Assembly: GCA_016788065.1 (NCBI GenBank)
Contig: JAEUTI010000096.1
Location: 122,065 to 186,064 of the forward strand
DNA length: 64,000 nucleotides
Direction of reading: 5' to 3'
Source: Bacteroidia bacterium
GTDB taxonomy: Bacteria; Bacteroidota; Bacteroidia; AKYH767-A; OLB10
Shown here: positions 1 to 64,000 of the stretch, in pieces
How the letters are laid out: each line of letters starts with the position of its first letter
Position numbering within the stretch: the first letter of the stretch is position 1
Made by a program: the position numbers and the translations under genes
The notes under the pieces: model-generated
The model's database searches: none
What the model saw: only the letters and a program-made list of their open reading frames with translations
What the model was told of the DNA's origin: nothing

Positions 1-1289
1 TTTCCGAAGGGCATCCCGACAAAGTAGCGGATCAGATTTCAGATGCATTAATCGATTATTTTCTGGCCTATGACCCTATGTCAAAGGTAGCTTGTGAAAC
101 CTTAGTAACAACAGGACAAGTAGTATTGGCCGGTGAGGTAAAATCAGAAGCTTACCTCGATGTTCAGGATATTGCAAGAGAAGTTATTCGTAAAATTGGT
201 TACACCAAGAGCGAGTATATGTTTGAAGCAAATTCTTGTGGTATTCTTTCAGCTATTCACGAGCAGTCACCTGATATCAATCAGGGTGTTGTTCGTCGCA
301 AGCCTGAAGAACAAGGTGCCGGAGATCAGGGAATGATGTTTGGATATGCCAACAGAGAAACTGATAACTATATGCCACTTCCATTGGAATTGGCTCACCT
401 TTTACTGCTGGAATTAGCTGCTATCAGAAAAGAAGGCAAGATCATGAAATATCTTCGTCCTGATTCAAAAAGTCAGGTAACGATTGAATACAGTGATGAC
501 CATCAGCCACGTCGCATCGACACTATTGTAATTTCAACTCAGCACGATGATTTCGGAACTGAAAAAGCTATGCAGGCTCAGATTCTGAAAGACGTTAAAA
601 CTATTCTTATTCCAAGAATCATGAAAAAGTTGCCTAAAAGAGTTCAGGCACTTTTCAACGATAAAATCACCTTCCATGTGAACCCAACCGGCAAGTTTGT
701 AATCGGCGGACCACACGGAGATACCGGCTTAACAGGCAGAAAAATCATCGTAGATACCTATGGTGGAAAAGGTGCTCATGGTGGTGGAGCTTTCTCCGGA
801 AAAGATCCTTCTAAAGTTGATCGTTCAGCAGCATATGCAACACGTCATATTGCCAAACATCTTGTAGCTGCAGGTGTATGTGACCAGGCATTGGTTCAGG
901 TTGCTTATGCAATCGGGGTTGCTCAACCGGTAGGTTTATTTGTTGATACTTATGGTACTTCTAAAGTTGCTCTTTCTGATGGAGAAATTGCTTCGGTAAT
1001 TTCTAAAATGAAAGAATTCGATATGCGTCCATATTTTATCGAACAACGTTTCAAATTGCGTACTCCGATTTATCAGGAAACTGCAGCATACGGACACATG
1101 GGACGTAAAACAGTTGAGGTAACCAAGGTATTTAATAAAGGCAAGAAAACTGAAAAGAAAATCAAGGTTAAATTATTCCCTTGGGAAGAGCTTAACCATG
1201 TAGATAAAATGAAAGCCGCCTTCGGATTATCAAAAGCCTCAGCAAATGGAACTGCTGTAAAAAAAAGTAAAAAAGCTGTTTTAGCATAA
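1..1289 (+). CDS. metK: S-adenosylmethionine synthetase (5' end outside window)
   Basis: Makes S-adenosylmethionine from methionine and ATP in the cytoplasm. The open frame is in phase from base 3 and reads [16 protein letters not shown], the N-terminal signature of the family that normally lies about a dozen residues after the start, so only a very short N-terminal piece is missing. An internal ATG at 78 falls after this motif and is not the real start. The glycine-rich catalytic segment [20 protein letters not shown] and the following [19 protein letters not shown] are intact. The C-terminus carries a lysine-rich tail (roughly the last 45 residues), making the protein longer than E. coli MetK. 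A strong hairpin terminator follows 5 bp after the stop. Identification is secure. Confidence 0.96.
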
Positions 1290-1294
1290 ACACG

Positions 1295-1322
1295 AAAGGC
1301 CGGAAATTCACCGGCCTTTTTT
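1295..1322 (+). terminator. Rho-independent terminator of metK
   Basis: Nine-base stem AAAGGCCGG / CCGGCCTTT around a 7-base loop, running straight into a T-tract (1317-1322). It lies 5 bp after the metK stop and 6 bp before the next start codon. Confidence 0.9.
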
Positions 1323-1328
1323 CATTCT

Positions 1329-2222
1329 ATGAAGACACTGCAACCGAATACTGTAAAATGGTTTTTAATGATCAGCCTGGCGTTGATCTGGGGAAGCTCT
1401 TTTACCCTGATGAGGCGTGGACTGATCGATTTCAGCGCCCCTCAGGTTGCATCTATAAGAATGTTTGCTTCTTTCCTTTTTCTCTTTCCATTTGTAATCC
1501 GCCACCTCAAAGAAATAAAGAAAGAACACTGGAAATGGATATTTGCAACGGGTCTGCTGGGAAACGGTATTCCCGCATTTCTTTTCGCAACAGCACAAAC
1601 GCAAATTCCGGGCTTCATGGCAGGAATGCTAAACTCCCTCACTCCTGTTTTTACTCTGATCATTGGCTATTTTATTTTTAAAACCGAAACCACAATAAGC
1701 AAAGTGATGGGGGTGTTACTGGGATTGGGTGGAGCAACCGGCCTTATTCTGATATCTGCTAATGGTTCCTTTAGCGATGTGTCGTGGTACCCATTGTTAA
1801 TTGTACTTGCAACTGTAATGTATGCCTGCAGTGTATCAATCATAAAAAACAAACTTCAGGAAGTTAAGTCGATATTAATTTCCGGATTTGCCTTATTCAT
1901 TGTGGGACCTCCAACCGGAATCTATTTGTTTACCACCGACTTTATTCCGATCCTCAAATCCAACCCACATGCCTTAGCATCATTTGGCTATGTGGTCATT
2001 TTGGCCTTGTTCGGTACCGCTATTTCCATTGTCATCTTCAATAAGCTTATAAAAGTGTCGAGTGCCTTATTTGCCTCATCGGTAACCTACCTGATCCCTA
2101 TTGTTGCTATGCTGTGGGGTTTGCTGGACGGTGAAAAAATGGTCGCTTCTCACCTCATAGCACTTGCTGCAATTTTGGGTGGTGTTTATTTAATTAACAA
2201 GAAATCAACACGTCAGGCCTGA
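1329..2222 (+). CDS. EamA/DMT-family permease
   Basis: Predicted inner-membrane drug/metabolite transporter of 297 residues with about ten hydrophobic helices arranged as two EamA halves. The first half begins with the typical LALIWGSSFTLMRRGL segment, and the second half ends in ALAAILGGVYLINKKS. Family members export amino acids, metabolites or drugs; the substrate cannot be read from sequence. The ATG lies only 6 bp after the metK terminator T-tract, so there is no room for a separate promoter between them. Expression would need readthrough or a promoter inside metK. Its own terminator overlaps the stop codon. Confidence 0.9.
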   Translation: MKTLQPNTVKWFLMISLALIWGSSFTLMRRGLIDFSAPQVASIRMFASFLFLFPFVIRHLKEIKKEHWKWIFATGLLGNGIPAFLFATAQTQIPGFMAGMLNSLTPVFTLIIGYFIFKTETTISKVMGVLLGLGGATGLILISANGSFSDVSWYPLLIVLATVMYACSVSIIKNKLQEVKSILISGFALFIVGPPTGIYLFTTDFIPILKSNPHALASFGYVVILALFGTAISIVIFNKLIKVSSALFASSVTYLIPIVAMLWGLLDGEKMVASHLIALAAILGGVYLINKKSTRQA

Positions 2223-2239
2223 AATTCAGGATTTTTTTT
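2218..2239 (+). terminator. Terminator after the EamA permease
   Basis: Short hairpin CCTGA-AAT-TCAGG overlapping the stop codon, followed by A and eight T residues (2232-2239). The stem is only 5 bp but the T-tract is strong. Confidence 0.65.
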
Positions 2240-2247
2240 GCGGGTGC

Positions 2248-2279
2248 TTGGGAATTGTAATAAAGGTTTCGTACATTTG
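2248..2279 (+). promoter_or_regulatory. Bacteroidota-type promoter for rplU-rpmA
   Basis: TACATTTG at 2272-2279 matches the TAnnTTTG -7 consensus, with TTG at 2248-2250, 21 bases upstream. Transcription should start near 2286, leaving a leader of about 40 nt before rplU. Confidence 0.75.
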
Positions 2280-2325
2280 CATCCCCTATATAAAAACCAG
2301 AGAGTCATAATTAATATCTATCAAA

Positions 2326-2637
2326 ATGTACGCAATAGTAACCATCGCAGGACAGCAAATGAAAGTAACTGAAAACCAATCGGTTATCGTTCACAGACTG
2401 GATGCAAAAGAGGGTGATAAAGTTGAATTCAACCAGGTATTACTGGTGGATAATGGTGGAAAAGCCAAAATCGGAACACCTGTATTAAGTGGCGCAACAG
2501 TTTCTGCTACCGTTCTTAATCATTTAAAAGGCGATAAAGTAATCGTTTTCAAAAAGAAAAGAAGAAAAGGGTACCAGAAATCAAATGGTCACAGACAACA
2601 ATTCACCAAAATTCAGATCAGCGGAATTTCTGCTTAA
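2326..2637 (+). CDS. rplU: 50S ribosomal protein L21
   Basis: Large-subunit ribosomal protein of 103 residues that binds 23S rRNA. It starts MYAIVTIAGQQMKV and contains the conserved basic segment FKKKRRKGYQKSNGHRQQ (about residues 75-92), followed by the typical C-terminus KIQISGI. Length is normal for the family. It is followed 31 bp later by rpmA in the usual L21-L27 order, under one promoter upstream. No Shine-Dalgarno sequence is visible, as expected in this phylum. Confidence 0.97.
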   Translation: MYAIVTIAGQQMKVTENQSVIVHRLDAKEGDKVEFNQVLLVDNGGKAKIGTPVLSGATVSATVLNHLKGDKVIVFKKKRRKGYQKSNGHRQQFTKIQISGISA

Positions 2638-2668
2638 TTCATTAATAACCAGATAATACAACAATAAA

Positions 2669-2926
2669 ATGGCACACAAAAAAGGGGTCGGTAGTTCCAA
2701 AAACGGTAGGGAATCACACAGTAAAAGACTCGGAATCAAAATATTCGGTGGTCAAATGGCTATTGCCGGCAATATCATTGTTCGTCAAAGAGGAACCAAA
2801 CACCACCCTGCTGAAGGAGTTGGAATTGGTAAAGACCACACCCTGTTCGCACTTCGTGAAGGTGTTGTTACTTTCAGAAAAAGAACTGATGAAAAATCAT
2901 ATGTTTCTGTATTGCCAGTTGAGTAA
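2669..2926 (+). CDS. rpmA: 50S ribosomal protein L27
   Basis: Ribosomal protein L27 of 85 residues. Its N-terminus [16 protein letters not shown] reaches towards the peptidyl-transferase centre in bacterial ribosomes. No N-terminal propeptide of the Firmicutes type is present, so the mature N-terminus follows Met removal. The core [20 protein letters not shown] and the RQRGTKHHP motif are intact. It is co-transcribed with rplU and ended by a strong bidirectional terminator. Confidence 0.97.
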
Positions 2927-2942
2927 TTTCAGAATCACCAAT

Positions 2943-2974
2943 AAAAAAGGCTGCACCAAAATGCAGCCTTTTTT
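2943..2974 (+). terminator. Bidirectional terminator between rpmA and the DUF2461 gene
   Basis: Thirteen-base stem AAAAAAGGCTGCA / TGCAGCCTTTTTT with loop CCAAAA. The A-run on one side and T-run on the other let it work for rpmA on the plus strand and for the convergent minus-strand gene. Confidence 0.88.
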
Positions 2975-2988
2975 ATTGGACTTAACTT

Positions 2989-3648
2989 TTAGTCCTGTGC
3001 CACATTAAGAAATTGGAGAAAGGGCAACATTTCCTTATAAGCTTTCGCCGCGTCTTTTGTGAATGTGGGAACCACTAAATCCTTATCATTTATAGCAGCA
3101 GTCACGGTAAAACTCGTTTGACGGAGATAATCGATCGCAGGATTTTCAGCATCGTAACCTTTAGGCGTAGTTTTAAGCCTGGAATCCGACAATTCACCGA
3201 AGCGGTTTTTAAAAGTTTTACCTTTTACAATCTTCTCAAAGTCCTTTAAATTATAATCGATTTCCTGTCGGATGGCTTTCAAAACAGGTGCTTCCGGCAT
3301 CCAGCAGCCTCCGGCCAGAAAACTATTCCCGGGCTCAATCTGAATATAATATCCTGCTTTCGAACTTTTCTTCCCTCCTTCTACAAAGTAGGCACCGAAG
3401 TTAGTCTTGTATGGAGCTTTATTTTTTGAAAATCTCACATCCCGGTAAATCCTAAAAACACAATCTTTAACCTTCAAATCCTTAAGTTTACTATTCTCTT
3501 TTACCAGAAGAGGGAGAAGTGATTCTACAAACTTTTCGAAATCTGCTTTAGCATCCTCATATTTGCTTCGGTTGACTTCAAACCATTCACGGTTGTTATT
3601 TTTTTTAATCGCTTTTAAAAAATCAAGAGTTCTTTTGGTGATCATCAT
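2989..3648 (-). CDS. DUF2461 / TIGR02453 family protein
   Basis: Cytoplasmic protein of 219 residues matching the TIGR02453/DUF2461 family. The N-terminal LKAIKKNNNREWFEVNR and the central FRIYRDVRFSKNKAPYKTNF are the recognisable conserved blocks. The biochemical function of the family is unknown. There is no signal peptide or membrane segment. It sits 15 bp downstream of the purine nucleoside phosphorylase gene on the same strand and is probably co-transcribed with it, though nothing shows a functional link. Two adjacent ATG codons occur at the start and the first was chosen. Confidence 0.9.
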   Translation of the reverse strand: MMITKRTLDFLKAIKKNNNREWFEVNRSKYEDAKADFEKFVESLLPLLVKENSKLKDLKVKDCVFRIYRDVRFSKNKAPYKTNFGAYFVEGGKKSSKAGYYIQIEPGNSFLAGGCWMPEAPVLKAIRQEIDYNLKDFEKIVKGKTFKNRFGELSDSRLKTTPKGYDAENPAIDYLRQTSFTVTAAINDKDLVVPTFTKDAAKAYKEMLPFLQFLNVAQD

Positions 3649-3663
3649 TTCAGATTTTAAATT

Positions 3664-4479
3664 TTATAATTCTGCCACTGTCTGTACAATTAATTTCGTC
3701 AATACCGGTTCAGCAGTTGCTGCAACTTCAATTATTTCAGCCAATGAAACCGGATGCAAATTATCAGGGTCACAAACATCAGTGATCACAGAAATAGCTG
3801 CGCAAGGTAAACCAATATGATTGGCTACAATCACTTCAGGAACGGTTGACATCCCCACCACATCAGCACCAATAATTCGCAGGTATCGGTATTCTGCCCG
3901 GGTCTCCAAATTGGGACCGGATACTGCCGCATAAATGCCTTGATGGATTTTGATCTGATGTTTTGCAGCAACATCTGTGAGCACACGATTCATCTGCTGA
4001 TCATAAGGCCTTCCCATATCCGGAAAACGCGGCCCCTCTTCATCCTTGTTTGAACCAATCAAAGGGTTTCCCGGCAACAAATTAATATGATCATCCAACA
4101 ACATCAGATCACCCTTTTGATAAATCGGATTCAAAGCACCGGAAGCATTTGATACCATTAACTTTTGTACGCCCAAATGCTTCATTAACCTCACCGGAAA
4201 AGTCACTTCTTTCATGGAGTAACCTTCATAAAAGTGAAACCTGCCAACCATTGCAACCACTTCCACTCCATTCAGTTTTCCAAAAATCAATCGGCCTTTA
4301 TGCGACTCTACAGTTGAAGTTACCATTCCCGGAATCTGCTCATACGTGATGCTGATGGTCTCATCTATTTCTTTGGCCAGTCCACCCAAACCGGTTCCTA
4401 AAATAATCGCAACAACCGGCTTTACTTTTAATTGGCGTTCCAGAAAATGAACAGCTTCGTGAATTGGATCAATTACCAT
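3664..4479 (-). CDS. punA: Purine-nucleoside phosphorylase (trimeric PNP family)
   Basis: Phosphorolysis of purine nucleosides to free base and ribose-1-phosphate, for purine salvage in the cytoplasm. At 271 residues it has all PNP-I blocks: LGTGLGGLA (26-34), R80 and H82 for phosphate, SNASGALNP, SGPNLETRAEYR with E192, and GADVVGMSTVPEV with M210 and S211. Compared with human PNP the offset is constant at nine residues (E201, M219). The residue matching human N243, which contacts the purine 6-position, is therefore D234 here, within VITDVC. That change bears on base specificity. It forms a two-gene unit with the DUF2461 gene downstream and is divergent from serS. Confidence 0.93.
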   Translation of the reverse strand: MVIDPIHEAVHFLERQLKVKPVVAIILGTGLGGLAKEIDETISITYEQIPGMVTSTVESHKGRLIFGKLNGVEVVAMVGRFHFYEGYSMKEVTFPVRLMKHLGVQKLMVSNASGALNPIYQKGDLMLLDDHINLLPGNPLIGSNKDEEGPRFPDMGRPYDQQMNRVLTDVAAKHQIKIHQGIYAAVSGPNLETRAEYRYLRIIGADVVGMSTVPEVIVANHIGLPCAAISVITDVCDPDNLHPVSLAEIIEVAATAEPVLTKLIVQTVAEL

Positions 4480-4586
4480 GAATTCAAATTAAGGGTGCTA
4501 AATTACAGAACACGGGTGAAAAATTGGTCATTTACAAAAGTGCATCCCTATTAATTGGAACGTTTACAACTTCTTCCTAATAACCA

Positions 4587-4617
4587 TTGTCCTCCTGTTT
4601 AGTTAATATTACCTTTG
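4587..4617 (+). promoter_or_regulatory. Bacteroidota-type promoter for serS
   Basis: TTG at 4587-4589, 20-base spacer, then TACCTTTG at 4610-4617, a full match to the TAnnTTTG -7 element. The start of transcription near 4624 lies just upstream of the ATG at 4635, which rules out an upstream TTG as the serS start. Confidence 0.8.
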
Positions 4618-4634
4618 TAGTCAAACTTCATATT

Positions 4635-5909
4635 ATGTTACAAATTAATGTCATCAGAGATCAGAAAGAGGAAGTAATCGCCCGTTTGGGAATCAAAAAT
4701 TTTCCTGCAAAAGAATTGATAGATAATGTATTAGAAATCGACAGCCAACGACGCACCACTCAATCGGAACTCGATAACCTGTTGGCTGCTCAAAATACCC
4801 TTGCAAAGCAGGTTGGCGATCTGTTTAAATCGGGCAAACAAGCTGAAGCAAATGACCTTAAAAACAAGAGCACTGCTTTAAAAGAAGAAAGCAAATTATT
4901 AGGAGACCGATTGACGGAATTGGAAAAACAAATGAATGACATTTTGTACCGTATTCCAAACCTTCCATCAGCTGTGGTTCCCGCAGGCAAAACACCTGAA
5001 GATAATGAAATCGTTTTTCAGTCGATATCCACACTTCCTGATCCGGGACCGGATGCACTTCCACACTGGGAGCTTGCTGCCAAATATGATTTGATCGATT
5101 TTGAACTTGGAGTAAAACTTACCGGTGCAGGATTTCCTGTCTACAAAGGTAAATGCGCGAAACTGCAACGTGCTTTGATCAATTTCTTCCTTAACCGTGC
5201 TTCAGAAGCCGGATATCTGGAAGTGCAACCACCGATTATGGTAAATGAAGATTCCGGTTTTGGTACAGGACAGCTTCCTGATAAAGAAGGCCAGATGTAT
5301 CATGTTGGAATCGATAATTTATATCTGATCCCTACAGCTGAAGTTCCTGTCACCAACATATTCAGAGATGAAATTCTGAAAAGTGAAGATTTACCGGTTA
5401 AAATGACTGCCTACACTCCGTGTTTTAGAAGAGAGGCCGGTTCTTATGGTAAAGATGTAAGAGGTCTGAACCGCTTACACCAATTCGATAAAGTTGAAAT
5501 TGTTCAGGTGGCCAATCCCTCCAATTCCTACCAGATACTTGAAGAAATGCGAAATTACGTTGCCGGATTAATAGGGGAATTGGGCCTTCCTTACCGTACT
5601 TTAAAATTGTGTGGCGGAGATATGAGTTTTGCTTCAGCTTTGACTTATGATATGGAAGTTTGGTCGGCTGCACAGAAAAGATGGTTAGAGGTTAGCTCTG
5701 TTTCGAACTTTGAAACCTTCCAGTCGAATCGTTTAAAACTACGTTATCGTGAAGGAAGCAACAAACCTCAACTGGCGCATACACTAAATGGCAGTGCTCT
5801 GGCGTTACCTAGAATTGTGGCTGCATTACTTGAAAATAATCAGACACCGGAAGGCATTCGTATTCCATCGGTGCTGGTTCCATATACCGGATTTGATTTA
5901 ATAAACTGA
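4635..5909 (+). CDS. serS: Seryl-tRNA synthetase
   Basis: Charges tRNA-Ser with serine. The 424-residue protein begins MLQINVIRDQKEEV; an in-frame upstream TTG at 4587 coincides with the promoter's -33 element and is rejected. Residues about 30-105 form the long antiparallel coiled-coil arm that binds the tRNA long variable loop. The class II catalytic core follows: motif 2 around FRREAGSYGKDVRGLNRLHQF and motif 3 around LNGSALALPRIVAALLEN, with the serine-binding TAEVPVTN segment. Length and motif order are standard. The downstream TPR gene overlaps its stop codon (TGATG). Confidence 0.97.
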   Translation: MLQINVIRDQKEEVIARLGIKNFPAKELIDNVLEIDSQRRTTQSELDNLLAAQNTLAKQVGDLFKSGKQAEANDLKNKSTALKEESKLLGDRLTELEKQMNDILYRIPNLPSAVVPAGKTPEDNEIVFQSISTLPDPGPDALPHWELAAKYDLIDFELGVKLTGAGFPVYKGKCAKLQRALINFFLNRASEAGYLEVQPPIMVNEDSGFGTGQLPDKEGQMYHVGIDNLYLIPTAEVPVTNIFRDEILKSEDLPVKMTAYTPCFRREAGSYGKDVRGLNRLHQFDKVEIVQVANPSNSYQILEEMRNYVAGLIGELGLPYRTLKLCGGDMSFASALTYDMEVWSAAQKRWLEVSSVSNFETFQSNRLKLRYREGSNKPQLAHTLNGSALALPRIVAALLENNQTPEGIRIPSVLVPYTGFDLIN

Positions 5910-7762
5910 TGCTTGTAAAAAATAGTCTGTTGGTATTATTGCTTTTACTGCTTTCGGCAGGAAAGTTATCAGCGCAGCAAAGCGATGCAGATCTCGCATT
6001 GCAGTATGCATCTACCGGCGACTATGAAAAAGCAGTTGTTTATTTTGAGAAGTGGTACAACCGCGACCCTTACTCTGCTTACCCTCAATATCTGGCTTGT
6101 TTAACCAGTTTAAAGGATTTTGAAAAAGCAGAAAAACTTGTTAAGAAACAAATCAAAAAGCAACAGGTTAATGCAACATTACAGGTTGACTTGGGTGGAA
6201 TTTATGAATTACAGGGAAAGCAATCCGTTGCGGATGATATCTACCGAAAAGCTATTAAATCCCTCTTCCCTGATATCCAGCAAATATTGAATCTGGGAAA
6301 CAAATTTATTGAAATAAGAAAACTCGATTTTGCAGAGCAAACCTTTTTGCAAGGGCGACAACTCACCGATGCCAACTATCCATTTAGTTTCGAGCTGGCT
6401 GATGTTTATGCGCAAAAACAATTGCCCCAAAAAATGGTGGATGAATATCTTGGGGTATTGGAATACAATCAGCAATACCTTCAAAATGTGCAGGCTATTT
6501 TACAGAATAAAATTGCATTTGATCTTGAAGGAGGACTTTCACAAATAATCAGAACTTCATTATTGAGGAAGATTCAAAAATCTAGTGAATCGACCATTTA
6601 TACGGAGCTTCTTTACTGGTTGCTGCTGCAGGAAAAAGATTTCGAATCGGCTTTAATTCAAGCAAAGGCACTAGATAAACGCAACGACGAAAATGGATCC
6701 CGATTGATGGCTTTGGGTAATTTGTGTGTGTCGAATCAGGAATACAAAACTGCAGAAGATTGCTACACTTACATTCTGCAAAAAGGTAAATCGAATCAGA
6801 ATTACATTTCTGCCCGGATGCAATTAATCCATTCCAGAGATCAGCAAATTACCATTTCCGGCAACTATGATCCGGAAGCAATTAAAAAGCTGGAGTCTGA
6901 TTATGAAACTGCAATTACAGAACTTGGGAAAAATCAAATCACAGCACCGTTGATCAGCGATTATGCACACCTCAAAGCTTTCCATCTGGGCAAAACTGAA
7001 GAAGCTATTGCATTGCTTGAAGAAACAATTGCCATGCCCGGAATTGCGCCGCAGTTCTCGGCGAAATGTAAACTGGAACTAGGTGATATTCTGATTTTGA
7101 CCGGCGAAATGTGGGATGCTTCTTTGTATTACTCGCAGGTCGATAAAGATTTTAAAAATGATGCCATTGGAAGGGAAGCAAAATTCAAGAATGCCCGACT
7201 TTCCTTTTACATGGGCGAATTTGAATGGGCAGGTGCTCAGCTGAATGTATTGAAAGCTGCCACATCACAATTAATTTCCAATGATGCCATGTCGCTAGGT
7301 TTGCTGATTATGGATAATCTCGGATTAGACAGTATTACCGAACCTTTGCTCATGTACTCGAGAGCCGATTTATATGAATTCTGCAACCGGAATGATCAAT
7401 CAATGGCTACCTTAGATTCAATTCTGACACTTTTTCCAGCACATTCCCTAACTGATGAAATTTGGTTCAAGCAAGCCGGTATTTTTGTAAAAAAGGGGAA
7501 TTATGCAGATGCATCCAAATTATACATGAACATCGTGGAAACGTACCCGGATGACATTCTTGCTGATGATGCTTTGTACCGGTTGGCAGATCTTACCGAA
7601 AATAAATTAAAGGATAAGGAAAAAGCGAAAACGTTATATGAGCTATTGTTGACCAAGTTCCCCGGATCTTTGTATGCAGTTGATGCCCGCAAAAAATTCC
7701 GCATGCTCCGTGGCGACAGTCAGTTTCAGAACAATGCCCCTATTCTGCAGGAAAAACTTTAA
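5909..7762 (+). CDS. Exported TPR-repeat protein
   Basis: A 617-residue protein with a clear Sec signal peptide (MLVKNSLLVLLLLLLSAG, cleavage near SAQQ) followed by tetratricopeptide-like helical repeats along nearly its whole length. The repeats include ALQYASTGDYEKAVVYFEKW near the N-terminus and YADASKLYMNIVETYPDDIL near the C-terminus. Its location is periplasmic or on the periplasmic face of a membrane; no lipobox or membrane helix is visible. It starts on the last base of the serS stop codon, so translation is probably coupled. TPR proteins of this kind are protein-interaction scaffolds; no specific partner can be named. Confidence 0.85.
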   Translation: MLVKNSLLVLLLLLLSAGKLSAQQSDADLALQYASTGDYEKAVVYFEKWYNRDPYSAYPQYLACLTSLKDFEKAEKLVKKQIKKQQVNATLQVDLGGIYELQGKQSVADDIYRKAIKSLFPDIQQILNLGNKFIEIRKLDFAEQTFLQGRQLTDANYPFSFELADVYAQKQLPQKMVDEYLGVLEYNQQYLQNVQAILQNKIAFDLEGGLSQIIRTSLLRKIQKSSESTIYTELLYWLLLQEKDFESALIQAKALDKRNDENGSRLMALGNLCVSNQEYKTAEDCYTYILQKGKSNQNYISARMQLIHSRDQQITISGNYDPEAIKKLESDYETAITELGKNQITAPLISDYAHLKAFHLGKTEEAIALLEETIAMPGIAPQFSAKCKLELGDILILTGEMWDASLYYSQVDKDFKNDAIGREAKFKNARLSFYMGEFEWAGAQLNVLKAATSQLISNDAMSLGLLIMDNLGLDSITEPLLMYSRADLYEFCNRNDQSMATLDSILTLFPAHSLTDEIWFKQAGIFVKKGNYADASKLYMNIVETYPDDILADDALYRLADLTENKLKDKEKAKTLYELLLTKFPGSLYAVDARKKFRMLRGDSQFQNNAPILQEKL

Positions 7763-7785
7763 TTCTGAATTAGTGAAGTGAAAAT

Positions 7786-7809
7786 CAATCATTTTTCCTG
7801 ATTGTTTTT
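7786..7809 (+). terminator. Possible weak terminator after serS-TPR
   Basis: Six-base stem CAATCA / TGATTG with a seven-base loop, followed by five T residues. It is AT-rich and weak, and it sits 23 bp after the TPR stop. Confidence 0.45.
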
Positions 7810-7857
7810 CGAACTTGCAAAAACAATTCTTATCTTTCGTCTCAAATAAGTATTAGC

Positions 7858-8160
7858 ATGATAATTTACAATGTCACCGTAAACATTGAAAATGATGTTC
7901 ACGATGAATGGCTTAAATGGATGAAAGAAGAACACATTCCGGAAGTTGTTCAGAAAGGGAAATTCCTGGAAGGCAAAATAATGAAAATACTAACTGCCGA
8001 TGATTCCGAAGGCACTTCCTATGCTATTCAATACACGGCAGCAACTATGGGTGACTACGAAAAATACCGGGATGAATTTGCTCCGGCCCTTCAACAAGAA
8101 GCTCTTAAAAGATATAAAGATAAATTTGTTGCCTTCAGGACATTATTACAGGTTGTCTGA
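7858..8160 (+). CDS. DUF4286 family protein
   Basis: Small cytoplasmic protein of 100 residues matching DUF4286, a Bacteroidota family with a ferredoxin-like fold similar to EthD/dimeric alpha-beta barrel proteins. The family signature MIIYNVTVNIENDVHDEWLK opens the protein, and a central HIPEV motif and a C-terminal helix RYKDKFVAFRTLL follow. Its function is unknown. It is the first gene of an apparent unit with the DUF1571/LysM protein (9 bp later) and rsmA (overlapping). No signal peptide is present. Confidence 0.85.
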   Translation: MIIYNVTVNIENDVHDEWLKWMKEEHIPEVVQKGKFLEGKIMKILTADDSEGTSYAIQYTAATMGDYEKYRDEFAPALQQEALKRYKDKFVAFRTLLQVV

Positions 8161-8169
8161 TTTGGAACC

Positions 8170-9018
8170 ATGAAAGTAAAGCTGCTGTTTCTCTTTTTAT
8201 TTTTACATCCGCTGCTTTCGAGTGCGCAAGGAACAACTGAAGCAGTTTCCATTTACAACAAAATGATGACTGCCATGCAACAGGTGCATTCCAGCTCATT
8301 TATTCTTGAAACAGAAGAGCGAATTTTTGGAGAAACGAAACATGCACGTTACATAGTCAAGCTGCAGGTTCATCCGTATCAGGTTTATGCCTATTCCATA
8401 ACCCCTAATCCTGGCGCCGAAGCATTATATCTCGAAGGAAAAAACAACGGGAAAATTCTGATCAACCCGAATAAATTTCCATTCATCAATCTAAGTTTAA
8501 GTCCTAACAGCATGTTACTCCGTAAAAACCATCAATACACGATGTTGCAGATGGGGTTTTCATATGTGCATGAATTGCTGGCTGCTTATCATAAAATTGA
8601 GGGTCCTGATTTTCTTAAAAGACTTAAAGATGGTGGTGATATCAATTTCCAAAACAGAAATTATCATGTCCTGGAAATTAACAATCCGGAATATGCTATT
8701 ATCAACTACAAGGTTCTTAAAGGTGAAACGGTAACATCTATTGCAAAAAAACTACACATTAACGATCATATTGTTTTGGAGTTAAATCCATCCATTGGTG
8801 ATTACAGCGATGTTGATGCCAATGAAATTATTAAAGTACCTTCAAGTTTTGCAAAAAAAATAGTATTGTATGTTGACCAGAAAACATTTCTCCCTTATGT
8901 TCAAATAACTTATGACGACAAAGGATTGTATGGCCGGGTTATTATGTCTTCATTTGTATTGAATCCTGCCTTTGGTCCACTCGACTTCTCACGCAACAAC
9001 CCTAAATACCACTTCTGA
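8170..9018 (+). CDS. Exported DUF1571 protein with an inserted LysM domain
   Basis: A 282-residue protein with an N-terminal signal peptide ending near LLSSAQG. Residues about 25-180 match the DUF1571 family (periplasmic, beta-rich, related to lipoprotein-carrier folds). At about 184-235 a LysM-type module appears, YKVLKGETVTSIAKKLHIND with a following LNPSIG, after which the DUF1571 chain resumes with KIVLYVDQKTFLPYVQITYD. LysM modules bind peptidoglycan, so the protein is probably held at the cell wall in the periplasm. The downstream rsmA start codon overlaps its stop codon (TGATG), which implies coupled expression, but no functional link is evident. Confidence 0.8.
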   Translation: MKVKLLFLFLFLHPLLSSAQGTTEAVSIYNKMMTAMQQVHSSSFILETEERIFGETKHARYIVKLQVHPYQVYAYSITPNPGAEALYLEGKNNGKILINPNKFPFINLSLSPNSMLLRKNHQYTMLQMGFSYVHELLAAYHKIEGPDFLKRLKDGGDINFQNRNYHVLEINNPEYAIINYKVLKGETVTSIAKKLHINDHIVLELNPSIGDYSDVDANEIIKVPSSFAKKIVLYVDQKTFLPYVQITYDDKGLYGRVIMSSFVLNPAFGPLDFSRNNPKYHF

Positions 9019-9806
9019 TGTCGACACCTGTAAGACCACTCAAGGCTCTTGGTCAGCACTTTTTGAACAGCCCGGAAACAGCAGCTCGCATTGCAGGGAG
9101 TTTGGTGCTCGATGACTCATTCGATACTATACTTGAAATTGGCCCCGGAACCGGAGTGCTTACATCGCTTCTGAAGTTGCATACGGATAAGAATTTTTAT
9201 TGTATCGATGTCGATCAACGGTCGGTTGAATATCTTCAGGATGCTTACCCTGATTTAAAAGGCAGAATTATTGCCGGTGACTTTCTGAATCATTCACTTG
9301 AATTTCTTGGAACCGGAAAATTTGCTGTGATAGGAAACTTCCCCTACAACATCTCCTCTCAGATTCTTTTTAGGGTACTTGAAATGTACAAAAGGGTACC
9401 AAAGGTGGTAGGGATGTTTCAGAAAGAGGTTGCTGAAAGAATTGCATCACCTGCTGGAAGCAGAGACTATGGAATTTTGAGTGTGTTATTACAGGCACAT
9501 TACGACATAGAATATCTTTTTACAGTACCACCTGAAGTATTTATTCCACCACCTAAAGTTCAATCAGGTGTTATAAGAATGACCTTAAAAGAAAATCCGG
9601 AACTCCCTTGCGACCCGGTTGTTTTTAAGCAGGTTATTAAAACCGCTTTTAATCAACGGCGGAAGACCATGAGAAATTCGTTGAAATCGATTTTACCTCT
9701 TGACACTTCAGAAGTGCCATTTTTGCAAATGAGGCCTGAGCAACTCGACTATACGCAATTTATTTTGTTGACACAGATATTACAAAGATTAAGAGAACAC
9801 TCTTAA
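9018..9806 (+). CDS. rsmA: 16S rRNA dimethyladenosine transferase
   Basis: Also called KsgA. It dimethylates two adjacent adenosines in the 3' terminal helix of 16S rRNA using S-adenosylmethionine, late in 30S assembly. The 262-residue protein shows GQHFLNSPETAARI at the N-terminus, the SAM-binding motif I EIGPGTGVLT, and the catalytic motif NFPYNISSQILF, a common variant of NLPY. The C-terminal helical domain ends with RRKTMRNSLKS and normal length. The start overlaps the previous stop codon. Its 3' end overlaps the convergent GloVer gene by 4 bp. Confidence 0.96.
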   Translation: MSTPVRPLKALGQHFLNSPETAARIAGSLVLDDSFDTILEIGPGTGVLTSLLKLHTDKNFYCIDVDQRSVEYLQDAYPDLKGRIIAGDFLNHSLEFLGTGKFAVIGNFPYNISSQILFRVLEMYKRVPKVVGMFQKEVAERIASPAGSRDYGILSVLLQAHYDIEYLFTVPPEVFIPPPKVQSGVIRMTLKENPELPCDPVVFKQVIKTAFNQRRKTMRNSLKSILPLDTSEVPFLQMRPEQLDYTQFILLTQILQRLREHS

Positions 9807-11203
9807 ATTTTCATAAATTTCTTGTAGATAATTTGACTTTCAGTTTCAATCCTGATTGTGTAGCTCCCTTTTGCCAATCCATTTACCGGCAGGCTGAAAT
9901 CAGGAGAGGCTGTCATTTTAGATGCTGAAACTAATTTTCCTTCTAAAGAAATTATACTTATGAAAAGTTGCTGTCCGTTAAACGCCGACAAGTCGACATA
10001 CAGTTCGGAAGTTACAGGATTAGGAAAAAAATTGATAGTTGATTCACTGACTAATTCATTAACTGCCAACGGTACATTAAATTCTATGAGATCTCCATCA
10101 GGGGAACCTCCGTTTGTGAATGAGCCTGAATAAAGCACATTAAAATTATTTGAAACCGGATCGAATGAAAATGTTGTTCCCAGTGAATTTGCTCCTCCAC
10201 TTGAGGCGTGTCCATAGATTTTACCGTTGGAAGCAATGATGGGTGATCCGTTTGGTGACGAGCCTGATGCAACATCAAAATCGTATAATTTCGAATAATT
10301 GTTTCCGGAAATGTCGAAACTAAAAATAACTCCTTTATTGTTCGTTCCACCTTGTTGGGTAAAGCCATAAAAAACATTGGATGATCCTGATTGAACCAGT
10401 GCTCCGTTTGGTGCTGCTCCGTTGACACCATCAAAATCATGCAGTACACTGTAATTATTGTTGGAAGGATCGAGACTGAATATAACTCCATTTCCGGTTG
10501 CACCGCCACCAAATGCCATCCCATACAAAAGTCCGTTGGTACCCTTTATCAAACTACCAAATGGTGTATATCCGGTTGCGAACAAAAAATTATGGACAAC
10601 AAAATACTGATTTGTAATAATATCATAGCTGAAAATAACACCCCCGGCAAGCGGCGAACTACCTCCATTAGTAGTCATTCCATAAATTTTATTTCCTGAT
10701 TGAACCACATTCCCGTTTGGTAAATTTCCATTGTTCAAACCAAAATCCATTATTTTATTAAACGAAATCGTCACAGGATTAAACTGAAAAAAAGTTCCCT
10801 GATTACTTAAACCTCCCTGAGATGTCATTCCATAAAAATTCCCATCATTTGCTAAAAACAGACTGGCCCGTGGATAGTATCCAACCGAATTGCTAAATGA
10901 AAATAATGTTGTATATGTATTACCGACAGGATCATATTTAAATATAGTGCCATTTGCAGACCCACCACCTGCAACAGTAAGGCCGTAAAAACTTCCATTT
11001 GGATGCAACACCAAACTACCTTGCGAAGAACCCGCACCCATGGCATGGACTACCGTAAAGTTAGATCCATCGCCATTTATTCTATAAATAGTACCTTGTC
11101 CTAACGATCCGCCTATTCGCATAATACCCCACAAAACCGGATTTTGTGCCACAGATATGAAACCCTCGAATAAAAGAACAATCAGAAATAATAGCTTTCT
11201 CAT
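9803..11203 (-). CDS. GloVer-repeat secreted protein with T9SS type A sorting domain
   Basis: A 466-residue secreted or surface protein. A signal peptide (about residues 1-19, ending SVAQ) is followed by seven units of roughly 50 residues, each built as GxIFxxDPxxNxYxxLxxF...GxxPxGxLV...xFYGMTxxGG. This is the choice-of-anchor tandem repeat (GloVer) family, and seven units suggest a seven-bladed beta-propeller. The last 75 residues, from FFPNPVTSELYVDLSAFNG to KGSYTIRIETES and a basic end KKFMKI, form a T9SS type A sorting domain. That domain directs export across the outer membrane and then cleavage. No binding target can be deduced. It is convergent with rsmA. Confidence 0.85.
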   Translation of the reverse strand: MRKLLFLIVLLFEGFISVAQNPVLWGIMRIGGSLGQGTIYRINGDGSNFTVVHAMGAGSSQGSLVLHPNGSFYGLTVAGGGSANGTIFKYDPVGNTYTTLFSFSNSVGYYPRASLFLANDGNFYGMTSQGGLSNQGTFFQFNPVTISFNKIMDFGLNNGNLPNGNVVQSGNKIYGMTTNGGSSPLAGGVIFSYDIITNQYFVVHNFLFATGYTPFGSLIKGTNGLLYGMAFGGGATGNGVIFSLDPSNNNYSVLHDFDGVNGAAPNGALVQSGSSNVFYGFTQQGGTNNKGVIFSFDISGNNYSKLYDFDVASGSSPNGSPIIASNGKIYGHASSGGANSLGTTFSFDPVSNNFNVLYSGSFTNGGSPDGDLIEFNVPLAVNELVSESTINFFPNPVTSELYVDLSAFNGQQLFISIISLEGKLVSASKMTASPDFSLPVNGLAKGSYTIRIETESQIIYKKFMKI

Positions 11204-11356
11204 GCAGATAAGTTTTGGTCTAAATTAAAAAATATTATGAAACGATTTAATAAAAAGTTGCGGAGTCAGGGAAATTCCTATCTTAATTAATGACATTGTT
11301 AACTATTTTCTACTCCTGACACTTAAAATTTATTTAGGAATGCCGGGAAATTTCTA
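11204..11356. other. Divergent intergenic region between the GloVer gene and mgtE
   Basis: AT-rich sequence between the GloVer gene (minus) and the mgtE leader. No consensus -7 element was found for the minus-strand gene. The mgtE promoter begins at its right edge. Confidence 0.5.
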
Positions 11357-11364
11357 TACTTTTG
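11357..11364 (+). promoter_or_regulatory. -7 element of the mgtE promoter
   Basis: TACTTTTG matches TAnnTTTG. The predicted transcription start, near 11371, lies just upstream of the M-box aptamer, so the whole riboswitch would be in the transcript. The -33 region (TTTAGG near 11333) is a poor match. Confidence 0.65.
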
Positions 11365-11383
11365 CAATAGTAAAAATTCACTC

Positions 11384-11548
11384 AAAGCTTGTTAGGTGAG
11401 GTTACTGAATGAAAAAAGGCTGCTGCCCGGAAATGTCGAGAGACGCCAATGGGTATAACAGGCATGGTCGGAATAAGGCTTTGCATAACGTAGCTTCCAG
11501 ATAAAATCGGGATAAGTCATTCTGAACTAAAACTCTACGAGGGGCTTT
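11384..11548 (+). ncRNA. M-box magnesium riboswitch (ykoK leader)
   Basis: The leader contains the conserved M-box blocks in order: GTTAGGTGAGG (11391-11401), GGCTGCTGCCCGGAAATGTC (from 11418), GAGAGACGCCAATGGGT, an internal AACAGGCATGG, and the 3' block ACTCTACGA (11532-11540). The outer helix P1 is AAAGC (11384-11388) with GCTTT (11544-11548). M-boxes fold when Mg2+ is plentiful and shut off downstream magnesium transporters; the gene here is mgtE, a textbook partner. About 115 nt separate the aptamer from the start codon. No intrinsic terminator with a T-tract is visible there, so the output mechanism is not obvious. Confidence 0.93.
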
Positions 11549-11662
11549 TAGAGCGAAAAGTAATTGAAAGTCGGGAATTCCCTCATTGCAGGAATTACAT
11601 GCCCCACCCACTTTTAATTCCATATTTCGTCATGAAAGCCATGTAATAAGGTTGCTGCGAAA
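11541..11662 (+). promoter_or_regulatory. Putative expression platform of the M-box leader
   Basis: GGGGC (11541-11545), which overlaps the 3' strand of P1, can pair with GCCCC (11601-11605). GGAATT (11591-11596) can pair either with AATTCC upstream (11576-11581) or with AATTCC downstream (11616-11621). These mutually exclusive helices are what a switch would need. A five-codon frame ATG-AAA-GCC-ATG-TAA (11632-11646) ends 16 bp before mgtE. Confidence 0.45.
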
Positions 11663-13042
11663 ATGGAGTTCGAAACCATCAAATCTGATATTCAGGCGTT
11701 ACTGGAAACCCGCAATATGCAGGGCTTAAAAGTATTGTTGGAAGAATGGCTTCCGGAGGAGATTTCTTTGCTCTGCGAAAGCCTTAATCTGGAAGATCAG
11801 ATCAAAGTTTTTCAATGTATCGATCGCGACCGGGCCTTCCTAACTTTCGAAAATTTAGACATTAACGATCAGAAACTTTTAGTAGATGCACTGCCAAACC
11901 GTTTGGTAGCACTCATTCTGAATGATATGTCGGCTGACAACCGGACTGCTCTCCTGGAAGAACTGGAGTCGGAACAGCTGAATAAACTTTTGAAGCTGCT
12001 AACTAAAAAGGAACGCAAAATTGCCCTTTCACTTTTAGGATACCCCGAGAATTCCATTGGTCGATTAATGACCCCGGAGTATATGACGGTGCGGCAAAGC
12101 TGGACCATCCGGGAAGTTTTGGAATACATCCGTGAGAATGGGGAAAGCAGTGAAACGCTGGATATCATTTACATCGTAGATGAAAAAGGATACCTGATTG
12201 ATGACATCAAAATAGGTGAATTCCTGTTGGCTCCGCTCGATGAAAAGGTAAGCGAGCTCATGGATGGCAAAAAAGTTTCGTTGTTGGTAACTGATGATGA
12301 AGAAGTAGCTATCAATGTGTTTACCGAATTCAACAGAGTAGCCTTACCGGTTACCGATTCTCATGGCATATTATTAGGAATTGTAACGATCGACGACGTA
12401 CTCGAACTTGCTAAAAAAGAAGATACCGAAGATATTCAAAAACTGGGAGGGGTTGAAGCTTTCGAAGAACCCTACATGGAAATGCCGGTTTTTAAAATGA
12501 TTGGTAAAAGAGCACCCTGGCTTATCATCCTTTTTCTTGGAGAATTACTGACAGCTTCCGCAATGGCCTACTTTGAACATGAAATTGCACGGGCTGTGGT
12601 ATTGGCCTTATTCATACCACTCATTGTTTCCAGTGGCGGTAATTCCGGATCTCAGGCTGCAACACTCATCATTCGTGCGATGGCATTGGGTGAAGTCACT
12701 ATTTCCGACTGGTATCGGATTATGAGACGGGAGATTGTCTCCGGACTTGTTCTGGGACTACTTTTGGGTGTGCTTGGTTTCACCAGAGTAGCAGCATGGT
12801 CGATGTTTACCGACGTTTATGGGCCGCACTGGATGGCAATTGCCTTAACTATAGGATTTTCACTCACGGGCGTTGTCCTTTGGGGTAGCTTGATGGGATC
12901 AATGCTGCCATTGTTATTAAAGCGTTTAGGTGCCGACCCTGCAACTTCTTCAGCACCGTTTATTGCAACATTGGTTGATGTAACCGGATTATTAATTTAT
13001 TTCTCATTAGCCGCGCTGATACTTTCCGGAACACTACTTTAG
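11663..13042 (+). CDS. mgtE: Magnesium transporter MgtE
   Basis: Inner-membrane Mg2+ channel of 459 residues. It has an N-terminal superhelical MgtE_N domain (about 1-125), a pair of CBS domains (about 130-255, including IGRLMTPEYMTVRQSWTIRE) that sense cytosolic Mg2+, and five membrane helices (about 275-459). The conserved pore-region segment SGGNSGSQAATLIIRAMALGE lies in the membrane domain. Length is typical. Expression is placed under an M-box riboswitch in the 290-nt leader, giving mRNA-level Mg2+ control in addition to CBS gating. A 2-hydroxyacid dehydrogenase gene follows 4 bp downstream and is probably co-transcribed. Confidence 0.96.
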   Translation: MEFETIKSDIQALLETRNMQGLKVLLEEWLPEEISLLCESLNLEDQIKVFQCIDRDRAFLTFENLDINDQKLLVDALPNRLVALILNDMSADNRTALLEELESEQLNKLLKLLTKKERKIALSLLGYPENSIGRLMTPEYMTVRQSWTIREVLEYIRENGESSETLDIIYIVDEKGYLIDDIKIGEFLLAPLDEKVSELMDGKKVSLLVTDDEEVAINVFTEFNRVALPVTDSHGILLGIVTIDDVLELAKKEDTEDIQKLGGVEAFEEPYMEMPVFKMIGKRAPWLIILFLGELLTASAMAYFEHEIARAVVLALFIPLIVSSGGNSGSQAATLIIRAMALGEVTISDWYRIMRREIVSGLVLGLLLGVLGFTRVAAWSMFTDVYGPHWMAIALTIGFSLTGVVLWGSLMGSMLPLLLKRLGADPATSSAPFIATLVDVTGLLIYFSLAALILSGTLL

Positions 13043-13046
13043 CAGG

Positions 13047-13997
13047 ATGAAAGGAAGCATATTATTTATAGATTCAGTACATCAAATTTTACAGGATCGC
13101 CTGGAGTCTTCCGGATGGAAATGTATTAATGGTACACAACTTTCCAGATCGCAAATTCTGGAAACTATTCCTGCTTATTCCGGCATTGTGATTCGCAGCC
13201 GCATCAAAATTGATTCTGAATTTCTGGATCATGCAACTCATTTAAAATTTATTGCCCGTGCCGGAGCCGGAATGGAAAATATTGATGTAGTTAAAGCAAA
13301 TGAATTAAAAATCGTTTGCATTAACGCACCGGAAGGAAACAGAAATGCAGTAGCAGAACATGCAATGGGAATGTTATTGGCATTACTTAACAAACTCATA
13401 ACTGCCGATCAGGAAGTAAGAAATGGCATTTGGAAGAGAGAAGAAAACAGAGGCATTGAAATCGAAGGCAAACGGGTAACCATCATTGGATTTGGAAATA
13501 CAGGAAGTAGTTTTGCCAGGAAGCTGGCAGGTTTCAACTGTGAAATTCAGGCGGTGGATCCCTATATTGAAATTGATCGTAAAATTTTTCCGGGAGTGCG
13601 ACAAATAACATTAACAGAAGCCATGTCAAATAGCGACATTGTTTCATTACATGTTCCATTGACCGCCGAAACAGAACACCTGGTAAATCTCGATTTTATA
13701 TCTAAATTTAAAAGTCCTTTTTATCTTATTAATACTTCGCGTGGAGCTGTTGTTTCCTTAAAAGCTCTGGTAACAGGTTTGCAATCGGGAAATGTTGCAG
13801 GAGCAGCGTTGGATGTACTGGAACTGGAAAGTTCTTCATTTGAGAAAATTGAAAGCAACCATTCATCAGATGCTTTTCAGAGTTTGATAAAACTGCCAAA
13901 TGTTGTTTTGAGTCCCCATGTAGCGGGATGGAGTGTTGAATCACACCGAAAAATTTCGGAAGTGCTTGCGGATAAAATTCTGATTGAAAAATTTTAA
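13047..13997 (+). CDS. D-isomer-specific 2-hydroxyacid dehydrogenase (SerA-like)
   Basis: NAD-dependent dehydrogenase of 316 residues in the D-3-phosphoglycerate dehydrogenase/2-hydroxyacid dehydrogenase family. The Rossmann motif is IGFGNTGSSFARKL. The catalytic set is present: Arg in NTSRGAVV, Glu in ALDVLELES and His in SPHVAGWSVESH. There is no C-terminal ACT domain, so it is the short form. Its substrate could be 3-phosphoglycerate or another 2-hydroxyacid and cannot be decided here. It starts 4 bp after mgtE and so lies within the magnesium-regulated transcript. A bidirectional terminator separates it from rpoD. Confidence 0.88.
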   Translation: MKGSILFIDSVHQILQDRLESSGWKCINGTQLSRSQILETIPAYSGIVIRSRIKIDSEFLDHATHLKFIARAGAGMENIDVVKANELKIVCINAPEGNRNAVAEHAMGMLLALLNKLITADQEVRNGIWKREENRGIEIEGKRVTIIGFGNTGSSFARKLAGFNCEIQAVDPYIEIDRKIFPGVRQITLTEAMSNSDIVSLHVPLTAETEHLVNLDFISKFKSPFYLINTSRGAVVSLKALVTGLQSGNVAGAALDVLELESSSFEKIESNHSSDAFQSLIKLPNVVLSPHVAGWSVESHRKISEVLADKILIEKF

Positions 13998-14004
13998 GAT
14001 AAAA

Positions 14005-14036
14005 ATAAAAAAGCCCCGGTTATACCAGGGCTTTTT
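14005..14036. terminator. Bidirectional terminator between the dehydrogenase and rpoD
   Basis: Stem AAAAAGCCC-C-GG / CC-A-GGGCTTTTT with one C/A mismatch and a five-base loop, A-run on the left and T-run on the right. It serves both convergent genes. Confidence 0.85.
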
Positions 14037-14045
14037 ATTGAAATA

Positions 14046-14912
14046 CTATTCGAAGTATGTTCTCAGTAATTTACTTCTGGAATTATGGCGAAGGCGCTTT
14101 ATTCCATTGTCCTTAATCTGACGAACCCTTTCTCTTGTCATTTCTAGTTTCATACTGATTTCCTCAAGGGTATGAGCACGTTGGTGACCAATTCCGTAGA
14201 ACAATTTCAGTACATCACTTTCTTTAGGAGGAAGTGTATTCAAAGAGCGAATGATGTCCTGTTGCATGGATTCGGCGATCATTTCGGTATCGGCAGAAGG
14301 TGAATTGGGATTCGATAAAACATCGAGCAAATTGCTTTGATCATCTTTGCTATCGAAAGGTGCATCAACGGAAACCGCTCTTCCGGAAACCCCTAAAGTA
14401 TCAGATACCTGATCCTCAGACATTTCCAAAATTTGTGACAATTCCTCAGCACTTGGTTCACGTTCGTATTTCTGCTCTAACTGCACAAAAGCCTTTTTAA
14501 TTTTATTCAGCGCACCCAATTTATTGAGGGGTAATCTGACAATTCTGGCTTGTTCTGCCAAAGCTTGCAAAATTGACTGACGGATCCACCAAACGGCATA
14601 TGAAATAAACTTGAATCCTTTGGTTTCATCGAACTTCTTTGCTGCTTTAATCAAACCAAGATTACCTTCGTTGATTAAGTCAAGAAGGCTAAGACCTTGA
14701 TTTTGATACTGCTTAGCAACAGAAACCACGAATCTTAAATTGGCTCTGACTAATTTATCGAGGGCAGCAGCATCCCCCTGCCTGATTTTCTGGGCAAGAA
14801 TTGGTTCCATTGAAGGCGCAATCATCTCTTCTTTGCCAATTTCCTGCAGATACTTCTCAAGCGAAGCACTGTCACGGTTGGTAATGGAAGGGGTAATTTT
14901 TAGCTGTCTCAT
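14046..14912 (-). CDS. rpoD: Primary sigma factor RpoD/SigA (short Bacteroidota form)
   Basis: Housekeeping RNA polymerase sigma factor of 288 residues. Region 1.1 is absent, as in Bacteroidota primary sigmas. Region 1.2 starts near [15 protein letters not shown]. Region 2 (about 54-117) contains [20 protein letters not shown] and the -10 recognition helix [14 protein letters not shown]. Region 4 ends with [18 protein letters not shown]-like residues (written here as [20 protein letters not shown]). This form recognises the TTG / TAnnTTTG promoters seen repeatedly in the window. It is convergent with the dehydrogenase. I found no consensus promoter directly upstream. Confidence 0.96.
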
Positions 14913-15295
14913 GAGTTTTTTAGGGTTTTAACTAATTGTTTTTTATGCAACAAAATTGATGCCACATGATCATTTTGTTTGCTACATGACAATGTAGCGT
15001 TAATTAGAATTCAGCATCACAATTTTTAACCTGTTCTGAAGTGAAAAATTGTGCTTTAACTGAACTTTTTTTTAAGATGTCAAATAGCTGTGTTTCCACA
15101 ATAACAAGCTGCAATTAATAACTAAACAACAAGACGGTTAAATAGTTCTCTTAGCTGCCTGAATATTTATAACGAACGAACAATTAATTGAATTTAAACA
15201 ATAAAGATTTCAAATTGTTGTGAGTTTGGCCGAAAAGGGTTAAATTCGGCTTCCCTTATTATCAATCAATTAGACTCAAAAAAACAAAACCTCAT
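14913..15295. other. Divergent 383-bp intergenic region, rpoD / S8 protease
   Basis: No gene is seen. It holds two small perfect hairpins: GCTACAT-GACA-ATGTAGC (14981-14998, 69-86 bp upstream of rpoD) and GCCGAA / TTCGGC with a 10-base loop (15229-15250, 46 bp upstream of the protease). TGAGTTTG (15221-15228) is a one-mismatch -7 element for the protease. The rest is AT-rich without clear structure. Confidence 0.5.
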
Positions 15296-18100
15296 ATGAA
15301 TCTAAAAATTTCAATGCTGTCGTGCCTACTTCTGATAGCAGCCACCACAACCCAGGCCACTACCAAGCCTAAGAATCCGCAGTTCCGGTTACCAGCCGGA
15401 GTAACTGCATCAGATATGGTACCTGGAACCATTATTTTTAAGCTTAAGCCGGAATTTCGTGCTTCAGCAAGGGTAAACGGAATTGTTTCTGATCAATTGA
15501 ATGCGGTACTTGCCGCCAATGGGGTTACATCAGTCAGCAAGAAATTCCCGGCAAAACAAGCTCCTGTTACAGAGCGAAATGCACAAGGTTTACCAATGGT
15601 TGACCTTTCCTTAATTTATGAAGTAAAATACACTTCCAATCAGCCGGTTGAAAAAATTGTAAATGCAATGCTTAGAACAGGCATGCTACAGTATGCTGAA
15701 CCTAAATATTTGCCAAAATTATTATACACTACTAATGATCCAAATACAGGAAATCAATATTTCTTGGGGAAAATCCAAGCTTATGCTGCATGGGATATTC
15801 AAAAAGGAGACACCAATGTTGTAATTGGAATTACTGATACAGGAACTGATATCAACCATCCTGATCTGGAAGATAATATCAAGTATAATTATGCGGATCC
15901 TATTGATGGAATTGACAATGATGGAGACGGCTACACCGACAATTTCCGTGGATGGGATTTAGGAGAAAATGACAATGATCCTAGTGTTAATGCCAGCAAT
16001 CATGGATCCCACGTTTCCGGTTGCGCTGCTGCTTCAACGGATAATGCAACAGGTGTTGCAGCACCGGGTTTCAATTGCAAATTCTTAGCTGTAAAAATTT
16101 CGGATGCTTCAGGTGCACTTACTGAAGCTTATGAAGGAATTACCTATGCTGCCGATGCAGGATGTCAGATTATCAACTGCTCGTGGGGTGGTAACGGAGG
16201 CGGTTCATTTGGTCAGGATGTTATTGACTATGCAACCATCAATGAAAATGCTTTGGTTATTGCTGCTGCAGGAAATGACAACAATGAATTTGCATTTTTC
16301 CCTGCATCTTACAACTATGTACTTTCAGTAGCTTCAACAAGTAACAGTGATGCTAAATCATCGTTCTCTAACTACGGAATGAACATTGATGTTTGCGCGC
16401 CAGGATCAAACATCTACACTGCGATGTCGAACAACACTTACGGATTTATGAGCGGAACTTCTATGGCTTCTCCGGTTTGTGCCGGTGCTGCTGCTATAGT
16501 CCTTTCTCAAAATCCAACCTTCACAGCATTGCAAATTGGCGAACAAGTTCGGGTTACATGCGATAATATATACACCATTCCAAGTAATGGCGTATATGCC
16601 GATAAATTAGGAAAAGGCCGCATCAATATGTTCCGTGCACTTACTGAAACAGGTCCATCAGTAAGAATGACAAACATTGTTACTACTGACGGGAACGACA
16701 ACACTTTTGTAATCGGAGATACCATCCAATTAACAGGAGATATTACTAATTACCTGTCTCCAACAACAAACCTGAATGTTACTATCACTACAACCTCTCC
16801 CTGGGTAACTATCCTTGATAACAATACTGCTGTTGGTGCGCTTGGAACATTAGCAACTGTTAACAATCTGGCTGATCCATTCACTATCAAAATAAATGCA
16901 GGAACACCTCAAAACACCAAAGTTACTTTCAAAATATTGTTCAGCGATGGCAGTTACAGTGACTTCCAGATGTATGATATCACTGTAAATGTTGACTACA
17001 TCAATGTTACTATCAATCAGGTATTCTCAACCATCACCAGCAAGGGTCGTATTTGCTACAATGGGACGGGACAGTTAGAGGGACTTGGCTTCACTTATTC
17101 AGGTGAAAATCTTGTTTATGAAGCAGGTTTACTGATTGGTCAGAATTCAAATAAAGTTTCCGACAACGTTCGTGCTGCAACCGGAAATGACAATGATTTT
17201 CAATCGACACAAGTGGTACAAAAAGTACTACCTAGCGTTTCTTCTGAATTCGATTTATTTGGTCGTTTCAGTGACAACATTGCGCCTCTTCCAATACCTG
17301 TTGCGGTAACCCACAAAGCTTATGCCTGGAGTACTCCGGGTAATGATAAATTTATCATTGTTGAATATTTCATTAAGAATTCCGGAACTTCAACAATCAG
17401 TAATTTATGGTCAGGAATATTTGCCGATTGGGATATTCAGGATTACAACTTTAACAAAGGCGATGAAAATCCATCTTTAAAAATGGGTTATGTTTACAAT
17501 ACAAATACAGGAGGTTTATGGGCCGGAATCAAGGTTCTTACCGGAACTCCTTTCAATCACTATGCAATTGATAACATAGCAGGACAAGGTGGTGTAAACA
17601 TGACTGATGGTTATGATGAATCAGAAAAATACACGACACTTTCAACTGCACGTGCTCAGGCCGGTTTGAATGGTGGAGGAAACGATGTCATTGATGTTGT
17701 AAGCACAGGACCATTTACACTTCAGGCAGGTGATTCTGTAAAGGTTGCTTTTGCCCTCATTGCAGGTGATGATCTGGCAGACCTGAATACGAGTGCCGGC
17801 AATGCACAAATCAAATATGATGAAATGCTTACCTCTATCAATGATGGAGTTGCATCCGGGTCATTGGCTGGTGTATATCCTAACCCGGCAACTGACAAAC
17901 TGAACATTGTGGCTGGCGATAAAGAGATTACCTCAATTACCATATTCGATGCTTCAGGCAGAATCGTTTATGAAAGCAAAGCTACGGTGGCAGCAGGCAG
18001 ATCAGAAGTTGTAAATATCAGAGCATTTAACTCTGGTGTTTATGCGGTTAAAATTCAATCTGCATCACAAACTGTTACCCGAAAATTTGTAAAACAGTAA
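15296..18100 (+). CDS. Secreted subtilisin-like (S8) protease with T9SS type A sorting domain
   Basis: A 934-residue exported serine protease. It has a signal peptide (about 1-21), a propeptide-like region (about 22-145), and an S8 catalytic domain with Asp181 (ITDTGTDINHPD), His236 (NHGSHVSG), oxyanion Asn327 (AAAGND) and Ser389 (SGTSMASP). The whole triad is intact, so it should be active. A beta-rich region of about 400 residues follows, and the last 75 residues (YPNPATDKLNIVAGDKE to ending KFVKQ) are a T9SS type A sorting domain. It is probably released or cell-surface anchored for extracellular protein breakdown. It is a single-gene unit with a strong terminator downstream. Confidence 0.93.
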   Translation: MNLKISMLSCLLLIAATTTQATTKPKNPQFRLPAGVTASDMVPGTIIFKLKPEFRASARVNGIVSDQLNAVLAANGVTSVSKKFPAKQAPVTERNAQGLPMVDLSLIYEVKYTSNQPVEKIVNAMLRTGMLQYAEPKYLPKLLYTTNDPNTGNQYFLGKIQAYAAWDIQKGDTNVVIGITDTGTDINHPDLEDNIKYNYADPIDGIDNDGDGYTDNFRGWDLGENDNDPSVNASNHGSHVSGCAAASTDNATGVAAPGFNCKFLAVKISDASGALTEAYEGITYAADAGCQIINCSWGGNGGGSFGQDVIDYATINENALVIAAAGNDNNEFAFFPASYNYVLSVASTSNSDAKSSFSNYGMNIDVCAPGSNIYTAMSNNTYGFMSGTSMASPVCAGAAAIVLSQNPTFTALQIGEQVRVTCDNIYTIPSNGVYADKLGKGRINMFRALTETGPSVRMTNIVTTDGNDNTFVIGDTIQLTGDITNYLSPTTNLNVTITTTSPWVTILDNNTAVGALGTLATVNNLADPFTIKINAGTPQNTKVTFKILFSDGSYSDFQMYDITVNVDYINVTINQVFSTITSKGRICYNGTGQLEGLGFTYSGENLVYEAGLLIGQNSNKVSDNVRAATGNDNDFQSTQVVQKVLPSVSSEFDLFGRFSDNIAPLPIPVAVTHKAYAWSTPGNDKFIIVEYFIKNSGTSTISNLWSGIFADWDIQDYNFNKGDENPSLKMGYVYNTNTGGLWAGIKVLTGTPFNHYAIDNIAGQGGVNMTDGYDESEKYTTLSTARAQAGLNGGGNDVIDVVSTGPFTLQAGDSVKVAFALIAGDDLADLNTSAGNAQIKYDEMLTSINDGVASGSLAGVYPNPATDKLNIVAGDKEITSITIFDASGRIVYESKATVAAGRSEVVNIRAFNSGVYAVKIQSASQTVTRKFVKQ

Positions 18101-18122
18101 TAAAAACAATATCGAATAGCAT

Positions 18123-18156
18123 AAAAAGCCCCGAAACATTGATTTCGGGGCTTTTT
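18123..18156 (+). terminator. Terminator after the S8 protease
   Basis: Fourteen-base stem AAAAAGCCCCGAAA / TTTCGGGGCTTTTT with a six-base loop, ending in a T-run. Confidence 0.9.
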
Positions 18157-18195
18157 TGTGCTTAATTTTTTCTTTTCATTGCTGGTTTTTCTTGT

Positions 18196-18203
18196 TACTT
18201 TTG
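18196..18203 (+). promoter_or_regulatory. -7 element upstream of the DUF5606 gene
   Basis: TACTTTTG fits TAnnTTTG and lies 22 bp before the ATG. No good -33 TTG occurs at the ideal spacing. Confidence 0.55.
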
Positions 18204-18225
18204 AGCCAAATCTAAAGTATACCTT

Positions 18226-18780
18226 ATGAGTTTAAAAGGGATTATTTCAATTGCGGGCTTCCCGGGACTGTACAAAGTGCTTGCCCAATCTAAATCAGGA
18301 TTCATTGTTGAATCATTATCTGACAAAAAAAGACTTCCTGTTTCCTCAACCCAGCGCATCAGTATGCTGGAGGATATCAGCGTATTTACGCTTTCAGACG
18401 ATCTTCCATTGTCTCAGGTCTTGTTAAAAATGAAAGAAACGGAAGCTTCTAACCCTCCGGCTGATCCTAAATCAGATCCTAACAAGTTACGCGATTATTT
18501 CCGGTCATTGATTTCCGATTTCGATTCAGAGCGGGTTTATCCATCTGACATCAAAAAGATCATTACCTGGTACCACCTTGTAAAAGATATTGTTGATATT
18601 CCTGATCCGGAAGAGCAAGCTGAAGAAACTGCACCAGAACCTGCGAAAGAGGTAACTGAAGCGGCTGCAGAAACAGCTGAAGCCCCAAAGAAAAAACGGG
18701 CAACAAAAGCGAAGGTTGCTGATGATAGTGCACCGGCAGAAAAACCAGCAAAAGCACCAAGGAAGAAAAAAGAAAACTAA
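18226..18780 (+). CDS. DUF5606 protein with alanine/lysine-rich tail
   Basis: A 184-residue protein. The first 130 residues match DUF5606, a Bacteroidota family of unknown function, beginning MSLKGIISIAGFPGLYKVLA and including EDISVFTLSDDLPLSQVL. The last 60 residues are low-complexity. First comes an acidic Ala/Glu stretch (EEQAEETAPEPAKEVTEAAA), then a basic Ala/Lys stretch (AEAPKKKRATKAKVAD and KAPRKKKEN) resembling the tails of bacterial histone-H1-like and AlgP-like proteins. The tail would be disordered and could bind nucleic acid; this is inference from composition. It lies 13 bp upstream of the M3 peptidase gene. Confidence 0.85.
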   Translation: MSLKGIISIAGFPGLYKVLAQSKSGFIVESLSDKKRLPVSSTQRISMLEDISVFTLSDDLPLSQVLLKMKETEASNPPADPKSDPNKLRDYFRSLISDFDSERVYPSDIKKIITWYHLVKDIVDIPDPEEQAEETAPEPAKEVTEAAAETAEAPKKKRATKAKVADDSAPAEKPAKAPRKKKEN

Positions 18781-18793
18781 TAATTCCAATTTC

Positions 18794-20515
18794 ATGAGTG
18801 TTGTTGCAACTACTCCTTTGGCACAGGTAAAAAACAGAGAATTCCTCCCTTCCACTCTTGTAGTAGACAGTTGGGAATCCGTTGCCATTTTTTATAATGA
18901 ATTACGTAGTCGGGAAATCAAAAATGCTGCTGAATTGCGCAAGTGGCTACTCGATCGTACCGAGCTGGAAGCAGTAATTCAGGAAGATGTCGCCTGGCGT
19001 TATATTCGCATGAGTTGCGACACATCCAGTAAGGAATATGCAGATGCATTCAACTTTTTTGTTTCTGAAATTGAACCAAAGGTTGCTCCTTTCACGAATG
19101 AACTAAACCTTAAATTACTTGCGTGTCCGTTCATTACCGAATTGAATGATCCAAGAATGGAAATCATGCTGCGTAATATCCGGAAACAAGTTGAAATATT
19201 CAGACCTGAAAACATTCCATTATTATCAGAGCTACAACAGAAAGAACAGCATTTTGCAACTATTGCAGGTGCAATGACCATTAATGTTGACGACAAAGAA
19301 ATAACCTTACAACAGGCATCCAATTATCTTAAAAGTAATGATCGTTCTATCAGAGAATCGGTCTATAATAAAATTGTAGCAAGACGTTTAGCAGACAAGG
19401 AAGTACTGGATCAGTTATTTGATGATTTAATAAATTTAAGACATCAGGTTGCCGTAAACTCCGGATTTAAAAATTTCAGAGATTACATGTTTGCTGCCTT
19501 AGGTAGATTCGATTACACACCATCCGATTGTTTCGATTTTCACAAGGCAATAGCAGAAGAAATAGTGCCATTGGCAGATTCTATTCACAGCAAACGAATG
19601 AAACAGCTGGAAGCATCACCATTAAAACCCTGGGATCTGGATGCTGATATTACCGGCAAACCTGCATTGACCCCATTTGACGGAAGTGCTGACATGATGG
19701 TAAAGACCATCGATTGCTTTGCTGATATTCATCCTTTTTTAGGACAATGTATGGAAACGCTTCGCGAAATGAAGCACATCGATCTGGAATCCCGTAAAGG
19801 GAAAGCTCCCGGTGGATTTAATTACCCGCTTTATGAAACCGGCGTTCCGTTTATTTTCATGAATTCTACTAATTCACTTCGTGATCTGGTGACTATTGTT
19901 CACGAAGGCGGTCATGCGGTTCATTCTATTCTTACTCGTGATCTTGACTATGTTGATTTCAGAAGTACTCCTTCTGAAGTTGCAGAACTCGCATCTATGA
20001 GCATGGAGTTGATTTCAATGGAACATTGGCATAAGTTTTTCGCTAATGAAGATGAACTTGCAAGAGCGAAAAGTCAACACATTGAAAAATTAATAGAATC
20101 TTTGCCATGGATTGCATGCATTGATAAATTTCAGCATTGGATTTACACAAATCCGGGGCATACCAAAGACCAACGAAAAACTGCATGGCACGAAATTTAC
20201 CGTGAATTTTCAGGCAATGTGATTAATTGGGAAGGTCAGGAAGATGCGTTTGATTATTCCTGGCAGCGTCAACTTCATTTATTCCAGGTACCATTTTATT
20301 ACATCGAATATGGTATGGCACAACTGGGAGCAATTGCAATCTGGAGGAATTACAACAAACAGCCAAAGGAAACCCTGGAAGCTTATTTTGAGGCACTTAA
20401 ACTAGGTTACACGGCGACAATCGGGACAATTTATAAAACCGCAGGCATAAAATTCGATTTCTCGAGAGCTTATGTCAGGGAACTGGCTACTTTTCTGTCA
20501 GAAAAAATGAGCTGA
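18794..20515 (+). CDS. M3 family oligoendopeptidase
   Basis: Cytoplasmic zinc oligopeptidase of 573 residues, pepF-like. The zinc site HEGGHAVHS puts HExxH at residues 370-374, followed about 25 residues later by the Glu-rich helix EVAELASMSMELIS that supplies the third ligand. The start MSVVATTPLAQVK at 18794 was chosen because the longer in-frame reading would overlap the end of the DUF5606 gene. The peptidase probably breaks down short peptides. No signal peptide is present. It is likely co-transcribed with the DUF5606 gene. Confidence 0.93.
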   Translation: MSVVATTPLAQVKNREFLPSTLVVDSWESVAIFYNELRSREIKNAAELRKWLLDRTELEAVIQEDVAWRYIRMSCDTSSKEYADAFNFFVSEIEPKVAPFTNELNLKLLACPFITELNDPRMEIMLRNIRKQVEIFRPENIPLLSELQQKEQHFATIAGAMTINVDDKEITLQQASNYLKSNDRSIRESVYNKIVARRLADKEVLDQLFDDLINLRHQVAVNSGFKNFRDYMFAALGRFDYTPSDCFDFHKAIAEEIVPLADSIHSKRMKQLEASPLKPWDLDADITGKPALTPFDGSADMMVKTIDCFADIHPFLGQCMETLREMKHIDLESRKGKAPGGFNYPLYETGVPFIFMNSTNSLRDLVTIVHEGGHAVHSILTRDLDYVDFRSTPSEVAELASMSMELISMEHWHKFFANEDELARAKSQHIEKLIESLPWIACIDKFQHWIYTNPGHTKDQRKTAWHEIYREFSGNVINWEGQEDAFDYSWQRQLHLFQVPFYYIEYGMAQLGAIAIWRNYNKQPKETLEAYFEALKLGYTATIGTIYKTAGIKFDFSRAYVRELATFLSEKMS

Positions 20516-20710
20516 AAAGCCCGATTAGCGTAACTTTTGAACCATTTTTACGATTAATAATAAAGGACGTAGAGGCCTTGGGAAAGGTGTGTCAGGATAT
20601 TTGCACATTCAATCGCATCTAATTGATTTATAGTATTTTATATTCAAGTCAGCCGATAGTTCTACCATAGAAGAAATGGTTAGTTAAAAAACTTCTTCAA
20701 AAAAGGAATT

Positions 20711-23700
20711 ATGGAGCCACTACGGGTAAGTCCCCCGAGTTCATTTTTAAAGCAATATGAGGAGAATTACTACAGGGTAATTCTTTGTCTGTTTGGCCTG
20801 GCTTATATTTTCTCCTTTTACTACAAGGGTGGCGACACCGTTCCTTTGAAAGAATTCCTCATTCCGCGTCACATTTTTGCTCTATTGCCAATACTGATTG
20901 CAGCCAGTTCCTGGTTTGTTCCCTATATCAGCGATAAAATAAAAGATCTTGGAAGTGGATTCTTCCTGCTTTGCACGGTGCACCTGGTTGGCTTCTTCTC
21001 CATTAATAATTTCAACACGCATTACGAAATCGGAATTATTACGCTGGTCTTGTTCTCCAATCTGCATCTCAACAAAGTTCTTTATATCGTTTTGTACAAT
21101 GTCATTGTCCTAACGGCTCTGGAGTATGTGTTTATTACTGCATCACCGGAGGCAAATATTCAGCCGGTACTATTTTTTGTGTTTTTACTTTCAGTAATGT
21201 TGATTTGCATCTTCTACCAGTTATACCGGATACGTTTCAACAACCGAATGACTGATCGGGATCTGTTGTTATCAGGATTGATTTCAGGAAGTCCCGATGC
21301 CTGGATGATTTTTGAAGGTCCCGGGTTAATTGCAAGGGACATCAGTAAAAAAGCCATGCAACTTTTCCAAATTGATGCAAATGAAAAAATTGAGGAGATA
21401 TCATTGCGAAACATCATTGTTGGTGACAGCAATGCAGAAGCTGATCAAATAATCAGAAACATTCTCAACCAGGGTGTCGTGGAAATGAAAACGCAATGCC
21501 GTACCATGGATGGCAGACAATTCTGGGTAGATATTTCCGCATTCCGGATTCCGGGATTAACTGGATTCATACAATGCAGATTTGTGGATATCTCAGACAC
21601 ACGCATCGCTCAGGAGAATGCATCCGATAATGCTATCAGATATAGGAGTTACCTGGATACAACTACAGATGGGCTTTTGGTTTTGCACTCCAATGGAACC
21701 GTTAAAATGATCAACAAAACGGCGTGCAAGCTCTTGCAGAAAGATCCCAACATCAATTACTTCAACAAAACAATCAATGATATTTTCAGCAATGAACATG
21801 AAGCAATAATCAGAAAGGAAATACTGAATCAATCCCAATCAGATGAAGAAGTTATACTTAACTTCAATAGTAACCCATCCTTAAAATTATCAAGTCACCG
21901 TCTAAAGGATCTCATAGACGGAAGTGAGGAAATACATATCCGCATTCAGATCAAAGAGTCCATTGCTGAACGAATGCCAGAACCTGTAGTTAAAATCGTT
22001 GAGGTTCAACCACAAATTCAACAGCCGTCATCAATAATAATTCCCGGCCCTGAAAACATTTTGCAAAACAGTTCTGTTCCGGTAATCATACTTGATAAAG
22101 CTTTCAAAATTTCTATCAGTAATAGTGGCTTTACTCAGCTTTCAGGATATGATCAAACCGAATTGCATGCTATTGATATCTTTCATCTCATACATCCTGC
22201 CGATAAGCTATCCTTAAAAACAGTATTAAATAATAATTTGAATGAAGTTGCACAACTGGTAAATGAATTCCGGTTTATATGTAAAGATGGAACGATAAAG
22301 TGGCTTAAAGTCAATCCGGTATTTTATAATGAAGAAGAATTAAAATCACAGTGTTTGTTGCTGCTGAATGATATTACCATTCTAAAAAACACTGAAAAAG
22401 AACTTCAGGAGGCAGGCTCAAATGTGATAGCTGTGATTGAAAATACGGCATCTCCGATATTCTCTATCGACTTCAATCATAGAATAACCGTGATGAATTC
22501 TTCCTTCCACGAGGAGTTCTACAAACGGCATAAAAAGCATCCTGAAAAAGGAACAGATTACAGGAAATTTCTGAATACAACTGAACGAATTGAATGGGAT
22601 CAAACCATTCAGGATGTGATGAAGGGTAAAACATCCCGTAAGGAAGAAATGTATCGTTATGAAGCAGGATCAACGGAATACTTTGAAGTTTCGTACTACC
22701 CAATAACAGCGCCGGATAAAAAAATCCTGGGTGTATCCATTTTGTATGTCAATGTAACGGAACGAAAATTATTTGAGCAGGAATTGTTGGAAGCAAAAGA
22801 AATTGCTGAGAGTGCAACCAGGGCTAAATCAGGATTTCTGGCAACGATGAGTCATGAAATCAGAACCCCATTAAACGGATTAATTGGAATGTCTGATTTA
22901 TTGAAGTCGACTCCACTGAACAAAGAGCAACAGAAATATGTTGATGCCATCCATATCAGCGGAGAGGCATTACTTACTTTGATCAATGACGTACTCGATT
23001 TCTCCAAGATAGAATCAGAGAAAATGGAGCTGGAAGAAAAGCCATTTGAATTGCTCCAACCTGTTACCGACACCATCAACATGTTACAATTTAAAGCTGA
23101 TGAGAAGTCGAATCAACTTTCGATTGAAACTAATGACCCACTTCCGGAAATGGTTTCAGGTGACCGATCCCGATTGCGTCAAATTCTCACAAATCTGGTT
23201 GGGAATGCTATTAAGTTTACAGATAAAGGAAAAATCACCATAAAAATTCGAAATCTGGGTCATTCTAATGAGCAGCATTTGCTGGAATTCGAAATTGCAG
23301 ACACAGGAATCGGAATTTCAAAAGAACAACAGGCGAAATTATTTAAATCATTCTCACAGGCTGATGCTGGCACCTATGGGAAATATGGCGGTTCGGGTCT
23401 GGGACTCGCAATTAGCTCCAAACTGGTTGAACTCATGGGTGGCACTATTCGTGTTGTGAGTGCGCCGGGGCAAGGCTCCAGTTTTATTTTCACCATTAAA
23501 GTGAAGTCTGCAGCTGCCGATCACTCCGTAAACAAATCTGAGCCATTCACATTACTTCACAACAAACCTATTGGAGTTATCAGTGATCAACAAAAGGTAA
23601 TTTCAACTTTGAAAAATTATGGAAGTCAATGGAAGTCGGATTTGCAATTTTACAATAACCTTGATGGAATAAAACCGGAGACTCCCCTATCCTATTTATT

Positions 23701-24688
23701 TATTGATGGGACATTGCTTCGTGGCAAAACAAAAGAATCGATAGCAGCCTTTATAAATTTACTGGAGCAGAAACCGGAATTGATACTTGTGCACTTTAAT
23801 GCATCCACTGCCTTGTTGCCGGAATCAAACAACATAATTACCATTCCTTCATTACCTGAAAAAGGTGAGATGGAGGAAAAAATCACATATCATAAATCCC
23901 GAAATAAGAACGCTCGTAAGAACATAAAGTCTAATTCCGTAAAAGACCTGCAAATTCTTATTGCGGAAGATAACGAAATCAACCGTACCCTGGCCAGAGT
24001 TTCGCTTGAACGACTAGGCTACACCCCAATACTGGTTGAAAATGGTGAGTTGGCTGTTTCAGAAGCCTCTAAAAAAGAATACGACATTATTTTCATGGAT
24101 GTTCAAATGCCTGTAATGGATGGATTTTCAGCTACGCGGGAATTGCGGAAGAAGCTTTCATACCATCCTGTGATTGTGGCTATGACGGCTCTGGCTTTGG
24201 AAGGTGATCGGGAGAAATGTCTGGAAGCCGGAATGGATGATTACTTATCGAAACCAATACGACAGGAGGATTTTGAAAATATATTGCAGAAGTGGTCGCC
24301 AAATTTAAAGCGTAACAACATAATCACTTATACAAAAGAAGAGTTAATTGATGAAAAACTGTATCAACGTTTGCAGGAAATGGCAGATGACGATGCTTCC
24401 TTCCTGATAAATCTGGTAGAACTTTTCAAAAAACAATCGGAAGATTCCATCCATGACATTCAAAAATATTATGCCTCAGGGAACCTAAAAGAACTTGGTC
24501 AGGCGGCACATAAACTAAAAGGATCCAGCTTGAACTTAGGTGCCAGACTGCTTGCAGAAAAATGTAAAGAGTTGGAACAACTTGCAGCAGAACAAAAAGT
24601 GATTCCGGCTGCACTTGTTAACGATTCTTTATTCAGCATACTAAATGCAACGATTAATTTTTTCGAGCAGAAAAATAAGAATAGCTAA
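20711..24688 (+). CDS. Hybrid sensor histidine kinase with REC and HPt domains
   Basis: A 1325-residue membrane sensor. The N-terminal ~190 residues have about six membrane helices. They are followed by several PAS-type sensor domains (about 205-300, 315-400, 455-570 and 575-690). HisKA carries [19 protein letters not shown] with phospho-accepting His715. HATPase_c carries [20 protein letters not shown] and GSGLGLAI. A receiver domain has phospho-accepting Asp1130 ([11 protein letters not shown]), and the C-terminal HPt domain has His1267 (AAHKLKGSS). All phosphorelay residues are present, giving a tripartite BarA/ArcB-like kinase. No response regulator gene lies beside it, so the output partner is elsewhere. 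The upstream 195 bp has only a weak -7 match (GATATTTG at 20596). Confidence 0.92.
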
Positions 24689-24698
24689 AAAATTCTTA
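24671..24698 (-). terminator. Possible weak terminator for murB
   Basis: Seven-base stem TAAGAAT / ATTCTTA spanning the kinase stop codon. On the minus strand it is followed by five T residues. AT-only stem, so low strength. Confidence 0.35.
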
Positions 24699-24700
24699 AG

Positions 24701-25717
24701 TCAGATAATATTTACTTCGGGCTCAATTGCTACTCCAAATCTTTCTTTCACCGAATCTAAAATCCGGTATGCCAGATCCCGGATTTCATTCCCGGTAGCA
24801 TTGCCATAATTTACAAGCACCAGAGCCTGATCTTTGTGTGAGCCGGTATTTCCTACCACCTTTCCTTTCCAACCGCATTGTTCAATGAGCCAACCGGCAG
24901 CCAGTTTATAATTTCCATCAGGTAATGGGTATGAAACCATATCCGGGAAACTTTTGTGCAGCAATTCAAACTGTGATGCTGACACTTCCGGATTCTTAAA
25001 AAAACTACCTGCATTCCCGATTTTTGCAGGGTCAGGAAGTTTACTTTGGCGAATTTTGACTACTGCCTGACTGATACTTTTCGCATCCGGAGATTCTACA
25101 CCCATCTTAGATAACTCCTGTGTAATTGCTCCATAGGAAACATTGTACTCCGGTTTTTTGCGTAAAGCAAGTGTAACTGAAGTAATGATAACTTTTCCTT
25201 TAAGATCAGATTTGAACACGCTTTGGCGGTATCCAAAATCACATGCTTCCTTATTATATACAACCAATTTACCGGTTGTTAAATCAATTGCTTCCAACTG
25301 AAAAAAAGTGTCTTTAAGTTCCACACCATAGGCACCTATATTCTGAATTGGAGCAGCTCCACTTGTTCCCGGTATGAGAGATAAATTTTCAATTCCCTGA
25401 TATCCTCTTTCAATACACCATAAAACCTGATCATGCCAAAGCACACCTGCGCCTGATTTCACATACCAATGGGCCGAATCTTCCTCCACGACTTCGATCC
25501 CGGGAATTCGGTTGCGAAGCACGATACCATCAAAATCTTTTGTAAAAAGCATATTACTTCCACCACCAAGAATTAAACGGGGTAATGCGTTCAAGTCCTT
25601 ATTCTCCAGTATTGCTTGTAATTGTTCTATAGTAGTGAAAGTCGAAAAGTATTTGGCCGACACATCAATACCAAAAGTATTGTAGGGTTTCAGAGAAACA
25701 TTTTCAAGTAGATTCAT
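24701..25717 (-). CDS. murB: UDP-N-acetylenolpyruvoylglucosamine reductase
   Basis: FAD- and NADPH-dependent reductase that completes UDP-N-acetylmuramic acid, an early step of peptidoglycan synthesis. The 338-residue protein starts MNLLENVSLKPYNTFGI at the ATG; a TTG three codons upstream is rejected. The family blocks are GGGSNMLFTKDF, LSLIPGTSGAAPIQNIGAYG, and AGSFFKNP with the catalytic Ser, and the C-terminal Glu-containing segment IEPEVNII ends the protein. The long C-terminal form matches type I MurB (E. coli-like). It starts 9 bp after the SprB-repeat gene and converges on the histidine kinase. Confidence 0.96.
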   Translation of the reverse strand: MNLLENVSLKPYNTFGIDVSAKYFSTFTTIEQLQAILENKDLNALPRLILGGGSNMLFTKDFDGIVLRNRIPGIEVVEEDSAHWYVKSGAGVLWHDQVLWCIERGYQGIENLSLIPGTSGAAPIQNIGAYGVELKDTFFQLEAIDLTTGKLVVYNKEACDFGYRQSVFKSDLKGKVIITSVTLALRKKPEYNVSYGAITQELSKMGVESPDAKSISQAVVKIRQSKLPDPAKIGNAGSFFKNPEVSASQFELLHKSFPDMVSYPLPDGNYKLAAGWLIEQCGWKGKVVGNTGSHKDQALVLVNYGNATGNEIRDLAYRILDSVKERFGVAIEPEVNII

Positions 25718-25726
25718 ACTTACCAA

Positions 25727-28402
25727 TTAAAGAATGATGAATTTTCCGGAGCCGAATCTTTTGCCATTCATTTGGAGGTGAAATAAATATACACCGGGGG
25801 CTTTATTCTCAAATCTAAAACCATAAATTGCCTGACCGCTATCGAGAGAAAGAGGAGTCAAGCTAAAATCTGTAATCATTCTTCCAGTCAGATCGGTGAT
25901 AATCATTTCGGGCGAAATACCATTTCCTATATCTGGGTGCACTACAAGCAAACGTGATTCATTTTTAAAGGGATTGGGGAATATATTGGTATAACCATAA
26001 GAATCTGCCTGGACTTCATTCAGTGCATCAAAGAAATCGACAAAAGCACCATCACATTTCAGGCACAGATTATCATCGGCAACACAAAGCGAATAGAAAC
26101 CTGTGAGTACACTATCAATAGTCATGGATCCAAGCCCCCCAGGATTCCACAAATAGGAATAAGGAGGTGTGCCTCCGGTAACAATAGCCGTCAGTGAACC
26201 ATCTGCACAGGTTGCACAGGAAGCATTGGTAACCTGAAATGCAATACTGATGGAATCAGGTTCAATAATAGTTGTGGTATTTGAATTTGTACATCCGGTA
26301 ATATCGGTAACTGTAACAGTATAGGTACTGGCACAAAGATTAAGCACCTGTTCTGTAGTAGGTCCGTGTGACCACTGGTATGAATAACCGGGAGAACCGC
26401 CAAAGGCAAAAACATCAATAAACCCATCACACTCACCATTACAGGTAATATCGAGTTGTGTTAATGACACATTGATTGGCAATGGTGAATTTATAAAAAC
26501 GGAATCCTGATATGAACAGCCTGCAACAGTGATATCAACCGCAGTAAAACCGGGACAAATTCCAGAAACTGAAGTACCATATTGAACAGGCGATGTTTGC
26601 CATTCATAAATATAACTACCGGGTGCAGATGGGAAGATTACTGCTGCACCATCGCAAAGAGTCCCACAGGAAGCATCAACAGAATTGAAAGAAAATAAAA
26701 TTTCATCAGGTGAATCAATGAAAACAAAATCTAATACAGAGCAGCCTGCGGAATCCGTTATTGTAAGCTCATAATTACCGGTGCACAAACCGGTTACTGT
26801 ATCGGTAAAAGAAGGTGGAATTGTATTCCATGAATAGGAAAGTGGTGAATTTCCCGTGGCAATTACAGAGGCAACTCCATCACAACTTCCATAACAACTG
26901 ACCGCATTAGCTGTAACTGCATGAGTGATGGGATTATCAAAATCAACAGTCACTTCACCGGTTACAATACAGCCGGAAGAATCGACCAGCAAAACATCGT
27001 AATCGCCATAACACAAATTTGTTGCTATAAGGGAATTTTGAACAGGAGATGTATTCCAGCTAACATTCCATTCGCTTACAAACGGTACATCAACTGTTGC
27101 TGTACCATCACAAATAGCATTACAAGTTGCATCTGTAGTGGAGAAATTAAGTAACGTGCCGGGCACTTCAACTGAAGTAATGGTGGCACATCCGGTGGAA
27201 TCGGTGATAGTTACTGCATAAATTCCGGGACACAAAGCAGAATCAGCTTCAGTGGTTGATCCTGTCTGCCATAAATAGGTGAATGGAGGAATTCCACCTG
27301 CACTGATTATAGTTGCACTTCCGGTACAAAAATTATTACAGATGGCTGGGGAAGTCACAAACTGAATTGCAGGTGGCAATGGATCATCAACAATAACAGA
27401 ATCGAGATAAGTACAACCGGACAACACATCAATGACAGTCAGATAGTAAACTCCGGCACATAAATTAACAGCAGTATCATTCACCTGAACAGGTAAAGTA
27501 CTCCATTCGTACAGGTATGAACCGGGAGTATTAACAGTTGCAATCGCCTGCCCGGTGCAGGTGCCTGCGCACACAGGAGAAGTCACTGTTGTTGCGATGG
27601 AGGGTGGCGCATCTACTCCAATAATAACATCACCGGAGACCTGACATCCTGTTGAATCCTGTACAGTAACAGTATAAGGTCCAGCACATAATCCAACAGC
27701 AGTTTGTGTTTGCTGAATTGGTCCTGTCGACCAGGAATAGGTAAATGGAGGAATTCCATTAGCAACGACAGTTGCTGTTCCATTGCAAGAGCTGAGGCAT
27801 GTTGAATTTTCGAATGCCAGATTTAACGAAAACGGGTCATCGAATCCAACTTCTTCGGTTTCAGTTATAGAACAACCGGAAGGATCAGTAACAACCACTG
27901 CATAAATACCCTGGCAAATATTTCCTAATGTGGGAGTAGTATTTGCAAAACCGGGCCATTGAAAGAGATAGCTTACAGTAGTATCAACAGGAACTACTGT
28001 AAGAAATCCGGAGCAACCGCCGGGGCAAGAAGTATTGCCGACTAAAAATGAAATTTGAATGGGAGCAGGTTCAATTATATCAAATAATGCAGATGAAGTA
28101 CAACCTGTTGAATCAGTGATCACCACTTCATAGGTTCCGGGGCAGAGATTAGAAACAACGGAAGAATTAGCTCCGGGAATATCGGGGTAGGAATAAGTAA
28201 GTGGACCGACACCTGTGGCGAATACAGCAACACTTCCATTACAATCGCCATAGCAAAGAGGTTGCTGAATGGAGACAGAATCTATAGTGCAACCACCGGC
28301 TCCCGATGCTAAAGACTTTTGAACACTGCAAAGAAGAACCAAAATGGTAAAAACTCGCAGAGTATGAACTTTAAAGAAATTAAAATAAAAAGGACGAAGC
28401 AT
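25727..28402 (-). CDS. Ten-repeat, cysteine-rich SprB-repeat protein with T9SS type A domain
   Basis: An 891-residue secreted protein. A hydrophobic signal (about 14-33) is followed by ten SprB-type repeats of about 73 residues. Unlike the two-cysteine repeats of the giant adhesin nearby, most units here carry four cysteines: a CxxxC or similar pair near the start (as in TCNGECDG), one in an LCAGxY turn and one in a DSTGC turn. That gives about 40 cysteines, which suggests a disulfide-stapled rod outside the cell. The last 95 residues (IFPNPFKNESRLLVVHP to FGSGKFIIL) are a T9SS type A sorting domain. Its promoter -7 element lies at 28435-28442. It is probably a surface adhesin or filament; the binding target is unknown. 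Confidence 0.87.
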   Translation of the reverse strand: MLRPFYFNFFKVHTLRVFTILVLLCSVQKSLASGAGGCTIDSVSIQQPLCYGDCNGSVAVFATGVGPLTYSYPDIPGANSSVVSNLCPGTYEVVITDSTGCTSSALFDIIEPAPIQISFLVGNTSCPGGCSGFLTVVPVDTTVSYLFQWPGFANTTPTLGNICQGIYAVVVTDPSGCSITETEEVGFDDPFSLNLAFENSTCLSSCNGTATVVANGIPPFTYSWSTGPIQQTQTAVGLCAGPYTVTVQDSTGCQVSGDVIIGVDAPPSIATTVTSPVCAGTCTGQAIATVNTPGSYLYEWSTLPVQVNDTAVNLCAGVYYLTVIDVLSGCTYLDSVIVDDPLPPAIQFVTSPAICNNFCTGSATIISAGGIPPFTYLWQTGSTTEADSALCPGIYAVTITDSTGCATITSVEVPGTLLNFSTTDATCNAICDGTATVDVPFVSEWNVSWNTSPVQNSLIATNLCYGDYDVLLVDSSGCIVTGEVTVDFDNPITHAVTANAVSCYGSCDGVASVIATGNSPLSYSWNTIPPSFTDTVTGLCTGNYELTITDSAGCSVLDFVFIDSPDEILFSFNSVDASCGTLCDGAAVIFPSAPGSYIYEWQTSPVQYGTSVSGICPGFTAVDITVAGCSYQDSVFINSPLPINVSLTQLDITCNGECDGFIDVFAFGGSPGYSYQWSHGPTTEQVLNLCASTYTVTVTDITGCTNSNTTTIIEPDSISIAFQVTNASCATCADGSLTAIVTGGTPPYSYLWNPGGLGSMTIDSVLTGFYSLCVADDNLCLKCDGAFVDFFDALNEVQADSYGYTNIFPNPFKNESRLLVVHPDIGNGISPEMIITDLTGRMITDFSLTPLSLDSGQAIYGFRFENKAPGVYLFHLQMNGKRFGSGKFIIL

Positions 28403-28434
28403 GAGAAATGTGGATTACTGGGATCATTCGTATG

Positions 28435-28442
28435 CAAAAATA
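28435..28442 (-). promoter_or_regulatory. -7 element upstream of the ten-repeat SprB gene
   Basis: On the minus strand this reads TATTTTTG, a match to TAnnTTTG, 32 bp upstream of the ATG. No TTG sits at the ideal -33 distance. Confidence 0.5.
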
Positions 28443-28502
28443 TATAATAATTTCCGGAATTTAATGGTTAAATCCAACGGTTTTTCAACAGCGGGGAAAT
28501 GA

Positions 28503-29768
28503 CTAATATCCGTAGTGATCCGACCAGTTTTTGCGGAGCCAGTTTCTCATTACGATTTCCCGATCGTTCTTCCCTGGTTCAAAAAAACGGGTTCCGGATA
28601 ATTCATCGGGTAAATATTCTTGTTTTATAAAATTTCCGGGGAAATCGTGGGCATATTGATACCCACTGCCATATTTCAGGTCTTTCATGAGTTTTGTTGG
28701 TGCATTTCTCAAGTGGAGCGGAACGGCCAAATCTCCTGTTGCTCTCACTTTTGCTTGTGCTTCGCGAATAGCCAAATAGGAAGCATTACTTTTCTCAGAC
28801 GTAGCGAGATAGATTGCAGTCTGCCCGAGAATCAAATCACATTCCGGATATCCAATGACATCGACGGCTTGAAAACAACTGGTTGCCATTACCATAGCTG
28901 TTGGATTGGCATTCCCGATATCTTCGGAAGCCAGAATAAGCATCCGACGGGCTATAAATTTCGGATCCTCCCCTCCTTCTATCATTCTGGCCAGCCAATA
29001 CAAAGCGCCATTGGGATCACTTCCTCTCAAAGACTTGATAAAGGCAGAAATAATATCATAATGTTGCTCACCGGTTTTATCGTAGAACTGCGTTTTGGTG
29101 GTTGCAATTTGTTTAACGAAGTTATTGGTGATGACCACTTCATTGTCGGGAGCGGCATTTACTATCAACTCAAATAAATTCAGCAATTTCCGGGCATCAC
29201 CACCGGATAGCAGCAACATCTGATCTGATTCGGCGATAGTAATTTTCTTAGTTACCATCACAGAATCATTTGCCATTGCATGATTCAATAATTTCAACAA
29301 ATCTTCCTTGCCAAGATCTTCCAGCACATAAACCTGGCATCGGGATAGCAGTGGCTGAATAACTTCAAATGAAGGATTTTCTGTTGTGGCACCTATAAGC
29401 TTAATTACACCTTTCTCAACTGCAGCAAGTAGTGAATCCTGTTGTGATTTCGAGAACCTGTGAATCTCATCAAGAAAAAGAATCGCCTGACCATCTTCAG
29501 TTGCTTTAGCAATTACCTCACGAACTTCTTTTACACCTGCATTCACTGCACTCAATGCATAAAAGGGCATATTGAATCCTGATGCAAAAATTCTGGCTAA
29601 CGTAGTTTTGCCTACACCGGGTGGTCCCCATAAAATCATGGATGGCATAATTCCACCATTAATGATTCGTTGAAAAATACCACCATCGCCAACCAAATGC
29701 GACTGCCCTACAACATCACTAAGTTTAGTAGGTCGTAATCGTTCAGCCAGAGGTTCAGATGAATTCAT
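28503..29768 (-). CDS. rarA: Replication-associated recombination protein A (MgsA family)
   Basis: AAA+ ATPase of 421 residues acting at stalled replication forks. Walker A is WGPPGVGKTTLAR and Walker B is ILFLDEIHRFSKSQQ, with sensor 1 GATTENPSFEV. The C-terminal tetramerisation and MgsA domain contains ASEDIGNANPTA and QYAHDFPGNF. Length and motif order are normal. It starts 9 bp after the PorE-like gene, so it may be carried on the adhesin-cassette transcript, although its function is unrelated. Confidence 0.96.
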   Translation of the reverse strand: MNSSEPLAERLRPTKLSDVVGQSHLVGDGGIFQRIINGGIMPSMILWGPPGVGKTTLARIFASGFNMPFYALSAVNAGVKEVREVIAKATEDGQAILFLDEIHRFSKSQQDSLLAAVEKGVIKLIGATTENPSFEVIQPLLSRCQVYVLEDLGKEDLLKLLNHAMANDSVMVTKKITIAESDQMLLLSGGDARKLLNLFELIVNAAPDNEVVITNNFVKQIATTKTQFYDKTGEQHYDIISAFIKSLRGSDPNGALYWLARMIEGGEDPKFIARRMLILASEDIGNANPTAMVMATSCFQAVDVIGYPECDLILGQTAIYLATSEKSNASYLAIREAQAKVRATGDLAVPLHLRNAPTKLMKDLKYGSGYQYAHDFPGNFIKQEYLPDELSGTRFFEPGKNDREIVMRNWLRKNWSDHYGY

Positions 29769-29777
29769 GGCTAAGTA

Positions 29778-31697
29778 TTATCGAATCAGTTCCAGAATTT
29801 TAATCTCGACGCGATTATTAACGGCATGATCTTCTTCCAGACACAAAACCCCATCGCGGCAATAGTTCAGCAACTTTCCTTCACCATAACCAATGGAAAT
29901 AATTCTTGGTGCATTGATACCTTTATTAATCAGATACATCGCAATTTCATCCGATCGTTTACGTGACAGCAACAAATTCTCAGTGAATGATCCTCTGGAA
30001 TCGGTGTGACATCCTATTTCGATCTGTATTTCAGGATTTATCTCCAACAAATTGACAAGAGAATCCAAGGCAGCTACAGACTCGGGTGTGTACTCCACTT
30101 TCTTTCCCTTGAATACAATTGAGCGCCAAATTGCAGGCTTTTTCAGATCAATAGGAGTTAAAACAAGGGAGTCGGAAAACACCTGAGATTTTCGTATTCC
30201 TTTTGTAGAAATGAAAACCGGTTCTGCATAAAAGCCATTTGATTTGACATACATTTTATAATCTGTATTTCCGGTCAATGGCATCTCCAGTAAATGATTT
30301 ACAGAAGTTGCTAAAACAATGGCATTGCCATTTGGAGTTGGAGCATACAACGAGAAACTACGAATAGATTTCTTAGTTTTTCCATCGGAGGCTTTCAATG
30401 AAACAGAATAAACCGGAGGATTTCTTTTAAAAGAATAAATTTTGTCAGTATTCTTTATTCTGTTAGAGGAGAAAAATCCGGAAGTATTGGTGCTGTCAAT
30501 TATAAACCCGAAATCATCTTTAGAAGAATTTACAGGCACCTGAAGGTTTTCAACTTTCGACCAGGTTTCACCATCCCAGGAAGAAGCAAAAATATCAAGA
30601 CCACCCAATCCTATGTGTCCGTCGGATGCAAAATACATCACCGAGTCAGGAGCAAAAAACGGAAACATTTCATTCCCTTCCGTATTAATTTTCGGTCCCA
30701 GATTTTCAGGTGTCGACCATTGACCGTTTTTTAGAGTAACTTTATACAAATCCGTTCCACCATATCCCCAGGGCATATCGGAAACAAAATACACTGATTT
30801 TCCATCGGGAGAAATTGCAGGGTGACCTACTGAATAATCGGGGCTATTAAATGGCAATTGATTTTCCAGTTTCCATTGGTTTCCGTACAACTTTCCATAA
30901 TATAGTTTGAGTACGCTTATATCCTTCTGATTTTTCTCGATTGTTTTTCCTGAATAATCGGAACGGGTAAAATATATAGTAGTATTATCCTTTGAAAATA
31001 CGGCAGGACCTTCATCATAGATACCATTGATATCGCCTTTAAGCAATTCTGGTTCCAACCAATTTTCGCCATCGGTTTTGCGTGTAAAGAAGAGGTCGAG
31101 ATATTCTTTACCGGTCCATGAACTACGGTCTCGTGGTTTACCCGGTGCAGAACGATCGGATAGAAAAACAATTCCCTGACGATAAAAAGCAGGACTGAAA
31201 TTATTCTCCAAATCCTTGTTTAACTTAGTGAGGGAGATGGCATAAACAGTTGTGTCGAGAAGAAACAAATGAATAGAATCACATGCTTCAATCATACGTT
31301 TCACTCTTTTATCGGATGCATCCAATTTTTGATATTCACTAAACCAATATCTTGCTTCTGAATACTTGGCATTTTCCATCAGAACTTCAGCAAGTCTGAG
31401 TTTATATTCAGGAATGGCATCAGGTGCTTTCACTAATCTTTTGTACCAGATTTCCGCTTTGAGCGAATTTCCATTCTTCTGATAACTATCTGCAAGTTTA
31501 GCGGCAGCATCTGTTATAAAAGCTTTTCGAAGTACTTTTTCGAAGTTAGGAATAGCACGGGCAAATGCGTATTGCTCATAATAATTATTGGCAACTCTGT
31601 AATTGTATTTGGTACAACCACTAAATACAATTGAAACCACAAAAAATGCGGCAACAAAATAAAATGCGGATTTAAATTTCCTTACAAAAGTGATCAT
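29778..31697 (-). CDS. PorE-like OmpA-family lipoprotein of the T9SS adhesin cassette
   Basis: A 639-residue envelope protein. A lipobox gives acylated Cys28 (IVFSGCTKYN). Next come TPR-type helices (about 32-150), a PD40/WD40-like beta-propeller (about 165-420, with repeats such as HPAISPDGKSVYFVSDM), a carboxypeptidase-regulatory-like beta-sandwich (about 430-520), and an OmpA C-terminal peptidoglycan-binding domain (about 528-639). The OmpA domain has EIGCHTDSRGS and the diaminopimelate-contact ending NNRVEIK. This domain order matches PorE, the T9SS-linked lipoprotein of Porphyromonas. It starts 2 bp after the PorP/SprF gene and probably tethers the adhesin export complex to the cell wall. 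Confidence 0.88.
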   Translation of the reverse strand: MITFVRKFKSAFYFVAAFFVVSIVFSGCTKYNYRVANNYYEQYAFARAIPNFEKVLRKAFITDAAAKLADSYQKNGNSLKAEIWYKRLVKAPDAIPEYKLRLAEVLMENAKYSEARYWFSEYQKLDASDKRVKRMIEACDSIHLFLLDTTVYAISLTKLNKDLENNFSPAFYRQGIVFLSDRSAPGKPRDRSSWTGKEYLDLFFTRKTDGENWLEPELLKGDINGIYDEGPAVFSKDNTTIYFTRSDYSGKTIEKNQKDISVLKLYYGKLYGNQWKLENQLPFNSPDYSVGHPAISPDGKSVYFVSDMPWGYGGTDLYKVTLKNGQWSTPENLGPKINTEGNEMFPFFAPDSVMYFASDGHIGLGGLDIFASSWDGETWSKVENLQVPVNSSKDDFGFIIDSTNTSGFFSSNRIKNTDKIYSFKRNPPVYSVSLKASDGKTKKSIRSFSLYAPTPNGNAIVLATSVNHLLEMPLTGNTDYKMYVKSNGFYAEPVFISTKGIRKSQVFSDSLVLTPIDLKKPAIWRSIVFKGKKVEYTPESVAALDSLVNLLEINPEIQIEIGCHTDSRGSFTENLLLSRKRSDEIAMYLINKGINAPRIISIGYGEGKLLNYCRDGVLCLEEDHAVNNRVEIKILELIR

Positions 31698-31699
31698 AA

Positions 31700-32623
31700 T
31701 TAAAAATACCTTGGTGTTTTCATTTTCAACACATTGAAACCAAAGTCATATCCTATTACAATTTCATGTGATCCGGATGAATAACTTCTGATTTCTGAGA
31801 GTGTATAATCGTAGGAATATCCAACTCTCAATTTCTTATTAACCTGGTATTCGAGAATGGCTGTGATGGCATCCGAAGAGCGATAGGAAGCTCCTACCCA
31901 AATAATATCACTGATAAGCATATTCAAGTTAAGATCATACTGAAGCGGCGCATTAGATGCATATTTAACTAAAAAGGAAGGTCGGAATTTCAGCTCCCCA
32001 GCTGTGGCAATGATCATTCCGGAGGTTAAATAATAATGGCGGCTAACTTTATGAACTTTTTCTACTTCAACATGCAAAGGCTGATCGGGATCATAAGATA
32101 TTAACTGTGGAACAGATAAACCGGCATAGAACTTATTGGAATAGTAATATACTCCGGCACCAAAATTCGGTAAGATATTGCTAAGTGAGTTTGTTTCATA
32201 TACAGGATCATCGGTATCCCATACTGTTAATTCTGAAAACTTTGATTTGAAATAAGAGAAGCCACCGCTCAAACCCATAGATATTTTTCCGGTATTCATG
32301 GGGATATGGTAGGCATAGCTGCCATAAAAATCTGTTTGACTGGTAATCCCAATTTTATCGTTGGAAATTACTGCTCCCAGTCCGACTTTCTGATTATTCA
32401 GCGGGGCATGTAAACTTGCAATCTGAGATGAAGGTGCTCCTTCAAAGCCTGTCCATTGTTTTCTTGCAATAAGGGTTGTACTTACAAACTCTTTGCTTCC
32501 TGCATAGGCGGGATTAACAAACAATCCATTGAACATATAATGACTGAATAGCGGATGTTGTTGCGCGTTAACAGAAGCCGCAAACAATGCCATAACTATA
32601 AAAATATAAAATTTCTTTTTCAT
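31700..32623 (-). CDS. PorP/SprF family outer-membrane protein
   Basis: A 307-residue outer-membrane beta-barrel protein with a signal peptide ending at NAQQ. The family opening HPLFSHYMFNGLFVNPAYAG and TLIARKQWTGFEGAPSSQ are typical of the PorP/SprF family of type IX secretion. In Flavobacterium johnsoniae, SprF is needed for export of the giant adhesin SprB, whose type B C-terminal domain requires a neighbouring SprF-like partner. Here the gene follows the type B adhesin by 6 bp, the same pairing. It is inferred to be the dedicated partner of that adhesin. Confidence 0.9.
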   Translation of the reverse strand: MKKKFYIFIVMALFAASVNAQQHPLFSHYMFNGLFVNPAYAGSKEFVSTTLIARKQWTGFEGAPSSQIASLHAPLNNQKVGLGAVISNDKIGITSQTDFYGSYAYHIPMNTGKISMGLSGGFSYFKSKFSELTVWDTDDPVYETNSLSNILPNFGAGVYYYSNKFYAGLSVPQLISYDPDQPLHVEVEKVHKVSRHYYLTSGMIIATAGELKFRPSFLVKYASNAPLQYDLNLNMLISDIIWVGASYRSSDAITAILEYQVNKKLRVGYSYDYTLSEIRSYSSGSHEIVIGYDFGFNVLKMKTPRYF

Positions 32624-32629
32624 GGTTAT

Positions 32630-35600
32630 TTATCTTCTGATATCGACATAAGTTGTAATAATCCGGTTTATACTTCTAACCTTAAAGATTACGAAATAAG
32701 TACCGGCAGCAAGTGGTTCTCCTTTTTCATTTACACCATCCCAATCATTTCGGTATCCTGATTTTTCCCAAACCTGATTTCCCCAACGGTTATAAACAAC
32801 AATTGAATTATCGGGATAATCATCGAGACCTTTAACGAAGAAGTAATCATTTTTACCATCACCATTAGGAGTAAATCCATTTGGCAATTCTAGAGTTTCG
32901 ATACATTCAGAAGGATCCTTCACAAAAATTACCAGGTCGGCGGAATCACTACAAGTACCATTTATCACGATCCATTTGAATACATTGGGTCCGGGGTTTA
33001 ATCCTGTTGCAATAGTGACGGCACTCGTGGAATCGGCGATTGTAGCATCACTGTTTACGATTTGCCAGTAGCCAAATCCAAACTGAGGAGCGGTTGCATT
33101 CAACAAAACAGAATCGGCACAAATATCACGGTTCACACCTGCGATTGCCTGAATTTGGGTGTTATATGAAATTACCACCTGCGAAAATGCAGAGCAAATT
33201 CCATCTGTTACTACCCACTGGAATACATTCGCACCATTTGCCAAATTAGTGACAACTGTGTTTGCCTGAGTTGAATCAGCAAATGTTGCACTACCGCTTA
33301 CAATAAGCCAATATCCACTTCCTATTGCAGGAGGATTTGCTGCAAGGGTATCAGAATTAATTCCACAAATTACTTTATTAGGACCCGCATTAGATATTAA
33401 TAATGGTGGTTGAGTCAAGGTGTATGAAGAAGATCCTGTGCATCCCTGAGCATCTGTAACTGTTACAGTATAAATACCTGCTGCGAGACTACCAATACTG
33501 TCAGTTTGTGCAAAATTGCTCCAAAGATAAGTATATGGCTGAGTTCCACCGGAAGGCAACACCTGGATACTTCCATCATTACTTCCATTACAAGTAAGGT
33601 TAAATGTTCCATTCAGCACAGGAACAAATGCATTGATTGAAATTGGATCCGGTTCATCGATATACACGGACTGAATGGCAACACAGCCCGTTGCATCCGT
33701 GATTGTTAAAGTATATGTGAGATCTCCGGGAAGGTTGGTAATCTGATTTCCGGTTTGAGAGGTATTACTCCAACCATAAGTGTATGGGAAAGTACCTCCC
33801 GAAACATTCACTATGATAAATCCATCGTTGGCTCCTGCACAGGTTACACTTCCTGAATCAATAACTGTAATTTCAGGAGCAGAGATATTACTGATTGTTG
33901 GCGAGAATACTTTATCGCAACCATTCGCATCGGTTACTGTCAATGTGTAAACTCCAGCTGCCAAACCTCCAATATTTGGAGTAATGGCTCCGGTACTCCA
34001 TAAGAAATCATAACCGGGAACACCGCCATTAATTGTTGTTGTAATTGAACCGTTATTACCATTACATGTTGCATCATTTACAACAAATGAAGAAGTAATA
34101 TCAGTTGGCTGTGTGAGTGTATTTGAATAAGTAGCAGTACAAGAATTCTGATCTGTCACTGTAACTGTATAAGCACCGGCAACTACGCCAGTTAAATCCT
34201 GCACCTGAGTGAGATTAGACCACAAATAGGTATAAGGAAGTGCACCACCAGAAACTGTAATATAAATACCACCTGTTGACGCTCCGAAACATTTTACATT
34301 TACAACGCTGTCAACTGCAATAACAGGACCACCAATATTATTCACCGTGTAGGTAGCGTTTTTGGTGCAACCATTTAAATCGGTGATGGTAACTGTATAG
34401 GAATTAGCTGAGAGTGTATTAATTGTTTGAGATACAGAACCGGTATTCCACAAATAAGAATATCCGGGAGTTCCTCCATATGGATAAATTGTAATGGAAC
34501 CATTAGAACCACCACAAGTTGCATCAACTACTGTAGCAGAATCTGCAAGTGCCGTTGGCTCAATAATTACGAAGGATTGGTTTTGCTGGCAAAGTCCACC
34601 ATCTGTGATGGTAACAGAATAGTTTCCTGCAATGAGTCCTGTCACATCTTCTGTATTTGCACCATTTGACCACAGGTAAGTATAAGGAGTTGTTCCACCA
34701 GTAAGCGTTAAATAAATGGCTCCTGTTGCAGCACCAAAACATTTCACATCAACAACACTATCAACAACTGCTGTAGGCCCTCCAATATCATTCACAATTC
34801 CTGAAACAGTAATTGAACATCCATTGAAGTCGGAAACAGTAACGGTGTAAGTACCGGAAGCTAAATTTGTAGCCGATTGAGTAAGTTGACCATCACTCCA
34901 CAAATAAGAATACGGACCGATACCACCAGAAGGATAAACTGTTACAGACCCATTTGACTGACTACAGAATGCATCAACAACAACCGTTGAATCGTTTACT
35001 AAAATGTCAGGTTCAGCAATCACAAAACTTTGAATCACGGAACAGCCAGCAGCAGTCACTGTCACGGTATAGTTACCGGGACCCAATCCTGTCACATCCT
35101 GGGTAACTGCTCCATTTGACCACAAATAGGTATATGCTGGCGCAGATCCATTCACAGTTATATAAACACTTCCATCCGCCAGGCCATTACAACTCACATC
35201 AAATACACTATCGATCTGAATTACCTGAGCAGGAACAGCAGTGATTGTAACAGAATCTATTAAAGTACAGGAATTATCATCTGTAACAGTGACAATGTAA
35301 AGTCCTGGAGCAAGATTCACTGCAGTCTGGTTGGTTTGACCATTAGACCACAAATAACTATACCCGGGAGTACCACCGTAAGGGAATACTTTCGCTGAAC
35401 CGTTCGCAAGATTACAAGTTGCAGGATTAAAGTTTAAGGAATCCTGAAGTGCATCCGGTTCAGTTACAGTAAAGAATGCAGTATCACGACACACAAAATT
35501 ATCGGCAACGATCAGTGAATAGTTACCGGCCTGAAGAGAAGAAATATCCTGTGTTATCTGACCATTCGACCATTGATAAGTATATGGAATAGTTCCTCCA

Positions 35601-38600
35601 TTAACAGATACATAAATTCCACCATCACTTAAACCATTACATGAAACATTTACCAGCGAATCGAGTGTAATTTGAGGTGCTCCTGAAAGTGCCACAACAT
35701 AACTGCTGACTTTTGTACAATTATTCAAATCAGTTATTGTGACAGTATAGGTGCCTGATGTTAAACCAGAAATTGTTGTTGTTATATCTCCGGTATTCCA
35801 TAGCACATCATATGGTGCTGTTCCTCCGAATGGATAAACTGTAATCTCTCCGTTGGCACTTCCACATGCTTCCGGGGTAACTGAAGCAGAATCATTGAGG
35901 ACTGAAGGCTGACTAATAATACCGGACAAAGTAGTTGTACAATTATTGAAGTCCCTTACCGTAACTGTATAAGTACCGGATACTACATTTGTGAGATCCT
36001 GAGTGATTGCACCACCTGTCCACAGATAAGTGTACGGAATAGTTCCTCCGGAAGGAGTGATATAAATTGCCCCATTATTTAAACCGAAACACGATACATT
36101 ATCGACTGAATCAATAACAGCAGTTGGACCGCCAACTCCTGAAACCGTAGCTGTATTAATAAGTGTACACCCGTTATTATCGGTGACAGTGACAGTATAG
36201 GTACCTGCTGCAAGATTGCTTATGGTTGCTGTGCCGGCACCGGTGTTCCATAAATAAGTGTATGGATTAGTACCTCCAAATGCAACTGTAGTAATGGCTC
36301 CATTTGAGAGTCCGCATGTCGCATTAGTTACAATCATTGAATCCTGCAGTTGTGTAGGCTGTGTTATTGTTCCGCTGAATATAACAATACAATTGTTAAA
36401 GTCGGTTATGGTTACTGTGTAAGTTCCTGCTCCAACATTTGTCAGATCCTGAGTTAAAGCACCATTAGACCAAAGATAAGTGTATGGGTTTGTGCCACCT
36501 GTGACGGTAATAAATATGCCACCGGTAGTTCCGCCAAAGCATCTTACATTACGAATAGAATCGACTGCAACGACAGGTCCTCCTGTACTGCTGATATTAG
36601 CAAAATCCACTTTAGTACATCCGAAACCATCGGTAACGGTAACAGTGTAAGTTCCTGCAACAAGATTAAAAATTGTGTTGGTTGTCTGACCATTACTCCA
36701 AAGCACTGTATAAGGAGGTGTGCCTCCATAGGGGAATACGGTTGCATTTCCTGTAGGAGCACCGCAATTTGCAGAAGCCACCTGAATAGAATCATTCAGC
36801 GCAGGTGATTGACCGATTGTTGCAGATAATGTAGAAGAACAAGAATTTGTATCGGTAATGGTAACTGTATATGTACCGGCAATGACATTGAGCAAATCCT
36901 GAGTTAATGCACCATTCGACCACAGATAAGAAAACGGAGTGGCACTACCTGAAACTGAAATGAAAATTGCACCGGTACTTGCACCATTGCACCTAACGTT
37001 TCTAACTGAATCAATTACACCAACAGGTCCACTGATATTTCCCACAACTGCAACAGCTGATTTAGTACACAAATTAGCATCTCTAACAGTCACGGTATAA
37101 CTACCGGCTGCAAGTGAATTAATGGTGGCGGTTGTTTGACCATTACTCCATAAATAAGTATAAGTTCCTGCACCGCCTGAGGGTGTTACTGTAGCACTAC
37201 CATTTGCCAATCCGCATGTGGCACTATTAGTTGAGACCGGAGCAAGTAAAGCTGAAGGTTGAGAAACGGTTGAGTCAGCAACGGAAGTGCATAGATTAGC
37301 ATCTGTTACAGTGACTGTATAATTGCCGGCTAACACATTTGTAATATCCTGGGTAAGGGCACCATTCGACCACAGATATGTAAAAGGAGCTAATCCACCA
37401 TTCACAGAGATGTAAACTGCTCCGGTGGCATTTCCATTACAATTAACGTTACGAACTGAATCTATCACAGCAACAGGTAATCCTATTGCACTTACCGTGG
37501 TTGTTCTGATTTTACTACACAGCCTGGCATCTCTGACAGTTACTGTGTATGTACCTGAAGCAAGATTGCTTAAAGAGGATGTTGTTGCGCCGGTATTCCA
37601 TAAGTAGGTATATGGTGATGTTCCTCCAAAAGGAAACACTGCAATTGATCCATTATTCTGTCCGCAAGTTGGAGATGTTACCTGGACAGAATCATTTAAA
37701 GCTAGTGGCTGAGTAACTGTTCCGGAAGCAGTAGCTGTGCAGCCATTGGCATCAGTAGCAGTAACAGTATAAGTTCCCGCAATCACATTGACTAAATCGA
37801 AAGTTACTGCACCATTCGACCATAATGCAGTTCTTGGTGCGGTACCTCCTAATATTGAAATATACACTGCACCGGTCGCTCCTCCAAAACATGAAACATT
37901 TCTGATTGAATCTACAACCACAGATGGTCCGGTAGCATTTGCAATAGTCACAGTTCTTGTTTTGACACAAAGATTAAAATCACGTATAGTAGCAGTATAA
38001 ACACCGGGAGTTAATCCGGATATTGAGGAGGTTGTTTGTCCGCTATTCCATAAATATGTGTAAGGTGCTGTTCCTCCATAGGAAAAAATTGTTGCAGATC
38101 CGTTTGCTACACCACAGGTAGCTGGCGAAAATTGGACTGAATCGGCTAACACAGCAGGCTGCGTAATAGTAGTATCAAATATTGCCTGACAAGAACTAAA
38201 ATCGGTAACTGTAACAGTATAGGTTCCTGCTACAACATTATTTATGTCTTGCGTGACAGCACCGTTCGACCATAAATAAGTATATGGTGACAATCCGCCA
38301 CTCACACTTATGAATACTCCACCAGTTGCAGTTCCGCTGCATCGGGCATTGCGAACAGAATCAGCCACAATAACAGGAGCTCCGATATTGCTGACATTCA
38401 CAGACCTTTGTTTGGTACATAAATTTGCATCAGTTACAGTAACACTGTAAACAGCCGCACTGAGTCCGGAAATAGTTTGTGTCGTTTGAGCGGTATTCCA
38501 CAGATAAGTATATGGGCCCGTGCCTGCAAAAGGAAAAATGGTAATACTTCCATTCGTACTTCCACAAGTAGCATTAGTTACCTGAACAGAATCGTTCAAT

Positions 38601-41600
38601 GCAAGTGGTTGTGTTACGATAGCACTTTGCGTGGATGAACATAAATTCGCATCTCTAACTGTAACAGTGTATGTTCCTGCAACTACATTGCTGATATCTT
38701 GTGTGATAGCACCATTCGACCATAAATAAGTATAAGGACTAACACCACCACTCGCAGAAATAAACACACCGCCGGTTGCTCCGCCATTACAACGAACAGC
38801 TCGAACAGAATCGACAGCAATGATTGGTGAACCGGTGTTTAAAACTGTAGAAGTTCGTTGACGCGTACAAAGATTGGCATCGGTAATGGTTACAGTATGA
38901 CTGCCTGCTGCTAATGATGAAATAGTTGCAGTAGTCTGCGTATTACTCCAAAGGTAGGTATAAGGCGATGTACCATTGTATGGAAAAACAGTAATGCTTC
39001 CATTATTTGATCCACAAGTTGCATTAGTTACCTGAACAGAATCGTTCAGTGCAACTGGTTGTGTTACGATAGCACTTTGCGTGGATGAACATAAATTCGC
39101 ATCTCTAACCGTAACAGTATATGTTCCTGCAACAACATTGTTGATATCTTGTGTGATAGCACCATTCGACCATAAATAGGTGTAAGGTGTAACACCACCG
39201 CTTGCAGAAATAAACACACCGCCGGTTGCTCCGCCATTACAACGAACAGCACGAACGGAATCTACTGCAATGACAGGTGATCCGGTGTTTAAAACCGTAG
39301 ATGTACGTTGACGGGTACACAGATTGGCATCGGTAATAGTTACGGTATAACTGCCTGCTGCCAATGATGAGATAGTTGCAGTAGTCTGCGTATTACTCCA
39401 AAGGTAGGTATATGGCGATGTCCCGTTGTATGGAAAAACAGTAATGCTTCCATTATTTAATCCACAAGTTGCATTGGTTACCTGAACAGAATCGTTCAAT
39501 GCAACTGGTTGTGTTACGATTGCGCTCTGCGTGGATGAACATAAATTAGCATCTCTAACTGTAACAGTGTAAGTTCCTGCAACAACATTGCTGATGTCTT
39601 GTGTGATTGCACCATTCGACCAAATATAAGTATAAGGAGAGACACCACCGCTTGCAGAAATAAACACGCCTCCGGTTGCTCCGCCATTACAGCGAACGGC
39701 ACGAACCGAATCAACAGCAATAACAGGTGATCCGGTGTTAATTACTGTGGATGTACGTTGACGGGTACAAAGATTGGCATCGGTGATAGTTACAGTATAA
39801 CTGCCTGCTGCCAATGATGAAATAGTTGAAGAAGTCTGAGCATTGCTCCACAGGTAGGTATATGGTGATGTACCATTGTATGGAAAAACAGTGATACTTC
39901 CATTATTTAAACCACATGTAGCATTTGTCACCTGAACAGAATCGTTCAAGGCGACAGGTTGTGTCACAATAGCACTTTGCGTGGATGAACATAAGCTCGC
40001 ATCCGTAACAGTTACGGTGTATGTTCCTGCTACAACATTACTGATGTCTTGAGTTATGGCACCATTCGACCATAAATAAGTATATGGTGTGACACCACCA
40101 CTTGCAGAAATAAACACTCCACCGGTTGCTCCGCCATTACAGCGAACAGCACGAACGGAGTCGATAGCAATAACAGGTGATCCGGAATTCAGGACGGTGG
40201 CGGTACGCTGACGAGTACAAAGATTTGCATCGGTAATAGTTACTGTATAGGTTCCTGCAGTCAGCGATGAAATAGTTGCCGTGGTTTGGGTGTTACTCCA
40301 TAGATAGGTATAAGGAGAAGTGCCATCATAAGGAAAAACAGTAATGCTTCCATTATTCAAGCCACAAGCGGCATTGGTAATCTGTACAGAATCATTGAGG
40401 GCAAGTGGCTCTGTGATGGTCACAGGTAATGTAGCAGTACATAGATCAGCATCTGTAACAGTAACTGTATAAGTTCCGGCTTGCAAACCATTAATATCAT
40501 CAACTATTGCACCATTGGACCACAAATAATCGAAGGGTGCAGTACCATCCTGAACTGAAATAAAAATCGCACCTGTTGATCCACCATTACATAAAACATT
40601 TTGAACAGAATCAACAATAATTTGGGGAGGATCAATAGCATTGAGCTGAATAGTTTCAACATCAGTGCAACCAAGTGAATCTGTGATGGTACAGGTATAA
40701 TTTCCTGCGAGAAGATTTGTTAGTGATGCATTGGTGCTTCCATCTGACCATAAATAGGTAACCGGACCAGTCCCGCCGGTAAATGTTGTATTCAACTCAC
40801 CATTTGCAGTTGCACATGTTGCTTCCTGCTGTGTTATTGACAACTCCAGTAAATCGGGTTCGGTAATTACAAACGATTGCGTTGCAGTACACAAGGAAAG
40901 ATCTGTAATTGTAACAGTATATGTACCGGCAATAAGGTTAGTTACATCTTGTGTAATTGCTCCATTAGACCATTGATATAATACAACAGGGATCGCAGCA
41001 AAAACATCAATGTAAATTGCACCATCATTGCCACCATTACAAGAAACATTAAAGACCGAATCAGTAACAATCTGACAAGCACCTAAAGCATTCTGTACAA
41101 CAGTATCAGCAACAATTGAACAACCACTATTATCTGTTATGGTTACTGTGAAAGTCCCAGGAAGTAATCCCGTCAATCCGGAAGTAATATCACTGGTCGA
41201 CCATAAAAAACTATAACCGCCGGTGCCTCCGGTTGGAGTACATGTGATTTCACCATTTGGAGCTCCATTGGCATCTGTCACAGCAAAATTCGGCCGTATA
41301 ATTTCAGGTTCGGTAATGACAGTATCCACTTGAGCTGGACAGTTGTTAACGTCTGTTAAATTCAACAAGTAAGTTCCCGGTCCAAGAGAATCAATATCTT
41401 CACTTAATTCACCATTTGACCAACCATACACATATGGACCAAGTCCACCAACGACTTCCAATGAAATTGATCCATCATCAAAAGAAAAACATGTGACATT
41501 AGAAACTGAAACGACATTAATATTTATTGGAGGTGGCTGTAAAACTTCAACAGAATCAACAACTGTATCCTGTGCAGCATCAATCACAGTAACCACATAT

Positions 41601-41923
41601 ACTCCTGCACCGATAGCTGCTAAGTCTTCTGTGGTTTCACCATTTGACCAAAGTATGTTAAATGGCAATGCTCCACCAGTAATTTCCATGTTAATAGATG
41701 CATCTGTGGCACCATTGCATGAAACAGCAAAGCCATTGTAATCACTTAATGAAAAAGTTAATGTAAAACTTGCTGCGTTACTAGCAACCGGTACATCTGG
41801 TTTTGGATTTGCTTGAACTGCAACACTAAAAAAAAGTGCTAACATGCAACAAACTGTTGCAGCAAGTATTCTTATCCTGATGTTAAAATTGTGATAAAAC
41901 TTAATAGGGTAATAAAAACTCAT
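32630..41923 (-). CDS. Giant SprB-repeat adhesin with T9SS type B C-terminal domain
   Basis: A 3097-residue cell-surface protein. A signal peptide (about 18-38, ending VQANP) is followed by about 37 SprB repeats (about 45-2830), each near 75 residues with the pattern CNG..xGxIxIxxxGGxxPYTYLWSNG...LxAGTYTVTVTDxxxC. Repeats alternate between two types, so the real unit is a pair of 150 residues. Two PKD/Ig-like domains follow (about 2840-3005; IGSGYWLIVSGSATF and FGFGYWQIVNSDATI). The end is a type B gliding-motility-type C-terminal domain (LPNGFTPNGDGKNDYFFVKG, YNRWGNQVWE, LAAGTYFVIFK). It is exported by the T9SS with the SprF-family gene immediately downstream. The role is probably adhesion or gliding-type motility; the rest of the gliding machinery is not in this window. 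Confidence 0.92.
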   Translation of the reverse strand: MSFYYPIKFYHNFNIRIRILAATVCCMLALFFSVAVQANPKPDVPVASNAASFTLTFSLSDYNGFAVSCNGATDASINMEITGGALPFNILWSNGETTEDLAAIGAGVYVVTVIDAAQDTVVDSVEVLQPPPININVVSVSNVTCFSFDDGSISLEVVGGLGPYVYGWSNGELSEDIDSLGPGTYLLNLTDVNNCPAQVDTVITEPEIIRPNFAVTDANGAPNGEITCTPTGGTGGYSFLWSTSDITSGLTGLLPGTFTVTITDNSGCSIVADTVVQNALGACQIVTDSVFNVSCNGGNDGAIYIDVFAAIPVVLYQWSNGAITQDVTNLIAGTYTVTITDLSLCTATQSFVITEPDLLELSITQQEATCATANGELNTTFTGGTGPVTYLWSDGSTNASLTNLLAGNYTCTITDSLGCTDVETIQLNAIDPPQIIVDSVQNVLCNGGSTGAIFISVQDGTAPFDYLWSNGAIVDDINGLQAGTYTVTVTDADLCTATLPVTITEPLALNDSVQITNAACGLNNGSITVFPYDGTSPYTYLWSNTQTTATISSLTAGTYTVTITDANLCTRQRTATVLNSGSPVIAIDSVRAVRCNGGATGGVFISASGGVTPYTYLWSNGAITQDISNVVAGTYTVTVTDASLCSSTQSAIVTQPVALNDSVQVTNATCGLNNGSITVFPYNGTSPYTYLWSNAQTSSTISSLAAGSYTVTITDANLCTRQRTSTVINTGSPVIAVDSVRAVRCNGGATGGVFISASGGVSPYTYIWSNGAITQDISNVVAGTYTVTVRDANLCSSTQSAIVTQPVALNDSVQVTNATCGLNNGSITVFPYNGTSPYTYLWSNTQTTATISSLAAGSYTVTITDANLCTRQRTSTVLNTGSPVIAVDSVRAVRCNGGATGGVFISASGGVTPYTYLWSNGAITQDINNVVAGTYTVTVRDANLCSSTQSAIVTQPVALNDSVQVTNATCGSNNGSITVFPYNGTSPYTYLWSNTQTTATISSLAAGSHTVTITDANLCTRQRTSTVLNTGSPIIAVDSVRAVRCNGGATGGVFISASGGVSPYTYLWSNGAITQDISNVVAGTYTVTVRDANLCSSTQSAIVTQPLALNDSVQVTNATCGSTNGSITIFPFAGTGPYTYLWNTAQTTQTISGLSAAVYSVTVTDANLCTKQRSVNVSNIGAPVIVADSVRNARCSGTATGGVFISVSGGLSPYTYLWSNGAVTQDINNVVAGTYTVTVTDFSSCQAIFDTTITQPAVLADSVQFSPATCGVANGSATIFSYGGTAPYTYLWNSGQTTSSISGLTPGVYTATIRDFNLCVKTRTVTIANATGPSVVVDSIRNVSCFGGATGAVYISILGGTAPRTALWSNGAVTFDLVNVIAGTYTVTATDANGCTATASGTVTQPLALNDSVQVTSPTCGQNNGSIAVFPFGGTSPYTYLWNTGATTSSLSNLASGTYTVTVRDARLCSKIRTTTVSAIGLPVAVIDSVRNVNCNGNATGAVYISVNGGLAPFTYLWSNGALTQDITNVLAGNYTVTVTDANLCTSVADSTVSQPSALLAPVSTNSATCGLANGSATVTPSGGAGTYTYLWSNGQTTATINSLAAGSYTVTVRDANLCTKSAVAVVGNISGPVGVIDSVRNVRCNGASTGAIFISVSGSATPFSYLWSNGALTQDLLNVIAGTYTVTITDTNSCSSTLSATIGQSPALNDSIQVASANCGAPTGNATVFPYGGTPPYTVLWSNGQTTNTIFNLVAGTYTVTVTDGFGCTKVDFANISSTGGPVVAVDSIRNVRCFGGTTGGIFITVTGGTNPYTYLWSNGALTQDLTNVGAGTYTVTITDFNNCIVIFSGTITQPTQLQDSMIVTNATCGLSNGAITTVAFGGTNPYTYLWNTGAGTATISNLAAGTYTVTVTDNNGCTLINTATVSGVGGPTAVIDSVDNVSCFGLNNGAIYITPSGGTIPYTYLWTGGAITQDLTNVVSGTYTVTVRDFNNCTTTLSGIISQPSVLNDSASVTPEACGSANGEITVYPFGGTAPYDVLWNTGDITTTISGLTSGTYTVTITDLNNCTKVSSYVVALSGAPQITLDSLVNVSCNGLSDGGIYVSVNGGTIPYTYQWSNGQITQDISSLQAGNYSLIVADNFVCRDTAFFTVTEPDALQDSLNFNPATCNLANGSAKVFPYGGTPGYSYLWSNGQTNQTAVNLAPGLYIVTVTDDNSCTLIDSVTITAVPAQVIQIDSVFDVSCNGLADGSVYITVNGSAPAYTYLWSNGAVTQDVTGLGPGNYTVTVTAAGCSVIQSFVIAEPDILVNDSTVVVDAFCSQSNGSVTVYPSGGIGPYSYLWSDGQLTQSATNLASGTYTVTVSDFNGCSITVSGIVNDIGGPTAVVDSVVDVKCFGAATGAIYLTLTGGTTPYTYLWSNGANTEDVTGLIAGNYSVTITDGGLCQQNQSFVIIEPTALADSATVVDATCGGSNGSITIYPYGGTPGYSYLWNTGSVSQTINTLSANSYTVTITDLNGCTKNATYTVNNIGGPVIAVDSVVNVKCFGASTGGIYITVSGGALPYTYLWSNLTQVQDLTGVVAGAYTVTVTDQNSCTATYSNTLTQPTDITSSFVVNDATCNGNNGSITTTINGGVPGYDFLWSTGAITPNIGGLAAGVYTLTVTDANGCDKVFSPTISNISAPEITVIDSGSVTCAGANDGFIIVNVSGGTFPYTYGWSNTSQTGNQITNLPGDLTYTLTITDATGCVAIQSVYIDEPDPISINAFVPVLNGTFNLTCNGSNDGSIQVLPSGGTQPYTYLWSNFAQTDSIGSLAAGIYTVTVTDAQGCTGSSSYTLTQPPLLISNAGPNKVICGINSDTLAANPPAIGSGYWLIVSGSATFADSTQANTVVTNLANGANVFQWVVTDGICSAFSQVVISYNTQIQAIAGVNRDICADSVLLNATAPQFGFGYWQIVNSDATIADSTSAVTIATGLNPGPNVFKWIVINGTCSDSADLVIFVKDPSECIETLELPNGFTPNGDGKNDYFFVKGLDDYPDNSIVVYNRWGNQVWEKSGYRNDWDGVNEKGEPLAAGTYFVIFKVRSINRIITTYVDIRR
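33631..41730 (-). repeat. Tandem 450-bp coding repeats of the giant adhesin
   Basis: Equivalent positions recur every 450 bp exactly from 34081 to 41281 (for example 36331, 36781, 37231, 37681, 38131, 38581, 39031, 39481, 39931, 40381, 40831). Each unit codes for two SprB repeats. The copies from about 38581 to 40380 are the closest: 6 mismatches in the first 120 aligned columns between the units at 38581 and 39031. Units at either end are strongly diverged but keep the same length. The region left of 34081 loosely continues the pattern with small insertions. Confidence 0.9.
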
Positions 41924-41980
41924 TTATAGTGATAGCTTTTTCCGGTGACCTGAGATGTGAATGGTGCAAATTTCGGCAAA

Positions 41981-42011
41981 CAAAGGTACAAAATTAGACT
42001 GTAGAGGTCAA
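41981..42011 (-). promoter_or_regulatory. Bacteroidota-type promoter for the adhesin cassette
   Basis: On the minus strand: TTG (42011-42009), 20-base spacer, TACCTTTG (41988-41981). The same -7 sequence and spacing occur in the serS promoter. It predicts a start near 41974 and a leader of about 50 nt before the adhesin ATG. Confidence 0.8.
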
Positions 42012-42104
42012 TTTTAGAATGAAAATTACCAAAAATGCAAGTTAATCATTTGATTAACAAACGCTTACACAAAATAAAACAACAAGGATGTAATGTATTG
42101 ATAA

Positions 42105-43478
42105 TTAAATAGATCCGGTTAAAAATCCGGGCATAAATCCAAGAATCAAACTGAGAATTACAGTCAGCCAAAGCACTGCATTTTGGGAGTTACTGAACTG
42201 AATCTGAGTCGATTCACGATCGGCAGGTTGGAACATGGCAATGATAATGCGGAAATAATAGTACACACCGATCAGGGAACTCAGAACCCCAACCAAAACC
42301 AGCCAGGTATATCCGCTTTCAATAGCAGAAAGGAACACATAATATTTGGCGAAAAAGCCGGCAACCGGAGGTATCCCGGCAAGGGAAAGCATGGTTATTG
42401 TAATGAGGATGGCAGGAATTTTATTTACGCTGGAAAAGCCACGCAACGAATTTATCATTTCATTTCCGTTCGTTGTCATTGATACAAGTAACGTAAATAT
42501 GCTTAAGGATCCGATTGCATATGCGGCAGTGTACAATAATAGAGCGCCATCTGAATTCTGATTCATTGCCACAATTGCCATAAGCATATAACCGGCATGT
42601 GAAATGCTGGAATAGGCAAGCATCCGTTTCAGACTTTTCTGGTAAACAGCAAGAATATTTCCGGCAAGCATACTTATTGCTGAGAAGATCGCCAGCATTG
42701 GAGCCCACCAATCGGCAATACCAGAGAAGCAGGTCATAAACAATCGCAAGAATGCAGCAAAGGCTGCAGTCTTTACCACTGTTGCCATGTATGCAGTTAC
42801 AGGTGTTGGTGCTCCTTCATAAACATCGGGAGCCCAGAAATGAAATGGTGCAGCAGAAATTTTGAATGCGAGTCCAACTATCATCAATAGAAGTCCGCCA
42901 TAAAACATTGCCGGTAGGTTCACCTTATTTGCGGAAACAAATCCTGCAAGTTCCTGCAAATTAAATGTACCTGTCACTCCATAAACTAATGCAATACCAA
43001 ATAACAGAAATCCGGTTGCAAATGCACCTAGCATAAAATACTTGAATCCGGATTCATTCGACCGCAACTCCATTTTATTGGATGCAGCCATAATGTACAT
43101 GGCAATTGAAAGAATTTCAATTCCTAAGAATAACATGGTTAAATCAGCAAAACTGACCATTACCACAGCACCTGCTAATGAAAAGCTGATGAGTGCTGTA
43201 TAATCAGCCTCATGTTCATGGTTACGGAGATATGCAGGATTTAATAAAAACCAAATGAAAGTTGTACCAATTAGTACCATTGAAAAAGCAATGGCATAAT
43301 TGTCCATGAACATCATATCATGGAAATAACGAATGTTACTCCCCCACTCCATTGCACAAAGCACCAGACCTGCAGCAAGTCCGGTTAATGCCAATGGATA
43401 AAGCACTTTCCGGAATCTCAGGATTTCCGACAACATGGCTATGACGCCAATTATGGTAAGTGCTATTAGGATATTCAT
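42105..43478 (-). CDS. nuoN: NADH-quinone oxidoreductase subunit N
   Basis: Antiporter-like proton-pumping membrane subunit of complex I, 457 residues with about 13-14 helices. The proton_antipo_M core shows APFHFWAPDVYEGAPTPVTAYM and KRMLAYSSISHAGYMLMAI, carrying the conserved Lys residues and Glu in FLGIEILSIAMYIM. It is the last gene of the nuoA-N operon, 17 bp after nuoM. I see no clear terminator in the 180 bp that follow. Confidence 0.96.
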   Translation of the reverse strand: MNILIALTIIGVIAMLSEILRFRKVLYPLALTGLAAGLVLCAMEWGSNIRYFHDMMFMDNYAIAFSMVLIGTTFIWFLLNPAYLRNHEHEADYTALISFSLAGAVVMVSFADLTMLFLGIEILSIAMYIMAASNKMELRSNESGFKYFMLGAFATGFLLFGIALVYGVTGTFNLQELAGFVSANKVNLPAMFYGGLLLMIVGLAFKISAAPFHFWAPDVYEGAPTPVTAYMATVVKTAAFAAFLRLFMTCFSGIADWWAPMLAIFSAISMLAGNILAVYQKSLKRMLAYSSISHAGYMLMAIVAMNQNSDGALLLYTAAYAIGSLSIFTLLVSMTTNGNEMINSLRGFSSVNKIPAILITITMLSLAGIPPVAGFFAKYYVFLSAIESGYTWLVLVGVLSSLIGVYYYFRIIIAMFQPADRESTQIQFSNSQNAVLWLTVILSLILGFMPGFLTGSI

Positions 43479-43495
43479 TACTGACAGTTATAATT

Positions 43496-44956
43496 TTACA
43501 TGGATACAACACCGGCCTTTGCAAGAATTGCCGATAATGATGGTCCGGCAATATCTAATAACGGCTTTGGATATACGCCATTAACAATGACTAGTGCAAC
43601 TATGATATACAGAAGTATTTTTTCGTTTGATGTCAATGCTCTGAACGACTTTGAAGCTTCACCGGCTTCTCCCAACATAATTCGTTGATAAGCTCTTAAC
43701 ATATAAACAGCTCCAAAGATGACTGTAAGTCCGGCAAATAATGCCAGCCATCCACTATATTGGAACACTCCATTTAAGAGCATGAACTCACCAACAAATC
43801 CATTCGTCAAAGGCAATGCAACACTTCCTAACAAAATGATGGTAAATGTGATTGCAAACGGAGACGATACATGAGCAATTCCGCCCATATCTTTCATTTC
43901 ACGATTACCATACCGATCAATTAAAATATCGGCAATAAAGAAGAGTCCGACCGCATTAACACCATGACTCAACATTTGGAATACGGCGCCTTGCATGCCC
44001 ATCATATTCATCGAAAATATTCCGGCAGCAATCAAACCAACGTGAGCAATACTTGAATAAGCTATTAATCGCTTGAAATCTTTTTGTGCAATCGCCATTG
44101 CAGAAGCATAAACAATTCCTACAACTGACAGTCCCATCGCTAACCATGCCCACTCTGCAATTCCGGCCGGGATCACAGGAACCATCCAGCGAATGATTCC
44201 ATAAAGACCCATTTTCAACATGATACCTGAAAGTAACATGGTACCCTGAGTTGGTGCGTTGGTGTAGGTATCAGGCTGCCATGTGTGTAATGGGAAGATT
44301 GGAATTTTAATTGCAAACGCCAGGAAGAAGCCCCAGAATATCCATCCTTGTTGTGATGGTGTTAATGCAAGGTCATAGAAACTATCCAGACTAAAAGTAT
44401 GTGGTAATGGCGTTTGAAGATAGAGATATATCAAGGCCACCAGCATGAACAAACTTCCCGATAAGGTATAAATGAAAAATTTCAGTGTGATACGGATTCT
44501 GTCGGCACCACCCCAAAGAAGGCAAATAAACCAAATTGGCAACAGTGCAAGTTCCCAGAAAATATAAAATAAAAATCCATCCAATGATGTGAATACACCA
44601 ACCAGTGCAAACTGCATCAGAAATATCAGACTGTAGAAATTTTTGAAATCAACAATATCACGATCGAATGTGGAGAATATGATAATCGGCACCAGTACGT
44701 TGGTCAGCAATACCATCAGCAGGCTCAATCCATCCATACCAACTTTAAAGCTGATCCCCATGCTTTCAACCCACCACTTATCAAAAACAAACTGCATTCC
44801 GCCGTTCGGATCAAACATGGTAGCATGCCAGATTGTTGCGGCTAATGGTAAAAACGAAAGCAGCAATGCAACACGTGCAGCCGACTTTTTATCAGATACC
44901 ATCCGAATCAAAAGCATTCCCACCAGGGGTAATAAGATCATCAATAATGATAACAT
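43496..44956 (-). CDS. nuoM: NADH-quinone oxidoreductase subunit M
   Basis: Antiporter-like subunit of complex I, 486 residues and about 14 membrane helices. Conserved blocks include FYIFWELALLPIWFICLLWGG with the key Glu, PLHTWQPDTYTNAPTQGTML and KRLIAYSSIAHVGLIAAGIF. It pumps protons together with NuoL and NuoN. It lies between nuoL (7-bp gap upstream) and nuoN. Confidence 0.97.
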   Translation of the reverse strand: MLSLLMILLPLVGMLLIRMVSDKKSAARVALLLSFLPLAATIWHATMFDPNGGMQFVFDKWWVESMGISFKVGMDGLSLLMVLLTNVLVPIIIFSTFDRDIVDFKNFYSLIFLMQFALVGVFTSLDGFLFYIFWELALLPIWFICLLWGGADRIRITLKFFIYTLSGSLFMLVALIYLYLQTPLPHTFSLDSFYDLALTPSQQGWIFWGFFLAFAIKIPIFPLHTWQPDTYTNAPTQGTMLLSGIMLKMGLYGIIRWMVPVIPAGIAEWAWLAMGLSVVGIVYASAMAIAQKDFKRLIAYSSIAHVGLIAAGIFSMNMMGMQGAVFQMLSHGVNAVGLFFIADILIDRYGNREMKDMGGIAHVSSPFAITFTIILLGSVALPLTNGFVGEFMLLNGVFQYSGWLALFAGLTVIFGAVYMLRAYQRIMLGEAGEASKSFRALTSNEKILLYIIVALVIVNGVYPKPLLDIAGPSLSAILAKAGVVSM

Positions 44957-44963
44957 GCCTTTG

Positions 44964-46862
44964 TCAGATAATCATTTTAAATACGAACATAAGAATAACC
45001 GCAATTACCATTGCAATAATATATAAACCAATGTGGCCCGATTGCACAAGTCTGAGTACACCGGAAGCACCATTAGTGAGATAACCAAATGAGTTTACAA
45101 TTCGATCGATAAATCCTTTTTCAATCCAGTTGTAAGAAAACGACGATAATACATTGAGTGGCTTTGTGATGAATGTGTTGTAGAACTCATCGACATAAAA
45201 TTTGTTGGCCAACACATTTTGAAATCCTGTCACCAGATGATCAGCTTTAGGGACATGTGCATCTTTAACATATTTATTGTAGACTAAATAAATGATTACG
45301 ATCAACAACACCATTGAAGAGCCTATCAATGTATATTCAAATGTATGTGATGCATGACCATGGGCATACAGATCGGCCCATCCTGTCACGGGCTCCAGAA
45401 AATTATTAAGGAAATGCGGCATGTGGAAAATTTCAGGCATACCAAGGAAACCACCAACTGTACTCAACACAGCAAGAACCATCAATGGTATTGTCATTGA
45501 TATTGGCGACTCATGTAAATGTTCCTGTTGATGTTTACTGCCTCTGAATTCACCATGAAAAGTAAGGTAATACAAACGGAACATGTACACAGCAGTTAGT
45601 ATGGCTGAAATTGCTAAAATTCCAAATATCAAATAAGAGTGTGTCCATGCACCGGCAAGAATTTCATCTTTTGAGAAGAAACCTGCAAAAGGTGGAGCTC
45701 CCGCAATTGCAAGCGTACCTATCAAGAAAGTTAAATGCGTTACCGGTAATGCTTTTTTCAAGCCACCCATTTTACGAATATCCTGCTCGCCACCCATAGC
45801 ATGGATTACGCTTCCTGCACACAGGAATAAAAGCGCTTTAAAGAATGCATGCGTTACCACATGGAAAAGTGCTGTGGTATAATCACCTACTCCAAGAGCA
45901 ACAAACATAAATCCTAACTGACTTACGGTAGAATATGCGAGTACTTTCTTTATATCATTTTGCTTCAGGCCAATTAATCCGGCCATCAATGCTGTCAATA
46001 ATCCCACAAAAGCAACGATTTCGGAACTGAATGGAGCCATTACATAAAGTACATTCGACCTCACCACCATATAAATACCGGCTGTTACCATCGTTGCTGC
46101 ATGGATCAATGCTGAAACAGGAGTTGGTCCTGCCATTGCATCGGGCAACCAGGTATATAATGGTATTTGAGCACTTTTACCCATAGCACCAACAAAGAGC
46201 AATAAGGTAATTGCAGTCAACACCGGTTGATCAAATGTCATTTGACGAGCGCCGGCAAAAACAGTATCGTATTCCAAAGAACCGAATGTCTGGAAAATAA
46301 GGAACATACCCAGCAGGAAGCCCAGATCTCCAATACGATTCATGATGAATGCTTTCTTTGCAGCATCGTTATATGCATTGTTCTTAAACCAGAAACCAAT
46401 CAACAGGTAAGAGCAAAGACCAACACCTTCCCAACCTACGAACATGAGCACGTAGCTTGAGCCAAGCACTAGCAACAACATAAAAAACACGAACAGATTC
46501 AGATATGCAAAATATCGTGCATAATCTTCTTCTTCATGCATGTAGCCAATAGAATAAACATGAATTAAAAAGCCAACTCCGGTAATAACCAGTAACATAA
46601 CAATTGAAAGTCTGTCAACCAGAAAACCAAAGTCAAGTGTAAATGAACCGGCTGAAAGCCATTCAAAATAATCGGCTTTAATCACCACATTGGGATCAGC
46701 CATTAACGTTCCGAATGCGCCAATGGAAATGATAAAACTTCCAAGCACAGACAAGGAAGCAATCCAGCCACTTACAGAACGGGGCACGTTTTTATTTCCG
46801 ATCCCATTGATCAGAAATCCAAGTAGCGGTAGGATTGGTATTAACCAGATTAAATTAGTCAC
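44964..46862 (-). CDS. nuoL: NADH-quinone oxidoreductase subunit L
   Basis: Largest antiporter-like complex I subunit, 632 residues. The core includes YMHEEEDYARYFAYLNLFVF, VGWEGVGLCSYLLIGFW, PLYTWLPDAMAGPTPVSALI and KKVLAYSTVSQLGFMFVALG. The C-terminal part supplies the long lateral helix characteristic of NuoL. The start codon is GTG: reading upstream in frame gives no ATG, GTG or TTG before a stop at 46899-46901, so GTG is the only standard start near the conserved N-terminus. Confidence 0.96.
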   Translation of the reverse strand: MTNLIWLIPILPLLGFLINGIGNKNVPRSVSGWIASLSVLGSFIISIGAFGTLMADPNVVIKADYFEWLSAGSFTLDFGFLVDRLSIVMLLVITGVGFLIHVYSIGYMHEEEDYARYFAYLNLFVFFMLLLVLGSSYVLMFVGWEGVGLCSYLLIGFWFKNNAYNDAAKKAFIMNRIGDLGFLLGMFLIFQTFGSLEYDTVFAGARQMTFDQPVLTAITLLLFVGAMGKSAQIPLYTWLPDAMAGPTPVSALIHAATMVTAGIYMVVRSNVLYVMAPFSSEIVAFVGLLTALMAGLIGLKQNDIKKVLAYSTVSQLGFMFVALGVGDYTTALFHVVTHAFFKALLFLCAGSVIHAMGGEQDIRKMGGLKKALPVTHLTFLIGTLAIAGAPPFAGFFSKDEILAGAWTHSYLIFGILAISAILTAVYMFRLYYLTFHGEFRGSKHQQEHLHESPISMTIPLMVLAVLSTVGGFLGMPEIFHMPHFLNNFLEPVTGWADLYAHGHASHTFEYTLIGSSMVLLIVIIYLVYNKYVKDAHVPKADHLVTGFQNVLANKFYVDEFYNTFITKPLNVLSSFSYNWIEKGFIDRIVNSFGYLTNGASGVLRLVQSGHIGLYIIAMVIAVILMFVFKMII

Positions 46863-46890
46863 TTCAGTTTTATTACCAGAAGAAATGGCA

Positions 46891-47214
46891 TTACCATTTC
46901 AATTTATTTAAAATATCGATATCAACACTTTTCACATTTCTGTAGATCATAACCAGAATGGCTAAACCGACAGCAACTTCGGCAGCAGCAACAGCCATAA
47001 TAAAGAATACCATTACCTGACCACCCGGATCGGAATGCATGGTTGAAAATGCTACCAACAACAAATTTACGGCATTCAGCATAAGCTCAATACACATAAA
47101 AATAATGATGGTATTTCTTCTGAACATTACACCCATTACGCCAATGGCAAACAGTATTGCTGCCAGCATGACATAATTATTAATGTGTACCAATTCAAGT
47201 ATGGAAGATCCCAT
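46891..47214 (-). CDS. nuoK: NADH-quinone oxidoreductase subunit K
   Basis: Small membrane subunit of complex I, 107 residues and three helices, with the conserved glutamates in [17 protein letters not shown] and [18 protein letters not shown] that belong to the E-channel proton path. Its ATG overlaps the nuoJ stop by one base (TGATG), so translation is probably coupled. Confidence 0.97.
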
Positions 47215-47711
47215 CAGTCAAGTTCTTTTTTTCCGATCATGGTTGCACCAATCATTGCGGTCAGAAACAACAATGCTGATACTTCGAAAGGCAACATATA
47301 TTTATCATAAAGCACCATTCCAAGATTTTTCACCATCCCTACCTGAGAATCAGGAGATGCGGATAATTGCAAACCGTCGGTACTTTTGAGCACACTAACT
47401 AATACTAGTAATAAGAGACCACCGGAAACTACAGCTGCTATTTTACCTGCAGAGGTCTTATGAGGCTCCGATTCGGCATTCAAATTCAATAACATGATTA
47501 CGAAAAGGAACAAAACCATGATAGCTCCGGCATATACAATAATATGTACTGCGGCCAGAAACTGAGCATTCAGCAAAATGTAATGACCTGCAATGGTAAA
47601 GAAGCAGAAAATCAGGGATAGCACGCTGTGCACAGGCTTTCGCGAGAACACCACCATCATCGCACTGAAGATGGAGAGAAAGGCAAGGACAAAGAAGGCA
47701 ATTTTAGACAT
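47214..47711 (-). CDS. nuoJ: NADH-quinone oxidoreductase subunit J
   Basis: Membrane subunit of complex I, 165 residues with five helices. The conserved third helix [20 protein letters not shown] includes the flexible pi-bulge segment AGAIMVLF thought to couple quinone chemistry to proton movement. It lies 86 bp downstream of nuoI, the largest gap in the operon, which contains a small hairpin (47754-47780). Confidence 0.96.
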
Positions 47712-47753
47712 TTAGTATCAGCCTGATTTCTACAATATTGTTTTGTTTCAATC

Positions 47754-47780
47754 CGGGTGCGAAAATAGGAATTACACCCG
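47754..47780 (-). other. Hairpin in the nuoI-nuoJ gap
   Basis: Six-base stem CGGGTG / CACCCG with a 15-base loop and no T-tract. It is not a typical terminator; it could be an mRNA processing or stability element inside the operon. Confidence 0.35.
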
Positions 47781-47797
47781 ACTCCTTAAAATAATAA

Positions 47798-48349
47798 TTA
47801 ATTTTTACGATGAGCTTTTAAGCGACCGGAAATATCGACCCGTTTATCGGCTTCAACCGGCTCCACCAATTTATCTTTACCAAAGATGAATCCCTGGCGT
47901 TCATAACCTGAATGCACAATTTTGTCGGTCAGGAAGATAGCTTCCTTAGGGCAAGCTTCTTCGCACAATCCGCAGAAGATGCATCTCAGCATATTGATCT
48001 CATAAACAGAGGCGTACTTCTCTTCCCGATACAATTTCTCTTCACCGGGTTTTCTTTCAGCGGCAGTCATAGTAATGGCTTCTGCGGGACAAGCCACAGC
48101 GCATAATCCACATGCCGTACAGTTCTCCCGTCCCTGTTCATCACGCTTCAAAACATGGTGTCCCCGGTAAACCGGGGTAAACTGGCGCTGCACTTCCGGG
48201 TAACTGATTGTAGTCTTTTTGCGGAAGAAGTGCTTGAAAGTAATGAATAGTCCACCCAGAATGGCCGGCAAATACAGACGCTCTGCCAGACTCATCTCTT
48301 TCCTGACTACTACTTTCGATCTATTGGTTAATTGCATCGTTGAGCTCAT
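47798..48349 (-). CDS. nuoI: NADH-quinone oxidoreductase subunit I
   Basis: Peripheral-arm subunit of 183 residues carrying clusters N6a and N6b. The two 4Fe-4S motifs are CTACGLCAVACPAEA and CIFCGLCEEACPKEA, both with four cysteines. The N-terminal amphipathic segment LYLPAILGGLFITFKHFFRK packs against the membrane arm. Its start overlaps the nuoH stop by one base. Confidence 0.97.
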   Translation of the reverse strand: MSSTMQLTNRSKVVVRKEMSLAERLYLPAILGGLFITFKHFFRKKTTISYPEVQRQFTPVYRGHHVLKRDEQGRENCTACGLCAVACPAEAITMTAAERKPGEEKLYREEKYASVYEINMLRCIFCGLCEEACPKEAIFLTDKIVHSGYERQGFIFGKDKLVEPVEADKRVDISGRLKAHRKN

Positions 48350-49398
48350 TAATTAATGGATGTGTTCCAAAGGTCGTATTTGAATAATAATACAACTGCA
48401 GTAATTACTATGTTAAGAACGGCAAGTGGAATAAGTATTTTCCAGCCCAGCCTCATTAATTGGTCATAACGGAATCTTGGGATCGTCCAGCGAACCCACA
48501 TAAAGAAGAATATAAAGAAGAATATTTTACCGAACATCAGCACAGTACCCAGAATTGCGGTTAAATTGTGCGATAATCCAAGACTATTCAAGAACGGGAA
48601 ATTATAACCTCCAAAATATAAACATACAATGATTGCAGATGAAATAAACATATTGATATACTCAGCAAACAAATAGAAACCAAGTTTCATACTTGAATAC
48701 TCGGTGTGGTAACCACCAACTAATTCCGTTTCACATTCAGGTAAGTCGAATGGTGTGCGGTTGGTTTCTGCGAAAGCACAAATCAGGAATAATAAGAATC
48801 CTAATGGCTGCACAAAAACATTCCAGTGGGCTCCGGGCTGACTTTCTACAATTTCTCTGATACTTAATGTTCCTGTCATCATTACCAAAGCAATAATCGA
48901 CATTCCCATTGCAAGCTCATAACTGATCATTTGTGATGATGCTCTTAATGCTCCCAATAAAGAGAACTTATTATTTGAAGCCCATCCTCCTATCATAATT
49001 CCATATACCCCAATTGAAACTACACCAAAAACATAAAGGATTCCAATATTTACATCGGTGATTTGCATTACGAATTCTTTGCCATTAATAATCAAAGAAC
49101 TACCCCATGGTATGACCACACTGGTCATACATGCTGTGAGCATGGCAATAGAAGGTCCTAAAATAAACAAGGCTTTATCGGCATGTGTAGGAATAATTTC
49201 TTCCTTCATGAACATCTTCACACCATCGGCTAAAGGCTGCAGCAATCCGAATGGTCCCGCCCGATTAGGACCAATACGATCCTGAAAGAAGGCAGCAACT
49301 TTACGTTCTGCGTAAGTTGAGTACATGGCAATAACCAATGACACACCAAAAACACCCAGAACAAATACAATCTTAAAAATTAAATCAGCGGTCTCCAT
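48349..49398 (-). CDS. nuoH: NADH-quinone oxidoreductase subunit H
   Basis: Membrane subunit of complex I that forms much of the quinone-binding chamber, 349 residues with eight or more helices. Conserved loops are AAFFQDRIGPNRAGPFGLLQ, GWASNNKFSLLGALRASSQM and FAETNRTPFDLPECETELVG, plus the late RYDQLMRLGWKILIPL. It sits 11 bp after nuoG. Confidence 0.97.
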   Translation of the reverse strand: METADLIFKIVFVLGVFGVSLVIAMYSTYAERKVAAFFQDRIGPNRAGPFGLLQPLADGVKMFMKEEIIPTHADKALFILGPSIAMLTACMTSVVIPWGSSLIINGKEFVMQITDVNIGILYVFGVVSIGVYGIMIGGWASNNKFSLLGALRASSQMISYELAMGMSIIALVMMTGTLSIREIVESQPGAHWNVFVQPLGFLLFLICAFAETNRTPFDLPECETELVGGYHTEYSSMKLGFYLFAEYINMFISSAIIVCLYFGGYNFPFLNSLGLSHNLTAILGTVLMFGKIFFFIFFFMWVRWTIPRFRYDQLMRLGWKILIPLAVLNIVITAVVLLFKYDLWNTSIN

Positions 49399-49409
49399 AT
49401 AATTTCCGG

Positions 49410-50393
49410 TTACTTATTATCCTGGTGTGCCTTTTCGGCGATGTTTTTTTGTTTCGACACATCAATCTTCAACTGACGTAATGATTCATAATGATTTTGA
49501 GATATCACCGAATGTCTGTCGATTTTGCGTGGACCTTCAATTTTCCAGTCACTAACTTCTTTTTTATCGAATCGGCATTCATTACAAATCCATGATTCGA
49601 GTTCTCCATAAGTATCTTTACGACCTGTCACACGAAGAACTTCATTATTGCTCATCCAAAGAGCAACTTTACCATCACACTTTTTACAATCACGATGAGC
49701 GTCCATTGGTTTGGTAAACCAAACACGACTTTTAAATCGGAAGGTTTTATCGGTTAGTGCGCCTACAGGACAAACATCGATCATATTTCCTGAAAAATCG
49801 TTGTCTACTGAATTCTGAATGTAAGTACTGATTTCAGAAACATCACCACGATTTAAAACACCATGCACCCTGCCATCGCATAATTGATTGGCAACTTTTA
49901 CACACCGGTAGCATAAAATGCAGCGGGTCATGTGCAATTTTATTTTATCGCCAATATCAATCTTATCGAACTCGCGTCTTTTAAATTCATAACGCGATTT
50001 TGCTAAACCATTTTCATAACTCAAATCCTGCAAATGACATTCACCGGCCTGATCACAAATAGGACAATCGAGTGGATGATTGATCAACAAAAATTCCACC
50101 ACGCCATTTCTTGCTTCCAGCAAATCGGGAGCAGTACGATTTTGAACAACCATTCCATCCATGACCGGAGTGCGGCAGGAGGCAACCGGTTTTGGCATTG
50201 GCCTTGGGTCTTTTGCAGAACCCTGGGTAACCTTCACAATACAGGTTCTGCAATATCCGCCGCTTGTTTCCAGCTTTGAATAATAACACATTGCCGGAGG
50301 AACAACATCTCCCCCAATCATTCGTGCAGCCTGCAAGATGGTTGTTCCATCAGGCACTTCAATTTCAATATTATCGATTGTTACTTTAGGCAT
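49410..50393 (-). CDS. nuoG: NADH-quinone oxidoreductase subunit G, compact form
   Basis: Iron-sulfur subunit of complex I, only 327 residues against 700-900 in E. coli or Thermus. Visible ligands are C36, C48, C51, C73 (2Fe-2S N1b), H106, C110, C113, C119 (N5) and C158, C161, C164, C208 (N4). A fourth site, C236-xx-C239 and C270-xx-C273, could hold an N7-like cluster or zinc. The protein stops soon after this point, so the molybdopterin-oxidoreductase-like domain is absent. There is no frameshift or downstream remnant; nuoH begins 11 bp later. Short NuoG occurs in other Bacteroidota, to my knowledge, so this is a lineage feature, not damage. Confidence 0.93.
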   Translation of the reverse strand: MPKVTIDNIEIEVPDGTTILQAARMIGGDVVPPAMCYYSKLETSGGYCRTCIVKVTQGSAKDPRPMPKPVASCRTPVMDGMVVQNRTAPDLLEARNGVVEFLLINHPLDCPICDQAGECHLQDLSYENGLAKSRYEFKRREFDKIDIGDKIKLHMTRCILCYRCVKVANQLCDGRVHGVLNRGDVSEISTYIQNSVDNDFSGNMIDVCPVGALTDKTFRFKSRVWFTKPMDAHRDCKKCDGKVALWMSNNEVLRVTGRKDTYGELESWICNECRFDKKEVSDWKIEGPRKIDRHSVISQNHYESLRQLKIDVSKQKNIAEKAHQDNK

Positions 50394-50426
50394 TGCTATA
50401 ACTTTTTACATTATTAATCATTCCAC

Positions 50427-51773
50427 TCAGCTTACCGGCTGAAGGTTATTTAATCTGTAATAATGTTTAATATCTTTTATCTTTTCAGGATTCCTGACAT
50501 AATCTTCGAATTCACTTCTGAAGTGACGAATAGCACTTGCAACGGGCCAGGCAGCAGCATCACCTAAAGGACAAATTGTTTTGCCTTCAATCTTCGATTG
50601 AATATCCCACAACAAATCGATGTCCTTTAAAGTAGCATGACCATCCATGAATTTATGGAGAATTTTCTCCATCCATCCTGTTCCTTCTCTGCATGGGCTA
50701 CACTGACCACAACTTTCGTGATGATAGAACCTTGTGAAGTTCCACAGATTTTTCACAATGCTGGTATCTTCATCCATCACAATAAAACCTCCGGAGCCTA
50801 ACATGGTACCGCCGGCAAAGCCACCTTCCGATAACGATTCATACGACATCAGCCGAGGTTCACCGGTTGGAGTTTTTAAAATCATTTCGCCGGGTAAAAT
50901 CGGAACTGAAGAACCACCGGCAACAACTGCTTTTAGCTTCTTACCATTCCGGATTCCTCCGCAATATTTATCTGAATAAATAAATTCTTCAACAGGAACG
51001 CCGAGTTCAATTTCATATACACCCGGTTTGTTAATATGACCACAGGCAGAAATTAATTTTGTGCCGGTACTTTTTCCAATTCCAATTTTAGCATACTCAT
51101 CACCACTCATATTTATAATGTGTGGAACAGCAGCAATGGTCTCGACATTATTCACTACTGTTGGGGACTGCCATAAACCTTTAACAGCAGGAAACGGTGG
51201 TTTAATTCTTGGATTTCCTCTCTTACCTTCGAGAGATTCCAACAAAGCAGTTTCTTCACCACAAATGTAAGCTCCTCCTCCCGGATGAACATACAAATCG
51301 AGTGAATAACCTGTTCCCAAAATATTCTTACCCAGAAAACCTGCTTCATATGCTTCGGCAATTGCTTCTTCCAAGATGTGATAAACATAAAGCATTTCAC
51401 CGCGAATATAAATGTACGCAGTATTTGCTCCGAGTGCATAACTGGAAACAATCATTCCTTCAACCAATGAATGTGGAATGTGTGACATCAGGTAACGATC
51501 TTTAAAAGTACCCGGCTCACTTTCATCGGCATTACAAACCAGGTATCTTGGAACTCCATCCGGCTTAGCCAGGAAACTCCATTTCATTCCGGTTGGGAAA
51601 CCTGCACCACCGCGACCACGAAGACCAGATTTTTTTACCTCTTCAGTAACCTCATCAGGCTTCATTGTTTTAAGTGCTTTTTCAAGTGCACTGTAACCAC
51701 CTTTTTCACGAAACGCTTTTATTCCGCGAATACCGGGAGTATTTATATGTTCAAGCAATAATTGACGACTCAT
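50427..51773 (-). CDS. nuoF: NADH-quinone oxidoreductase subunit F
   Basis: NADH- and FMN-binding catalytic subunit, 448 residues. The NADH/FMN region shows LRGRGGAGFPTGMKWSFL and CNADESEPGTFKDRYLM, with GAGAYICGEETALLES-like residues (HPGGGAYICGEETALLESLE). The N3 4Fe-4S cluster motif is CGQCSPCREGTGW with the later Cys in ICPLGDAAA. It passes electrons from NADH into complex I. It begins 2 bp after the nuoE stop. Confidence 0.97.
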   Translation of the reverse strand: MSRQLLLEHINTPGIRGIKAFREKGGYSALEKALKTMKPDEVTEEVKKSGLRGRGGAGFPTGMKWSFLAKPDGVPRYLVCNADESEPGTFKDRYLMSHIPHSLVEGMIVSSYALGANTAYIYIRGEMLYVYHILEEAIAEAYEAGFLGKNILGTGYSLDLYVHPGGGAYICGEETALLESLEGKRGNPRIKPPFPAVKGLWQSPTVVNNVETIAAVPHIINMSGDEYAKIGIGKSTGTKLISACGHINKPGVYEIELGVPVEEFIYSDKYCGGIRNGKKLKAVVAGGSSVPILPGEMILKTPTGEPRLMSYESLSEGGFAGGTMLGSGGFIVMDEDTSIVKNLWNFTRFYHHESCGQCSPCREGTGWMEKILHKFMDGHATLKDIDLLWDIQSKIEGKTICPLGDAAAWPVASAIRHFRSEFEDYVRNPEKIKDIKHYYRLNNLQPVS

Positions 51774-51775
51774 GT

Positions 51776-52324
51776 TCAGGCTTTGATCTTGTCTTTCGAC
51801 CAGTGAGAAATGGTACCTTCTGTATTATTCTTGTAATGATCGATAACTTCATCAACCTTCTCACAAGTTAAATGCTCATGATATGTTTGTCCAATTTGCA
51901 TCATTGGGGCTGTTCCGCAGGATGCCAGACATTCAACCGTTTTAAGAGTGAAAACACCATCTGCAGTTGTTTGTCCTTCTTTAATATTCAGTTTCTTTTC
52001 GAGATACTTAACAATATCTTCTGCGCCAAGCAACCAACAGGGACCTGTACGGCAGACTTCGATAACACAACGGCCAACAGGCTTCAGATTAAACATCGAA
52101 TAAAACGATGCTACTTCATAAACTTCGATTGACTGAATATTCAATATTTCAGCAACCTTGTCCATTACAGGTGCACTTAACCAACCACCAAATTCTGCCT
52201 GAGCTATGTGAAGCAAAGGAAGCAGTGCCGATTTCTGACGACCATCAGGATAGCGACGGATGATTTTTTGAATCAATGCACTTGCATCATCAGAAAAAAC
52301 CACCTCAGATTTATCTTTATACAT
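51776..52324 (-). CDS. nuoE: NADH-quinone oxidoreductase subunit E
   Basis: Thioredoxin-fold subunit carrying 2Fe-2S cluster N1a, 182 residues. The four cysteine ligands are in EVCRTGPCWLLG and VECLASCGTAPMMQI. The N-terminal helical part contains RYPDGRQKSALLPLLHIAQ. It partners NuoF in the NADH-dehydrogenase module. A 66-bp gap separates it from nuoD. Confidence 0.97.
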   Translation of the reverse strand: MYKDKSEVVFSDDASALIQKIIRRYPDGRQKSALLPLLHIAQAEFGGWLSAPVMDKVAEILNIQSIEVYEVASFYSMFNLKPVGRCVIEVCRTGPCWLLGAEDIVKYLEKKLNIKEGQTTADGVFTLKTVECLASCGTAPMMQIGQTYHEHLTCEKVDEVIDHYKNNTEGTISHWSKDKIKA

Positions 52325-52390
52325 TAACTAAAATTTAATTCTTAGTTTTTATTCTTTATTACTACTGTTTAAAAGAATCAGATTCCTTTC

Positions 52391-53623
52391 TCAGGCATCC
52401 AATTCTCCGGCAATTACATTTAATGAACTCAGGGTCAGAATTGCATCAGATAACATGTTTCCTCTTATCATATCAGCATAAGCCTGATAGTAAATGAAAC
52501 AGGGTCTTCTGAAATGGAGCCTGTATGGATTTCTACCGCCATCACTAACCAGGTAAAATCCTAATTCACCATTAGCACCTTCAACTGCATGGTAGACTTC
52601 CCCTTTGGGAATATCGGTTTCGCCCATTACAATTTTAAAATGCCAGATCAAACCTTCCATGGTATTGTACACGTCCTCTTTGGGAGGAAGATAAAATTCC
52701 GGTACATCGGCATGGAAAGTAGTTTTATCACTAATCTTATCTAATTTTTCAATTGCCTGACGGATGATCGACAAACTCTCCCACATTTCCTGTTGACGAA
52801 CCATAAATCGGTCATAAGTATCACCATTGGTACCAACAGGAATTGCAAATTCGAAATCTTCATACGAAGAATAAGGAGTCATTACTCGAACATCATAGTC
52901 GAGGCCGGCTGCTCTTAAATTGGGACCGGTGAAGCTGTATGACAATGCTTCTTCAACACTAATTGGACCTGCACCGATGGTACGATCCATAAAAATGCGG
53001 TTTCTCACCAGCAAATTTTCAAACTCCTTCAGTACGCCGGGGAATTCTTTCAGGAACTTATCTATTTTCTCCCATGCAGCATCATTGAAATTTCTTTCGA
53101 ATCCGCCAATTCTACCGATATTAGTAGTCAATCGGGCACCACAAATTTCTTCGTAAATCTCGTAAATTTTCTCACGTTCCTGAAACAGGTATACGAAGCC
53201 CGTTAGTGCTCCTGAATCGACACCAATAACTGCATTGCACACAATGTGATCGGCAATACGAGCCAATTCCATAATGATCACACGCATGTACTCAACTCTT
53301 TTTGGCAACTGAACACCAATAAGTTTTTCCACTGTCATGTGCCATCCCATGTTATTGATAGGAGATGAACAATAGTTGAGGCGGTCAGTTATAGGAGTAA
53401 TCTGATAATAAGGACGTCGCTCTGCTAACTTCTCAAAGGCACGATGGATATAGCCAATAGTTGGTTCTGACTCAACAATGATCTCACCATCCATTTTAAG
53501 AATATTCTGAAAAATTCCGTGTGTTGCAGGATGTGTAGGCCCAAGATTCAGAATAGTATATTCCTTCTCCTGAACGGCGGCTCTTTCGGGAGCATTTGGA
53601 TGTAACTTGGTATTTTCTGACAT
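52391..53623 (-). CDS. nuoD: NADH-quinone oxidoreductase subunit D
   Basis: 49-kDa quinone-site subunit, 410 residues, related to [NiFe]-hydrogenase large subunits but without metal ligands. Conserved blocks are LGPTHPATHGIFQNILKMDG (quinone-pocket His), GYIHRAFEKLAERRPYYQI, and the C-terminal GELGFYLVSDGGRNPYRLHF. It is separate from nuoC here, unlike the fused NuoCD of E. coli. Confidence 0.97.
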   Translation of the reverse strand: MSENTKLHPNAPERAAVQEKEYTILNLGPTHPATHGIFQNILKMDGEIIVESEPTIGYIHRAFEKLAERRPYYQITPITDRLNYCSSPINNMGWHMTVEKLIGVQLPKRVEYMRVIIMELARIADHIVCNAVIGVDSGALTGFVYLFQEREKIYEIYEEICGARLTTNIGRIGGFERNFNDAAWEKIDKFLKEFPGVLKEFENLLVRNRIFMDRTIGAGPISVEEALSYSFTGPNLRAAGLDYDVRVMTPYSSYEDFEFAIPVGTNGDTYDRFMVRQQEMWESLSIIRQAIEKLDKISDKTTFHADVPEFYLPPKEDVYNTMEGLIWHFKIVMGETDIPKGEVYHAVEGANGELGFYLVSDGGRNPYRLHFRRPCFIYYQAYADMIRGNMLSDAILTLSSLNVIAGELDA

Positions 53624-53643
53624 GCGAATTAGCTGTTGATTGG

Positions 53644-54147
53644 TTATCTCCCGAACATGGCGTCATCCTTATCCTTACGGAATGGATCTTCGAGTGGAAA
53701 TTCTTTTCTCAATGGCCAGCCTTCCAGACTATCCATGTTTAATATTCTTCTCAGGTCGGGGTGACCGGTAAAACGGAATCCGAAGAAATCGTATGCTTCC
53801 CGTTCCATCCAGTTGGCACCTTTATAAATATCTGTTAAAGTTGGAAATACCGGTGGATCTTCATTGGTGAATGCTTTCAAACGAATTCTGAAATTCGTAG
53901 TGAAGCTATGCAAATGATACACCATAGCAAACTTTTGTGGTGCATCTGGATAATGCATCCCACAGCAACTGGTAAGAAAACGAAATGAAAAAGAAGGTTC
54001 ATTATAGAGATAACGAACTACATCTTTAATCGAACCATGAGCGATAGTTATTGTCAGAAAATCATAGGGATGATCGACGGCTACCACTTTACCCGGGAAC
54101 TGTTGCTCCAGGGCATCAATAATTGTTTGAGATTCCAGTGTTGCCAT
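53644..54147 (-). CDS. nuoC: NADH-quinone oxidoreductase subunit C
   Basis: 30-kDa peripheral-arm subunit, 167 residues. The family motif ANWMEREAYDFFGFRFTGHP is followed by DLRRILNMDSLEGWPLRKEF. It bridges NuoB/D to the rest of the arm. It lies 2 bp downstream of nuoB. Confidence 0.96.
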   Translation of the reverse strand: MATLESQTIIDALEQQFPGKVVAVDHPYDFLTITIAHGSIKDVVRYLYNEPSFSFRFLTSCCGMHYPDAPQKFAMVYHLHSFTTNFRIRLKAFTNEDPPVFPTLTDIYKGANWMEREAYDFFGFRFTGHPDLRRILNMDSLEGWPLRKEFPLEDPFRKDKDDAMFGR

Positions 54148-54149
54148 AA

Positions 54150-54686
54150 TCAGGAAATACCGTAGGATGCTAACATATTTTTATACTCCTCTGAATCGCG
54201 TCTGCGAAGGGATTCATTTTGTACCAGCTCCTGAATTTTCAGTACGCCATCTAAAATTTGTTCAGGACGCGGAGGACAACCAGGCACATATACATCAACA
54301 GGAATAATGCGATCAATTCCCTGAAGTACACTGTATGTATCGAATATACCACCACTGCTTGCACAGGCACCAACCGACAAAACCCAACGTGGCTCTGCCA
54401 TTTGCTCGTACACCTGACGTAAAACAGGTCCCATTTTCTTTGCAATTGTTCCCATTACCATGAGCAAGTCTGCCTGCCGTGGAGAAAAACTCATTCGCTC
54501 AGATCCGAAACGTGCCAGGTCATAGTGCGCACCCATTGTCGCCATGAATTCAATTCCACAACATGATGTTGCGAAAGGAAGTGGCCACAATGAATTTTTT
54601 CTTGCCATACCTACTGCTTTATCGAGACTGGTAGCAAAAAATCCGGGGCCTTCGAATCCAGCAGGGGCTTTTGTTATTTCAACCAT
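54150..54686 (-). CDS. nuoB: NADH-quinone oxidoreductase subunit B
   Basis: Subunit holding the terminal 4Fe-4S cluster N2, which reduces quinone; 178 residues. The tandem-cysteine motif is [13 protein letters not shown], with the further ligands in [12 protein letters not shown] and [12 protein letters not shown]. Length and motif order are normal. Confidence 0.97.
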
Positions 54687-54733
54687 TTTAATTGTTCTTT
54701 ATTATATAACGTTCCTGGTAACTGCTTGTTAAA

Positions 54734-55105
54734 TTATTCCCACTTTAAAGCGCCTTTGCGCACGATGTAAAGAAATCCCAGCATGAACAGGGAAATAAAT
54801 AAGATCATTTCGAGAAACCCATAAAGACCGAGATCAAGGAAATTTACTGCCCATGGGTACATGAAAATTACTTCCACATCAAACAATACAAATAAGATGG
54901 CAACCAAAAGATATTTAATATTGAAAGGAAGGCGTGAATTACCCTGTGATTCAATACCACACTCGAAAGTATCGAGCTTTATTGCAGACTTTCTTTGAGG
55001 ACCCAGTAAATGGGTGACAAAAATCGTCGTTAATACAAATCCGATTGCAACCACAAACATGATGGCCATCGGAAGGTAATCGGCTGGTACACTGAGTAAA
55101 TGCAT
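54734..55105 (-). CDS. nuoA: NADH-quinone oxidoreductase subunit A
   Basis: Small membrane subunit, 123 residues and three helices, with the conserved TFECGIESQGNSRLPFNIKY loop that lines the quinone entrance and DVEVIFMYPWA in helix 2. The start chosen is the ATG at 55105 (MHLLSVPADYLP). A TTG four codons upstream is possible but less likely. It is the first gene of the operon. Confidence 0.96.
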   Translation of the reverse strand: MHLLSVPADYLPMAIMFVVAIGFVLTTIFVTHLLGPQRKSAIKLDTFECGIESQGNSRLPFNIKYLLVAILFVLFDVEVIFMYPWAVNFLDLGLYGFLEMILFISLFMLGFLYIVRKGALKWE

Positions 55106-55158
55106 AATGATTCGCAATTTTAGAAGCCCGAATTTTATTACAGGCTGACTTTAAGCGG

Positions 55159-55166
55159 CAAAATTA
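55159..55166 (-). promoter_or_regulatory. -7 element of the nuo operon promoter
   Basis: On the minus strand it reads TAATTTTG, a match to TAnnTTTG, predicting a start near 55152 and a leader of about 47 nt. The -33 region has no clean TTG. Confidence 0.6.
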
Positions 55167-55283
55167 CGTTTTTTTAATACGGAAACACGCTTTTTTTAGC
55201 AGGATATTAACAATTCGGCGATTAAAATGTTTGGAATTTTCCGGCTATTGAAAACTTTACTTCAGATTCGCTTGTTATTTCTT

Positions 55284-55291
55284 TACATTTG
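55284..55291 (+). promoter_or_regulatory. -7 element of the crtIB promoter
   Basis: TACATTTG is a full match to TAnnTTTG and is identical to the rplU -7 element. TTC sits 20 bp upstream in the -33 position. The transcript would begin near 55298, inside a perfect hairpin ACAAGAA-TTT-TTCTTGT (55297-55313). Confidence 0.65.
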
Positions 55292-55375
55292 TCAGGACAA
55301 GAATTTTTCTTGTTGATTATTAGCCATTTACAATTCAAAATAGCTTGCGCTGAAGAATAACTTCAGATTTTAGAT

Positions 55376-56857
55376 ATGTCGAAAAAGACTTTAATTATTG
55401 GTTCCGGACTGGGTGCTTTGGCAACGGCATTGCGATTGACCTCAAAAGGTTATGAAGTTACTATTCTTGAAAAGTATCATCGTGCTGGCGGACGGCTAAA
55501 TTTGCTGGAAAAAGATGGCTTTACATTTGACATGGGACCGTCCTTTTTTTCAATGAGTTATGAATTTACAGAACTTTTTAAATCGTGTGGAGTTGATAAC
55601 CCACTTAAATTGAATGAATTAAATCCCCTATACGCTGTTTTTTTTGAGAACCGCACCATTCCTTTCCTGATTCATAAGGATTTGAAAAAACTGGAAGCAG
55701 AATTTGCAGGAATTGAATCGAATCTGGCTCAAAAAGTAGAAAAATACCTGAATGCAGCCGGTAAAATGTTTCATGATACCGAAGACATAGTTATTAAACA
55801 AAATTTTACCAGTAAGTTCCACTATTACACGCAGTTAGCGAGAGTTCCATGGAAGCATGCCCCAAAGATGTTCCGATCCATGTGGACCGAGCTGGAGCAG
55901 AATTTTGAATCTAAAGAAGTCAAAGTGATCTTTTCATTAGTGGCATTTTTTCTGGGTTCAACCCCATTTCAAACGCCCGCTGTTTACAGTCTGCTGAATT
56001 ATACCGAATTGAAACATGATGGCTACTGGAATGTGCAGGGTGGCATGTACAAAATTGTAGAAAAAATTAAAGAATTATTAGAGGCGCGAGGTGTAAAATT
56101 TCATTTCAATACGGAAATTAAATCCGTCGAGACCGATAGCAGGGGAATAAAAGCATTCATTGATCAAAATGGGAAAAAATGGGATGCCGACATTTACGTG
56201 GCTAATGCCGATGCTGCATCATTCCGCGGGCAGGTACTGCAACGATCACAGTATTCACCGAAGAAACTGGATGCCATGGAATGGACACTCTCCCCTTTCA
56301 CCATCTATCTTGGAATTAAAGGAAAGTTGAATAACATCCACCATCACAATTATTTTTTAGGTGAGAATTTTAAAGAATACGCCGACACCATCTTCAAAAC
56401 AAGTGTTAGTCCCGATAAACCGTATTACTACGTAAATGTAAGTTCAAAATCGAATCCTGATTGTGCTCCTGAGGGATGTGAAAATTTATTTATTCTTTGT
56501 CCCGTACCCGATCTGAGACATAAACCCGATTGGTCCGATTCGCAACAATTAGCCGATACAATTATTTCGGATTTATCGAAACGTATCGGATTTGATTTGC
56601 ATGCAAATACAATTTCGAAAACCATATTAAATCCTATTGACTGGCAGAATCAATTTAATTTGTATCGTGGAAGCGGATTAGGACTTGCACATGGATTAAA
56701 TCAGATTGGTGGATTAAGACCTGCAAATAAAGATGAAAAATTTAATAATCTATATTATGTAGGTGCAAGCACTGTTCCAGGGACAGGCCTGCCTATTGTA
56801 GTTATAAGTTCCCGATTAGTCACAGAAAGAATAGAGCAAGATCATGCAACAGTATAA
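55376..56857 (+). CDS. crtI: Phytoene desaturase family protein
   Basis: FAD-dependent carotenoid desaturase of 493 residues. The N-terminal dinucleotide-binding motif is IIGSGLGALATALRLTSKGY followed by RAGGRLNLLEKDGF. The C-terminal CrtI signature is NLYYVGASTVPGTGLPIVVI. It introduces double bonds into phytoene to make lycopene-type carotenoids at the membrane. The gene overlaps crtB by 14 bp, so the two are translated as a unit. No crtE or crtY lies in the window. It is divergent from the nuo operon. Confidence 0.92.
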   Translation: MSKKTLIIGSGLGALATALRLTSKGYEVTILEKYHRAGGRLNLLEKDGFTFDMGPSFFSMSYEFTELFKSCGVDNPLKLNELNPLYAVFFENRTIPFLIHKDLKKLEAEFAGIESNLAQKVEKYLNAAGKMFHDTEDIVIKQNFTSKFHYYTQLARVPWKHAPKMFRSMWTELEQNFESKEVKVIFSLVAFFLGSTPFQTPAVYSLLNYTELKHDGYWNVQGGMYKIVEKIKELLEARGVKFHFNTEIKSVETDSRGIKAFIDQNGKKWDADIYVANADAASFRGQVLQRSQYSPKKLDAMEWTLSPFTIYLGIKGKLNNIHHHNYFLGENFKEYADTIFKTSVSPDKPYYYVNVSSKSNPDCAPEGCENLFILCPVPDLRHKPDWSDSQQLADTIISDLSKRIGFDLHANTISKTILNPIDWQNQFNLYRGSGLGLAHGLNQIGGLRPANKDEKFNNLYYVGASTVPGTGLPIVVISSRLVTERIEQDHATV

Positions 56858-57677
56858 CGACCTTTGTCTCGAACTTAGTACCATCATTACTCACCGGTAC
56901 AGCACTTCTTTTACTAGAGGTATCAAAACACTGAATAAGCGTTTCCATAAACCTATTTACGCTGTTTATGGCTATGTGCGACTGGCCGATGAAATTGTAG
57001 ATTCCTTTCATGACTTCAATAAAAAAGAATTGCTGGAAGAATTTAAAAAAAATACCTGGGAAGCAATCGATAATAAGATAAGTACGAACCCTATATTACA
57101 TGCATTCCAGTTAATAGTTAATGAATATAAAATAGACCGCGAGCTGATAGTCTCTTTTCTCTATAGCATGGAACTTGATCTCGAGAAGAAATCATACGAC
57201 GAAGCATTTTACGAAAAGTATATCTATGGCTCTGCAGAAGTGGTTGGCTTAATGTGCCTTCGTATTTTTTGTGAAGGGAATAATGAATTGTACAACAAAC
57301 TTATTGAGCCGGCCCGACGTTTGGGCGCTGCCTTCCAGAAAGTAAATTTTTTACGCGATTTAAAAGCCGACTTCAAAGAACTTGGGAGAGTTTATTTTCC
57401 TGGAATAGATTTCAAGACCTTCGATAATGCAGTAAAGAAGCAAATTGAAAAAGATATTGATGCAGATTTCAAAGCTGCCTATCCGGGATTAATGCAACTG
57501 CCAAAAGATGTCCGTCCGGGAGTTTATACTGCTTTTATTTACTACAGAGAACTATTAAGTAAAATTGAAAAGGTTCCTGCCAGTGAGGTTATGAATACCC
57601 GCATCCGTGTGCCTGATGCCGAAAAAATGGTTTTGCTGCTAAGAACTTATACGAAGTTTGGATTTAGTATTTTTTAG
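56844..57677 (+). CDS. crtB: Phytoene/squalene synthase family protein
   Basis: Head-to-head prenyl synthase of 277 residues. The two Asp-rich substrate motifs are present: YVRLADEIVDSF (DxxxD) and KVNFLRDLKADFKELGRVYF (DxxxD). Together with the overlapping crtI upstream this points to phytoene synthase, joining two geranylgeranyl diphosphates, and not squalene synthase. It has no signal peptide and probably associates with the membrane surface. Confidence 0.92.
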   Translation: MQQYNDLCLELSTIITHRYSTSFTRGIKTLNKRFHKPIYAVYGYVRLADEIVDSFHDFNKKELLEEFKKNTWEAIDNKISTNPILHAFQLIVNEYKIDRELIVSFLYSMELDLEKKSYDEAFYEKYIYGSAEVVGLMCLRIFCEGNNELYNKLIEPARRLGAAFQKVNFLRDLKADFKELGRVYFPGIDFKTFDNAVKKQIEKDIDADFKAAYPGLMQLPKDVRPGVYTAFIYYRELLSKIEKVPASEVMNTRIRVPDAEKMVLLLRTYTKFGFSIF

Positions 57678-57754
57678 TTACTGATTTTCTGCGCAGAAGG
57701 AAAATTCATTATTATGATAAATTTTAGATAGTATTCTGCTCAGAAAAACAAAAC

Positions 57755-57781
57755 ATCCATCCTAAGCAAGTGATGGATTTT
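57755..57781 (+). terminator. Probable terminator of crtIB
   Basis: Seven-base stem ATCCATC / GATGGAT with a ten-base loop, followed by TTT. It lies 78 bp after the crtB stop. Confidence 0.5.
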
Positions 57782-58142
57782 GAATATTTAATTTATTCTG
57801 GTCACACGAATAAAATTCTGCTCAATATAATTATGCAGATTTCGCAATACAAATCTTTTTTTAAAACGGATTTAACAGATTTGTCAGATAAGGACAAGAT
57901 TGTTCAGAGACAGAATTAAACTTTGATTTAACAATAAATTATTAAGTAGTTTGTACGCTATTTTTTATGCGGAATCAATCTAGTTCCTTGTCTTGTAAAA
58001 TCCGTTTAATCTTGTTGTGAAAATTCGAGGATTATCATTAAAGTTTAAATCTTCATTGCAGAAACGAAAACATAATAAATAATTATTTTTTTGAACGCAG
58101 CTTTAGGGAGACGCGGAGAAATACGCTTGCGCGATGAGCAAT
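57782..58142. other. Gene-free region with an imperfect inverted repeat
   Basis: No open frame with family features. Arms TTAAAACGGATTTA (57861-57874) and TAAAATCCGTTTAA (57996-58009) are inverted copies with one extra base, and flanking GACAAG / CTTGTC-like pieces extend the symmetry. A GC-richer stretch, GAACGCAGCTTTAGGGAGAC (from 58094), looks unlike its surroundings. It could be a degenerate intergenic repeat. Confidence 0.4.
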
Positions 58143-58175
58143 AAAAAAACTCCCGGCGCAACAGTACCGGGAGTT
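58143..58175 (-). terminator. Terminator of the TonB-C-like gene
   Basis: Nine-base stem AACTCCCGG / CCGGGAGTT with a ten-base loop. On the minus strand it is followed by a run of seven T residues. Confidence 0.85.
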
Positions 58176-58198
58176 ACAGTAAGCAAAACAAAATTTTA

Positions 58199-58714
58199 TC
58201 AGAAGGTAATGGTAATAGTACCTTTTTGTTCGAGTGGCATGGTGGGATTTGTATCGAAAGTTACACTTTCCGCTGCTTGCTTGGCTTTGGTTTGAAGGTA
58301 AGTGCTGGTTGTAGAAGTTCCTTCAATACCGGGAACAGCTTTAATAACATTACCATATTTGTTAATGGTAATTTCAACAACAACAACGCCTTTTTCCATG
58401 GTCAGATTATCGATTTTAGGTTGCTTTACCATTTTACGACCATTCATTACATACGTAACTCCTTTGGCACTTGTGGTGGTGGCTGTAGTAGTGCCTGAAG
58501 AAGCTGGGGCTGCACCGGCAGCAAACTGAATGGAGCTGACATCGGCAACTTTAAGTGTCATATCATTTCCTTTAAAGCTGAATTTTATGGCTCCATCATT
58601 AAGTGATTTCACTTCACCGTTCATAGTCTCACCCGATTTGAGTACCACTACATGCTGAGCACTCAACGTAGTTCCAAAGCCGGCAAAGAGCAGGCACACA
58701 AGTAATTTTTTCAT
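58199..58714 (-). CDS. Exported protein with a TonB-C/AgmX-like C-terminal domain
   Basis: A 171-residue protein with a signal peptide ending LSAQH. Residues about 20-68 form a small Sm-like beta-barrel (VVVLKSGETMNGEVKSLNDG). A Ser/Thr/Ala linker is followed by a domain resembling the AgmX/TonB C-terminal fold: VVVEITINKYGNVIKAVPGI, then AKQAAESVTFDTNP and a terminal beta-strand GTITITF. It has no membrane anchor, so it is not a normal TonB. It is probably periplasmic; its function is unknown. Confidence 0.75.
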   Translation of the reverse strand: MKKLLVCLLFAGFGTTLSAQHVVVLKSGETMNGEVKSLNDGAIKFSFKGNDMTLKVADVSSIQFAAGAAPASSGTTTATTTSAKGVTYVMNGRKMVKQPKIDNLTMEKGVVVVEITINKYGNVIKAVPGIEGTSTTSTYLQTKAKQAAESVTFDTNPTMPLEQKGTITITF

Positions 58715-58739
58715 TGGTTTTAGATTAGGTTTTAGAATG

Positions 58740-58747
58740 CAAATTTA
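58740..58747 (-). promoter_or_regulatory. -7 element upstream of the TonB-C-like gene
   Basis: On the minus strand TAAATTTG, matching TAnnTTTG, 25 bp before the ATG. A TTTG lies 25 bp further upstream. Confidence 0.55.
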
Positions 58748-58828
58748 AGTTAATCGGGAGTTAATTAGTGCACAAAATCAACCGATTCCTGACAATTTAA
58801 TCAACAACCATGCCTCAAATAAATTGCT

Positions 58829-58836
58829 TAATTTTG
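58829..58836 (+). promoter_or_regulatory. -7 element upstream of the ABC exporter
   Basis: TAATTTTG, matching TAnnTTTG, 25 bp before the ATG. The same sequence is used (on the other strand) ahead of the nuo operon. Confidence 0.55.
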
Positions 58837-58861
58837 CACCTTTCCACTCCACTTACCATCT

Positions 58862-60631
58862 ATGAAAACCCTATACCGATATCTGGCCAATTATAAAAAT
58901 CTGGTCTTTCTGGCACTTTTGTTAGCTGCTGTAAATCAGATATTTTCACTCCTTGATCCCTGGATTTTCCGCAAAATCATCGATAATTATGTAACACATC
59001 CCGAAAGGTACAGCTCCGATGAGTTTTTAAAGGGTGCCGGCATGTTGATCCTGGCAGCGATGGGTGCTGCATTCATCTCCCGGGTGGCCAAAAACTTTCA
59101 GGATTACTATGTTAACTCGATTACGCAACGACTGGGAGCACAAATCTATGCCGATGGTCTAAAACACTCACTCGAACTTCCCTATCAGGTTTTTGAAGAT
59201 CAGCGAAGTGGCGAGACTTTGGGGAAACTCCAAAAAGTGAGGGTTGATACCGAAAGGCTAATTTCGGCATTTGTGAATATCATGTTTACTTCTTTAGTGG
59301 GAATTACTTTTGTTACTATTTATTCTATTCAGGTATATCCCCTTATTGCACCGGTATATTTTTCAATGATTCCATTATTAGCAATCCTGAGTTCGGTGCT
59401 TAGCAAAAGAGTGAAGAAGATTCAAAAAGTAATTGTTGCTGAAACAACTGCTTTGGCAGGAAGCACTACAGAATCGCTTCGGAATATTGAACTGGTAAAG
59501 AGTCTGGGACTTGCTAACCAGGAAATAACCCGGTTAAACAGCACTACTGATAAAATTTTACAACTGGAATTAAAAAAAGTGAAGTATATCAGAAGTCTGA
59601 GCTTCATTCAAGGCACGTTTGTTAATCTGATGCGCAACTGCCTGCTATTTTTTATGATGTATCTGGTTTTCATGGAAAAAATTACTGTGGGTGAATTCTT
59701 CTCCCTCTTCATTTACTCGTTCTTCATTTTTGGTCCTTTGCAGGAGATGGGTAATATCATTAATATTTATCGCGAAGCAGAAGTATCGCTTCAGAATTTT
59801 GATGAGATTATGAAAATGGAAAAAGAACCCGCTCCTGTTAATCCAACTCCTCTGGGTGAAATTAAAAAACTGGAGTTTCGTAATGTAAGTTTCAAGCATC
59901 AGACTGCTGCAAACAATGCTATTTCGAATATAAATTTCAACACCGGACTCGGAGAAACTATCGCATTTGTTGGACCATCCGGAAGCGGAAAAACTACCTT
60001 AGTAAAAATGCTTGTAGGACTTTACCGGCCTTTGCAAGGAGAAGTGCTTTACAATAATCTTCGTTATGATGAAGTACGGTTGGATGAATTGCGAAACCAG
60101 ATTGGTTTTGTTACTCAGGACACTCAATTATTTTCAGGCACCATTCGCGAAAACCTGTTGTTTGTAAACCCGGGTGCAACCGATGCACAATGTATTGATG
60201 TGTTGAATAAAGCTGCTTGTCAGTCGCTATTGGCGCGTGCCGACAAAGGACTCGACACCATGATTGGTGAAGGTGGCGTTAAAGTATCAGGTGGTGAAAA
60301 GCAACGGTTATCGATTGCAAGAGCATTACTACGTCAACCTACCATGATGGTATTTGATGAAGCAACCAGTGCTCTCGATTCACTGACAGAAGAAGAAATC
60401 AATGAAACCATTCGAAACCTTTCCGGCGATCGCAATCACATAACCATATTAATTGCGCACCGCTTGTCTACTATTATGCATGCCGATTGCATTTATGTTT
60501 TAGAGAAAGGTCAGATAATTGAAAAAGGCAGACATCAGGATTTACTTGATTTGAAAGGATTATATTATGCCATGTGGCGTCAGCAAATTGGAGAACGGAA
60601 TCGTTCAGAAGTTGCACCCATGCTTCATTAA
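58862..60631 (+). CDS. ABC exporter (fused membrane and ATP-binding domains)
   Basis: Inner-membrane half-transporter of 589 residues, working as a homodimer. The first ~310 residues form an ABC type I exporter membrane domain with six helices. The nucleotide-binding domain has Walker A GPSGSGKTTL (near residue 371), Q-loop FVTQDTQLFSG, signature VSGGEKQRLSIARALLR, Walker B MMVFDEATSALD and the H-loop LIAHRLSTI. It resembles the MsbA/multidrug group; the substrate (lipid, peptide or drug) is not decidable. A CoA-type Nudix gene follows 9 bp later. Confidence 0.92.
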   Translation: MKTLYRYLANYKNLVFLALLLAAVNQIFSLLDPWIFRKIIDNYVTHPERYSSDEFLKGAGMLILAAMGAAFISRVAKNFQDYYVNSITQRLGAQIYADGLKHSLELPYQVFEDQRSGETLGKLQKVRVDTERLISAFVNIMFTSLVGITFVTIYSIQVYPLIAPVYFSMIPLLAILSSVLSKRVKKIQKVIVAETTALAGSTTESLRNIELVKSLGLANQEITRLNSTTDKILQLELKKVKYIRSLSFIQGTFVNLMRNCLLFFMMYLVFMEKITVGEFFSLFIYSFFIFGPLQEMGNIINIYREAEVSLQNFDEIMKMEKEPAPVNPTPLGEIKKLEFRNVSFKHQTAANNAISNINFNTGLGETIAFVGPSGSGKTTLVKMLVGLYRPLQGEVLYNNLRYDEVRLDELRNQIGFVTQDTQLFSGTIRENLLFVNPGATDAQCIDVLNKAACQSLLARADKGLDTMIGEGGVKVSGGEKQRLSIARALLRQPTMMVFDEATSALDSLTEEEINETIRNLSGDRNHITILIAHRLSTIMHADCIYVLEKGQIIEKGRHQDLLDLKGLYYAMWRQQIGERNRSEVAPMLH

Positions 60632-60640
60632 AAGGAAAGT

Positions 60641-61288
60641 ATGACATCTTTTGAAAGCGGAATCGATTTACTGGCAGAATACCTGTCAAAGCCATTACCG
60701 GGAACTGCATCCCAATACAAAATGGCTCCGTCATTGCGCAAATCGAGTGCTGCTTACCTTGAGACGGCTTCAAATGTAAAAAGTAGCAGTGTGCTTCTTT
60801 TACTTTATCCCGATAATAACTCAGACTTAGCAACGGTACTAATTAAACGTCCCTTGAACTCAGGTGTTCATAGCGGACAAATTGCATTGCCCGGAGGAAA
60901 AGTAGAACCCGAAGATATCAATTCGGAAGCAACTGCAAAAAGGGAAACACGGGAAGAGATTGGTGTCCCGGAACATGCGATAAAAATTTTGGGAGCGCTT
61001 ACCTCTTTATACATTCCTGCAAGCAATTTTTTAGTTAGTCCTTTCATTGGTTATGTTTCCTCTCCACCCCAATTTTCTCCCGATCCTGCTGAAGTTCATC
61101 AACTAATCACTCTTCCTTTTAAGGATTTAATTCAAATGCCGGTCGGGGAATCGGAGTTTGAGACATTGTATGGCAAAATTGCAGCCCCCTGCTTTTTCCT
61201 ACAGGATCATACAATTTGGGGTGCTACTGCCATGATTCTGTCGGAAGTTCGCGATTTAATCCCCGCTGAACTCTTCGGCAGCAGATAA
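60641..61288 (+). CDS. Nudix hydrolase, CoA pyrophosphatase type
   Basis: A 215-residue Nudix protein. The motif LPGGKVEPEDINSEATAKRE with REEIGVP following is the extended form typical of CoA pyrophosphatases (NudL/YeaB family), which split coenzyme A to 3',5'-ADP and phosphopantetheine. The upstream KRPLNSGVHSGQIALPGG matches the same subfamily. It is cytoplasmic and probably co-transcribed with the ABC exporter, though no functional link is evident. Confidence 0.87.
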   Translation: MTSFESGIDLLAEYLSKPLPGTASQYKMAPSLRKSSAAYLETASNVKSSSVLLLLYPDNNSDLATVLIKRPLNSGVHSGQIALPGGKVEPEDINSEATAKRETREEIGVPEHAIKILGALTSLYIPASNFLVSPFIGYVSSPPQFSPDPAEVHQLITLPFKDLIQMPVGESEFETLYGKIAAPCFFLQDHTIWGATAMILSEVRDLIPAELFGSR

Positions 61289-61346
61289 TCAGTCGTTTTT
61301 GATAGATAAAAACCAATTTACCTATGGATTTATAGTCTGAAAAAGG

Positions 61347-61354
61347 TATCTTTG
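61347..61354 (+). promoter_or_regulatory. -7 element upstream of the cyclophilin gene
   Basis: TATCTTTG, full match to TAnnTTTG, 21 bp before the ATG. The -33 region is a poor match. Confidence 0.6.
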
Positions 61355-61375
61355 CACCCTTAAATTGAAACAAAA

Positions 61376-61816
61376 ATGACAACAGCAACAATTGAAACAG
61401 ACAAAGGCACTATGGAGGTGGAATTCTATGATAAGGATGCACCAAAAACAGTAGCGAACTTTGTAAAACTGGCTAAAGCCGGATATTATAACGGATTAAA
61501 ATTCCATAGGGTAATTCCTGATTTTGTAATTCAGGGTGGTTGTCCGAAAGGCGATGGCACCGGTGGGCCGGGATATAAAATCGATTGCGAACTGGATGGC
61601 GACAACCAATATCACGATCGTGGCGTTTTATCGATGGCACATGCAGGTAGAAATACCGGAGGCTCCCAGTTTTTCATTTGCCATAGCCGCAGAAATACCG
61701 CACACCTCGATCGTAACCACACCTGCTTTGGTAAAGTGGTCGATGGTTTAGAAGTTATTGATGATATCCGCCAGGGTGATCTGATTAAAAAAATCACCAT
61801 TCACGACCCTGCCTGA
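61376..61816 (+). CDS. Peptidyl-prolyl cis-trans isomerase (cyclophilin)
   Basis: A 146-residue cyclophilin without signal peptide, so cytoplasmic. It catalyses proline isomerisation during folding. The catalytic Arg and Phe are in [13 protein letters not shown], followed by [11 protein letters not shown] and [15 protein letters not shown]. At the position of the cyclosporin-contacting Trp of human cyclophilin A the sequence is [13 protein letters not shown], with His in place of Trp, which in related bacterial enzymes lowers cyclosporin binding. It is a single-gene unit with its own promoter and terminator. Confidence 0.94.
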
Positions 61817-61832
61817 TTCACCTGAATAAGTT

Positions 61833-61869
61833 AAAGCTGAAAGTAAAAACTCTTTTTACTTTCAGCTTT
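61833..61869 (+). terminator. Strong terminator after the cyclophilin gene
   Basis: Seventeen-base perfect stem (61833-61849 with 61853-61869) around a three-base loop CTC, ending in an uninterrupted T-run. It may also stop the convergent Omp28 gene from the other side. Confidence 0.92.
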
Positions 61870-61932
61870 TTTTTGTCTGCTTTTATTTAACCATATTGAT
61901 GTAGTTAGTGAGTTTATATAATTGAATGTCGT

Positions 61933-62823
61933 TTAATTCCAGTTCTGCAACACACCTGCTTTTGCCCGTTGCACATTCAGTACTTCATAAGTTGTTGCGG
62001 ATGTTCCATTTTTAGTCACGAATGCAACCAGATATAATTCTGCTGCATCCATACCGGTAATATCTGCTGTGAAATTTTTCTTTGTTAGGCCACCAGCAAT
62101 TAATTCGGAAGCAGCAATGGCATCACCCATGTTTGCCGTCAATACCTTCTTCACGACATATTGGTGCTTGAATCCGACCATAGGATTTCCTAAATGGTAG
62201 TAGGAACTGGAAGGATCATTGTTGTAGGAATTTACCTGATCGTACTGCGATCCTGTTCCCGAAACATTCATAGAGGTAAGATAAACTGTAATAGCATAAT
62301 TTCCGGACAGTGCCTCTTTATAGGCAGCCTGCACTTCTACTGCCAACGAATTTCCATTTATCGTAGAGTTAATTGCCAGGCCACACTTGGCTGCTGCACC
62401 TGTTTGTACCGTTACATTCGACATCCATTGAGTCCGGTTCAATAAGACGGTACCCAATGAAGGCACCCTATTTACCATACCCGAAGCTGGATTGGAACCA
62501 AAGGTTGCGTCTATATTCATGAAAAGCGGAATTTGCATAGCATCAGACTGATGAATCTCAACAGGAATAACCTTGCCGGGAAAAGCATTCATAACCTGAT
62601 CGCGTTTACTGAATGCATCGGGACAAGTGCCACACCAGGCAGCAGTATGATATTCCAGCAACACCTTACGGGTGTATGTTCCTGTAGGGGTTCCTATGCC
62701 ACTTGATGGGGGAGGCGCAGGAGTTGGTGTGGGAGTTGCAGGAGAATCATCATCCTTGCTACACGAAATAAGAATCATTAACCCTAATATCCAGGTATAT
62801 CCAAATCTTTTTAATAGCATCAT
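61933..62823 (-). CDS. Omp28-related surface lipoprotein
   Basis: A 296-residue lipoprotein. The start is the first of two adjacent ATG codons; a longer reading would begin at an unlikely TTG. The lipobox gives acylated Cys21, and the residues after it, SKDDD, fit the Bacteroidota lipoprotein export signal that sends lipoproteins to the cell surface. A Pro/Thr-rich linker (28-42) precedes the Omp28 domain, which starts like a thioredoxin fold with AAWCGTCPDAF (C64, C67). The family was first named from an outer-membrane protein of Porphyromonas; its function is unclear. Confidence 0.85.
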   Translation of the reverse strand: MMLLKRFGYTWILGLMILISCSKDDDSPATPTPTPAPPPSSGIGTPTGTYTRKVLLEYHTAAWCGTCPDAFSKRDQVMNAFPGKVIPVEIHQSDAMQIPLFMNIDATFGSNPASGMVNRVPSLGTVLLNRTQWMSNVTVQTGAAAKCGLAINSTINGNSLAVEVQAAYKEALSGNYAITVYLTSMNVSGTGSQYDQVNSYNNDPSSSYYHLGNPMVGFKHQYVVKKVLTANMGDAIAASELIAGGLTKKNFTADITGMDAAELYLVAFVTKNGTSATTYEVLNVQRAKAGVLQNWN

Positions 62824-62902
62824 GTGTTTAGTGATATAAGTTTGACCTAAATTTACATCTCCAAACAACAAATTAGTTTCGCTAATAGCAGAATAGTTAC
62901 CA

Positions 62903-62983
62903 ATGAAAGAATTAGCACAAAAACTGCTGTTTTCAGGTTATAAAAGGGTGCATCGCCTGAATAAAGCAATTCATCAAAATTAA
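62903..62983 (+). CDS. Possible 26-residue small protein
   Basis: ATG to TAA, reading MKELAQKLLFSGYKRVHRLN and six more residues, ending 8 bp before the Nudix gene. It is basic and amphipathic in pattern. It has no recognised family. Support is only the clean frame, the good spacing and its lying in a gene-sized gap; it could be chance. Confidence 0.3.
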   Translation: MKELAQKLLFSGYKRVHRLNKAIHQN

Positions 62984-62991
62984 TTTATACT

Positions 62992-63477
62992 ATGACAGAA
63001 CCGGTGCCACTGATGAAAATCGATAAAATTTTCAATGTAAGGGTTTATGGTATTTTAATCGAAGATGAGGCGGTATTAGTCTCCGATGAAATTCATTTCG
63101 ACCGAATGATTACCAAATTCCCGGGAGGCGGACTCGAATTCGGAGAAGGTACAACGGATTGTCTGATCAGAGAATTTAAAGAAGAACTCGATATAGACAT
63201 AGCAATCATCTCCCACTTTTACACCGTAGATTTCTTTCAACCAAATGCATTTAATCCGAAGCAACAGGTAATCAGTATTTATTATCTGGTGAAGACACTG
63301 GGAGAAGTTAAGATAGAAGTTACTACAACACCATTTCAGTTCAAAGAAACCATAAACGGCTCACAAGTTTTCAGATGGCTGCAAAAACAAGAATTAAATT
63401 CCGATGCTTTTACATTTCCAATTGATAAAAGGGTTGCGAGTTTATTGAGTGAAGAGTTTGCAAGAATTAAGGATTAA
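62992..63477 (+). CDS. Nudix hydrolase domain protein
   Basis: A 161-residue Nudix protein. The box FPGGGLEFGEGTTDCLIREF with KEELDID continuing fits Gx5Ex7REUxEExGU except that the final Gly is Asp. The metal-binding Glu residues are all present, so activity is likely; the substrate is unknown. The start MTEPVPLMKIDKIF could alternatively be the Met at residue 8. Its stop codon lies inside a run of 7-bp repeats (63462-63496). Confidence 0.85.
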   Translation: MTEPVPLMKIDKIFNVRVYGILIEDEAVLVSDEIHFDRMITKFPGGGLEFGEGTTDCLIREFKEELDIDIAIISHFYTVDFFQPNAFNPKQQVISIYYLVKTLGEVKIEVTTTPFQFKETINGSQVFRWLQKQELNSDAFTFPIDKRVASLLSEEFARIKD

Positions 63478-63496
63478 AGATTAAGGATTAAGAATT
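63462..63496 (+). repeat. Five tandem 7-bp repeats over the Nudix stop codon
   Basis: AAGAATT, AAGGATT, AAAGATT, AAGGATT, AAGAATT in direct succession. The Nudix stop codon is at 63475-63477 within the third unit. Confidence 0.8.
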
Positions 63497-63629
63497 AGTC
63501 TATTTGGGCACAAAAATAAATCGATTACAACAATATCACATTAGGGAAGACTGACCATTTAAAAAACGAACACTTTAAGGTTTATTTCAATCTACTGGTT
63601 ACAGGTCACTGATAACTGATCACTTATCA

Positions 63630-63675
63630 CCCCGTAGTAGATTACCCGGCTTTGCGGGGACAAATCACTACGGGG
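63630..63675. repeat. Long REP-like hairpin
   Basis: Outer stem CCCCGTAGT / ACTACGGGG (9 bp), one bulged A, then GATT / AATC, and an inner CCCG / CGGG hairpin with a GCTTTG loop. It spans the stop codon of the SPOR-like gene. There is no T-tract, so it is not a standard terminator. Confidence 0.7.
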
Positions 63676-63982
63676 CAGGCTTATTACTGCTAAAAAACCC
63701 CACTTTCATAAATCCTTTTCTTTCGAAATAATCTTTTGCTTCAGTAGCTTTTTGTTTGGATTCATAACCTGTTAAAATTACATGGTACAATCCCGATTTA
63801 CCTTTAGAAATTAGCACCTTTGAAACATCTTCTTTAAGATATAAATCGTTGGCGATATAAATAACGTGAAGTAAATCATCAGACGACCACAATGAGATAC
63901 TATGTTTTTCAAGTTCAGCCTTATTCCCCATGCAATCAACTACAGGATGCGCATGAAATAAACTATCCAACTCATCAGTCAT
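63668..63982 (-). CDS. SPOR-like domain protein (possibly continuing beyond the window)
   Basis: At least 104 residues. The C-terminal part, LYHVILTGYESKQKATEAKD with YFERKGFMKVGF following, resembles a SPOR domain, which binds denuded glycan in septal peptidoglycan. The ATG at 63982 is a possible start. The frame stays open upstream to the window edge (VINYIQ), so this may be the end of a longer gene. The last residues (PAP) are coded by the stem of the hairpin at 63630-63675. No signal peptide is visible in the part present. Confidence 0.6.
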   Translation of the reverse strand: MTDELDSLFHAHPVVDCMGNKAELEKHSISLWSSDDLLHVIYIANDLYLKEDVSKVLISKGKSGLYHVILTGYESKQKATEAKDYFERKGFMKVGFFSSNKPAP

Positions 63983-64000
63983 TTGAATGTAATTAATTAC

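Follow-up and report, generated by a model that had tools for sequence, protein, structure and literature searches.

At the locus described here, which lies in a 64,000-nucleotide stretch of Bacteroidia DNA (the window), an M-box aptamer precedes the magnesium transporter gene mgtE; the features of the leader and of the genes that follow it are collected in Table 1. The original prediction, made from the sequence alone, had placed an M-box behind a good promoter and in front of mgtE in a Bacteroidota genome. The genome does belong to this phylum, and the gene is identified as mgtE by its Pfam domains. The promoter was likewise recovered, as a box identified by the motif TAnnTTTG, which we take to be the Bacteroidota-type promoter consensus; a match to this motif lies 29–35 nt 5′ of GTTAGG in all nine Bacteroidia leaders compared (those of the window, of its sister species G029 and of L003–L009), and the transcript would start at about 11369–11372. 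A scan for sigma-70 sites, of a type that excludes Bacteroidota-type promoters, returned none upstream of the aptamer.

Table 1. Features of the mgtE leader and of the genes downstream (window coordinates)
Feature	Position	Strand	Basis or remark
Bacteroidota-type −7 promoter box, TAnnTTTG	11357–11364	+	Match to the motif 29–35 nt 5′ of GTTAGG in nine of nine Bacteroidia leaders
M-box (ykoK) Mg2+ aptamer	11381–11551	+	RF00380, 141 bits, full model
P1, 5′ strand	11384–11390	+	Partner 11542–11548; Rfam alignment gives 11385–11390/11542–11547
P1, 3′ strand	11542–11548	+	Doubles as part of the predicted anti-sequestor helix
Anti-anti-TIR (predicted)	11543–11558	+	Free-P1 fold, MFE and centroid
Platform stem-loop (predicted)	11562–11619	+	In the computed folds of both states
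Anti-TIR (predicted)	11619–11640	+	11619–11629 covers the mgtE start; 11625–11640 pairs with the P1-strand region
Short ORF, MKAM (MKAIY in the sister species)	11632–11646	+	Absent from the other leaders
mgtE translation start region (TIR), AUG 11663–11665	11657–11667	+	Predicted closed when P1 is formed
mgtE, Mg2+ transporter, 459 aa	11663–13042	+	Pfam MgtE_N, CBS, MgtE
2-Hydroxyacid dehydrogenase (SerA-like)	13047–13997	+	Pfam 2-Hacid_dh, 2-Hacid_dh_C; 4 nt 3′ of mgtE

The SerA-like gene is likely part of the mgtE operon, and the end of the convergent gene beyond it is marked by an opposite-strand terminator (14036–14008). A homologue of the SerA-like gene occurs at 15 of the 23 mgtE loci of the window's family and at five of the eight M-box loci. 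Several weak Rfam matches on the minus strand at 13971–14073 (BSnc120, SpF25 and others), below their gathering scores and all situated on an intrinsic terminator, are chance matches to its hairpin. Upstream, a minus-strand gene for a protein with a Por_Secre_tail sorting domain (9803–11203) lies between the M-box and a ksgA-like gene (9018–9806, the name being assigned from its sequence); in the relative G030, a ksgA-like gene and mgtE are seemingly adjacent, and no M-box is present. The short ORF within the leader is probably incidental. A conserved leader peptide, as in Mycobacterium tuberculosis, was considered and rejected, as the nine leaders share no ORF peptide and two of them have no ATG ORF at all.

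The aptamer itself is a genuine M-box of the known kind. The covariance search proposed along with the original prediction returned a match to the full length of RF00380 (model positions 1–169 of 169; 141 bits against a gathering cut-off of 44 bits, E = 8e-33), and a search of the whole 4.26-Mb genome found this match alone (E = 1.4e-33). In keeping with a family of leaders of Mg2+ transport genes, mgtE is the next gene in all nine Bacteroidia leaders, and the predicted aptamer may be expected to bind Mg2+. Its closing helix, P1, contains a seventh pair (11384–11548) that comes from reading the sequence; the six others were used in the folding check.

The mgtE start lies 112 nt 3′ of the aptamer, with the platform in between. 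Folding calculations suggest three competing parts, namely the 3′ strand of P1 together with GCGAAA (11543–11558), the segment CCATATTTCGTCATGAAAGCC (11620–11640) and the mgtE start region. In the fold in which the P1 strand is free, GGCUUUUA (11543–11550) pairs with 11633–11640 and GCGAAA (11553–11558) with 11625–11630, around the long platform stem, and one such fold adds two outer pairs to this helix. When the P1 strand is omitted, the centroid instead pairs 11619–11623 and 11625–11629 with 11658–11667, that is, across the mgtE AUG. The platform stem is made up of 11562–11571 and 11573–11575 paired with 11607–11619, with a hairpin at 11576–11581/11591–11596. For the whole leader, the unconstrained ensemble has a free energy of −92.0 kcal/mol and leaves the start region with a mean unpaired probability of 0.47–0.48; with P1 enforced these values become −86.8 kcal/mol and 0.04, and adding the sequestor pairs then costs next to nothing. 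The difference of 5.2 kcal/mol, computed with an energy model that leaves out Mg2+, tertiary contacts and co-transcriptional folding, is the cost that Mg2+ binding would have to cover, and presumably does. The downstream segments are not unusually stable as such (z = −1.57 and −0.57).

The competing helices named in the original prediction were different ones. Their letters are all present (GGGGC at 11541–11545, GCCCC at 11601–11605, GGAATT at 11591–11596 and AATTCC at both 11576–11581 and 11616–11621), but a switching role did not hold up for either pair. GCCCC is left unused in the predicted fold of the window and is replaced by ACTAC in the sister species. The AATTCC/GGAATT repeat is conserved, but its hairpin is common to the two computed states, which makes it unlikely to be the switch.

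The comparison with G029 bears on the three predicted elements as well. The two species differ at none of 167 nt of the aptamer, at 13 of 113 nt of the platform and at 73 of 1377 nt of mgtE. The 13 platform differences (11561–11562, 11571–11572, 11584, 11598–11601, 11603–11604, 11643 and 11646) fall in loops or linkers, or leave a stem intact through a U–G pair or a shifted bulge, and none falls within the three switching elements, which occupy 37 of the 113 nt. By our own arithmetic, random placement would give this outcome with a chance of about 0.004, a figure that is in truth weaker because the differences are clustered and the elements were picked afterwards. As the elements are invariant between the two species, they provide no covariation for or against the helices.

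Whether such a change at the start codon could arise by chance was judged from shuffles of the platform alone, the aptamer and the start region being retained. The shift in accessibility seen in the window was equalled by seven of 700 shuffles, and two of the 700 were as closed as the window with P1 enforced; when the three bases of the AUG were considered alone, 44 of 700 reached the shift of the window. With 60 shuffles for each leader, the native shift was reached by none for the window, G029 and L008 and by two for L006, as against 8 for L005, 21 for L007, 32 for L004, 38 for L003 and 46 for L009. With P1 enforced, L003 shifts in the wrong direction, and the shifts of L004, L005, L007 and L009 are small. 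The mean shift over the nine leaders was reached by none of 60 shuffles, again by none when G029 was left out, and by three when the window and G029 were both left out. A simpler model, restricted to the segment from the 3′ tail of the aptamer onward, gives weaker support that depends on the start window chosen. From −25 to +13 the leader of the window shifts the wrong way and 50 of 100 shuffles reach the nine-leader mean, whereas from −10 to +5 the value of the window is reached by 10 of 150 shuffles and the nine-leader mean by about 1.3% of 150, or 8% without the sister species. According to these models, the clear effect is confined to two closely related species, the window and G029, with a mixed picture in the other seven; the case for start sequestration thus appears fair for the genus of the window and suggestive for L006 and L008, the shifts elsewhere being small or reversed.

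These features are best accommodated, at a probability of roughly 0.6, by an M-box that acts as an off switch at high Mg2+ and blocks translation of mgtE by burying a start region that has no Shine–Dalgarno (SD) site. At low Mg2+, P1 would be open and 11543–11558 would pair with 11625–11640, so that the anti-start sequence would be occupied and the mgtE start region partly exposed. At high Mg2+, the folded aptamer would let P1 reclaim 11542–11548, and the released 11619–11629 would then pair with 11658–11667, so that the AUG would be covered together with the A-rich bases before it. The untranslated mgtE mRNA might in turn be terminated by Rho farther downstream. Of this scheme, the calculations establish the aptamer match, the lack of a terminator, the mutually exclusive helices and their rarity among shuffles; the direction of control and the translational step we infer, with Rho possibly taking a share. 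Published work in the phylum is consistent with such a mechanism. Bacteroidetes mRNAs are reported to have no SD sites, initiation in Flavobacterium being tuned by structure and by an A at −3 (PMC6847099), and the mgtE of the window has an A at this position. In work on Prevotella bryantii, protein is reported to drop to 0.12 and mRNA to 0.72 with a −5.2 kcal/mol structure at the start, and protein to 0.007 at unchanged mRNA with one of −11.1 kcal/mol, whereas Escherichia coli tolerates the −5.2 kcal/mol structure (PMC3155529). For ribosomes that do without SD pairing and need an unstructured start, burial of the start should therefore suffice to shut off mgtE.

The original prediction had named translational or Rho-type control without choosing between them, and the translational alternative now appears the likelier, Rho alone being unfavoured. 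A Rho-dependent switch, in which formation of P1 would expose a Rho-loading site in the platform and transcription would end before mgtE, any effect on translation being secondary, is unlikely, although it has some points in its favour: the genome encodes Rho, C/G reaches 2.00, with 14 YC steps, in the most favourable 78 nt of the leader, and Rho-dependent ends are reported close to the aptamer in the pe20 M-box of M. tuberculosis (PMC12810186). However, a C/G of 2.00 is reached by 374 of 1316 stretches of the same length in the window, and the platform as a whole, with a ratio of 1.09 where the median for the window is 1.00, is equalled by 40% of window stretches of its size; judged by C/G, a Rho-loading site is not distinctive there. 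GCCCC, besides being lost in the sister species, is looped in both computed states and is therefore not switched.

Control by transcriptional attenuation, through an unusual terminator or a pause hairpin that the scans overlooked, is less probable still. As originally claimed, no stem followed by a T run was found between the aptamer and mgtE in either of two terminator scans, and the window thus differs from M-boxes of the terminator (Bacillus) type. The same scan detected a terminator 3′ of 31 of 37 non-Bacteroidota M-boxes (a control set of 39 loci, of which L053 and L055 were too short to scan) and in both other members of the phylum (L021 and L057), but in only one of the nine Bacteroidia leaders, where the candidate, in L005, is weak; these counts include related species and are hence not independent. 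The six controls that the scan overlooked, the L005 candidate and the prevalence of terminators elsewhere leave some room for attenuation, and the empty intervals of the window and the other leaders, eight of nine in all, speak against it. False positives arose in 6 of 900 shuffles of Bacteroidia platforms. Although the scan covered 300 nt in each control but 163–208 nt in the Bacteroidia leaders, every control match listed begins within the first 97 nt, and the scan length is thus not the cause of the difference. Comparably improbable is a relict aptamer that has ceased to switch and whose platform decayed after loss of the terminator, as might be suggested by the patchy occurrence of the M-box (8 of 24 genomes of the family, relatives retaining mgtE without it) and by a platform that varies in length and sequence among genera, since all nine aptamers score 128–142 bits and that of the window is identical to that of G029 despite the changes in platform and mgtE.

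The M-box is rare in the class Bacteroidia. In the order of the window it was found in 8 of 42 genomes, all of them in the window's own family (f1), in which 22 of the 24 genomes have an mgtE match. The larger samples, searched with stricter filters through which weak matches can be lost, gave five of 395 Bacteroidia genomes (four belonging to f1, the fifth being G070 of family f34, in whose order one of three genomes has an M-box) and two of 395 genomes across the phylum, one being that of the window. A pattern scan of 84,980 named species, with a pattern derived from these leaders that would miss divergent M-boxes, yielded 47 stretches, eight of them titled Bacteroidota or classes within it; seven of these were taken as the contigs L002–L008, and the eighth is L021.

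In a tree of 51 MgtE proteins, the MgtE of the window is placed within those of Bacteroidia, and carriers and non-carriers of the M-box from its family are intermingled, so that the leader has seemingly been gained or lost independently of the gene, gains being indistinguishable from losses in this tree. An arrival of mgtE and riboswitch together from Bacillota is unsupported, as the gene groups with Bacteroidia, including the relatives that have no M-box. The M-box of L009 (family f34) precedes an MgtE that is 31% identical to that of the window and belongs to a different lineage, on a long branch of unsure placement; M-box leaders in Bacteroidia thus appear, from the protein sequences, to stand before two separate MgtE lineages. 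Outside f1, the M-boxes L057 1511–3055 and L021 1684–3684 are followed by classical terminators and by genes unlike mgtE, with products of 433 aa and 585 aa, respectively. A Pfam search with the N-terminal pieces of these two genes returned no family; they are possibly new Mg2+-regulated genes.

To our knowledge, riboswitch gene control in Bacteroidota is little worked out, because the sites at which translational switches usually act, the SD sites, are absent. If the proposed mechanism is true, a single phylum would offer one aptamer in two settings for comparison, coupled to a terminator in L021 and L057 and to sequestration of the start codon in the window and G029, and the leader would lend itself to testing as a compact module for Mg2+-dependent expression. 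As to distribution, the leader appears to be an element independently gained or lost before a resident mgtE. A tentative extension, to which we give somewhat less than even odds, is that the Bacteroidia M-box lost its terminator and was rewired, possibly more than once (in f1 and separately in f34), to SD-free burial of the start codon. On that reading, translational M-boxes would have a second lineage in Bacteroidia, and one that could serve as a model for ligand-gated translation in a phylum whose ribosomes ignore SD sites.

Earlier records of this riboswitch in the phylum are sparse: a 2007 survey lists a single YKOK element, apparently in its Bacteroidetes/Chlorobi column (PMC2211319), the titles and abstract openings returned by literature searches disclosed no M-box mechanism in Bacteroidota, and the excerpts of PMC3766115, PMC11089507, PMC12121620, PMC2258182 and PMC7366714 contain nothing on one. 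With the mgtE/ykoK M-box of Bacillus subtilis, the window shares a full-length aptamer, the mgtE gene and a P1 that competes with a downstream helix; unlike it, the leader of the window has no intrinsic terminator, and its predicted competing helices extend to the mgtE start codon. The L057 and L021 M-boxes, whose aptamer cores are near-identical to that of the window, differ from it in having a classical terminator and in being followed by genes that do not resemble mgtE. Another parallel is the pe20 M-box of M. tuberculosis, the first translational M-box according to its authors (PMC12810186, RNA 2026), which likewise is described as having no terminator, an anti-anti-TIR, anti-TIR and TIR in this order and a possible link to Rho; for the window, the corresponding mutually exclusive helices, linked to the aptamer through a P1 strand, are predicted from folding. 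The pe20 M-box is reported to use SD sites and to control a conserved small upstream ORF (PMC12810186), whereas the leader of the window has neither an SD site nor an ORF shared among leaders, a conserved upstream ORF with its own SD being absent, and its target is mgtE itself. If the predicted folds are confirmed, the platform would be a new variant of a translational mode for which an example from another phylum is already in print.

Follow-up and report, generated by a model that had tools for sequence, protein, structure and literature searches.

Introduction

The locus described here is best compared with the SprB and Fjoh_3952 systems of F. johnsoniae, with GhpA of Aureispira sp. CCB-QB1, and with the periscope proteins. 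SprB of F. johnsoniae is a protein of 6497 aa (PMC9870892, PMC12635249), and the Cys-X-Cys tail of its shuttle SprF is required for attachment to the moving track (PMC12635249). Fjoh_3952 is a type B substrate encoded with the shuttle Fjoh_3951 and the PorE-like protein Fjoh_3950; it is found in static foci only, and a PorE-like gene is not encoded with moving substrates in this organism (PMC12618676). GhpA, for which several structures are available (PDB 9flp, 9fls, 9fly and others), is 5898 aa long and forms a hook, parts of which the PDB titles call neck and base. Periscope proteins are rods of tandem folded domains whose repeat number differs among relatives, and their highly identical repeats vary between strains. 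In large multidomain proteins adjacent domains are usually less than 50% identical, which is thought to limit misfolding (a rule cited by PMC8201768).

Domain architecture and genomic neighborhood

We analyzed a window of 64,000 nucleotides, the whole stretch of DNA under study, from the genome of a Bacteroidia bacterium (contig JAEUTI010000096.1). In the product of its giant gene, a hydrophobic N-terminus is followed by 37 SprB-type domains, then by two Ig-like domains of another type and finally by a type B C-terminal domain (CTD) (Table 1). The SprB repeat profile PF13573 matches 36 stretches of the protein with 1014.8 bits against a curated cut-off of 28, and the C-terminus is recognized by both CHU_C (89.4 bits, cut-off 27) and TIGR04131 (48.1 bits, cut-off 35). 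All three hallmarks of an SprB-repeat T9SS type B surface protein (the repeats, the CTD and a downstream PorP/SprF gene) are present, and the giant protein is a Bacteroidota adhesin of an already known kind. Its repeats begin at approximately residue 60, and a distinct hook-like N-terminal region was not seen in it.

The repeats alternate between two types, referred to here as A and B. The two motifs by which the preliminary description had told alternating repeats apart, RCNGG...GVFISASGG and TCG..NGSITVFPY, were both found. An AlphaFold2 model of the arrangement A-B-A-B consists of four compact all-beta beads (pLDDT 96, pTM 0.65). Each bead within the register keeps two cysteines, one behind the first strand and one ahead of the last, a placement that would suit a disulfide in each bead.

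The giant gene is followed by a PorP/SprF family shuttle gene and by a PorE-like gene, whose product scores 373 bits with the PorE model, below the curated NCBIfam cut-off of 600; nuoN and further nuo genes lie upstream. The order giant gene-porP-porE-like is kept in relatives, which are uncultured Bacteroidota, and it is identical in all 33 loci L118-L150; nuoN precedes the locus and rarA and murB follow it in several of them. Between rarA and murB the window also encodes, at 25727-28402, a shorter T9SS protein of 891 aa with a type A sorting domain and four SprB repeats.

Two properties of the locus bear on how the giant protein is held at the cell surface. The tail of the window shuttle (...KMKTPRYF) is without a Cys-X-Cys motif, and all 26 shuttles in the alignment have tails devoid of cysteine. 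Additionally, the operon contains a PorE-like gene, as does the static layout of the Fjoh_3952 kind. Together, these two properties suggest that the giant protein is a static, wall-anchored fibrillar adhesin and not a gliding SprB. A GldJ gene is found elsewhere in the genome, and gliding of the cell is therefore possible. The PorP-family gene beside gldJ (L112, G000:C1:36294-37250) encodes two cysteines close to the C-terminus (ECRPKKKRFRTISCPSF), without Cys-X-Cys.

Table 1. Features of the giant adhesin locus (positions within the window)
Feature	Position	Strand	Remarks
Giant T9SS type B adhesin gene	32630..41923	minus	3097 aa, 37 SprB-type (Ig-like) domains
Probable signal peptide (N-terminal hydrophobic stretch)	41810..41923	minus	read from the sequence alone
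Two non-SprB Ig-like "base" domains	32894..33391, limits approximate	minus	homologs of the C-terminal region of GhpA
T9SS type B sorting signal at the C-terminus (CHU_C / TIGR04131)	32666..32890	minus	profile matches
Exact 450-bp (150-aa) register array	33881..41080	minus	units 2-17, one A and one B domain each
Unit 1 Trp-to-Trp stretch	40970..41422	minus	register held by compensating 73/77 spacing
Compensating -1/+1 pair, unit 15	34991..35062, limits approximate	minus	TAAGC turn one shorter, next linker one longer
High-identity core	38609..40408	minus	four B-A units (B3A4, B4A5, B5A6, B6A7); protein 89-97%, dS 0.29-1.11
PorP/SprF family shuttle gene	31700..32623	minus	TIGR03519, 300 bits against 90.55; directly downstream of the giant gene
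PorE-like gene	29778..31697	minus	PD40 propeller and OmpA domain; adjoins porP also in relatives

The 150-residue register

Over positions 34081-41731, DNA identity of the array to itself is 0.611 at a lag of 450 bp, 0.588 at 900 and 0.572 at 1350, and one base to either side of the 450-bp lag it falls to background (0.237 at lag 449, 0.232 at lag 451). The mean over lags 100-1499 is 0.257 (sd 0.032), and lag 450 stands 11 sd above it. In the protein, the step from the conserved Trp of an A domain to that of the next B domain is 74 residues and the step from B to the next A is 76, without exception from W318 to W2718; successive A-type Trp residues stand at intervals of 150 aa between W168 and W2718. 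The lag identities and the Trp spacing bear out the exact 450-bp register, free of net insertion or deletion, that the preliminary description had reported; the span given for it, 34081-41281, needed correction at one limit, the exact register reaching 33881, slightly past 34081.

The C1-W and W-C2 distances are 23 and 27 in A domains and 22 and 27 in B domains. These distances and the C2-C1 distance are fixed as well, with the exception of a single -1/+1 pair in unit 15, where W to C2 is 26 instead of 27 and the next linker is 26 instead of 25. An A-B pair always measures 150 aa because the C1-Trp distance of the B domain is one residue shorter than that of the A domain and the next linker compensates. 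In unit 1 the Trp intervals are 73 and then 77. A search for compensating indels thus yielded at least two -1/+1 pairs (units 1 and 15), and the net length is unchanged, with scarcely any change concealed within it.

This regularity accompanies considerable divergence. DNA identity among units 2-17 ranges from 47 to 91%, and the outer units, approximately 41-58% identical at the lowest and saturated at synonymous sites (pS 0.71), have nevertheless kept their length. Adjacent beads have a mean identity of 0.40, with 3% of neighbors above 0.5, and same-type beads two positions apart are up to 0.97 identical.

Comparison with other SprB arrays and with orthologs

We compared the window array with 36 other SprB arrays of at least ten domains each from this genome and its relatives. 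The 37 arrays are interrelated, were mostly found through their PorP neighbor and provide comparisons, not independent trials or a formal test against age. In the window array, 150-aa two-domain steps account for 91% of all steps, more than in any other array of the set, with a run of 31. At 50% identity or more, two units of the window array are always of equal length (150 of 150 pairs). The equal-length share at 50-60% identity is 81% in other orthologous A/B arrays, 67% in arrays with a 77-residue register and 22% in the remaining SprB arrays; three arrays at similar identity (L133, L139 and L102) drift in length. The 150 period is common to orthologs in other genera, and in the orthologous arrays the A/B alternation is visible as a C1-W distance of 23/22. 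The register shared by orthologs and the drift of similarly diverged SprB arrays support a constraint on the two-domain unit, one of the two targets of selection that had been proposed; the contrast of 150/150 with 22% and the alternation in orthologs both speak for it. The literature that we searched, a limited library, describes no two-type SprB register.

Registers of other periods were also observed. A 4386-aa giant SprB-repeat gene in the same genome (L041, G000:C40:62000-81000) also shows the alternation, with spacings of 76/78 and then 77/79 residues and a register shift in mid-array. In L098 (G007) and L100 (G010), located on contigs with another PorP copy, the register is a single domain of 77 aa and neighbors are approximately 59% identical; low neighbor identity is thus not obligatory in SprB rods.

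The other proposed target, the length of the rod, was not supported. Intact orthologs carry 28-39 domains, and one whose start is uncertain carries up to 46, a range that is between genera, the congeneric comparison consisting of one genome (G001) broken inside the array. Because orthologs carry about 28-46 domains, total rod length is not conserved, while unit length is, and selection on the total length was rejected on these differences.

Age of the high-identity core

The core of the array had been placed at about 38581-40380 and described as close to 95% alike, which had been taken to suggest recent duplication or conversion. TRF reports 4.1 copies at 38532-40393, and we adjusted the limits to four B-A units (38609-40408), which are 89-97% identical in protein and 81-93% in DNA. 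The figure of 95% is appropriate for the protein of units 4-6 (93-97%) but too high for their DNA (86-91%). Lag-450 DNA identity is 0.92 at 38581, 0.89 at 39031 and 0.82 at 39481. The longest exact repeat in the giant gene is 54 bp.

Among the core units dS is 0.29, 0.55-0.57 and 1.06-1.11 at successively earlier steps, with dN/dS of 0.04-0.06. Between this genome and the congeneric G001, dS is 0.57 over the orthologous N-terminal 620 codons and 1.12 for the porP fragment. The similarity of the core values to the congeneric dS of 0.57 indicates that the core copies are fairly old and not fresh duplicates, and recent duplication or conversion was rejected as the main reading of the core. Judging from these substitution estimates, the copies appear to have arisen stepwise, over a time comparable to the split from the congeneric species. 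Given the low dN/dS on copies of this age, their near-identity in amino acids is attributed mostly to purifying selection. In a quick tree of the units, in which most forks are unsupported and which serves as a basis for these two groupings only, units 1-3 pair by position between this genome (G000) and G001, and G004 has a separate group of near-identical units of its own. The congeneric porP fragment (L048, G001:C329:12472-12855) lies at a contig end and is interrupted in frame by a TAA, which may be an error of the contig end.

A proposed function and its alternatives

Taking the evidence as a whole, we consider it probable that the locus encodes a statically anchored fibrillar adhesin with a rod of 37 beads, the array of which has grown by 450-bp two-bead units. 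The chain would be exported through Sec and T9SS, presumably via the neighboring PorP/SprF shuttle, and would fold into a rod of 37 Ig-like beads in which the lengths of A and B are complementary, each A-B pair amounting to 150 residues. The PorE-like protein may tether the giant protein to peptidoglycan, and the rod could serve as an adhesive stalk. Growth of the array would have proceeded stepwise, entire 450-bp units of two beads being copied in frame, with unequal exchange as the likely process. Two bead types might be of advantage because copying in pairs lengthens the rod while neighbors stay dissimilar, and co-misfolding would be avoided. A much broader proposition can be formulated, namely that the A/B unit is a general solution of Bacteroidota giant adhesins (pair copying, neighbors below approximately 50%, lengths tuned to 150) and that the locus, common among uncultured Bacteroidota, assembles a static fiber related to the hook, with PorP and PorE as its base; in this full form it seems to us quite unlikely.

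The regular unit length could also have arisen with no special selection, by in-register copying that left too little time for indels, in which case young arrays would be exact and old ones would drift. This explanation is unlikely, although by no means negligible: exact registers with periods of their own do exist elsewhere (the 77-aa arrays L098 and L100 and the C40 gene), and the register of the C40 gene shifts once and is then fixed, as block copying would give. However, the saturated outer units of the window still hold their length, the equally identical arrays mentioned above fail to do so, and the 150 period is shared with orthologs in other genera. It is scarcely credible that the near-identical core is an artifact of assembly. 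While the congeneric assembly G001 does break at unit 4 and within porP, DNA differences between core units amount to 7-19%, a longest exact repeat of only 54 bp makes assembly collapse unlikely, and dS of 0.29-1.11 at dN/dS of 0.05 is not something that an assembler invents.

The nature of the fiber can be read differently as well. A gliding adhesin like SprB, drawn along tracks and with a rod length that sets its reach, would be in keeping with the SprB repeats, the type B CTD, the PorP/SprF neighbor and the GldJ gene in the genome. We nevertheless find it decidedly improbable: the cysteine is missing from the shuttle tail, the PorE-like gene in the operon marks static substrates in F. johnsoniae (PMC12618676), and the domain number varies among orthologs. 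A gliding SprB proper was rejected on the absent Cys-X-Cys tail. A fiber of the GhpA kind, in which several chains are bundled into a hooked appendage that catches other cells, is very improbable even though GhpA is the top PDB match by profile, Foldseek and VIA-align and the C-terminal 255 residues align with it end to end; the window protein is approximately half as long, its repeats begin at about residue 60 with no separate hook-like N-terminal region seen, and its C-terminal domains have counterparts in further T9SS proteins of this genome and its relatives. We retain the statically anchored fibrillar adhesin as the preferred reading.

Comparison with known systems

For the statically anchored adhesin, the Fjoh_3952/Fjoh_3951/Fjoh_3950 system offers a parallel in gene layout, the aspect compared here: in both, the gene of a substrate with a type B CTD is directly followed by a PorP/SprF shuttle gene and a PorE-like gene. 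Static localization, shown there, is proposed here from this layout. With SprB the window protein shares SprB repeats, a type B CTD and an adjoining PorP/SprF-family gene; it differs in its PorE-like partner, in the absence of the tail motif that is essential in SprF, and in being approximately half as long. The likeness to periscope proteins lies in a rod of tandem folded domains whose number differs among relatives; DNA identity, high between the repeats of such proteins, is here 81-93% in the four B-A units of the core and 47-91% across units 2-17. A protein search in phages returned whisker/fibritin proteins as well as a 642 kb metagenomic phage record without annotation, in which a stretch (LR756502.1:515494-517239) encodes protein 43% identical to the core units.

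The nearest solved fold is that of GhpA, which is the top PDB match of the unit profile (E 3.4e-13); Foldseek agrees, and VIA-align gives Z of 10.9-11.9. Plain phmmer with two core units against PDB found no real relative, and the beads of the two proteins are only approximately 20% identical. The alignment of the base domains and CTD with the C-terminus of GhpA runs from end to end (query 22-276, GhpA 5639-5898; best stretch 74.6 bits). Since C-terminal domains of this kind are also present in other T9SS proteins, the match is best taken as a sign of shared building blocks, not of a shared function or a hook. The array presents a clean, countable case of what fixes repeat length during sequence drift, as some SprB arrays hold their length and others do not, and the comparison connects a common, uncharacterized locus of Bacteroidota with two systems known from recent experiments, static adhesins of type B and the grappling hook.
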